A stretch of DNA of 33,947 bases from Sebaldella sp. (GCA_018058425.1 JAGOZX010000029.1:1-33947); one strand, 5' to 3'. Shown: positions 1-33,947, counted from the first letter of the stretch. A program made the numbers and translations. Notes: a model not told the origin generated them from the letters alone.

Positions 1-59
1 GATAAATTCCACTTATATTCCTGTGGTATTTCTTCTCTTGTTTCATAAGTTTTTGCCAT
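1..59 (-). CDS. pepF: Oligoendopeptidase F, N-terminal fragment (5' end of gene)
   Basis: Only the first 19 codons lie in the window; the gene continues past base 1. The translation reads MAKTYETREEIPQEYKWNL, which matches the conserved start of M3-family oligoendopeptidase F proteins, where a charged stretch leads into an (E/Y)KWNL motif. The ATG at 57-59 is preceded by a clear GGGAG ribosome binding site about 6 bases upstream. PepF is a cytosolic zinc metallopeptidase that cleaves short oligopeptides, but the HEXXH zinc site lies outside the window and cannot be checked. The gene lies on the same strand as, and 86 bases after, the small membrane protein gene, so it probably shares the ylmH transcript. 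Confidence 0.75.
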   Translation of the reverse strand, partial: MAKTYETREEIPQEYKWNL

Positions 60-145
60 TATTATCTCCCTTCCAAAAATAAAAAATAAACTTAAAAATA
101 TAATTTTCTTATACTTCCCTATCATCTAATCCCGCCTTTTTATAA

Positions 146-331
146 TTAATTGTCTCTGAACTTTAATATTATAAAAGTAATAATAGTTAAAGGTATCACC
201 AGCCAAATAACTGATAAAAAAGCTTCTAATGCTATTTTCAAAAATGCTACAACTAAGACTATAGCTAGCGATGAAGAAAGACTCATTAAAAAAAGCTTTG
301 CATTATTACCTCTTGGATTTACCTCTCTCAT
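146..331 (-). CDS. Small two-helix membrane protein, unknown function
   Basis: This 61-residue protein starts MREVNPRGNNAK and then has two hydrophobic segments at about residues 13-33 and 37-56, ending in a short charged tail (KFRDN). It is almost certainly an inner-membrane hairpin protein. The start is the ATG at 329-331, because AGGAGG lies just upstream; a longer reading frame with a TTG start would swallow this site. It begins 10 bases after the stop of the uracil-DNA-glycosylase-like gene and precedes pepF, so it is part of a four-gene minus-strand cluster. I do not recognise a family. It has no cysteine or histidine motif to suggest a reaction. Confidence 0.6.
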   Translation of the reverse strand: MREVNPRGNNAKLFLMSLSSSLAIVLVVAFLKIALEAFLSVIWLVIPLTIITFIILKFRDN

Positions 332-341
332 TCTTTTCCTC

Positions 342-1037
342 CTAAAAATCAAAATATTTTTTTCTATTTTCGATACCTATATTATTTAAAATTTTTTGAG
401 TATCATTTGTATTTAATTCTTTTTCTTTAAGATTGTACGCTTTTTTAAACTGTCCCTGTGAAAAGTGATAGTATAAAAAAACCTTTTTATTTAAATTATC
501 CTCTTTATACAAAAGTTTCATACTTTCCTTAAAAGCCTTAAATATACTATTTAAATTTGACAAACCAAGAATCCATAAGTCACATTCAAATATTTTATGT
601 AATCTGTAAATAAAATTAGACATGTATACTTGAGTTTCATCTTGTAAGTCTTTATTTTTTAGCTTAGATAAATTCGCTGTAACCTTTGTATGAATAGGCT
701 CTTTATTTAGAACTATAACTTCTTTATCAAAGCTATCCACTAATCCTGTATTTTCTAAAAAGTTCTGCCCAGCTTTACCACTTGCTCCCACAGCATAACG
801 ACTTTGCAACATCTCAGTATAACCTGGATTATCTTGAATCCAAATATATTTTATATCTGACTTTTCTGTTAAGTCATCTAATTTTTCATTATATATAAAA
901 GAATTTGTAATTTCATATCCTTCTATTTGTTCTATTTTTTCCTTAAAAATCTCATTATATTTCTCATTCCAAAAACTAATTTTTTCTCTAAATTCTATTC
1001 TTAATTTTTTAAATTTTTCAAATTGATTTTTTGTCAT
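342..1037 (-). CDS. Uracil-DNA-glycosylase-like protein
   Basis: The protein has 231 residues from the ATG at 1035-1037, which has GGAG six bases upstream; a TTG ten bases earlier overlaps that site and is unlikely. Near residue 70 it shows QDNPGYTE followed by RYAVGASG, resembling motif 1 of family 4/5 uracil-DNA glycosylases (GEAPG..E, then PFVG.(A/S)G). A later VLNKEPIHT segment sits where those enzymes have the NVVKCRP strand, and HFSQGQF sits where the catalytic HPS motif is expected. I therefore infer a glycosylase fold with altered catalytic residues. There is no 4-cysteine Fe-S cluster pattern typical of family 4. It follows ylmH by 12 bases, so the two are surely co-transcribed. Activity on uracil is not established. 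Confidence 0.55.
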   Translation of the reverse strand: MTKNQFEKFKKLRIEFREKISFWNEKYNEIFKEKIEQIEGYEITNSFIYNEKLDDLTEKSDIKYIWIQDNPGYTEMLQSRYAVGASGKAGQNFLENTGLVDSFDKEVIVLNKEPIHTKVTANLSKLKNKDLQDETQVYMSNFIYRLHKIFECDLWILGLSNLNSIFKAFKESMKLLYKEDNLNKKVFLYYHFSQGQFKKAYNLKEKELNTNDTQKILNNIGIENRKKYFDF

Positions 1038-1049
1038 ATTTTTCTCCAA

Positions 1050-1817
1050 TTAAGTATATTTTTTAAATAATAATTTTTTCTTTCCTTTTTTGGTTACACC
1101 TAAATCTTCTGAAAAAATGTATTTACCATGTTTTCTTATTGTTATGACATCAGATATACTTATATATTTATCTTTTCTTTTCTGTATAGCATAGTTTAAC
1201 ATTATATTTCCAGATTCTATTCCAGAAACAACACTTGTTCTTGATATATTAATTAATTCTGAAACAATAGAATCAAGTCTTTCAGAGCTCACTCTTATTA
1301 CAACTTCTTTAAATTCTGTACTTGGAATTTCTAAAATATTATCAACTATTTTTACTTCACATGGGGATTTCCCAATCTGGTCTAGATTACTTATTAAATA
1401 ATCTGAAATTTTATCCGATACAATAGTGTAGGCTTTATCCTCTAAAACCATTATATCCCCCAATAACTCTCTCTTGATATTTAGTCCTAAGATAGACCCT
1501 AAATAGTCTTTATGTTCTTGTTCTTTAAATTTAGATAAATTTTTAATTTCCAATATTTTATATGAAAATTCTAAATTTTGACTCTCATCACTTATAAATA
1601 AAATTTGTCGCCGTTCTGATATATCTGTAAGTCCATGTGTTTTAATTTTAATAGAACCTATTTTTTCTCCCAATTCTTTCCAAAAGTTTGGCGTGTAGAA
1701 TTCTTCTGTACAAATATTTATTTCATATTTATTTGCTGTTTCAAAATAATTATATAATTTTTGTGCATCTTTTTCTACTTCTTTAGAAAATAGTTCTAAA
1801 AATTTTTCTTTCTTCAT
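1050..1817 (-). CDS. ylmH: YlmH-family S4-domain RNA-binding protein
   Basis: This 255-residue protein matches the YlmH family: an N-terminal region, a central HKDYLGSILGLNIKRE...GDI segment typical of the family, and a C-terminal S4 RNA-binding domain (about residues 180-245, with SERLDSIVSELINISRT and an ISDVITIRKHGKY end). YlmH proteins bind ribosomal RNA or stalled 50S subunits; in Firmicutes the gene lies near cell division genes. Here it instead leads a cluster with a glycosylase-like gene, a small membrane protein and pepF. The start chosen is the ATG at 1815-1817 with GGTGA upstream; the frame could extend five codons to a TTG. An extended -10 at 1837-1845 is a likely promoter. Confidence 0.85.
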   Translation of the reverse strand: MKKEKFLELFSKEVEKDAQKLYNYFETANKYEINICTEEFYTPNFWKELGEKIGSIKIKTHGLTDISERRQILFISDESQNLEFSYKILEIKNLSKFKEQEHKDYLGSILGLNIKRELLGDIMVLEDKAYTIVSDKISDYLISNLDQIGKSPCEVKIVDNILEIPSTEFKEVVIRVSSERLDSIVSELINISRTSVVSGIESGNIMLNYAIQKRKDKYISISDVITIRKHGKYIFSEDLGVTKKGKKKLLFKKYT

Positions 1818-1836
1818 AGTTTTTATCACCAATATT

Positions 1837-1845
1837 ATTATATCA
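1837..1845 (-). promoter_or_regulatory. Extended -10 promoter for the ylmH cluster
   Basis: On the minus strand this reads TGATATAAT, an extended -10 element, about 20 bases before the ylmH start codon. The -35 region 17 bases further up (GTGAAA on the minus strand) is weak, as is common with extended -10 promoters. Confidence 0.45.
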
Positions 1846-2018
1846 TAAAAAATATTTCATTTCACTTTTTTATAGGAACTAACTGAGGAAATTATGCACT
1901 TTATATTTTTTTACTTCTATATACCTCTTATTATTTAACATTTGATAATCCAATGTCTATGACTATAAAATTTATCGTTATTAAAAATTCTAACATATTG
2001 CTAAAAATTTAAAAAAAT

Positions 2019-2052
2019 TTGACATTGTTATAACACAAAATTAGTGTATAAT
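2019..2052 (+). promoter_or_regulatory. Promoter and possible response-regulator box of the two-component operon
   Basis: TATAAT at 2047-2052 is a consensus -10 located 33 bases before the response-regulator ATG. TTGTTA (2025-2030) gives a 16-base spacer, while a perfect TTGACA at 2019-2024 is 22 bases from the -10, too far for a normal -35. The palindrome TGTTATAACA occupies 2026-2035. A similar TTGACAT...CACA block recurs at 4069-4087 in front of the secreted-protein gene, which suggests a regulator binding site that the system may use on itself. Confidence 0.5.
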
Positions 2053-2085
2053 AATTATATAAAATAATGAAATGATGGTGACATT

Positions 2086-2751
2086 ATGAGAAAAAAAATA
2101 TTAATAGTCGAAGATGAAGTTAACCTTATGAAAGTGCTGGTAGACACTCTTTCTCAAGAAGACTTTGAAATTTTCAAAGCGTCTGATGGGGAAGCTGCAT
2201 TGGATTTATTTTATGATAAAAATCCAGATTTAATACTACTTGATATAAATCTTCCTAAAAAAGATGGGTGGGCTGTTTGTAGAGAAATACGAAGTGAGTC
2301 CAATAAACCTATTATTATAATGACTGCAAGAGATACTGAACTAGATGAAGTCAAAGGTCTCAGTATTGGAGCCGATGATTACATAACAAAGCCATTTAGT
2401 CTAAAAATATTAACTATAAGAATAAAGAAAATATTGAAAATTGAAAAAGAAGATATTTATACATATGAAGGGTTCCGCTTTAATTTTAAAAATAGTGAAA
2501 TATTTATAAATGATAAACATGTGGAAATTACTAAAAAAGAATTTCAATTACTTGATTATTTTATTAGAAATAAAGGTGTCCTATTTAAAAGAGAGACATT
2601 ACTAAATGAAATTTGGGGGTATGACTTTGATGGAGATGACAGAGTTGTCGATACCTTAGTAAAAAGGATTAGAAAAAAATTAGGGGATCATAGCCATCTA
2701 ATAAAAACAATAAGAGGAATGGGGTATATGTTTGATGAAAATAAAAATTAA
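2086..2751 (+). CDS. OmpR-family two-component response regulator
   Basis: The 221-residue protein has a receiver domain (about 1-115) and a winged-helix DNA-binding domain (about 125-217). The acidic pocket E9-D10, phospho-acceptor Asp53 (LLDINLP), Thr80 and Lys102 (KPF) are all present. The effector domain ends with the usual DRVVDTLVKRIRKKLG and TIRGMGYMF signatures of OmpR/PhoB regulators. It is expected to be phosphorylated by the kinase encoded next to it, whose start codon lies inside this gene's last codons (17-base overlap), implying translational coupling. The likely targets are its own promoter and the downstream Spy-like gene. Confidence 0.93.
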   Translation: MRKKILIVEDEVNLMKVLVDTLSQEDFEIFKASDGEAALDLFYDKNPDLILLDINLPKKDGWAVCREIRSESNKPIIIMTARDTELDEVKGLSIGADDYITKPFSLKILTIRIKKILKIEKEDIYTYEGFRFNFKNSEIFINDKHVEITKKEFQLLDYFIRNKGVLFKRETLLNEIWGYDFDGDDRVVDTLVKRIRKKLGDHSHLIKTIRGMGYMFDENKN

Positions 2752-4072
2752 TTTTTTCAAAAGAATTTTTATTTTTTCTATATTTATAATTCTAATAACA
2801 GTTTTTCTTGGCTACATTTTTAACTTATTTTTTCTTGATAAGTTTTTTATTCATAGAAAAATAGGTAAAATGACAGCAATAAGTAAAAAAATAAAAGAAT
2901 TTCCTCCTGATCAAAATTATCTTTTAACAGAGTATATAGAAAAGGTAAAATATGAAGAAGGAATAAATGTAAGTATTGTTAACCAACCAAGGCGTGGTTC
3001 TCATAATATGGGAAGAATGCATATGGGAAATAATCAAAAAGTCACTAATTTTAAAAACCCATATTTTTCCATCACTGAAATGAGAAGAACGGGTATTAGA
3101 ATGTTAGTCTATGAGGAACCCCTTCCTCAAGGAAAACAGCTTACTCTTAGTGCTTCTCTTTCAGCTTTTACTACTTATAGAGAAGAGATTTCAATATTTA
3201 ATATAATAACAACTATCACTGCTCTAACTATAAGTACTATAATATGTAGGATTTTTGCTAAAAAAATTACAAAAGATCTAGAGAAACTAAATACAACTGC
3301 TAAAAAAATCTCTGTTTTAGATTTTTCAGAAAAAACAGAAATAGATAGAAGTGATGAAATTGGCGAGTTAAGTATGAGTATAAATACCATGTCAAAGAAT
3401 TTAGAAGCAGCAATTGAAAACCTTAAATCCTTTGCATCAAATGCTTCACATGAATTAAAAACCCCTATAACGGTTATAAATACGCATGCTCAAGCATTAG
3501 TATCCGGTATAATCAAAGAGGAAAATGAAAAAATTAAGTATTACAAGACTATCTTTAAAGAAAGTTTAGAAATGAGTGATTTAGTAAATAATCTTTTGAC
3601 AATTTCAAAATTATCTTCACCTGGAAAAAAAATCCACATGAAGGAAGTAAATGCTGTTAAATTAATAGAAAATAGTATTGAAAAATATGAGACACTTGAA
3701 TTAGAAAAAGATATCAGCTGGAACATAGTAAAAAATAATATTCAAATTTTTGGAGATGAGAATTTATTAAAAATATCTTTCGATAATATAATACAAAATG
3801 CCTTAAAGTACTCTAAATATAATAGTCTTATAAGCATTATAATTACAGAATCAGAAATTACTTTTGAAAATTCAGTTAACGAACCGCTTACTAAGAACAA
3901 AGAACTTTTATGGGAACCTTTTTCGAGAGGTGATAATGCAACTAATCAAAGCATAGATGGTAATGGCCTAGGATTATCAATAGTAAAAATGATTTTAAAT
4001 TTAAATAATTTAAATTCCGAAATAACAATTGAAAAAGATAAATTTATTTTTATCATAAAGAAAAGAATTTGA
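2735..4072 (+). CDS. Sensor histidine kinase with His/Met-rich sensor loop
   Basis: The 445-residue kinase has TM1 (about residues 8-33), an extracytoplasmic sensor region (about 34-150), TM2 (about 153-172), a HAMP linker, a HisKA domain with His239 in SHELKTP, and a C-terminal ATPase domain (N box IIQNALKYS; G box DGNGLGLSIVK). The sensor region contains HNMGRMHMGN around residues 90-99, three Met and two His close together, which suggests soft-metal binding (copper or silver) by analogy; this is inference. The ATG at 2735 is chosen over a TTG one codon earlier. It overlaps the regulator gene by 17 bases. The operon likely ends at its stop codon, where a second TTGACA-type block begins. Confidence 0.92.
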   Translation: MKIKINFFKRIFIFSIFIILITVFLGYIFNLFFLDKFFIHRKIGKMTAISKKIKEFPPDQNYLLTEYIEKVKYEEGINVSIVNQPRRGSHNMGRMHMGNNQKVTNFKNPYFSITEMRRTGIRMLVYEEPLPQGKQLTLSASLSAFTTYREEISIFNIITTITALTISTIICRIFAKKITKDLEKLNTTAKKISVLDFSEKTEIDRSDEIGELSMSINTMSKNLEAAIENLKSFASNASHELKTPITVINTHAQALVSGIIKEENEKIKYYKTIFKESLEMSDLVNNLLTISKLSSPGKKIHMKEVNAVKLIENSIEKYETLELEKDISWNIVKNNIQIFGDENLLKISFDNIIQNALKYSKYNSLISIIITESEITFENSVNEPLTKNKELLWEPFSRGDNATNQSIDGNGLGLSIVKMILNLNNLNSEITIEKDKFIFIIKKRI

Positions 4073-4102
4073 CATATTAATGTCACATTCAAATGTTATA
4101 TT
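4069..4102 (+). promoter_or_regulatory. Second TTGACAT...CACA block after the kinase gene
   Basis: Overlapping the kinase stop codon is TTGACATATTAATGTCACA, containing the palindrome TGACAT-ATTA-ATGTCA (4070-4085). It shares 14 of 19 positions with the block at 2019-2037, and a TATATT lies 22 bases after TTGACA, the same spacing as in the regulator promoter. It may be a response-regulator binding site and promoter for the downstream gene. Confidence 0.35.
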
Positions 4103-4192
4103 ATATGTGTAAATAATATTTGATAAAAAATAACTTTATATGAAGAACTTATTATTTTTTAGCTGATAGATGTTATTATTATTTGTTTTTTA

Positions 4193-4201
4193 TGCTATAA
4201 T
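4193..4201 (+). promoter_or_regulatory. Extended -10 upstream of the Spy-like gene
   Basis: TGCTATAAT is a consensus extended -10 located 81 bases before the ATG at 4283. No good -35 is placed 17 bases upstream. A transcript from here would carry an AT-rich leader of about 75 bases. Confidence 0.45.
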
Positions 4202-4282
4202 ATAGATATAAATAACATAATAGTAAACACTACAATCAATTATTATAATTTCTTAAAAAATATTAAAAGGATGTGATTTTAC

Positions 4283-4618
4283 ATGAAAAAATTATTATTA
4301 ATTGGAAGTTTAGTACTATCTTTAGGAGCAGTTGGTTTTGCTAGAGGTGGTCATGGTTATGGAGGAGGATGCGGTGGACATGGCAGAGGAAATGGCAATG
4401 GATATTACAATAACATGATGACATCAAACCCTCAAATAGAAAAATCAAGAATTACAATTCAAGAAAAAAGATTAGATGTTAGAAAAGAACTTATAAAAAC
4501 ATCACCAGATTGGAAAAAAGTTGAGAAATTAAATTCAGAAATTGGAGCAGAGCAAGGTAAAATGAGAACTCTTATGGAAAAATATAGAAATGAAAATCCA
4601 AATGTTACAAATTATTAA
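4283..4618 (+). CDS. Secreted Gly/His-rich Spy/CpxP/ZraP-like protein
   Basis: The 111-residue protein has a clear Sec signal peptide (MKKLLLIGSLVLSLGAVGFA) and then a GGHGYGGGCGGHGRGNGNG segment, rich in glycine and with histidines and one cysteine. The rest (about residues 50-107) is an amphipathic helical stretch with QEKRLDVRKELIKTSPDW and an IGAEQGKMRTLMEKYR helix, like the helical core of Spy, CpxP and ZraP, periplasmic chaperones or metal-binding stress proteins. AAGGATGTGA lies before the ATG. It lies on the same strand 210 bases after the kinase gene and is followed by a strong terminator. Together with the Met/His-rich kinase sensor it suggests a metal or envelope-stress response. 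Family assignment rests on pattern and composition only. Confidence 0.7.
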   Translation: MKKLLLIGSLVLSLGAVGFARGGHGYGGGCGGHGRGNGNGYYNNMMTSNPQIEKSRITIQEKRLDVRKELIKTSPDWKKVEKLNSEIGAEQGKMRTLMEKYRNENPNVTNY

Positions 4619-4656
4619 AACTAATGAAAATATCAAATAAAAGGGATTTTCATAAT

Positions 4657-4689
4657 AAAAAAGCATCTTTGTTGAGGATGCTTTTTTTT
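4657..4689 (+). terminator. Rho-independent terminator of the Spy-like gene
   Basis: AAAAAGCATC and GATGCTTTTT form a stem around a nine-base loop, followed by a run of eight T. It lies 40 bases after the stop of the Spy-like gene. Confidence 0.9.
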
Positions 4690-4746
4690 ATGTTTAAAGT
4701 ATTTAGTGTTTATGTGAATTTTCTCTACATTATTATTTGAAGTTAA

Positions 4747-4781
4747 GATCCTCACGTCATTTCACTCCTCAAGATGACAAA
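4747..4781 (-). repeat. Interspersed repeat copy 1
   Basis: Read on the minus strand this is TTTGTCATCTTGAGGAGTGA followed by AATGACGTGAGGATC. It matches copy 2 (4921-4957) with only a few changes and has the opposite orientation. Confidence 0.8.
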
Positions 4782-4920
4782 TTTAAGGCTTTGTTTTTTT
4801 CATTCTATTGAAATATCTATTATATTCAGCTTATTAATTTTTATCTAAAACATATTTTAAGTATTAAAAATATATAAAATATAAAAAGCTTTAAACTAAT
4901 TAAAAAGTGTCTCTCGCTGT

Positions 4921-4957
4921 TTGTCATTCTGAGGAGTGAAACGACGTGAGAATCTAT
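4921..4957 (+). repeat. Interspersed repeat copy 2
   Basis: The unit begins TTGTCATTCTGAGGAGTGAA and ends CGACGTGAGAATCTAT. ATTCT at the left and AGAAT at the right can pair, so the unit can form an imperfect hairpin. Copies also occur at 4747-4781, 9689-9722 and, more diverged, 15471-15508. Confidence 0.8.
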
Positions 4958-5011
4958 AAACAAAGCCCAACTCAAAATAAACCAAATTACAAAAAATCTA
5001 CTCACTCTAAT

Positions 5012-5056
5012 AAAAAGAAAAACTGACTCCCATTAAATAAAGGAAATCAGTTTTTA
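5012..5056 (-). terminator. Terminator of the DUF4865 gene
   Basis: On the minus strand AAAAACTGA and TCAGTTTTT flank a loop of about 20 bases, and the second arm continues into TTTTTCTTTTT. It begins 9 bases after the stop codon. Confidence 0.75.
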
Positions 5057-5064
5057 ACTTAAAT

Positions 5065-5616
5065 CTATTTTGACTCACCAGATATATGTAAAATATCATA
5101 AACTACAGAAGCATTAAATGTACCAGTATCAATATCCTCTAAAAAAATAACCGTATTATACTTCCATTTATCAGGATTATAAATAACTAAAGACCCTAAA
5201 CTACCTATAATTTTGGGAAGTCCACTCATAATATTTTCTTTTACAGCCATCAAACTCTCACTTGGACTAATACTCCCAGAAAATTCTAAAACATACTTCG
5301 AATCTTTTATATTCCCGCTAAATTCTGTAAGCAATGGAATTCCAATATTCACATTCTGCCATCCAAATGAGTCTAAAATATTATCATAAGGCCCTTCAAA
5401 TAAGAATTTATTCATCCCTAAATGATCTTTCCATAAATATAATGGAGCATATGAATTTTGTATATTTCCATTTACAGATTTTTCTGTAATTAAATAAAAC
5501 TTATATTTTAAAGACTCAAATCCATCTGTTTTACTTCCATTATTCTTTACCCTATTTCTTATAATATCCATATCATAGTCACTAGGAAGTCCAATTTTAT
5601 ACTGCATTCCTATCAT
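5065..5616 (-). CDS. DUF4865 family protein
   Basis: The 183-residue protein starts MIGMQYKIGLPSDYDMDIIR, the typical N-terminus of DUF4865 proteins (MIAMQY...LP.DYDM..IR..V), and continues with YKFYLI, YAPLYLWKD and SFGWQNV motifs seen in the family. The ATG at 5614-5616 is preferred; GGAG lies ten bases upstream, and a GTG three codons earlier is too close to it. The family function is unknown; the compact alpha/beta sequence without a signal peptide suggests a cytosolic protein. It has its own terminator and follows the tpx terminator, so it may be transcribed alone. Confidence 0.8.
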   Translation of the reverse strand: MIGMQYKIGLPSDYDMDIIRNRVKNNGSKTDGFESLKYKFYLITEKSVNGNIQNSYAPLYLWKDHLGMNKFLFEGPYDNILDSFGWQNVNIGIPLLTEFSGNIKDSKYVLEFSGSISPSESLMAVKENIMSGLPKIIGSLGSLVIYNPDKWKYNTVIFLEDIDTGTFNASVVYDILHISGESK

Positions 5617-5658
5617 ATTTATCACACTCCAAATTTTTTCTCTTATACTAAAAAAATT

Positions 5659-5685
5659 AAGCTGCCCAGAAAGTTCAGAGCAGCT
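5659..5685 (-). terminator. Terminator of tpx
   Basis: On the minus strand AAGCTGC and GCAGCTT enclose a partly paired loop, followed by AATTTTTTT. It lies about 15 bases after the tpx stop. Confidence 0.85.
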
Positions 5686-5699
5686 TATATTTTATATTC

Positions 5700-6215
5700 T
5701 TATATTAAAGATTTTACTACTTCTATTGCCTTTTCATAATCAGGATGTTCAGCTACTTCTTTACAATATTCTACATATTTTACAGTTCCTTCTTTATCCA
5801 CTACTACTATTCCTCTTTCTAGCAGTCTTAACTCTTTAATTACAAATCCATATTTATAACCAAAGTCTAATTCTCTATGATCTGAGACTGTAATTTCATT
5901 TTCGATTCCCTCAGCTGCACAAAATCTTCCTAATGCAAATGGTAAATCAACTGAAATAGTTATTATAGAAACATCGTCTTTTAATTTTCCAGCTTCTTCA
6001 TTGAATCTTTTTGCTTGTAACGCACACACACTTGTATCCACAGATGGAAATGCTGTTAGTATAACTACCTTTCCTCTGAAGTCACTTAACTTTAACTCTG
6101 ATAAGTCTGTTTTTAAAGCTGTAAAATCAGGAGCCTTATCCCCTACTTTTACTTCATTTCCTAATAATGTTACCGGATTCCCTTTAAATGTTACTACACC
6201 TTTTCTTTCTAACAT
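5700..6215 (-). CDS. tpx: Thiol peroxidase (atypical 2-Cys peroxiredoxin)
   Basis: The 171-residue protein is full length for Tpx. The peroxidatic cysteine is Cys64 in PSVDTSVC and the resolving cysteine is Cys99 in GRFCAAEGI, the Tpx arrangement that forms an intramolecular disulfide. The substrate-pocket Pro57 and Thr61 are present. The enzyme reduces hydrogen peroxide and alkyl hydroperoxides in the cytosol using thioredoxin. GGAGG lies in front of the ATG. It is monocistronic, with a terminator after it and a perfect palindrome (TTATAG-A-CTATAA) in its promoter region that may bind a Fur/PerR-type regulator. Confidence 0.95.
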   Translation of the reverse strand: MLERKGVVTFKGNPVTLLGNEVKVGDKAPDFTALKTDLSELKLSDFRGKVVILTAFPSVDTSVCALQAKRFNEEAGKLKDDVSIITISVDLPFALGRFCAAEGIENEITVSDHRELDFGYKYGFVIKELRLLERGIVVVDKEGTVKYVEYCKEVAEHPDYEKAIEVVKSLI

Positions 6216-6238
6216 ACCTATTCCTCCAATTTTCTAAT

Positions 6239-6251
6239 TTATAGTCTATAA
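6239..6251 (-). promoter_or_regulatory. Palindrome in the tpx promoter region, possible PerR/Fur-type operator
   Basis: The 13-base sequence TTATAGTCTATAA is a perfect 6-1-6 inverted repeat 24 bases upstream of the tpx start codon. On the minus strand it includes CTATAAAT, a plausible -10. Its form resembles the PerR box (TTATAATnATTATAA) but with one base pair fewer per arm. The assignment to a regulator is inference. Confidence 0.4.
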
Positions 6252-6382
6252 CTCTTTCTTAATTTGTTAAAAGTCAGTTCTATATGTTTTTGTTAAATTC
6301 TTTTATGAATTTAAAAATCAACTACTTTGAATTCATTTTACCATACAAAGAACAAAATTTAAAGTAATTCATTCATAATTTT

Positions 6383-6422
6383 CAAAAAAAACTGTTCACA
6401 AAATTTCTTTTGAAACAGTTTT
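6383..6422 (-). terminator. Terminator of the FAD oxidoreductase / ywbE cluster
   Basis: On the minus strand AAAACTGTTTC and GAACAGTTTT pair around a loop and run into a long T tract (TTTTTTTG). It lies about 50 bases after the ywbE stop. Confidence 0.75.
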
Positions 6423-6469
6423 AATTTTTTATGTGTACTCTTAATTATAAAATTTAAATATTAATATAA

Positions 6470-6667
6470 TTATTGGATAATTTCCTGAACTCTACCCACT
6501 AAATCTTTTTCTTCAAGCATAACCTTTATTCCATGAGGATGATTACTGCTATTAGTAAGAATTTTTTTTACATGTCCTCTTGTAAGTTTTCCTGTAGATT
6601 GATCTTTCTTTAATACAATATCCACTAGTAAACCTATTTTTATATCTGATCTATTTTTACCATTCAA
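6470..6667 (-). CDS. ywbE: YwbE family protein
   Basis: The 65-residue protein matches YwbE over its whole length: MNGKNRSDIKIGLLVDIVLK, then KDQSTGKLTRGHVKKILTNS, NHPHGIKV and GRVQEI. YwbE is a conserved small basic protein of unknown function with a likely beta-barrel (KOW/S1-like) fold. The start is a TTG at 6665-6667: GGAGG lies eight bases upstream, the homologous N-terminus MNG is preserved, and the nearby ATG is out of frame. It follows the COG2509-type oxidoreductase by 27 bases on the same strand. Confidence 0.88.
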   Translation of the reverse strand: MNGKNRSDIKIGLLVDIVLKKDQSTGKLTRGHVKKILTNSSNHPHGIKVMLEEKDLVGRVQEIIQ

Positions 6668-6694
6668 ATGCCTTACCTCCTATTTTATATTTAA

Positions 6695-8296
6695 TTACTC
6701 TGATATACTCTTCTCATTTTTTCTATAATACTCACATAAATTTTCCGCACATCTTATTCCATCCACAGCAGCTGAAACTATTCCTCCAGCATATCCTGCA
6801 CCTTCACCACATGGTATTAATCCTATAATATTAGAAAACATATTCTCATCTCTTGTTATTTTTATAGGAGATGAACTTCTGCTTTCCACAGCTGTTATAA
6901 TGGAATCGCTACCCATAAAACCATTTATTTTTTTATCCATCTTTATGATTCCTTCTCGCAGTGACTCTGTGATAAAGTCTGGAAGACAGTCATTTAGATT
7001 ACTTAATTTATATCCAATACTATAACTTGGTATTACTTTTCCTATTGTTGTAGATTTTATATTATTTAAAAAATCTGAAACAAGCTGAACAGGAGCAATA
7101 TATTCACCACCACCTAGATCATAAGCTGCCTTTTCTAATTTTCTCTGAAACTCAACACCAGCAAGTACACTATCACTTCCAAAGTCTTTTGGTTCCACAT
7201 TTACTAAAACTGCTGAATTGGCATTGGGAAGACTTCTTTTATAATAGCTCATTCCATTTACAGCCAAATATCCATCTTCACTTGCAGCAGGTACAACAAC
7301 ACCTCCTGGACACATACAAAATGTATATACTCCTCTTCCATTTGAAACTTTTACATTTAGTTTATATTCAGCTGGTGGAAGTAAATCTGCAAATTTTCCA
7401 TACTGACTCTTATTAATCATTTTTTGGCTGTGCTCAATTCTAACTCCCACTGAAAAAGGTTTTTGTGTCATAGTAATTCCCTTGTCATTCAGCATATAGA
7501 AAGTATCTCTAGAACTGTGACCAATAGCTAGTATTAATGAATCTGTTTTTATTTCATAGTCTTCTTCTGGTGAGGAAACAAGTATACTCTCTAATTTATT
7601 ATTACTATGATTTACTGATGTAAGTTTATTTTGAAATCGATATTCGCCACCAAGGTCTTCTATATGCTTTCGAATATTTTTTAATATCTCTATTAGCCTG
7701 TCTGTTCCTAAGTGAGGTTTTGACATGTATCCAATCTCTTCATCTGCTCCAGCTCTTATCAGCTCATCTATAACTTTTTTTATCCTTACATTGTGTGTAT
7801 TTGTAGTTAACTTACCATCAGAAAATGTTCCTGCTCCGCCTTCACCAAACTGGACATTTGATTCCTTATTTAATATTCCAGTTTCAAAAAAATCATATAC
7901 GTCTTTTCTTCGTTCTTCTACCTTTTTACCTCTTTCAAGTATAATTGGACGAAGGCCGGCTTCTGCTAAAATCAGCGCTGAGAATAAACCAGCAGGTCCG
8001 CTTCCCACTACAATGGAACGAAGCTCTCTTGGTTTCTCAAATTTTTCAATAGAATATTTAAAATTCTCAATTAATTTAACATTTTTATATTCTAAAAATC
8101 TTTCCTCATTAACAATTCTAACATCTACAGAATAAACATAAAATATACTATTTTTATTTCTTGCATCTACTGACTGACCAGTTACTTTAAATTCTTCTAT
8201 TTCTTTCACATTTACATCTAATATTTCTGCTGCTTTTTCTTTTAATTCCTGAATATTATGTGAAATTGACATTTTAATATTATTTATTCTTAACAT
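6695..8296 (-). CDS. FAD-dependent dehydrogenase, COG2509 type
   Basis: The 533-residue protein has an N-terminal domain of about 90 residues that precedes the flavin fold, then VVGSGPAGLFSALILAEAG, a Rossmann GxGxxG site for FAD, and ILERGKKVEERRKDV. Motifs NVQFGEGGAGTFSDGKL, CMCPGG and, at the C-terminus, PCGEGAGYAGGIVSAAVDG are typical of the NAD(FAD)-utilising dehydrogenase group COG2509. The reaction and substrate of this group are not established. The ATG at 8294-8296 has AAGGAA upstream. The gene is flanked by another flavoprotein gene 26 bases upstream and ywbE downstream, so the three form an operon. Confidence 0.87.
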   Translation of the reverse strand: MLRINNIKMSISHNIQELKEKAAEILDVNVKEIEEFKVTGQSVDARNKNSIFYVYSVDVRIVNEERFLEYKNVKLIENFKYSIEKFEKPRELRSIVVGSGPAGLFSALILAEAGLRPIILERGKKVEERRKDVYDFFETGILNKESNVQFGEGGAGTFSDGKLTTNTHNVRIKKVIDELIRAGADEEIGYMSKPHLGTDRLIEILKNIRKHIEDLGGEYRFQNKLTSVNHSNNKLESILVSSPEEDYEIKTDSLILAIGHSSRDTFYMLNDKGITMTQKPFSVGVRIEHSQKMINKSQYGKFADLLPPAEYKLNVKVSNGRGVYTFCMCPGGVVVPAASEDGYLAVNGMSYYKRSLPNANSAVLVNVEPKDFGSDSVLAGVEFQRKLEKAAYDLGGGEYIAPVQLVSDFLNNIKSTTIGKVIPSYSIGYKLSNLNDCLPDFITESLREGIIKMDKKINGFMGSDSIITAVESRSSSPIKITRDENMFSNIIGLIPCGEGAGYAGGIVSAAVDGIRCAENLCEYYRKNEKSISE

Positions 8297-8322
8297 ATTT
8301 AGATTCCTTTACTATTAAATTT

Positions 8323-9546
8323 TCACTTCTTTTCAGAAGCACTCATTCCTGCTAAATATCCTGAAGCCCATGCCCATTGAAGATTATAACCTCCACAGTC
8401 ACCAAAAATATCTAATATTTCACCTGCTAAATAAAGTCCGCTTATTTTTTTTGATTCTAAAGTGTTACTGTCTACTTCATTTGTTAAAATTCCACCTGCT
8501 GTTACCTGGGCATTTTTAAATCCAGTAGTTTCAATAACTTTTATTTTATAAGACTTAATTAAATCAATAATTTTTTTTATATTATTATCACTCAAACTTC
8601 TTATAGGTAATGACAATTTTTCAATTCCTGAACGTTTAGATATTAGCTGTCCTAATTTTTTATTTAATGCGCCGTTAAAAAAGTTTTCCATGGTAAGGTG
8701 TGCTAAATTTGTTCTTCTTTCTTTAAACATCTCAAAAAGTGTATCATAATCATAGTTTGGCATAAAATCTATACTAAATACCAAGTTATCATAAAGAGCA
8801 GTTAGATAAGATAAATTAAAAATTACTGATCCAGAAATTCCATAGTCAGTGAATAAAAGTTCTCCATCACCTAATCCTACCTTCTCATCCTTATAAAAAA
8901 TACTTATCTCAGTATTAACTTTTATACCTTGTAATCCTTTTATAGGTTCCTTGTCAGTTTTCAGCTGTACAAGTGCTGGCTTTAAGTCTGTTATACTATG
9001 ACCTAAAGTTTTAGCCAGTTCAAAACCACTTCCATTTGAGCCAAGCTCTGGATAAGACTTTCCACCTGCGGTTAGTATAACTTTATCTGAAACAAAGCTT
9101 GCCCCATTATCTGAATATATTTTAAAGTCTTCTTTATTCTTTATTATTTTATTTACATTAAAATCTGTAAGTATTTCTATTCCCAATTCTTGGGCTTCAA
9201 GCCTTAATACATCTACCACAGAAGAAGCTTGTCCACTCAAGGGATAAACCTTTCCTTTTTCCTCTACATTATGGATTATTCCTAATTTTTCAAAAAATAC
9301 TATTGTATCATTTGGTGTAAATTTTCTTAGTATATTTACTGTAAATTCAGAATTTTTCCCATAATAGTTTGAAGTATCTGCATAAATATTTGTATAGTTG
9401 CATCTTCCATTTCCAGTAGCCAAAACTTTCTTTAATACCCTATCTTTTCTCTCTAGTATAGTTACACTTGCTCCATTTTTTGCAGATGTAATTGCCGCTA
9501 AAAATCCCGCAGCTCCTCCACCTATAACAGCTATTTTCTCTTGCAT
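8323..9546 (-). CDS. HI0933/YhiN/BaiN-family flavoprotein
   Basis: The 407-residue protein starts MQEKIAVIGGGAAGFLAAIT, an FAD-binding Rossmann motif, followed by LERKDRVLKKVLATGNGRCN, the signature of the HI0933 (YhiN) family. The C-terminus has GDCGGYNLQWAWASGYLAG, also typical. Family members are FAD proteins of uncertain role; a clostridial member is annotated BaiN and implicated in bile acid reduction, but this does not show that function here. The start codon has an AGGAGG 13 bases upstream. It is the first gene of a three-gene cluster with the COG2509 oxidoreductase and ywbE. Confidence 0.88.
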   Translation of the reverse strand: MQEKIAVIGGGAAGFLAAITSAKNGASVTILERKDRVLKKVLATGNGRCNYTNIYADTSNYYGKNSEFTVNILRKFTPNDTIVFFEKLGIIHNVEEKGKVYPLSGQASSVVDVLRLEAQELGIEILTDFNVNKIIKNKEDFKIYSDNGASFVSDKVILTAGGKSYPELGSNGSGFELAKTLGHSITDLKPALVQLKTDKEPIKGLQGIKVNTEISIFYKDEKVGLGDGELLFTDYGISGSVIFNLSYLTALYDNLVFSIDFMPNYDYDTLFEMFKERRTNLAHLTMENFFNGALNKKLGQLISKRSGIEKLSLPIRSLSDNNIKKIIDLIKSYKIKVIETTGFKNAQVTAGGILTNEVDSNTLESKKISGLYLAGEILDIFGDCGGYNLQWAWASGYLAGMSASEKK

Positions 9547-9688
9547 TATGTATCTGCTGCCTCCTTCTTTCTTTTGTAAAATATTATGTCTATAATTAAA
9601 ACTAATTTTACTTTATATTTTAAATTATTATAACATATATGTGTAGGAAATAAAATCAAAGTAAAAGTGACAAAATTTAAACGTAACA

Positions 9689-9722
9689 GATTCTCACGTC
9701 GCAAGCTCCTCAGAATGACAAA
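9689..9722 (-). repeat. Interspersed repeat copy 3
   Basis: On the minus strand this reads TTTGTCATTCTGAGGAGCTT followed by GCGACGTGAGAATC. It differs from copy 2 mainly in the central loop. Confidence 0.8.
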
Positions 9723-9770
9723 ATTTTTAGAGTTTGTCCCTTTTACTATTTCACACTTCCCAAAGTACAT

Positions 9771-9805
9771 AAAAAGAAACTGCAATTAATTTCTTAGCAG
9801 TTTCT
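9771..9805 (-). terminator. Terminator of the DUF4240 gene cluster
   Basis: AGAAACTGC (9775-9783) and GCAGTTTCT (9797-9805) form a perfect nine-base stem. On the minus strand it ends in TTTCTTTTT. It lies about 90 bases after the stop of the DUF4240 protein gene. Confidence 0.75.
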
Positions 9806-9896
9806 TCTGACTTCAAATGTTCTATTATTTTCATTTTAAATGAATAAAGTATAAAATAACCTAAAAAAAGCTTAAATCATACAAAACTTAATTTTT

Positions 9897-11591
9897 TTAA
9901 CCTAACTCATATTCAAAAATCCTCAAAAAGACTTTTCTATTATCATAAATACTTTCTATAGCTATATATTTATTTTCATATATAATTGCTTCATGCATTT
10001 GATTTCCATTAGGCACTTCACATATAGTTCCTGTTTTCATATTCAGAATAAATGAACGACAACTCCCACCATTTTCTAATGATACATAAAAAGATAAAAA
10101 TAGATTGTGACCAGCTACTGTAAAATTATTCAAATACCTTTGATCTTTAAGTATAATACTAGAATTTTCATTTTCTAATCTAATCAAATCATGTATTCTA
10201 TCTTTCTTCTGAGCTGAATAATAGATAATACCATTATCTATAGCATAATTTGATACATTTTCTGCTATTTTTACTTCCTTATCATTTTTTAAATCTCTAC
10301 AAATTAAATTTTTTGGACTCTGATAATAAGTGTTATCATCAGAGTGATCTCCTAACTCCAGATAATACATCTTATTCTGATAAAATCCTATATTCGATAT
10401 ATTTTCACCTAATACAAATACTTGTTTTGTTGTTATATCATAAGTATAAGATTTTTCTTTTAAAAACTTAAAAGTATGATGTGATTCATGTAGTGTTAAA
10501 GAAAAATAAAGTTTTCCATTATGTATCACTCCAGATTTATTCTCTCCATTTCCAATCATGAAAATTACATTGGCTATTATATTATTATCAACCTCTTCAT
10601 CATCAATCTCTACAGAAGAAAATGTATTTGATTCAAAATTATAAATAAATATCTTAGGACTCCCTTCTAAATTTCCCCTATAAAAATATATATTTTCATC
10701 ATCTCTAGTTAAATATTCTCCTGTGCCTGTATTTTTTATCTCTTTATTTTCTCCTGTTTTATAATTATGCCAATAACATTTTTTTATAATAAAACCATCC
10801 TTATTTTCATTCAGTCCAGTAGTATACATAATAATACTCTCATTATATGGTGGCATTGAAATAGCTATTGGAACATTTCTTTTGGGACGTTCTATATCAT
10901 AAACGGTTTTTTCAAGTTCTACAAAAGTCTGCTGTTTTTTTAATTGATTGATTAATTTTTTTTCTTCATTTTTTATTTTTAAAGAATAATCATTCTCCAT
11001 TTCTTCATATTCTAAAGATTCTTCAAGCTTTTTTTTATCAAATTCAAAAAAATTTATAGTCTCAGGAAGAATTTCATCTATATCTCTTATTAGATCATAA
11101 TAATTTCTTTCATCCATAGGAATTTTTTCATTGTAAATTTTACTTATAAGGTTATACTCCTCTTCTGATATTTCTCCTGAGATACCATACTCCTCTTCAT
11201 TTCTTCCCGCATACATAAGCAGTTCAAACTCTGGTGTATAATAATGACCATCAAATCTAGGAAAATTTTCAACATTTACTAGTGTAATAAACTTATCTGG
11301 ATTTTTTAAAGTCTCAAAATAAATATCCTCACCTCTAGATACAATCCATATTGCAAAATATAGCAATGAATCATCTGTTACGCTTCCCCCTATTACTTTC
11401 ATTAAAAGTGCTAGTTTTGGATTTGCCGCTGCTTTCCCTGCATAATACCCCACATAATAATTAAATTGATATCTTTCGTTGTCATCTAGTTCTAAAAGTC
11501 TTTTATTCAATATCTTAAGATATTTATCATTATCCATTTTTGCAAATTTACAACTTTCATTTATCAAAGTCCAGAATTCTATATTAGTCAT
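9897..11591 (-). CDS. DUF4240 protein with C-terminal propeller-like region
   Basis: The 564-residue protein begins with a DUF4240 domain (about residues 1-120: EFWTLINES, VGYYAGKAAANPKLALLM, GGSVTDDSLLYFAIWIVSRG). A Lys/Glu-rich segment, probably coiled coil, follows at about 190-235. The remaining 330 residues are a series of beta-rich blocks with recurring short motifs (NGKLYFSL, NKMYYLEL, NGIIYYSAQ), like DUF5050-type beta-propellers. There is no signal peptide. Stand-alone DUF4240 proteins are much shorter, so this is a fusion. The function is unknown. GGAGG lies before the ATG. It follows the methyltransferase gene by 72 bases. Confidence 0.75.
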   Translation of the reverse strand: MTNIEFWTLINESCKFAKMDNDKYLKILNKRLLELDDNERYQFNYYVGYYAGKAAANPKLALLMKVIGGSVTDDSLLYFAIWIVSRGEDIYFETLKNPDKFITLVNVENFPRFDGHYYTPEFELLMYAGRNEEEYGISGEISEEEYNLISKIYNEKIPMDERNYYDLIRDIDEILPETINFFEFDKKKLEESLEYEEMENDYSLKIKNEEKKLINQLKKQQTFVELEKTVYDIERPKRNVPIAISMPPYNESIIMYTTGLNENKDGFIIKKCYWHNYKTGENKEIKNTGTGEYLTRDDENIYFYRGNLEGSPKIFIYNFESNTFSSVEIDDEEVDNNIIANVIFMIGNGENKSGVIHNGKLYFSLTLHESHHTFKFLKEKSYTYDITTKQVFVLGENISNIGFYQNKMYYLELGDHSDDNTYYQSPKNLICRDLKNDKEVKIAENVSNYAIDNGIIYYSAQKKDRIHDLIRLENENSSIILKDQRYLNNFTVAGHNLFLSFYVSLENGGSCRSFILNMKTGTICEVPNGNQMHEAIIYENKYIAIESIYDNRKVFLRIFEYELG

Positions 11592-11663
11592 ATTTCCTCC
11601 ATTTTCTCTAATATTTTTTATTGCAATATACTTTTATTCACTAAAAATAGATTTAATTAAAAC

Positions 11664-12383
11664 CTATAATTTTGAAAACACAAATATACTCTGCAAAGAC
11701 TCCTTATTCCATTCCTCTTTAGCAAATGAAGAATACGCATTCTCCAAATTAAATCCATTTGAATTAAATAATTCTACTAATTCATCCTTTTTTATACTAT
11801 ATAAGTCTTGATGTGATTCTATATCTCCTTCTGGAGTTTTTAATATTGTATTAAAATCAATTATTCTACTATTTTCTTTCTTATGATAATTTCTAATAAA
11901 CTCTATACCATTAATTTTAATTGTCGGAAGAAAATTAATATTTCCTTCTAGAATTCTATCATAATTTATAATCTGAACTACAAACTTTCCATTATTTTTT
12001 AAAGTTGGATACGCTGCTTTTATTAATTCCTCTATTAAATTTTTTGATGTTAAATGAACTAATGAATTTCCAATGCAAAATATTCCATCAAGCTCATTTT
12101 TTTCAAATATTTTATCCAACTCCAACATATTTCCTTCAAGAAATTCTATATTCTTATTTACTCCATATCTCTCTTTTGCTTCCTTTAACATTCCTTGATC
12201 CAAATCTACTCCGGTAACAAATCTTTCTTCATTCGAGACAGCATCTGTATACTTTCCATCTCCACATGCTAAATCTAATACTTTTTTCTCATCTATAAAA
12301 ACTTCCTCTAAAAATTTTACTGTAGTAGTATTTAGAGGAAATATTTTCTCATAATAATCACTTATATTTTTATAAAACAACAT
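11664..12383 (-). CDS. Class I SAM-dependent methyltransferase
   Basis: The 239-residue protein has the AdoMet-binding motif VLDLACGDGKYT at about residues 35-46, the acidic end of strand 2 (GVDLDQGMLKEAKERYG) and FLEGNMLEL and IFCIGNSLVHL motifs. It belongs to the broad class I methyltransferase group with small-molecule or unknown substrates. The ATG has AAAGGAG upstream. No partner gene points to a substrate; the downstream DUF4240 gene is probably co-transcribed. Confidence 0.85.
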   Translation of the reverse strand: MLFYKNISDYYEKIFPLNTTTVKFLEEVFIDEKKVLDLACGDGKYTDAVSNEERFVTGVDLDQGMLKEAKERYGVNKNIEFLEGNMLELDKIFEKNELDGIFCIGNSLVHLTSKNLIEELIKAAYPTLKNNGKFVVQIINYDRILEGNINFLPTIKINGIEFIRNYHKKENSRIIDFNTILKTPEGDIESHQDLYSIKKDELVELFNSNGFNLENAYSSFAKEEWNKESLQSIFVFSKL

Positions 12384-12535
12384 TTATTTCTCCTTTGTTT
12401 TTCATTTTTTTATGAAAATTTATATTATATAAAATTACCTGTATTTTTTTACAAGAATTTTAGTAAATTTTTTCATAATCACATTATACATTATTTACTT
12501 AAACAAAGAAGTCATAAATGTTACATAAATAAAAT

Positions 12536-12562
12536 AAAAATGGCAGTATAAATGCCATTTTT
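12536..12562 (-). terminator. Terminator of the M32 carboxypeptidase gene
   Basis: AAAAATGGCA and TGCCATTTTT form a perfect ten-base stem with a seven-base loop. It lies 48 bases after the stop codon of the minus-strand gene at 12610. The A/T arms make it work on either strand. Confidence 0.85.
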
Positions 12563-12609
12563 ATGTTTTAATTTATTTTAATTTTACATTGATAACCAAC
12601 CATTATTAA

Positions 12610-14085
12610 TTATATCACATAAAGTTTCCCATACTTTTCTCTCAAGTAGTTAATATAATAATTAGGATTAAATTCTTCTTTTGTAGTATCTTTTATTATT
12701 TCATTTGGAGTCTTATATTTCCCATATTTATGAATATTTTCTCTTAAATATTCATTTATCTTTTTAAAACTCCCTTTTCTAAGTTCTTTTTCCACATCAA
12801 ACTCTTTTATCATAGAATTATAAAACTGACTTGCATAAGCACTTCCTAAAGCATAAGAAGAAAAATAACCAAACAATCCACTTGACCAATGTACATCTTG
12901 TAGTATTCCCTCTTCAAAAGTATTTGGTCTAACGCCTAAATATTCTTCATATTTATCTGCCCATTTTTTAGGTAACTCATCAATATTTATATCTTCAGAA
13001 AAAATTTCTTTTTCTAATTCATAACGAATCAAAACATGTATTGGGTAAGTTAACTCATCTGCTTCTATTCTTATTAACGATGATTTAGAATCATTTATTA
13101 TCATATAAAAATCTTCTAAACTAACTGCTTTTAAATTTTCTGGAAAAGTTTCTTGTAATTTTGGATAAACAGCTTTCCAAAAGTTTATATTTCTTCCAAA
13201 AATATTTTCATATATTCTTGATTGTGACTCATGTATTCCCATAGAAGCTCCCTCACCTAATACAGTTTTTGAAATCACATCTTTTATATTCTGTTCATAA
13301 ATAGCATGACCACCTTCATGTATAGTAGAAAATATAGAACTTACAAGGTTTTTTTCATAATAATGAGTAGTAATTCTTACATCTTTATTATTGAAATTCA
13401 GTGTAAATGGATGTTCACTTTCTTTTAAAACACCTTTAGAAAAATCAAATCCCATATATTCTGCTAAAAATTTAGAGAATTCTTTTTGTTTTATTACATC
13501 AAATACTTTATCAAGCTTTTTAGGCTTTTTATTCACATTATTTACTTTCTTTATTAAAGGCAATAATTCCTGTTTTATCTTCTTAAAAAACTCATCAGTT
13601 TTTTCTACAGTCATTCCCTCTTCATAATCATCTAATAGTGTATTATAAGGATGTCCAGTAAATCCTCTATACTCTATAAATTTTTTATTGAAATTTATTA
13701 TTTTCTCTAAATATGGTTTGAAAATCTCGAAGTTATTGCTTTTTTTTGCTTCTTCCCAATTTGCAGTAGCTTCTACTGTAAGCTGAGTATAGTCTACATA
13801 ATCTTTTTTAGGTATTTTTTCTAACTTTTCAAAATCTTTTCTCAAATTTTCTATTACTCTTTTATCTAAATCAGATAAGCCATCTAACTTTATCTCATAA
13901 AGCATTTTTTTGAATTCGTCATTAATTATTAAGCTATAGCTCTCTGCACTCAAATATCCCATTGTTTGTGCAATTTTTTCAACACCTTTTCTAGGAGCCT
14001 CTGTTTCTAAATCCCAGTGAAGTAAAGCTATGGCATGGTCAAAAGCTTTCTTTTTTTCTAATATTTCAAAAATCTTGTTTTTCAT
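12610..14085 (-). CDS. M32 family metallocarboxypeptidase (Taq-type)
   Basis: The 491-residue protein is full length for peptidase family M32. It contains the zinc site HEGGH (His256-Glu257, His260) and the family motif HESQSRIYEN that supplies the third ligand, plus IRIEADELTYP and GILQDVHWSSGLFGYFSSYALG. These cytosolic enzymes remove single C-terminal residues, except proline, from peptides. AGGAGG lies just in front of the ATG. It is transcribed alone, divergent from nagA, with its own terminator. Together with pepF it adds to peptide breakdown capacity. Confidence 0.93.
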   Translation of the reverse strand: MKNKIFEILEKKKAFDHAIALLHWDLETEAPRKGVEKIAQTMGYLSAESYSLIINDEFKKMLYEIKLDGLSDLDKRVIENLRKDFEKLEKIPKKDYVDYTQLTVEATANWEEAKKSNNFEIFKPYLEKIINFNKKFIEYRGFTGHPYNTLLDDYEEGMTVEKTDEFFKKIKQELLPLIKKVNNVNKKPKKLDKVFDVIKQKEFSKFLAEYMGFDFSKGVLKESEHPFTLNFNNKDVRITTHYYEKNLVSSIFSTIHEGGHAIYEQNIKDVISKTVLGEGASMGIHESQSRIYENIFGRNINFWKAVYPKLQETFPENLKAVSLEDFYMIINDSKSSLIRIEADELTYPIHVLIRYELEKEIFSEDINIDELPKKWADKYEEYLGVRPNTFEEGILQDVHWSSGLFGYFSSYALGSAYASQFYNSMIKEFDVEKELRKGSFKKINEYLRENIHKYGKYKTPNEIIKDTTKEEFNPNYYINYLREKYGKLYVI

Positions 14086-14166
14086 GGAAAACCTCCTGAT
14101 ATATTTTAATATTTCTCATATTTTCTTAATTATACTTCTTTAATAGTATAGCAATATTACCTGTAT

Positions 14167-14237
14167 AAGTATAGTATCAGATGAGAGATTTTTACCAAAA
14201 TACCTTATTGACACTTTCCATATATGGTACTATACTT
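14167..14237 (+). promoter_or_regulatory. nagA promoter with overlapping inverted repeats
   Basis: TTGACA (14208-14213), a 17-base spacer and TATACT (14231-14236) form an excellent promoter about 34 bases before the nagA ATG. Within the spacer lies the perfect palindrome CCATATATGG (14218-14227). A second inverted repeat, AAGTATAGTATC (14167-14178) and GGTACTATACTT (14226-14237), matches at 11 of 12 positions and covers the -10. These could be operator sites for a repressor such as a GntR-type NagR; no regulator gene is nearby. Confidence 0.7.
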
Positions 14238-14269
14238 AATATATAATTTATATATTAGGAGGAGACATT

Positions 14270-15400
14270 ATGATTTTAAAAAATGCTCATATTGTATTAG
14301 AAGATGAAATAATTAAAGGTGATATACAATTAAAAAATGGAAAAATTTTTAAAATAGCTTCCAGTATAACTGGAGATAATGAAATAGACTGTAGTGAAAA
14401 ATTTTTAGTTCCTGGATTTATAGACATTCACATTCACGGAATTGAAGGACATGATGCTATGGATGGAACTGATGAAGATATAATAAAAATATCAAAAAGT
14501 GTTTTAAAATATGGTGTTACTTCTTATCTTCCTACTTTGTTAACTGAGTCTGTAGATAGAATTTTAAATGCTTTTTCTACAGTTGAAAATGTCAAAAAAA
14601 TGAATCTTGAAGATGGAGCAAATATAATAGGCATTCATATGGAAGGCCCATTTTTTTCTGATGAATATAAAGGTGCCCAAAACCCAGATTTTCTTCAATA
14701 TGGAAGTATAGAAAATTTAGATAAACTCATTGGAAATCACTGGGATATTCTAAAAATCTTGACTTTTGCCCCTGAGAGAGTTGATGAAGAAGTAATACAA
14801 AAATTAAAAGACAAAAATGTTATTGCAGCTATGGGACATACTGGTGCTGATAATGCTCTTGTGGAAAAATCTAATTTATTAGGAGCAAGTCATGTAGTTC
14901 ACTTATATAATGGGATGAAGGGTTTACACCATAGAGAACCTGGTACTGCAGGTGCTGTACTGTCAAATGATAAAATCTATGCTGAATTAATTTTAGATGG
15001 TATTCATGTTCATCCTAAGATGGCTGAAATAGCTTATAAATGTAAAGGTGATAAGTTAATTCTTATCACAGATTCAATGAAAGCAGCAGGTCTTCAAGAT
15101 GGAAAATATGATTTAGGAGGACAAGATGTTTTTGTTCAAGGCAGCGAAGCAAGATTAGCAAATGGCTCACTTGCTGGAAGTACACTAACTATGAATAATG
15201 CTTTTAAGAATGCTCTAAAATACCTTAGTTCTAATATCATAGATGTTGTAAAACTAACAAGTACAAATGCTGCAAATGAGCTTAATTTAAGTTCAAAAGG
15301 AAAGATTGAAGTTGGTAGAGATGCTGATTTAGTGGTTTTATCTAAAGAATATAATATAGAGAAAGTTATTAAGGGAGGAAAACTGATTATTTCAAAATAA
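14270..15400 (+). CDS. nagA: N-acetylglucosamine-6-phosphate deacetylase
   Basis: The 376-residue protein is full length for NagA, an amidohydrolase that removes acetate from GlcNAc-6-phosphate, giving glucosamine-6-phosphate. Motifs seen: GFIDIHIHGIEGHDAMDGT (metal-binding HxH), HMEGPF (metal-binding Glu), AAMGHTGADN, VVHLYNGMKGLHHREPG, DGIHVHP, and the catalytic Asp in LITDSMKAAG, followed by LAGSTLTM. GGAGGAG lies before the ATG and a strong sigma-70-type promoter is upstream. No nagB or transporter is adjacent, so the partner genes must lie elsewhere. Confidence 0.95.
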   Translation: MILKNAHIVLEDEIIKGDIQLKNGKIFKIASSITGDNEIDCSEKFLVPGFIDIHIHGIEGHDAMDGTDEDIIKISKSVLKYGVTSYLPTLLTESVDRILNAFSTVENVKKMNLEDGANIIGIHMEGPFFSDEYKGAQNPDFLQYGSIENLDKLIGNHWDILKILTFAPERVDEEVIQKLKDKNVIAAMGHTGADNALVEKSNLLGASHVVHLYNGMKGLHHREPGTAGAVLSNDKIYAELILDGIHVHPKMAEIAYKCKGDKLILITDSMKAAGLQDGKYDLGGQDVFVQGSEARLANGSLAGSTLTMNNAFKNALKYLSSNIIDVVKLTSTNAANELNLSSKGKIEVGRDADLVVLSKEYNIEKVIKGGKLIISK

Positions 15401-15426
15401 CTAATTTTATAATTATATACCTTGAT

Positions 15427-15461
15427 CTTTTCATTGTGGTTTTATCTCTCACAATCAAAAG
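15427..15461. repeat. Inverted repeat after nagA
   Basis: CTTTTCATTGTG (15427-15438) and CACAATCAAAAG (15450-15461) pair except for one C-C mismatch around an 11-base loop. It lacks a clean T tract, so it may be a weak terminator or a remnant of the neighbouring interspersed repeat, whose sequence also contains ATTGTGAG. Confidence 0.5.
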
Positions 15462-15470
15462 CCCCCATAT

Positions 15471-15508
15471 TTGTCATTGTGAGAAGCGCAGCGCCGTGAC
15501 AATCTATA
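15471..15508 (+). repeat. Interspersed repeat copy 4, diverged
   Basis: The unit begins TTGTCATTGTGAGAAGCGCA and ends GCGCCGTGACAATCTATA. ATTGT and ACAAT at the ends pair, replacing ATTCT/AGAAT of the other copies; this compensatory change keeps the hairpin. Confidence 0.7.
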
Positions 15509-15564
15509 ACATGATTTAAATTTTTTCAAACATGAAATTATTAAAACCGACCCCAAAATAAAAC

Positions 15565-15597
15565 AGGGTTATTTCTTCTAAAACTTGAAATAACCCT
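15565..15597. terminator. Bidirectional terminator between nagA and the udk operon
   Basis: AGGGTTATTTC and GAAATAACCCT form a perfect 11-base stem with an 11-base loop. T-rich sequence follows on both strands, so it can end nagA transcripts from the left and DUF502 transcripts from the right. Confidence 0.85.
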
Positions 15598-15611
15598 ATT
15601 TTCTATTATAT

Positions 15612-16259
15612 TTACAAACTATTTTCTTTCTCATTACTCTCTTCATTCTTAGAATACTTAGCCAAATACTTATTAATCAAAGCATTCGATCCAAAACCTC
15701 CAGATAAGACTGTCCTCATGGTATCCTCAACAGTTTCATCTATCTCATAAACATGCTCTCTCGGTACATGATAAATAAATCCTGATGTAGGATTAGGAGC
15801 AGTTGGACAAAATATTGTAACATACTTTTCATTATCATCGTCTGTTACAATCCCAGTTAATAAAACATCATTATTATATAAATTAAATAAAACAACTTTT
15901 GAAAAAGGTCTCGACTTTTTATCACTTGAAAATAATTGGCTTAGAGCTCCCTTTATCATCTTATATCCTGGTATTTTTGAAAGCAGTTTCTCTTCTATAT
16001 TAATATGAATCCAATTTCCAATTCTAGTGGTTACAAACATTCCAACTAAGAAACAAACAGTTATAATTACTGCTATAGCAATTATAATTGAAACAAATTT
16101 TATTCCTATAAACCTGTCTACCACATGTGTAACAGGATTTATATACTTTACTATAAAGTTAACTAAAATACTAAAAACCCATACTATCAAAGCTACAGGA
16201 AGTATTACTAAAACTCCGCCAATTATTGATGTAATAAAAAAATTCTTTAATCTTTTCAA
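15612..16259 (-). CDS. DUF502 family membrane protein
   Basis: The 215-residue protein has two transmembrane segments (about residues 9-33 and 53-77) followed by a conserved cytosolic region: PGYKMIKGALSQLFSSD, FSKVVLF, CPTAPNPTSGF and VPREHVYEIDETVEDTMRTVLSGG, the pattern of DUF502 proteins. The function of the family is unknown. The start is TTG at 16257-16259 with GAGGAG seven to eight bases upstream, and the encoded MKRLKNFF start fits the family. It is the last gene of the udk operon, 13 bases after the flavoprotein gene. Confidence 0.87.
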   Translation of the reverse strand: MKRLKNFFITSIIGGVLVILPVALIVWVFSILVNFIVKYINPVTHVVDRFIGIKFVSIIIAIAVIITVCFLVGMFVTTRIGNWIHINIEEKLLSKIPGYKMIKGALSQLFSSDKKSRPFSKVVLFNLYNNDVLLTGIVTDDDNEKYVTIFCPTAPNPTSGFIYHVPREHVYEIDETVEDTMRTVLSGGFGSNALINKYLAKYSKNEESNEKENSL

Positions 16260-16272
16260 CTTTTTTCTCCTC

Positions 16273-17613
16273 TTATTTTATAATTTTTCTATATGCTACT
16301 AAAAGAGGATTCCAAACACTTGCATTTGTAGGAGAATAAGCAAAATCTATATCTATAAATTTCTCTATTGGTATATCAAATGTAATAACAATAGCTATTT
16401 GATCTATAAATTGAGCTACTGCGTCATAACCTATAATTGTTCCTCCTAATAATACTTTCTTATCCTTATCATATATTATCTCAACTTTATTTGGCTTAGA
16501 ATCTTCAAATCCTGAATTTTTCGCCATTGCTTTCATCTCTAATTTTTCAGCATTAAATCCATGCTTTTTAGCCTCTTCAAGACTTAGCCCAGTTTGAGCT
16601 ATTTTTATATCATAAAATGATGTAGCAAAACTCTTTAATGCACCTTTCCAAGAAACATTTTCTCCAGATAGATACTTTGCCAAAATTATTGCCTCTTTAT
16701 TAGCAACATCTCCAAAAGGTACATATAAATCATCATTTGTTAGGATATTTTTCGTAAATATTGTGTCACCTAAAGCATAAACATCTTTTATGTTTGTCTC
16801 AAATTTATCATTTACAACAATTTTCCCACTTTTAGTTTCTAACTTATCATTTTTTATAAAACCAATATTTGGTGTTATTCCAATGCTAAATAATGCTACA
16901 TCAAAGTTTACTTCTTCTCCAGAATCTAAAACTAAACTCTGTCCTAAATCAGCAGAACTCTTTACTTCCACTACTCCAGAATTCATTTTTAACTTCACAT
17001 CTCTAACTTCTATTTCTTTCAAAATTGGTTCTTTCATCTCTTGACTCATACTTGGAAATATTATATCTATTTTTTCTATAATTGTTACATCTAATCCTCT
17101 TTTTTTAAATGCTTCTGCCATTTCCAGACCTATAAATCCTGCACCAACTACAACAGCTTTTTTTAGATCCTTTTTTGTATCTAAGTACTCTTTTATCTTT
17201 TCAGCATGTACAGCATGTGAAAGTGTAAATACATTTTCTAAATTTTCTTTATAACCTTTTATACTTGGAACAAATGATTTCGCACCAAATGCCAATATTA
17301 ATTTATCATATTTAAAAGTTCCGCTTATTTCACTTCCTGCTATCTCTAATTCTTTATTATCAAAGTTGATATCTTTCACTTCATGATTTATCAAAACATT
17401 TACTCCACGAGCTTTGAAATCTTCAGGTGCTCCTAGTACAACATCATTAAAACTTAACTCATTTGATATATAATATGGTGTTGGACATCCTGCCCATGCA
17501 ACATACTTTGTTTTTTCAAAAACTGTTACTTCATCATTTGGATTTAATTTTTTATACTGTGTAGAAAACATCATTCCTGCTGCTCCTCCACCTATTACTG
17601 CTATTTTAGACAT
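16273..17613 (-). CDS. CoA-disulfide reductase / NADH oxidase-like flavoprotein
   Basis: The 446-residue protein belongs to the pyridine nucleotide-disulfide oxidoreductases with a single active-site cysteine. It has the FAD motif IGGGAAGMMFS, the redox Cys43 in WAGCPTPYY, the NAD(P)H motif VVGAGFIGLEMAEAF and the second FAD motif DVYALGDT, and it ends with the dimerisation domain. CoA-disulfide reductases and NADH oxidases cannot be told apart from this; the usual NCGLPYY motif is replaced by GCPTPYY. No rhodanese domain is fused. The ATG at 17611-17613 is chosen because GGAG is eight bases upstream and it places the Cys at 43. It starts 5 bases after udk. Confidence 0.82.
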   Translation of the reverse strand: MSKIAVIGGGAAGMMFSTQYKKLNPNDEVTVFEKTKYVAWAGCPTPYYISNELSFNDVVLGAPEDFKARGVNVLINHEVKDINFDNKELEIAGSEISGTFKYDKLILAFGAKSFVPSIKGYKENLENVFTLSHAVHAEKIKEYLDTKKDLKKAVVVGAGFIGLEMAEAFKKRGLDVTIIEKIDIIFPSMSQEMKEPILKEIEVRDVKLKMNSGVVEVKSSADLGQSLVLDSGEEVNFDVALFSIGITPNIGFIKNDKLETKSGKIVVNDKFETNIKDVYALGDTIFTKNILTNDDLYVPFGDVANKEAIILAKYLSGENVSWKGALKSFATSFYDIKIAQTGLSLEEAKKHGFNAEKLEMKAMAKNSGFEDSKPNKVEIIYDKDKKVLLGGTIIGYDAVAQFIDQIAIVITFDIPIEKFIDIDFAYSPTNASVWNPLLVAYRKIIK

Positions 17614-17618
17614 TACCA

Positions 17619-18263
17619 TCACTCCTTTTCATTTAGTACAGATAATAAATGCTTTAATCTTGTAGCTACCATCTTTATTCCAATTTTGTTATTACCACCT
17701 CTTGGAATAATAACATCTGCATACCTCTTACTAGGAACTACAAATTCTAAATGCATTGGTTTTACTGTTTTTCTATATTGGTCTTTTATACTGTCAAAAC
17801 TTCTTCCACGTTCTTTCATATCACGCTCTATTCTTCTTAGTAACCGTTCGTCATCATCAGTATCTACAAAAACTTTTACATCAAATAAATCTCTTAATTC
17901 ATCTAAAGTAAATAGTAGAATCCCCTCCACTATAATTAGCTTTGTTGGCTTTACAACCTCTGTTTCATCTTTTCTATTATATGTTTGAAAATCATAAATT
18001 GGTTTTTCTATTGACTTACCTTCTCTTAAATCTTTAATATGCTCAATTAAAAGCGGAAAATCTATTAGATCTGGATGATCATAATTTAGCTCCACTCTTT
18101 CTACAAAAGAAAGATTATCATTTCTTTTATAATATGAATCTTGTTCTAATAAAATAGGATCCACTGCATAACTTTTCAAATAATTTAAGATATAATGAGC
18201 AACGCTTGTCTTTCCTGATCCTGTTCCTCCTGCTATTCCTACTACTATAGAATTACTTTCCAT
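17619..18263 (-). CDS. udk: Uridine kinase
   Basis: The 214-residue protein is full length for uridine/cytidine kinase, which phosphorylates uridine and cytidine in pyrimidine salvage. It has the P-loop GIAGGTGSGKTSVAHYIL, the LEQDSYYK substrate segment, YDHPDLIDFPLL, YDFQTYNR, VEGILLF and the lid arginines in RRIERDMKERGRS. GGAGG lies a few bases before the ATG. It leads a three-gene operon with the flavoprotein and DUF502 genes; the functional link is not obvious. Confidence 0.95.
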   Translation of the reverse strand: MESNSIVVGIAGGTGSGKTSVAHYILNYLKSYAVDPILLEQDSYYKRNDNLSFVERVELNYDHPDLIDFPLLIEHIKDLREGKSIEKPIYDFQTYNRKDETEVVKPTKLIIVEGILLFTLDELRDLFDVKVFVDTDDDERLLRRIERDMKERGRSFDSIKDQYRKTVKPMHLEFVVPSKRYADVIIPRGGNNKIGIKMVATRLKHLLSVLNEKE

Positions 18264-18377
18264 AATACCTCCATCATATTAAGTATATAACATCTAAGAT
18301 GAGTTTTCAATATTTTTTACTGTGTAATTTATTATATTATATACTAAAAGCCATGACTATAATCAATTATAAACTCT

Positions 18378-19463
18378 TCATCTTTTCTTTTGATAAATTT
18401 TTATAAACTTATCTCCGCCATCATAGTACTTGGCTGTTATCTTCATGATATCACTTTCATATTCAAAGGGCTGTCCTTTTTTTATACTAGATATACTGCT
18501 CCATAAAAAAAGAAAAGAGTTATCTACAATATATGCATTTGTTAAAATAAGTGATTTATACTGATTAAATGACTTCACATTATTTACAGAATAGATAAGA
18601 AGATAATTCTCATTATATTCTGACACTTTTTCCTCTATTTTACTTAAAAAGTATTCTTCAAAATTTTTCTCATTATTTCTTTTTTTCATATCATTTAATA
18701 TAACAGACAGACTTTCATAAGATACTGTATTTAAACAATAAAGAATCTTATGAAATAATAATTCATAATTTTTTATTTCACTAAAACTACCTAATATTAA
18801 GTTTATTTGATTTAGTTTATCTTCATTTATTGTAAAAAATTCCAAAGTGCTTATCTTACCATTTTGCTTGTTATTTCTTTTTATTTTATTATAAAAAAAC
18901 TTTTTATTTGATATCTGATTTATTTCATTTATTGATGGAAGCAGAACATATTTTTCAAAGTCATATAACCTATTATAGTTTGTCTTTAGATTCAGAGTAT
19001 CTTTTAATTCATTTATGCCTATTTTTATATAATTTAAGTTCTGTAACTTTGAAGCCAAAAAATTATATAAAATTATACTGTAAGAAAAACTAAATGAAAA
19101 AAACAGCGATAATTTTAGCTCATATAAATAATGCTCTGGCTTAAATGTATTCAAAAAATCACTTGAAAATTCAAACTCCACACTCTCATCATTTATAATT
19201 TTATATGAATTAGAAACTACAAAATTTCCCTTATACTCATTTTTTAATTCATCTATTATCTTATATTTTATTCTTATATTTAGAAAATCATCTAATATTT
19301 CTTCCAATTCATTGTTAGAGTATCTATTTATACAGCCTTTTATTTCCATTATATTAAAAAGGATCTTTTCTTTATTGTCAAAACTTTTATTATCAAGAAT
19401 AAATTTTAAGATTTTTTTATCAAAAAATTTTAAATCCTCTTTTAAATCTAAAAAATATATCAT
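18378..19463 (-). CDS. Rep_3-like replication initiator protein on the chromosome
   Basis: The 361-residue, Lys/Asn-rich protein shows the layout of plasmid initiators of the RepB/Rep_3 superfamily. Around residues 125-215 it has a winged-helix pattern, SYSIILYNFLASKLQ, then GINELKDTLNLKTNYNRLYDF, then VLLPSINEINQISNKKFFY and a GKISTLEFFTI strand, as in Rep_3 proteins (ELK..L.....Y..F....L.PAI.EIN). Sequence identity to any named Rep is not known to me. GAGGTG lies before the ATG. No ParA/ParB, relaxase or iteron array is present; only two 12-base iteron-like units sit upstream (19480-19502). It may be a domesticated or remnant plasmid gene. Confidence 0.55.
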   Translation of the reverse strand: MIYFLDLKEDLKFFDKKILKFILDNKSFDNKEKILFNIMEIKGCINRYSNNELEEILDDFLNIRIKYKIIDELKNEYKGNFVVSNSYKIINDESVEFEFSSDFLNTFKPEHYLYELKLSLFFSFSFSYSIILYNFLASKLQNLNYIKIGINELKDTLNLKTNYNRLYDFEKYVLLPSINEINQISNKKFFYNKIKRNNKQNGKISTLEFFTINEDKLNQINLILGSFSEIKNYELLFHKILYCLNTVSYESLSVILNDMKKRNNEKNFEEYFLSKIEEKVSEYNENYLLIYSVNNVKSFNQYKSLILTNAYIVDNSFLFLWSSISSIKKGQPFEYESDIMKITAKYYDGGDKFIKIYQKKR

Positions 19464-19479
19464 AATAAATCACCTCAAA

Positions 19480-19502
19480 TATACACGAATCTATACACCA
19501 AT
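19480..19502. repeat. Two 12-base direct repeats before the Rep-like gene
   Basis: TATACACGAATC is followed directly by TATACACCAAT, matching at 10 of 11 positions. They lie 17-39 bases upstream of the initiator-like gene, where an autorepressing Rep protein would bind. Two units are too few to call an origin. Confidence 0.4.
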
Positions 19503-19616
19503 TACTTCGTTCATTTTAATTATAGCTCATTTATGAAGTTTTTCAAGTTTAAAAATAAAAAAATAGACGAAATCATAAATTCAAGATATTGCTAAAAAGA
19601 AATAATGTATTACACT

Positions 19617-19622
19617 TATAAT
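19617..19622 (+). promoter_or_regulatory. -10 element of the PTS operon
   Basis: TATAAT lies 40 bases before the GTG start of the first EIIA gene. No strong -35 is seen at 17 bases (AAAAAG), so expression may depend on an activator. I did not find a clear catabolite-repression site. Confidence 0.4.
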
Positions 19623-19661
19623 ACTAGATCTGGTGATTATCTTTAAGAAGGGAGTTTATTT

Positions 19662-20102
19662 GTGAAACAAGAATTACTAAAAAAAGAATGTATTAAATTA
19701 AATGTAAATGCAAAGAACTGGGAAGATGCAATATCTATTGCAGGAAATCTTTTAGTCAATAATAACTTCATAAAAAAAGAGTATATCACTGCAATAATTG
19801 AAATGGTAAAAGAATTAGGCCCATATATTGTTATCACAGATGGAGTTGCTATTCCTCATGCAAGGCCTGAAGATGGTGTAATAAAATTGGGATACAGTCT
19901 AATAACTCTTGATCCTCCAATAAACTTTGGAAACCCTGATAATGATCCTGTAAAATTAATTGTTTGTATTGCTGCAATTGACAATAATTCGCATATTGAT
20001 CTTATCACAAAACTAGTTAATTTAATAAATAATGATAAATTAGCTGAAATAATAAATGCAAAAGCTATAGAAACAGTGTTGAAAATATTCAATGAGGACT
20101 AA
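19662..20102 (+). CDS. PTS EIIA component, ascorbate (Ula/Sga) type
   Basis: The 146-residue protein is a PTS_EIIA type-2 domain. The phospho-accepting histidine is His66 in VAIPHARPEDG, the HARP form common in UlaC-like proteins. It transfers phosphate from HPr to EIIB. The start is GTG with GGGAG eight bases upstream. It is the first gene of a six-gene operon in the order EIIA, kinase, EIIB, EIIC, TPR protein, aldolase. The substrate is not necessarily ascorbate, because no UlaD/E/F/G gene is present. Confidence 0.9.
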   Translation: MKQELLKKECIKLNVNAKNWEDAISIAGNLLVNNNFIKKEYITAIIEMVKELGPYIVITDGVAIPHARPEDGVIKLGYSLITLDPPINFGNPDNDPVKLIVCIAAIDNNSHIDLITKLVNLINNDKLAEIINAKAIETVLKIFNED

Positions 20103-20140
20103 CACTTATTAATCAAAATAAGAATAAAAGGAGGAGTAAA

Positions 20141-21133
20141 ATGAAAAATATTGCAGTAATAACAAGTGGAGGTGATGCACCGGGGATAAACTCTGTATTT
20201 TCAGGTATGCTTAATACTGCAAGAAATGTAAAAATTTGGGGGTACAACGGCGGCTTTGATGGAATCCTATCTAATATGCCAAAACTAATAAATAATCTTC
20301 ATACGGAGGAATTTGTGACTGACAGCAAGCTTCTTTTTCAAACTGCAAGAAGTAAAACTCCACAGATGAAAAATGGAATAGAAAAAATAGTAAATAAACT
20401 AAAAAAAGATAAGATGGATGCTTTGGTGGTTTGTGGTGGAGACGGCTCATCAAAAGCAGCTAAGCTAATTGATGACTTTGGTTTTCCAGTAATGGTAATC
20501 CCTATGACCATTGATAATGATATTGATGGTATTGACTACACAATTGGCCATGATTCTGTAATAAATAAAATAAAAGATATTATAAACGACCTTCATAAAA
20601 CCGCACATAATATGCCAAATCGAATATTCATGGTAGAAGTTTTTGGTGGAAATCATGGTTCTATAGCGTTATCTTCTGCTATAGCCTCTGGTTCTAACAT
20701 GGTATTTTTACCAGAATATAAATTAAATCTTGATAAGATATGTGATGAAATACAAAAACAAATAACACAGAAAGAATACTTGATAATTATATGTTCTGAG
20801 GGTGCTTATCTTTCTGATGAATATTCATCTGGTAATCAAGGAATTTCATTTGAAATAGGTAAATTAATAAGTGAAAAAATAAATGAAAGAATAAGATACA
20901 GTATTCTGGGATACTTTCAAAGAGGTGGTTCACCTAGTTCTTATGACAGTATCATTGGTACAAAGTCTGGTAATCTTGCTATTGATAGTCTTCTATCTGG
21001 CAAACATGGCTATATGATAGGAATAAAAAACAGTGATCTTAGTCTTATAAAATTAGACAAAATAAACCTTAAAAAGAAAGAACTAGATAAAGATTTAGTT
21101 TTAATAGCTAAAAATAAAAAAATATTAGTTTAG
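20141..21133 (+). CDS. Phosphofructokinase homologue with altered substrate pocket
   Basis: The 330-residue protein has the length and fold of PfkA: TSGGDAPGIN, the nucleotide loop GGDGS (99-103) of ATP-dependent enzymes, catalytic TIDND (123-127), and QRGGSP near the C-terminus. Several positions differ from Escherichia coli PfkA. The residue before TIDND is Met122 instead of Gly (Lys in PPi enzymes), the fructose-6-phosphate segment MGR is FGG (168-170), and the substrate His of GHIQRGG is Tyr258 (GYFQRGG). Arg equivalents 162, 243 and 252 seem kept. I infer an ATP-dependent kinase of another ketose phosphate supplied by the PTS. It lies between EIIA and EIIB, 9 bases before EIIB. Confidence 0.85.
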   Translation: MKNIAVITSGGDAPGINSVFSGMLNTARNVKIWGYNGGFDGILSNMPKLINNLHTEEFVTDSKLLFQTARSKTPQMKNGIEKIVNKLKKDKMDALVVCGGDGSSKAAKLIDDFGFPVMVIPMTIDNDIDGIDYTIGHDSVINKIKDIINDLHKTAHNMPNRIFMVEVFGGNHGSIALSSAIASGSNMVFLPEYKLNLDKICDEIQKQITQKEYLIIICSEGAYLSDEYSSGNQGISFEIGKLISEKINERIRYSILGYFQRGGSPSSYDSIIGTKSGNLAIDSLLSGKHGYMIGIKNSDLSLIKLDKINLKKKELDKDLVLIAKNKKILV

Positions 21134-21142
21134 GAGTGAAGT

Positions 21143-21439
21143 ATGAAAAAATTAGAGATTTTAATGGTTTGTGGTGCAGGCTTAGGAAGTAGTTTTGCAT
21201 GTGAAATGAGTGTAGAGGCAGTCATAAAGGATTTAGGGGTTGATGCTAACTTAAGTCATTGCGATATTTCATCTGCTCCATCCACTAAAGCAGATATCAT
21301 AGTAACTGGAAGTAATTTTGAATCACAGTTTTCAAATTATGAAATTAAATCCAAAATTATTTTTCTAAAAAAAATGGTTGATAAAAATGAAATTAGAGAA
21401 AAACTAGAGCCTGTATTAAAAGAGATGGGTGTATTATAA
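21143..21439 (+). CDS. PTS EIIB component, ascorbate (Ula/Sga) type
   Basis: The 98-residue protein has the phospho-cysteine Cys10 in the loop VCGAGLGSSFACEM, as in UlaB-type EIIB domains. It passes phosphate from EIIA to the sugar bound by EIIC. AGGAGTGAAGT lies before the ATG and EIIC starts 12 bases after its stop. Confidence 0.93.
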   Translation: MKKLEILMVCGAGLGSSFACEMSVEAVIKDLGVDANLSHCDISSAPSTKADIIVTGSNFESQFSNYEIKSKIIFLKKMVDKNEIREKLEPVLKEMGVL

Positions 21440-21451
21440 GGAGGTTATATA

Positions 21452-22720
21452 ATGGGAATTTTAAGATTTATTGTAAATGATATTCTTGGTCAGGCTTCTA
21501 TTTTAGTAGCTTTAATAGCAATGCTTGGATTAATAGCTCAAAAAAAGTCTATTGGACAAACTATAACAGGAAGTTTTAAGACTTTATTAGGATTTTTAGT
21601 TCTTATTGCTGGTTCAAGTATTATTGTGGGTACTCTTACCTTTTTAGGCGAAATTTTTCAAAAAGGATTTAATATGAGAGGTGTGGTTACAGATGTTGGT
21701 GCAATAGCTGGAATAGCTCAAAAAACCTTAGGTAAGGAAACTGCATTAATCATGGTTCTAGCATTTTTTATAAATATACTTGTTGCAAGATTTACCAAAT
21801 TCAAGTATATATTTCTAACTGGTCAGGCTTCACTATGGATGGCAACTGTTTGTTCAGTTGTTGGTTATATGGGAGGATTACGAGGTCTGCCGTTAATACT
21901 AATGGGTGGAATCATTGCGGGACTTATGGCAGTATTAATGCCCGCTATAGCACAGCCTGTTGTTAGAAAAATAACAGAATCCGATGACATTGCACTAGGG
22001 CATTATTGTACAATTGGATACTTATTTGAAGCTGGAATTGCAAAATTAGTGGGTAATAAAGAACACAGCACAGAGGATTTAAAACTCCCAAAAAGTTTTG
22101 AATTTTTACAAGATACTTATTTATCTATGATGGTTGTTATGATTCCTATCTATTTAATTCCTGCTATTGTAGCAGGACCGCAAGTAATAGCTGTCCATGC
22201 TGGTAATATGAATTATTTAGTATATTCATTTTTACAAGCAGTACAATTCGTAGTGGGAGTTTATGTTCTACTTTCTGGAGTAAGACTTTTATTAGCCGAA
22301 ATAGTTCCTGCTTTTAGAGGAATTGCAATGAAAATAGTTCCAGATGCCATTCCGGCACTTGATTGTCCTGTTTTATTCCCATATGCTCCAAACGCTGTAA
22401 TTATAGGTTTTATCACTACAACTATTGGTTCAGTACTTGGAATGTTTATTTTACCACTATTTGGCCTTGCCATTATTTTACCAGGAATGCTTACGAACTT
22501 TTTTGCTGGTGGTACAGCTGGTATCTTTGGAAATGCTGTTGGTGGTAGAAGAGGGGCCATAATTGGCGGTATTGCTCATGGATTCTTTATTACATTACTA
22601 CCTGCATTATTACTTCCACTTTTAGGAAGCTTTGGCTTTGAAAACGTTACATTTAGTGACTCTGATGTTATTAGTGTTGGATTAGTTTTCGGTCATATCC
22701 TAAAATTCATCTTCCCATAG
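21452..22720 (+). CDS. PTS EIIC permease, ascorbate (UlaA/SgaT) family
   Basis: The 422-residue protein is a polytopic membrane permease of the UlaA/SgaT family, part of the ascorbate-galactitol PTS superfamily. It begins MGILRFIVNDILGQASILVA and has about ten or eleven hydrophobic segments. Family motifs include LLGFLVLIAGSSIIVG, VARFTKFKYIFLTGQ, the FRGIAMKIVPDAIPALDCP region and FAGGTAGIFGNAVGGRRGA. It binds and translocates the sugar during phosphorylation. AAGGAGG lies before the ATG. The substrate cannot be read from the sequence; related permeases carry ascorbate and other sugars. Confidence 0.92.
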   Translation: MGILRFIVNDILGQASILVALIAMLGLIAQKKSIGQTITGSFKTLLGFLVLIAGSSIIVGTLTFLGEIFQKGFNMRGVVTDVGAIAGIAQKTLGKETALIMVLAFFINILVARFTKFKYIFLTGQASLWMATVCSVVGYMGGLRGLPLILMGGIIAGLMAVLMPAIAQPVVRKITESDDIALGHYCTIGYLFEAGIAKLVGNKEHSTEDLKLPKSFEFLQDTYLSMMVVMIPIYLIPAIVAGPQVIAVHAGNMNYLVYSFLQAVQFVVGVYVLLSGVRLLLAEIVPAFRGIAMKIVPDAIPALDCPVLFPYAPNAVIIGFITTTIGSVLGMFILPLFGLAIILPGMLTNFFAGGTAGIFGNAVGGRRGAIIGGIAHGFFITLLPALLLPLLGSFGFENVTFSDSDVISVGLVFGHILKFIFP

Positions 22721-22735
22721 AAATAGGTGAATAAT

Positions 22736-23122
22736 ATGAATTTAAAAAACCTTTTTAAGAAAAAAGAGAATTTATCTAATACAAAAATTATAGATATAGA
22801 GAGTATTAAAAATGAGATTTCTGAGTTAGAAAAGGAATTAGATAATAATATATCAAATATAGATAAAGCTGAACTTCTAAATAAGCTTGGAATATTTAAT
22901 TTAGAAATTGGAAACATTGATAAGTCAATTGATTATTTTGAACAATGTCTGGAAATTGATAGAACCATGATGTCTCCACAGACTAAGTTAATGAAGGCTT
23001 ATAATATAAAAAGAAAAGAATCTGTAGAAAATAAAAATCCAGAGTTATCTGATATTTATATGAAAAAAATAGATGATCTAATGGCTCTCTCGAAAGATGC
23101 TATTAGATATGGAAAAAAATAA
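22736..23122 (+). CDS. Small TPR-like protein in the PTS operon
   Basis: The 128-residue cytosolic protein begins with a basic/coiled-coil stretch (MNLKNLFKKKENL, then Lys/Glu-rich) and has one clear TPR-like helix pair at about residues 45-78 (AELLNKLGIFNLEIGNIDKSIDYFEQCLEID). The ATG at 22736 has AGGTGA seven bases upstream; the GTG three codons earlier overlaps this site. It lies 15 bases after EIIC and 20 before the aldolase, so it belongs to the operon. Its role is unknown; a protein-interaction role is plausible from TPR proteins in general. Confidence 0.7.
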   Translation: MNLKNLFKKKENLSNTKIIDIESIKNEISELEKELDNNISNIDKAELLNKLGIFNLEIGNIDKSIDYFEQCLEIDRTMMSPQTKLMKAYNIKRKESVENKNPELSDIYMKKIDDLMALSKDAIRYGKK

Positions 23123-23142
23123 TTTTAAAGAAGGTGAAAATT

Positions 23143-23991
23143 TTGTACGTAAATTCAAATGAAATATTAAAAAATGCAAAATTAAATAAATATGGTATAG
23201 GAGCATTTAATGTACACTGTTTAGAAATGCTTCCTTCAATGGTAAAGTCAGGAATCATAAAAAATGCACCTGTTATACTCCAAATTTCAAATGGTACTGC
23301 TGAATATATTGGTATGAAATTATTAGTTAATAGTATGAAAACTTTAGTAGAAGATACTAATTTACCATTTGTACTTCATCTAGATCATACAAAAGATTTT
23401 GAGATGATTAAAAAAGCAATTGATGCAGGTTTTACTTCTGTTATGATCGATGGTTCCAGCCTAAGTCTTAGTGAAAATATAGAACTTACAAAAAGAGTAG
23501 TTGAGTATGCACATTCAAAAAATGTAAGTGTTGAAGGTGAATTAGGTACCATTGGAGGAACTGAGGAGGGAATCAGCGTTCACGAAGATGACATAATGTA
23601 TACAAGACCTGAAGATGCACAAAAATTTTTAAAAGAGACAAACGTTGATGCGCTTGCTATAGCAATTGGAACATCACATGGACAGTATAAGTCCAAAGCT
23701 AAATTAAATTTTGAAGTTTTAAAAAAAATAAATGAAATTTCAGATAAACCACTTGTTTTACATGGTGGCACTGGAGTCTCAGATGTTGATATAAAAACGT
23801 GTATTACGAATGGAATTTCAAAAATAAATGTTGGAACTGAAGTTAATATTGCATGGATTCGAGAAGCAAAAATACAGTTTGAAAAATCAAAACTAGAAGA
23901 TTCTCTTAGAGATATCATCATTCCTTGTAATAACAAAGTAGAGGATGTATTAATAAATAAGATCACATTATTTGAAAGTAGAGTGGGGTAA
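23143..23991 (+). CDS. Class II ketose-bisphosphate aldolase, GatY/KbaY-like
   Basis: The 282-residue protein is a zinc-dependent class II aldolase. It shows GAFNVH, the catalytic and zinc residues in HLDH (79-82), EGELGTIGG, GTSHG with His179, and LHGGTGVS with His207. The GTSHGQYKSKAKLNF segment is like the GT(A/S)HG.YK...KL(D/N)F motif of GatY/KbaY tagatose-1,6-bisphosphate aldolases. It splits a ketohexose bisphosphate into two trioses. The start is TTG at 23143, six bases after AAGGTGA; the frame's GTG at 23134 lies inside that site. It is the last gene of the PTS operon, so it probably acts on the product of the altered kinase. Confidence 0.88.
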   Translation: MYVNSNEILKNAKLNKYGIGAFNVHCLEMLPSMVKSGIIKNAPVILQISNGTAEYIGMKLLVNSMKTLVEDTNLPFVLHLDHTKDFEMIKKAIDAGFTSVMIDGSSLSLSENIELTKRVVEYAHSKNVSVEGELGTIGGTEEGISVHEDDIMYTRPEDAQKFLKETNVDALAIAIGTSHGQYKSKAKLNFEVLKKINEISDKPLVLHGGTGVSDVDIKTCITNGISKINVGTEVNIAWIREAKIQFEKSKLEDSLRDIIIPCNNKVEDVLINKITLFESRVG

Positions 23992-24068
23992 ATTTATCCT
24001 AGTATCCTGTTTTCCAAACTAATTTCAACCAAAACTAACATTCAATAATTGTACTATATGAATAAACA

Positions 24069-24117
24069 AAATAGACCTTTTTTTAATCAAAAAGATTGAA
24101 AATTCTAGGTCTATTTT
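24069..24117. terminator. Terminator of the PTS operon (can act on both strands)
   Basis: AAATAGACCT and AGGTCTATTT form the stem, with a partly paired 25-base loop and T-rich sequence on both sides. On the plus strand it ends the aldolase transcript; on the minus strand it would end the putative RNA at 24118-24257. Confidence 0.7.
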
Positions 24118-24257
24118 TGTGATATGCAATTTTTTTGCCCATAAGGGCGAGGAATACTCTAGTAGAGTACACGGCATACTAACACAAAGGCTATTATTAC
24201 ACATATACGTAACATCTGTATTCCTCCAAATTGAATGATATTGGCTCGCGAAAGCCA
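24118..24257 (-). ncRNA. Putative structured RNA behind the PTS operon
   Basis: No convincing protein is encoded here, but the pairing is dense. CAATTT (24127-24132) pairs with AAATTG (24228-24233). GAGGAATAC (24149-24157) pairs perfectly with GTATTCCTC (24218-24226). GCCC-ATAA-GGGC (24137-24148) and GGCT-CGCGAA-AGCC (24243-24256) form hairpins. TACTCT (24155-24160) with AGAGTA (24164-24169) offers a competing hairpin. On the minus strand an extended -10, TGATATAAT (24264-24272), sits just upstream and a terminator follows at 24069-24117, so an RNA of about 190 nt is likely. I cannot match it to a known family; 6S-like RNA is one possibility. Confidence 0.45.
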
Positions 24258-24263
24258 TAAATA

Positions 24264-24272
24264 ATTATATCA
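24264..24272 (-). promoter_or_regulatory. Extended -10 promoter of the putative RNA
   Basis: The minus strand reads TGATATAAT, a perfect extended -10. Transcription would start near 24257, at the edge of the GGCT...AGCC hairpin. Confidence 0.45.
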
Positions 24273-24283
24273 AATGAAAATTA

Positions 24284-24316
24284 AAAAAGCTAGAAAATAC
24301 ATATCTAGCTTTTTTT
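24284..24316. terminator. Terminator downstream of the orphan EIIA gene
   Basis: AAAAAAGCTAG and CTAGCTTTTTT form an 11-base perfect stem with an 11-base loop and T runs on both strands. It can end minus-strand transcripts from the EIIA gene at 24462 before the RNA promoter begins. Bases 24317-24461 are AT-rich and show no gene. Confidence 0.8.
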
Positions 24317-24461
24317 CGCGATTTATAACATTCAATTTGTTTTATGCATATATTATACCATATTTATCAAAAAATGCAATTTGTTTATAACTGATTTTTT
24401 TATTAAATCATTCACTAATTTCTTTTCCACCAGTCTTAATTATTATAAATAAAGATTTTTA

Positions 24462-24923
24462 TTATATCTCGTATTTATCTAATAATTCTAGTAAATCATT
24501 TTCATTTTTTACTTCTAATACTAAATTTCTATTTTGCTCATCTAAAAATATTTCAGAAATCTTTCCTAAAAGTTTTAAATATTCATTTGGATTATCTTTT
24601 GGAGAAGCTATCATAAAAAATATCTTTGATAACTTTTTATCTAAAGCATCATACTCTATTCCATCTTTTGATAAACCAAATGCTAATGATAGTTTTTTTA
24701 CAGCTCTTGCTTTCACATGAGGTATAGCGACACCATCCTGAAATCCTGTAGAACAAACACCTTCTCTGTTATTAAGCTTCTCTATAAATCTAGCAAATCC
24801 ATCCTCATCCACAATTTCTGTTTTTTTGAATGTACTTCCTAATTCCTCTAATAATTCATTTTTTGTTTTTGAAGTTAAGTTTAATATTACTCTGTCTTTC
24901 TCTAAAAAATCACTAATTTTCAT
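24462..24923 (-). CDS. Orphan PTS EIIA component, fructose/PtsN type
   Basis: The 153-residue protein is a single EIIA type-2 domain with the phosphorylatable His69 in VAIPHVKARAV and the usual N-terminus MKISDFLEKDRVILNL. The ATG at 24921-24923 is chosen by this family alignment; the reading frame could extend 12 codons upstream. GGA lies about 13 bases before it, and an in-frame GTG closer to the GGA (24930-24932) cannot be excluded. No EIIB or EIIC is adjacent, so it may act as a regulatory EIIA (PtsN-like) or feed a distant permease. It lies 150 bases downstream of the ADP-ribosylglycohydrolase-like gene on the same strand. Confidence 0.83.
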   Translation of the reverse strand: MKISDFLEKDRVILNLTSKTKNELLEELGSTFKKTEIVDEDGFARFIEKLNNREGVCSTGFQDGVAIPHVKARAVKKLSLAFGLSKDGIEYDALDKKLSKIFFMIASPKDNPNEYLKLLGKISEIFLDEQNRNLVLEVKNENDLLELLDKYEI

Positions 24924-25073
24924 TTGCTTCACTACTTCCTTTCTATAATCCCTTTTCATAATAATTATAGGCTTTTTTCAAATTTTTTTCAATAGATTCT
25001 TTTTTTATTAAAAATATTTTGTTTTTTCACACGATTTCTATCATTTCACCTATTTATGAAAATTCTTTTTTCT

Positions 25074-25964
25074 CTATTTTTCAATTAAATTTTCTATTTC
25101 AGTTTTTTTATTCATTTCAATTAACCATTCCCTAACAAGAGATTCTTCTCCATCTCTTGCACCAAAAATCATCCCTATAATCATTCCTCTACTAGCAGAA
25201 TCACCACCACTGTTGGCATTAGCAATTTCAGCATCTTTAAAATTATTATATTTTAAAATAAAATATAAAATCGCCGGAAATGCTTCACTACTATCGCATG
25301 TTTGTCCTATATTTATTATTGCGTCTTTATAATCATATTCCAAATTTTCTTTTGCCTTTAAATAAGCATTCTCTAGATATGAGTATTGTTTGCTTGTATC
25401 CTTATATTCATCAATAATTGACTTTATTGACTCTTCTATATTCCCATTTGCCAACATCTTATATATTAATTTTATAAAAAATTCAGTTAATAATAAAGAT
25501 TGAAAGCTTGTATGAGTCACTTGAGATTGCTCTACTCCATTTTTTAGTGCTTCTTTTTCCGACTTGGCAAAGTATATTATAGGACCTATTCTTGCTACAC
25601 TACCTAATTCTGTTGATTCATATCCATATAAATATCCATTATTAAAGTATTCCAAAGAATTTTTTGTTGCTTTATCCTTATATCCTTGATAATTCATCAT
25701 TTCACTTATCCAATATTCTTTAAACCCCTCATAACTAAAGCCTTTATTTTTTACCATGTACTCTAACAGCATAAATGCCTGATCGCCATAATGTGTAAAA
25801 TCCCCTTTATGCTTACCTTTATGAAATGTATCAGGTAACGGCTCACTAACTTGATCATAAATTCCAAAATTACTTGTTATCTTATCTAAATCATAAATCC
25901 AATGAGCTCCCAATACAAAAGCATCTCCAAGAAACCCACCCATAATCATACCTTTTAACGACAT
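25074..25964 (-). CDS. ADP-ribosylglycohydrolase family protein, crystallin-like group
   Basis: The 296-residue protein shows the all-helical ADP-ribosylglycohydrolase pattern: GFLGDAFVLGAHWIYD at the start, GDFTHYGDQ near residue 55 and ANSGGDSASRGMIIGMIFGA near 250. In active DraG/ARH3-type enzymes the metal ligands come from a TDD motif and GGD(T/N)D; here these are THYGD and GGDSAS, so at least one Asp ligand is missing. This matches the J1-crystallin/selenoprotein J-like branch, whose activity is unclear. GGAG lies nine bases before the ATG. It follows mntH by 66 bases, perhaps in the same operon. Confidence 0.8.
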   Translation of the reverse strand: MSLKGMIMGGFLGDAFVLGAHWIYDLDKITSNFGIYDQVSEPLPDTFHKGKHKGDFTHYGDQAFMLLEYMVKNKGFSYEGFKEYWISEMMNYQGYKDKATKNSLEYFNNGYLYGYESTELGSVARIGPIIYFAKSEKEALKNGVEQSQVTHTSFQSLLLTEFFIKLIYKMLANGNIEESIKSIIDEYKDTSKQYSYLENAYLKAKENLEYDYKDAIINIGQTCDSSEAFPAILYFILKYNNFKDAEIANANSGGDSASRGMIIGMIFGARDGEESLVREWLIEMNKKTEIENLIEK

Positions 25965-26030
25965 ACCATCATCTCCTCTGATATCTTTTTACACTCTTAA
26001 CAATTAACTTTCTTAATACACTTAAATACT

Positions 26031-27386
26031 CTACTTCCCTGCTTCTAATTTTTTTACCTTTATTATAGGATAATAAAATATATATCCAAGAAATAGTAGA
26101 GCTATAAATAATGTCCCATATAATAATGTCCCTAAAATATTAATACCAAATTTCATTTGATTATCTGCTATATCAAATACAAGCTTTATATTTAAAATAA
26201 TTATTATTAATGCTATAAACCAAGAAAAAATCCTTGTAAAATTATTTATTACATATTTACCCATTAGTTTTTTACTACTTACAAAGTGTATTAATGGGAT
26301 CACTGCAAATGGAAGCTGTAAACTAAGCAAAACTTGACTGAATACCAGTAAGTCCCCTGTTTCTTTTGTTCCTCCAATTAAAATTATTGCTATAGCTGGT
26401 GTTATCGCTAAAAGTCTTGTTATAATTCTTGTTTTCCATGGAGATATTTTTAATTTTATAAACCCTTCCATTACTATTTGTCCTGACATCGTTCCTGTTA
26501 TTGTTGACGACTGTCCTGCTGCTAATAAAGCCACTCCAAATAGTATTGGAGCTAAATTAGTTCCTAAAAGAGGTTCTAATAAATGATAAGCATCTTGAAT
26601 CTCATTTACATTAAAATACCCCTTTTTATAAAAAGTAGTTGCTGCCAAAATTAGTATTGCTGCATTTACAAAAAATGCTAAATTTAGAGCTAATATTGAG
26701 TCTATTTTACTATATTTCATCTTTTTTTCTTTGGAAATTTTAAACTTATTTATTACAATATTAGAATGTAAATATAGATTATGTGGCATTACCGTAGCAC
26801 CTATAATTCCTATTGCTATATATAATGCTTCATTATTTGCTATTTTAGGTATAAAACCTGTTACTACTTCAGAAAAATCAGGTTTTATTATTAGTATCTC
26901 TATTAAAAAACTAACTGCAATTATACTAATCAAACTTATTATTATAATTTCAATAGTCTTTTTACCAGACTTATGCAATGCTAATATCAGTACCGTATCA
27001 AAAGCTGTTATCACTATTCCCCATAGTATTGGTATTCTAAATAGTAAGTAAAGTCCAATAGCAGTTCCTAAAACTTCTGCTAAATCTGTAGCAATAATTG
27101 CCAGTTCAGCTAATATCCATAATGTAAAAGAGGTCTTTTTTGAATACTCTAATCTACATAATTGTGCCAAATCTTTTTCAGTAACTATTCCTATTTTAGT
27201 ACATAAGATTTGAAGAATTATTGCCATTATGTTAGACATTAATAATACCCAGATCAGTTGATACCCAAACTTACTTCCACCTGCTATATCAGTGGCCCAG
27301 TTTCCTGGATCCATATATCCCACACTTACCAAATAAGCAGGGCCAAATATTGACAATATTTTTCGAAAATCTCTTTTCTTTTTCAT
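26031..27386 (-). CDS. mntH: Nramp family divalent metal transporter (MntH-like)
   Basis: The 451-residue protein has about 11 transmembrane segments. The metal-binding DPGNW of TM1 (residues 26-30) and MPHNLYLHS of TM6 are both present, which identifies a proton-coupled Mn(II)/Fe(II) importer. AGGGG lies before the ATG. It is 26 bases after the ZIP transporter gene and follows a DtxR/MntR-type regulator gene, which supports manganese or iron homeostasis. Confidence 0.93.
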   Translation of the reverse strand: MKKKRDFRKILSIFGPAYLVSVGYMDPGNWATDIAGGSKFGYQLIWVLLMSNIMAIILQILCTKIGIVTEKDLAQLCRLEYSKKTSFTLWILAELAIIATDLAEVLGTAIGLYLLFRIPILWGIVITAFDTVLILALHKSGKKTIEIIIISLISIIAVSFLIEILIIKPDFSEVVTGFIPKIANNEALYIAIGIIGATVMPHNLYLHSNIVINKFKISKEKKMKYSKIDSILALNLAFFVNAAILILAATTFYKKGYFNVNEIQDAYHLLEPLLGTNLAPILFGVALLAAGQSSTITGTMSGQIVMEGFIKLKISPWKTRIITRLLAITPAIAIILIGGTKETGDLLVFSQVLLSLQLPFAVIPLIHFVSSKKLMGKYVINNFTRIFSWFIALIIIILNIKLVFDIADNQMKFGINILGTLLYGTLFIALLFLGYIFYYPIIKVKKLEAGK

Positions 27387-27412
27387 TTTATTTCCCCTTT
27401 AAATTTAAAATA

Positions 27413-28225
27413 TTATCCTAAAGCTACATCTAAAATCATCATAAGCGTAAAACCTAACATGGCTCCAACTGTTGCTGAATCTGTCTTTCCATCTCTTTGT
27501 GCCTCTGGAATAAGTTCTTCTATACACACGAAGATCATCGCTCCAGCAGCAAAAGACAATGCATAAGGCAGTAAGTTTGTCATTTTAATTACAAATAAAG
27601 CCCCTATAACTCCTGCAATTGGCTCCACCACAGCTGATAATTGCCCATAAAAAAAGCTTTTACGTCTTGACATTCCCTCTCTTCTTAAGGGAATAGATAC
27701 TGCTGCTCCTTCTGGAAAATTTTGTAGTCCAATTCCTATAGCCAAAGTTACTGCTCCAATAAAACTGCTTGAATTAGGATCTAACGCAGCTGCCCCAAAA
27801 GCAACACCTACTGCTAAACCTTCTGGAATATTATGTAGTGTAATTGCTAATATTAATAAAACACTTCTCTGCCAGCTGGTTTTTATTCCTTCTGCCTGTC
27901 TTGTGTCTAAGCCCATATGTAAATGCGGCAATATTTTATCTATTATTAATAGAAATAGTCCTCCTGATAAGAATCCTATAGCTGCTGGAACCCATGGTAC
28001 CAAATTATTTTTTTCAGCAATTTCTAATGCAGGAGCTAATAAAGACCAAAAACTAGCTGCTATCATTACCCCTGCAGCAAATCCAAGCATTGCATTTAAT
28101 ACTCCTCTTTTTATATCTTTAAAAAATATCACTAATCCCGAGCCAAGTGCGGTTACAAACCATGTAAATAATGTAGCTAATAAGGCTTGTAAAACTGGAT
28201 TAAGCTGTTGTAGACTTTCTATCAT
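27413..28225 (-). CDS. ZIP family metal transporter (ZupT/GufA-like)
   Basis: The 270-residue protein has eight predicted transmembrane segments with the two ZIP metal-site motifs, HNIPEGLAVGVAFG in TM4 and QNFPEGAAVSIPL in TM5, and a later conserved segment GQLSAVVEPIAG. ZIP proteins import divalent metals such as zinc, iron or manganese. The start is ATG at 28223-28225 because AAAGGA lies eight bases upstream; an ATG eight codons earlier has no ribosome site. It lies between the DtxR-type regulator gene (42 bases upstream) and mntH. Confidence 0.92.
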   Translation of the reverse strand: MIESLQQLNPVLQALLATLFTWFVTALGSGLVIFFKDIKRGVLNAMLGFAAGVMIAASFWSLLAPALEIAEKNNLVPWVPAAIGFLSGGLFLLIIDKILPHLHMGLDTRQAEGIKTSWQRSVLLILAITLHNIPEGLAVGVAFGAAALDPNSSSFIGAVTLAIGIGLQNFPEGAAVSIPLRREGMSRRKSFFYGQLSAVVEPIAGVIGALFVIKMTNLLPYALSFAAGAMIFVCIEELIPEAQRDGKTDSATVGAMLGFTLMMILDVALG

Positions 28226-28267
28226 TATTTTATCCTTTCTAAAAAACATTTTTTAAAGTTTTGCCAC

Positions 28268-28924
28268 TTAAGACAATATTTTTAATTGAAAATTTTCTTG
28301 TACTGTTGGTGACAAAATCAAATTATTTTGATTATTATCTACTCTTAAAACTAAGGTTCCATCTACTGATATTCTCTTTAAGATCTCCACCCATTTTATT
28401 TCTTTTATATTTAACTCTTCTAAATATTTTTGAGCTATCTCATTTTTTATGATTAGTTCTCCTATCATTCCTATTTTCACATCAGACAATTTAAGTAAAC
28501 TAAAGTTATCTTCCCAAAAAACATAATCAGGAATCACACTTCCATGTGGGCAAATTTTAGGTTCATCTAAAAACTTATAAAGCCTCTCTACTAATTTTTT
28601 AGTAGCAGTATGCTCTAACAACTCTGCATCATCATGAACTTCATCTAATTGAAACCCAAGCTTATTTACTAGAAAATATTCCCATATTCTATGTGCTTTC
28701 ACCATAAATAATGCTTCTTTTTCTCCAATTTCTGTTAATTTTATTCCTTTGTATGAATAATGCTTTAATAAATCTTTTTTTTGAAGCCTTTTTATCATTT
28801 CATTTGCTGAAGGAACTGAAATATCTAAGTGATCTGCTATATTTTTCACTGGGATATACTCGTCTTTTTCTGAAAGCATATAAATTCCCTTTAAATAATC
28901 TTGTTCATTTTTTGATAATATCAT
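28268..28924 (-). CDS. DtxR/MntR-family metal-dependent repressor
   Basis: The 218-residue protein has an N-terminal winged helix (DYLKGIYML, ADHLDISVPSANEMIKRLQK), a dimerisation/metal-binding region (HRIWEYFLVNKLGF, DDAELLEHTATKKLVERL, EPKICPHGSVIPD) and a C-terminal FeoA/SH3-like domain (about 150-218). Metal ligands of the MntR/IdeR type (His, Glu, Cys in CPHG) are present. It probably represses the downstream ZIP and Nramp genes when Mn(II) or Fe(II) is plentiful. GGAGG lies before the ATG. Two copies of a 16-base repeat flank its promoter and may be its operators. Confidence 0.92.
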   Translation of the reverse strand: MILSKNEQDYLKGIYMLSEKDEYIPVKNIADHLDISVPSANEMIKRLQKKDLLKHYSYKGIKLTEIGEKEALFMVKAHRIWEYFLVNKLGFQLDEVHDDAELLEHTATKKLVERLYKFLDEPKICPHGSVIPDYVFWEDNFSLLKLSDVKIGMIGELIIKNEIAQKYLEELNIKEIKWVEILKRISVDGTLVLRVDNNQNNLILSPTVQENFQLKILS

Positions 28925-28939
28925 TTTTCCTCCATGTTA

Positions 28940-29008
28940 AAAATATCTTTTTATTATATACAAACATATTATAGCATGACCTTATGATTTTTAAAATATC
29001 TTTTTATT
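28940..29008 (-). promoter_or_regulatory. Promoter of the metal operon with paired 16-base repeats
   Basis: AAAATATCTTTTTATT occurs exactly at 28940-28955 and again at 28993-29008. On the minus strand an extended -10, TGCTATAAT, lies between them. AAAAnATnTTTT is roughly palindromic, as expected for a dimeric repressor; one copy lies upstream of the -35 region and one near the transcription start. Operators for the DtxR-type regulator are inferred. Confidence 0.5.
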
Positions 29009-29067
29009 TTTTATAGGGTGTCCTTATGTTTTCTATTATCTATTACTATTTTTTAAAAACAAAAAAA

Positions 29068-29097
29068 TTCTCTACTTTCTTTTAAGAAAGTAGAGAA
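29068..29097 (-). terminator. Terminator of the DUF1254 gene
   Basis: TTCTCTACTTTCTT and AAGAAAGTAGAGAA pair over 13-14 bases with a tiny loop; on the minus strand TTTTTTTG follows. It begins 8 bases after the stop of the DUF1254 gene. Confidence 0.9.
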
Positions 29098-29104
29098 CAA
29101 ATAA

Positions 29105-30547
29105 TTATATCTTTTTTATAGCTGGTGGTAACCATGTACCTTTTAATATTGATTCATCAGGCCAATATAAACGCATCATTACATTAAACTCTCCTTGTGG
29201 AGCAGGTAACCAATTTGATTCTTTATCTTTTCCTGGTGATTCATTTTGAATATAAATATCTAATGAACCATCTGCATTAAGTTTCATATTACTTCTATCT
29301 CCTATTGCATAACGATTTATAGGATTTTTTACCATTATTTGTTTTTCATCATACATTGTTAAAGACCAAAATGCCTTAACTGGTGGCAGTTTATCCTTAT
29401 CAAAATGAATAACATATTTATTAGCTCCATTAAGTGGCTGACCATCTGCATCTACACGAGCTGTTGGATATACTGCATCTTCTGGTAAATTAGCACCATA
29501 GCCCATCCAATTAACAGCTGCACGATTTACATAATCAATTCCATAAACTCCCATTTTCATGTTTATCTTCCAACCATTTTTAGTTTCATTTGACTGTTTT
29601 ACCAGTTCTACTATTTTATCATGTCCTGTTTTAATACTTTCTTCTAAAGCATTTTTTATAACTGGATCTAATTTATTTATATCAAAATCTTGTCCAGGAA
29701 TTATTCCTAATTTTGCTAATTTTTCTAACATTGGTTTATCTTCAGGCTTTGCTGGATTTTCTTTCATTAGCTTAACTAGTAGAGAGTAGTAAGTTTGTGC
29801 ATCCATTTCAGAAATTTTTTCATCTGGAGACTTTTTCATGTCTAACTCTTTATTAATTGGAACTTCTTTTGGAACTTCATAATTAGTTCCCCATGCTGAT
29901 AATGGTGTTAACTTATATTGATCTTGCAATTTATGTACTTTTGCATAATCATCTGGTGTTCCTGTAGTGGCAGTTCTACCTATTATCCAAATAAGATTCG
30001 TTGGTGATTTTATTTCCTTTACATTATCTGGAAGCTTCCCTTCCCAAAACGGACCAACTAGTGCATAGTTTTGAGCTTTTCCTCCCTCTGTTCTAGTTCC
30101 AGGTGAAGCAAATACATCCGTCCATCCATTTAATATTTGCATTAGATAATATCTATCACCCATATCAGGCATACTTAAAATATATGGCTCTTTACTAAGA
30201 TCAACATAACCTTGAGAATAAAGAGTATCCGCATTTGGACTTACTACATCTGTAAATGTATAGTCTGGAAATTTTCTGGATTTACTTAATTGATTCATTG
30301 GAGCCCCTATTTCACCAGCAGAAGGAAAATTAGTTAATTTTTCTCTGGATTTTTCCATCAATACTAGTGGATATCCAAACATATATGCTTCTTCTGCTAA
30401 TTGTTTAATTTCAGAATCATCAGTTTTCTTCTCAATACCAGTATCTGTCTTTGGAGCTTCTTCCTTCTTTGAATTACAGCTAACAACTACTATTAACAAT
30501 AAAAATAGTACTAAAAGTAACTTCTTTTTTACTCCATAATATTTCAT
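29105..30547 (-). CDS. DUF1254/DUF1214 lipoprotein
   Basis: The 480-residue protein has a lipoprotein signal peptide ending in VVVSC (Cys24), then a DUF1254 domain (about 50-190: EEAYMFGYPLVLMEKSR, VSPNADTLYSQGYVDLSKEP, YLMQILNGWTDVFASPG, YALVGPFW) and a DUF1214 domain (about 350-480: YPTARVDADGQPLNG, KAFWSLTMYDE, NRYAIGDRS, YIQNESPG, NWLPAPQGEF, LYWPDESIL, WLPPAIKK). The two domains commonly occur together in secreted proteins of unknown function. The ATG at 30545-30547 is chosen by its signal peptide and a GAGAGAAGTGA site. It has its own promoter and terminator. Confidence 0.93.
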   Translation of the reverse strand: MKYYGVKKKLLLVLFLLLIVVVSCNSKKEEAPKTDTGIEKKTDDSEIKQLAEEAYMFGYPLVLMEKSREKLTNFPSAGEIGAPMNQLSKSRKFPDYTFTDVVSPNADTLYSQGYVDLSKEPYILSMPDMGDRYYLMQILNGWTDVFASPGTRTEGGKAQNYALVGPFWEGKLPDNVKEIKSPTNLIWIIGRTATTGTPDDYAKVHKLQDQYKLTPLSAWGTNYEVPKEVPINKELDMKKSPDEKISEMDAQTYYSLLVKLMKENPAKPEDKPMLEKLAKLGIIPGQDFDINKLDPVIKNALEESIKTGHDKIVELVKQSNETKNGWKINMKMGVYGIDYVNRAAVNWMGYGANLPEDAVYPTARVDADGQPLNGANKYVIHFDKDKLPPVKAFWSLTMYDEKQIMVKNPINRYAIGDRSNMKLNADGSLDIYIQNESPGKDKESNWLPAPQGEFNVMMRLYWPDESILKGTWLPPAIKKI

Positions 30548-30622
30548 AATATCACTTCTCTCTCGATTTTTTATTATATTTTTTCTAAGCATTCCAAGTT
30601 CTTTTCCTTTTTCTCATTTAAG

Positions 30623-30651
30623 AATCTAACATTAATTCAAATATTTGTCAA
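30623..30651 (-). promoter_or_regulatory. Promoter of the DUF1254 lipoprotein gene
   Basis: On the minus strand TTGACA (30646-30651), a 17-base spacer and TAGATT (30623-30628) form a good promoter about 75 bases before the start codon. CAAATATTTG, a perfect palindrome, overlaps the start of the spacer. Confidence 0.6.
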
Positions 30652-30785
30652 CCAATACAAATATCCCCCAATATTAAATATAGCTGTAATACTCTTTATC
30701 CTTAATAATTTCTTTAAAAATAACTTTCACCTATAATTTTCTTACAATACAAATATTAATTCCACATCTATATAATTAAACATTA

Positions 30786-30811
30786 AAAAAGAGGCATACT
30801 AGACACCTCTT
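30786..30811 (-). terminator. Terminator of the Gly-rich secreted protein gene
   Basis: AAAGAGG and CCTCTTT pair around an 11-base loop and the minus strand continues TTTTTTAATG. It lies about 12 bases after the stop codon. Confidence 0.8.
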
Positions 30812-30822
30812 TAAATAAAGCC

Positions 30823-31413
30823 TTACTCTTTTATATTTATTTCTATTGGGATAACAATATCTGCATTATTTTTACTTCTTTCTTCCAAAGTTATCTCACC
30901 TATGATTTTTCCATTTGTTATTTTAACATTTTTATTTTTCTTTATTCTTAAGTTAGAGAAATCAAAATTTACAGTTATATTTTTTACTTCACCTGGTTTA
31001 AAATCCACACCTGAAACTATATCTATAACATATTTACCTGATGTTCCACTATCAGGGGAAACTTCCACACCAACTCCACTGCCTACTCTACTTCCGCCAG
31101 AACCTATTCCTATCCCTATTCCAATAACAGGACTTAATTTCCAAGAAGTTTGTTTTTTCAATTCTATTTCTTGCTTATTTCCACTATCATCCACATAATA
31201 TAGCTTACTTTCTATCCAAAATTTAAGTTTTTTATCTTGTGAAGTATTTGTAAACTCCAAAATTTCAAAAAATTTACTTTCAGGTTTAACTGTATCTGTT
31301 ATAGACGGTGAATCTACTTCTATAAAATTTTCTGTTGATTTCTCTTTAGCCTGAATAGTAAAACATATTATTAAAAAAAGCATTGATATTAAAACTAATA
31401 ATTTTTTTTTCAT
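30823..31413 (-). CDS. Secreted protein with Gly-rich segment, unknown function
   Basis: The 196-residue protein has a Sec signal peptide (MKKKLLVLISMLFLIICFTI, then QAKEK), an extracytoplasmic beta-rich region (FFEILEFTNTSQDKKLKFWI, YYVDDSGNK) and a glycine/serine-rich centre at about residues 95-118 (GIGIGIGSGGSRVGSGVGVE). The last third (VKNITVNFDFSNLRIKKNKN, GEITLEERSKN) is again beta-rich. I do not recognise a family; it may be an immunoglobulin-like or adhesin-like fold. The ATG at 31411-31413 has GGAG upstream. It follows the DKNYY lipoprotein gene by 43 bases and ends in a terminator. Confidence 0.7.
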   Translation of the reverse strand: MKKKLLVLISMLFLIICFTIQAKEKSTENFIEVDSPSITDTVKPESKFFEILEFTNTSQDKKLKFWIESKLYYVDDSGNKQEIELKKQTSWKLSPVIGIGIGIGSGGSRVGSGVGVEVSPDSGTSGKYVIDIVSGVDFKPGEVKNITVNFDFSNLRIKKNKNVKITNGKIIGEITLEERSKNNADIVIPIEINIKE

Positions 31414-31456
31414 AAGATTATCTCCTTTTATTGAATAAATTTTTCTCAATTCCAAG

Positions 31457-32707
31457 TTAATTCTTTACATTTATAATTCCATTTAATATTTTTTTCTTTA
31501 TTTCACTTACATCCTCTAAATTTTTTACAGAATCAGGACTAATATTTTCAAGTCTTTGACCTGCATAATATACATATTTTTTATCCTTTATAAATTCATC
31601 TGCTATATAAACATAAGTTTTGGAATCAATATTAGTTTTTAACTTCCTTTTTTTACCTAAAAAAGCAAAGTCTCCCAAATAATGAACCTCATTTTTATGC
31701 AAATAATATGGCCCGCCTATATATTTTAAATATTCAGGATCCATATTATCCACTTCTACATCACCACTATAGACATGATTTTTATCTTTTGCTAAATTTT
31801 CTTTTCCTAATTCTTCAAATGTTTTTGGATCTGCTCCTTTGACTATATTATCTCCCCAATATACTTTTTCATCATCTGCTATATAAATGCCATTTTCCCA
31901 AACTTTATACTTATCAATTTTTATATCTAATATTTTATCAGCCACATAAATGTGATTTTTATCTTTTGCATAAATATTTCCAATTACCTCAAATGTTTTT
32001 GGATCAGCTCCTTTTAATACTTCACCATAATAGAAAACATGTGAGTCATCCTTTGTATAAAAAACTCTTTTATTCTTATTTTTATTATAAATAATTTCAA
32101 ATGTCTCTGGATTAGCCTCTTCTAATATTCTATCTTCTATATATACATGGTTTTTATCTTTTGAATAAATTACTCCAATTACTTCAAATGATAATCTTGA
32201 AACTCCTCTTATTTTCCTACCATCAAAGTATACATTTTTATTGTCCACCACATAATTATCTTCCATGATTTCATATGTATTTACATCAATTTCTAGAATC
32301 CTTCCTTCTCGATTATACATATTTTTTTTATCTGTAAAATATTTTGTTGTTTCTCCAGATCCTAACTTAGAAAAACTGCTTGGTTTAGCTCCATCTAATC
32401 TCTTTTCACCTAAATATACATGATTTTTATCTTTCGAAAAATATTCTCCCACTAATTCAAAAGTCTCTAAATCTACATCTTGTATTACTTGACTCCCAAA
32501 ATAAACATGATTTTTATCTCTTGCGTAATCAAAACTTAGTATTTCAAATGTATTTTTATCAACATCATACATTGGAATGGTTTTATAATGGATTATATTA
32601 AATTTCTTTGCATATGTTCCATTTAATATGTTATCATCCAATAATTCATTTTTTTCACAAGAAGTCATTAACAATAATAAAATCATGACTGCTACAACTC
32701 TCTTCAT
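31457..32707 (-). CDS. DKNYY-repeat lipoprotein
   Basis: The 416-residue protein has a lipoprotein signal peptide ending in LMTSC (Cys17) and then about 11 degenerate repeat units of 30-40 residues, each with a core such as Y(A/S)KDKNHVY(F/L)G followed by a D...TFE(V/I)(L/I)G stretch. This is the DKNYY pattern, common and often multicopy in Fusobacteriota genomes and probably a beta-rich solenoid. The function is unknown; the anchor suggests an envelope location. AAAGGAG lies before the ATG. It begins 13 bases after the AddA-like gene ends and precedes the Gly-rich secreted protein gene. Confidence 0.88.
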   Translation of the reverse strand: MKRVVAVMILLLLMTSCEKNELLDDNILNGTYAKKFNIIHYKTIPMYDVDKNTFEILSFDYARDKNHVYFGSQVIQDVDLETFELVGEYFSKDKNHVYLGEKRLDGAKPSSFSKLGSGETTKYFTDKKNMYNREGRILEIDVNTYEIMEDNYVVDNKNVYFDGRKIRGVSRLSFEVIGVIYSKDKNHVYIEDRILEEANPETFEIIYNKNKNKRVFYTKDDSHVFYYGEVLKGADPKTFEVIGNIYAKDKNHIYVADKILDIKIDKYKVWENGIYIADDEKVYWGDNIVKGADPKTFEELGKENLAKDKNHVYSGDVEVDNMDPEYLKYIGGPYYLHKNEVHYLGDFAFLGKKRKLKTNIDSKTYVYIADEFIKDKKYVYYAGQRLENISPDSVKNLEDVSEIKKKILNGIINVKN

Positions 32708-32720
32708 TCTAACTCCTTTG

Positions 32721-33947
32721 TTATAATTTAATAAACTCCCCTTTTATTTTATATCCGTTTAATTTTTTTTCTAATAAATTTTCATACTTAGATATTTGCT
32801 CATTATTATGAATTCCACCACTTTTAAAATCTAGTATAATTACCTCTTTATTTTTTTTATCCACTAATAATTTATCAATTCTAAAAACTTCACTTGTTTC
32901 CTCATCTATTATCTCATATTCATTGAAAATTTCCCAGTTTTTATCGAAAAGAACCGTATTATTTTGTATAAATTTATCAGCTCTATGAAATATTTCTTCT
33001 AATTTTTCTCTCCCTAACATATTCCCATATTTTTGGAATACCTGAGATTTTGCAAAAAATATTTCTTCTTTTTCAGCATGCTTTATATTTTCAAAATAAT
33101 AATGTAATGCTAATCCTTCTTTTCTTATATTTTCAATGTCTAATGACTTTATATTCTTCATTATTTTATCATATTTTTTAGTATCTATAAAATATTTCTT
33201 TATATCTGCCCTTTGTTTTTCTGGTTCCATCACCAAAGAATCTTCTTCCTCTAAAACTCCTTTAAAATAAGGTGTTTCTAAAAGCATTTCTAATTCTTGG
33301 TCTACAGATTTTTGTAGTGCCTTTTCTAAATTATCTTCTCTAAAATTTTTTATTCCTGTATAGTAAAATATGTGTAAATTAGACTTAGCCCTTGTTAGTG
33401 CAACATATAAATTATTTATATTTTCATCCTCTTTTTTATCTTCATTCTTTTTTATTATATTTTTATGCTCATCTAATAGTTCAAGTACAGATTTATTTTT
33501 CCCGTTAAAAATAATATAATTATCTACTTTAGTGAAACTGTTATCTAATTCTACCAAAAATTCTAATGATGTACCACTGTTTCCCTTCCTACCTGTAGAA
33601 TCTATTAAGTAATAAACAGTATCATACTCTAAACCTTTTGATTTATGTATTGTTGTTAGTATTACAGCATTTGCTTCATTTAGTCCTTGTATAGAAATTA
33701 ACTCTCTATTTTCTTTTATCTTTTCTAAAAATTCTTCTAATGATTCAAACTTAAGCATTAAATTATATAAATATAGAAGATTTTTATAAACTATATTACT
33801 TTTTGATTCTTTTATAATATTAAAATTTTCAAATAAATACTTTACTTTTTCTGTATAATTTAGTCTATCTAAAATCTTTATTTTATCTAAAATTACTTCT
33901 AAGCATTCTACTTTATCTTCTCTATTCTCAAGGTAATTCTCTATCTT
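32721..33947 (-). CDS. AddA/RecB-like UvrD helicase-nuclease, C-terminal part
   Basis: The frame stays open to the right edge of the window, so only the last 408 residues are present; an internal ATG at 33756-33758 is not the real start. Helicase motifs V (TTIHKSKGLEYDTVYYLID) and VI (NLYVALTRAKSNLHIFY) of superfamily 1 UvrD/AddA proteins are seen, followed by a C-terminal PD-(D/E)XK nuclease with RIDKLLVD...VIILDFKSG. This is the layout of AddA, the helicase-nuclease subunit that processes double-strand breaks for RecA loading. Because the N-terminal half is missing, AddA and other RecB-like proteins cannot be told apart. Confidence 0.8.
   Translation of the reverse strand, partial: KIENYLENREDKVECLEVILDKIKILDRLNYTEKVKYLFENFNIIKESKSNIVYKNLLYLYNLMLKFESLEEFLEKIKENRELISIQGLNEANAVILTTIHKSKGLEYDTVYYLIDSTGRKGNSGTSLEFLVELDNSFTKVDNYIIFNGKNKSVLELLDEHKNIIKKNEDKKEDENINNLYVALTRAKSNLHIFYYTGIKNFREDNLEKALQKSVDQELEMLLETPYFKGVLEEEDSLVMEPEKQRADIKKYFIDTKKYDKIMKNIKSLDIENIRKEGLALHYYFENIKHAEKEEIFFAKSQVFQKYGNMLGREKLEEIFHRADKFIQNNTVLFDKNWEIFNEYEIIDEETSEVFRIDKLLVDKKNKEVIILDFKSGGIHNNEQISKYENLLEKKLNGYKIKGEFIKL

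Follow-up and report, generated by a model that had tools for sequence, protein, structure and literature searches.

The window analysed here, a stretch of 33,947 nucleotides from Sebaldella sp., harbors at positions 19617-23991 a six-gene operon encoding the EIIA, EIIB and EIIC components of a Ula-type PTS transporter, a phosphofructokinase (PFK), a small TPR-like protein and an aldolase (Table 1). The six genes listed by the initial annotation are indeed all full-length, lie on one strand with gaps of 6-38 bp, and match their respective Pfam families, the TPR protein weakly; the gene of the latter has another in-frame ATG at 22736. The inverted repeat downstream of the aldolase gene, a possible terminator that was read by eye, is absent from the list of the automatic terminator scan. 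Rfam gave zero matches in the window. On the 3' side of the operon, a repeat-rich intergenic stretch (24120-24460) contains several small ORFs and hairpin-like sequence. On the 5' side, the operon region probably starts upstream of the limit first reported, and the divergent gene at 18378-19463 seems to be part of it.

Table 1. Features of the operon region in window coordinates
Feature	Position	Strand	Match or basis
Rep3/RepE-like two-winged-helix protein with C-terminal extension, 361 aa	18378-19463	-	PF21205, 1.5e-8
Divergent intergenic region with candidate operator elements TACACGAA and TAGACGAA	19464-19661		
EIIA, PTS_EIIA_2 family, 146 aa, GTG start	19662-20102	+	Pfam PF00359, 1.2e-36
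PfkA-family ATP-type sugar-phosphate kinase, 330 aa	20141-21133	+	Pfam PF00365 (PFK), 6e-74
EIIB, 98 aa	21143-21439	+	Pfam PF02302 (PTS_IIB), 5e-13
EIIC, EIIC-GAT family, non-ascorbate clade, 422 aa	21452-22720	+	Pfam PF03611, 2e-130
Small TPR-like protein	22727-23122	+	TPR_8, 2e-5, slightly under gathering score
Class II ketose-bisphosphate aldolase, operon-specific clade, 285 aa	23134-23991	+	Pfam PF01116 (F_bP_aldolase), 1e-94
Inverted repeat with T-rich arm, possible terminator	24078-24122	+	Read by eye

Transporter, kinase and aldolase of the operon

The operon shares the EIIA, EIIB and EIIC families with the Escherichia coli Ula system (UlaABC and UlaDEFG), but possesses a kinase and an aldolase instead of UlaD/E/F/G. 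The EIIC passes the NCBIfam model NF009551 (PRK12997.1-3), which carries no named substrate, with 735.7 bits against a cut-off of 657, and the cut-offs of the UlaABC equivalogs NF007094, NF007694 and NF007586 were not reached. Its nearest solved structure is UlaA, at 29% sequence identity. Comparison with the list of ascorbate-contacting residues of UlaA (PMC6048161) revealed that T86, Y87, H135, Q139 and Q195 are replaced by V/I, G/A/E, Q, W and F/Y, respectively, in the whole clade of operon EIICs; H194 and D314 are retained. Because most of the ascorbate contacts are lost, the EIIC is unlikely to be an ascorbate permease, and the window holds no homologue of UlaD, UlaE, UlaF or UlaG. On these two grounds ascorbate was rejected as the substrate, in agreement with the initial annotation. 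In the phylogenetic tree, the EIICs of all mapped operons form one clade (support 100/100) separate from the other sampled Ula-type EIICs, in which the nearest relatives of the window EIIC come from two operons of type D (see below).

The PFK has the fold, the GGDGS motif and the catalytic residues of the PfkA 6-phosphofructokinases, but differs at the substrate site. In E. coli PfkA numbering, it retains D127, D129, R162, E222, R243 and R252, which together with GGDGS comprise the catalytic positions and the majority of the substrate-phosphate positions, whereas Met169, Arg171 and His249 are changed to F, G and Y, respectively; the PFKs of the Enterobacterales operons have L, G/A and Y/F at these positions (roles of D127, D129, R162 and H249 after PMC10339645). 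Met169 and Arg171 are invariant in the other PFKs examined (35/35), and His249 is found in all but one of them. The description of an altered phosphofructokinase thus holds at the residue level: the ATP-type GGDGS and the catalytic Asp127 and Asp129 are present, but the full set of fructose 6-phosphate site residues is not. The enzyme passes the subfamily model of ATP-dependent 6-phosphofructokinases NF002872 (262.7 against 253 bits), but stays below the cut-off of the PfkA equivalog TIGR02482 (218.2 against 371.35 bits).

In the phylogenetic analysis, the PFKs of the window and of the Enterobacterales operons grouped together, apart from all others (support 100/99, on long branches), and a recent duplication of pfkA within Leptotrichiaceae was rejected by a tree test (p 0.007). 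The substrate-site changes common to the two operon groups may reflect common descent or parallel change. Other PFKs of the phylum share at most 42% identity with the window enzyme, and those examined in detail bear the housekeeping signature. The housekeeping PFK of the window's own genome is located on contig C63. The same genome encodes a second non-operon PFK on contig C81 (L002; 386 aa), which has a GGDGT motif and a Tyr at the His249 position, and groups with an Omnitrophota enzyme.

The aldolase had been described as GatY/KbaY-like. However, the operon class II aldolases form a clade of their own, a joint clade with GatY/KbaY being rejected (p 0.002), and the window enzyme scores 259 bits against the 443.55 bits of TIGR01858, below the cut-off; membership in GatY/KbaY was accordingly dropped. 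These aldolases carry an HGGTG motif, as seen in fructose-bisphosphate aldolases. The GatYZABC and KbaYZ systems resemble the operon in combining the same PTS superfamily with a class II ketose-bisphosphate aldolase; they differ in the clade of the aldolase, in GatZ and a dehydrogenase, for which the window has no homologue, and in the kinase, which is PfkA-type in the window rather than PfkB-type. Further class II aldolases are encoded elsewhere in the window's genome.

Operon variants and their distribution

The transporter clade recurs in Lonsdalea, Sodalis, Klebsiella, Enterococcus and two other Leptotrichiaceae, always together with a ketose-(bis)phosphate aldolase and usually with the small TPR-like protein. 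Of 395 sampled genomes of the order to which Lonsdalea belongs, 25 encode EIIC relatives of 64-80% identity, and the Leptotrichiaceae G077 and G084 possess EIICs of 63-65% identity with a matching aldolase, but without a PFK. The EIIC proved a better search marker than the PFK, which gave only four loci in a scan of genome contigs and, apart from Sodalis, mostly housekeeping-type enzymes in a plasmid search.

The genes are arranged in several ways. The window operon reads EIIA-PFK-EIIB-EIIC-TPR-class II aldolase and lacks the P-loop kinase. Type A is PFK-EIIB-EIIC-class II aldolase-small protein-EIIA-P-loop kinase, and type B is PFK-EIIB-EIIC-small protein-EIIA-P-loop kinase-LacD-like class I aldolase. 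The two remaining types have no PFK: type C is EIIA-EIIB-EIIC-TPR-class II aldolase-P-loop kinase, where Enterococcus has a fusion of EIIA and a PRD regulator, and type D is LacD-like aldolase-P-loop kinase-EIIA-EIIB-EIIC-TPR. The PFK is present in the window and Enterobacterales operons, many relatives being without it. Inside the mapped variants, neither an isomerase nor a dehydrogenase was found. The initial annotation had made its case depend on a gene order shared beyond this strain: the module does recur, but the exact order was seen only here, the relatives showing at least four other arrangements.

The aldolase thus changes class between variants, being class II in types A and C and the window, and class I in types B and D. 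The class I enzymes belong to Pfam DeoC/LacD, and their best NCBIfam match, tagatose 1,6-diphosphate aldolase, remains under its cut-off. That aldolases of unrelated mechanism are swapped around one EIIC clade points to the same reaction, namely the cleavage of a ketose (bis)phosphate.

A small AAA_33-like P-loop kinase is present in every mapped operon except that of the window (L035, L051-L053 and L083-L106), and zero matches to it were found in the window's genome, an 87% complete assembly searched without a positive control. The two groups of this kinase are related by profile (95%), and the nearest solved structure is 2RHM, a "putative kinase" (E 1e-6); a structure model was too poor for use (pLDDT 56). 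Its substrate may be the ketose phosphate, one of the cleavage products or another compound. The small TPR-like protein is kept in most relatives; the small protein was not found in one type A locus (L093), nor the TPR protein in G084. Profile comparisons linked the small proteins of type C to those of type D and the window (98%) and those of types A/B to type C (96%), whereas types A/B and type D plus the window gave little signal when compared directly (14%).

The Klebsiella version had no match among E. coli complete genomes in a blastn search. In the Klebsiella pneumoniae record CP125156.1 (L051), the operon PFK and aldolase are split between frames and unannotated (7685-8661), which may be a sequencing error or decay. 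Three congeneric genomes possess the genes on either side of the operon, with a DNA identity of 72-75%. In the congeners G089 and G090, the uridine kinase side (window to ~18316) meets the fructose-type EIIA (window from ~24526) within 0.5-1.2 kb, and the ~6.2 kb window segment comprising the operon and the gene at 18378-19463 is missing. The operon is accessory within the genus. Altogether, it is a real, conserved and uncharacterised PTS module, a variant of the known PTS-kinase-aldolase kind; no function has been described for this operon family in the literature searched.

The divergent Rep3-like gene and its intergenic region

The product of the gene at 18378-19463 matches the second winged helix of Rep3 initiators (PF21205), and when a profile was built from twelve members of its family, both winged helices aligned with the RepE-type initiator of 1REP (E 2e-7). 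The family alignment also contains a conserved C-terminal extension of ~150 residues. Compared to the RepE/Rep3 plasmid initiators, with which it has two winged helices in common, the family is chromosomal, is found beside sugar and other catabolic operons, and possesses this extension. A structure model of the protein was too poor for use (pLDDT 33).

At each of the 11 other Fusobacteriota loci mapped (L169-L179), the homologue is oriented divergently from a PTS or other catabolic operon. The closest relatives, one in the same genome (L169, contig C21, 11000-24000) and one in each of two congeners (L170 and L171), are transcribed divergently from another PTS operon of the Ula type, which includes genes of the phosphotriesterase and creatininase families and SIS-domain genes. 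More distant relatives are divergent from other catabolic operons: a mannose-type PTS with a KDGP aldolase and a SelA-like enzyme, a mannose-type PTS with nagA on the opposite side, a fructose-type PTS with a mannosidase, a lactose-type PTS with a 6-phospho-glucosidase, and an amidohydrolase with the glycine-rich SFCGS family; the mannosidase, the glucosidase and some of the PTS names at these loci were assigned by eye.

The intergenic DNA flanking these genes is enriched in GACGAA, with 13 copies in 3,751 bp, whereas the intergenic DNA elsewhere in these loci has one in 13,516 bp, the counts being not independent because some loci are orthologous. In the window, TACACGAA (19482-19489) and TAGACGAA (19564-19571, the sole exact copy in 34 kb) lie 82 bp apart, and TAGACGAA-like elements recur at 82-84 bp in four intergenic regions, the window included.

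Given its fold as a plasmid initiator, and its location together with the operon in a segment absent from two congeners, the gene could be the remnant of an integrated plasmid unrelated to the operon. We consider this doubtful: neither the divergent placement at 11/11 other loci nor the enrichment of GACGAA would fit a remnant, and next to the gene a single tandem 11-mer pair was found instead of an iteron array. Such a pair is equalled in 3.5% of shuffles, and the gene has chromosomal flanks. The motif enrichment and gene placement argue instead, with moderate confidence, that the Rep3-like protein is probably a regulator of the window operon, which would exert its control through the ACGAA-type candidate sites between the two genes. 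It is possibly a new type of regulator, and the literature searched holds no description of such a family.

Proposed pathway, substrate and alternatives

From gene content, conservation, residue patterns and trees, we infer that the operon probably serves as a dedicated route for a D-ketohexose, by PTS uptake, a second phosphorylation and cleavage into trioses. EIIA, EIIB and EIIC would take up and phosphorylate the sugar, most likely at position C6 by analogy with the Ula system and ascorbate; ATP-dependent phosphorylation of C1 by the PfkA-family kinase would follow, and cleavage of the resulting ketose 1,6-bisphosphate by the class II aldolase would yield dihydroxyacetone phosphate and glyceraldehyde 3-phosphate. 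A role for the TPR-like protein in this route is conceivable. The gene content agrees with the sequence of transporter, kinase and aldolase without isomerase that the initial annotation had put forward. The product of the Ula system is ascorbate 6-phosphate (PMC6048161), which fits a ketose 6-phosphate product with a downstream kinase.

The kinase step is the weak point of the proposed route, because the PFK is absent from types C and D, and is found alongside the P-loop kinase in types A and B. It could thus be envisaged that the PTS makes a ketose 1-phosphate, which the aldolase cleaves into dihydroxyacetone phosphate and an aldehyde, the latter being phosphorylated by the P-loop kinase with the PFK as an accessory. 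Types C and D, with their P-loop kinase and no PFK, would suit this scheme, and ketose 1-phosphates are known to be substrates of both LacD-like and class II aldolases (YihT and YdjI, K-12 annotation). We regard it as unlikely, as the P-loop kinase had no match in the window's 87% complete genome (again without a positive control), and the PFK keeps the arginines that bind the 6-phosphate and the base for the 1-hydroxyl.

It is rather improbable that the PFK is an ordinary fructose 6-phosphate kinase and that the operon serves simply to enhance the glycolysis of fructose taken up as fructose 6-phosphate, although the enzyme passes NF002872 with intact catalytic residues: its TIGR02482 score is far under the cut-off, both operon groups carry three replacements at the substrate site, and with a housekeeping PFK and further class II aldolases encoded in the genome, fructose 6-phosphate would need neither gene. 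Still more improbable is a ketoheptose substrate, from which the PFK would make a heptulose 1,7-bisphosphate for cleavage by the aldolase. PPi-dependent PFKs with activity on sedoheptulose 7-phosphate likewise have a Tyr at the His249 position (PMC10339645); however, those enzymes have also changed Arg162, which the window PFK retains, and the same Tyr in the L002 PFK of this genome means that it is not diagnostic.

Under the proposed D-ketohexose route, D-tagatose is the favoured substrate, held at somewhat below even confidence. LacD-type and GatY-type enzymes both belong to tagatose routes, which favours this sugar, whereas the placement of the operon class II aldolases outside the GatY/KbaY clade and their HGGTG motif disfavour it. 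Another sugar, such as a heptulose, is less likely; D-psicose appears unlikely and D-sorbose more so. The LacC/LacD route likewise uses a ketose 6-phosphate kinase followed by an aldolase, and LacD-like aldolases occur in types B and D; LacC, however, is a PfkB-family kinase, and the window aldolase is class II. The similarity of LacC to PfkB kinases is noted in PMC7867265, which also reports that PfkA of Mycobacterium tuberculosis phosphorylates tagatose 6-phosphate; a PfkA-type tagatose 6-phosphate kinase is therefore chemically possible. The psicose locus of K. pneumoniae is likewise a catabolic locus for a rare ketohexose, but was rejected as the same system for its different gene set, a permease, a ribokinase-like kinase and an allulose-6-phosphate 3-epimerase, with neither a Ula-type PTS nor a PFK (PMC6020474). 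Sulfofructose chemistry was also rejected: the mapped operons contain no sulfosugar genes, and the PTS step would be superfluous.

If the sugar of this operon were identified, many entries labelled only generically as "PTS sugar transporter" or "6-phosphofructokinase" could be corrected, and it would become apparent how a kinase of textbook glycolysis comes to act on another sugar. The chemistry lends itself to direct tests, since class II and class I aldolases replace one another beside the same transporter. Carriers are found in Enterococcus, in a K. pneumoniae record, among Enterobacterales associated with plants and insects, and among anaerobes. Tentatively, and with slightly less than even confidence, we propose that RepE/Rep3-derived regulators with an added C-terminal domain control PTS and other catabolic operons across Fusobacteriota through a conserved GACGAA operator, the operon of the window being a ketose pathway whose PfkA-type kinase would be re-purposed for a non-fructose ketose 6-phosphate. 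If the Rep3-like proteins do act as regulators, a protein of plasmid replication was converted into the switch of a sugar operon and later came to be used at many operons of a single phylum.
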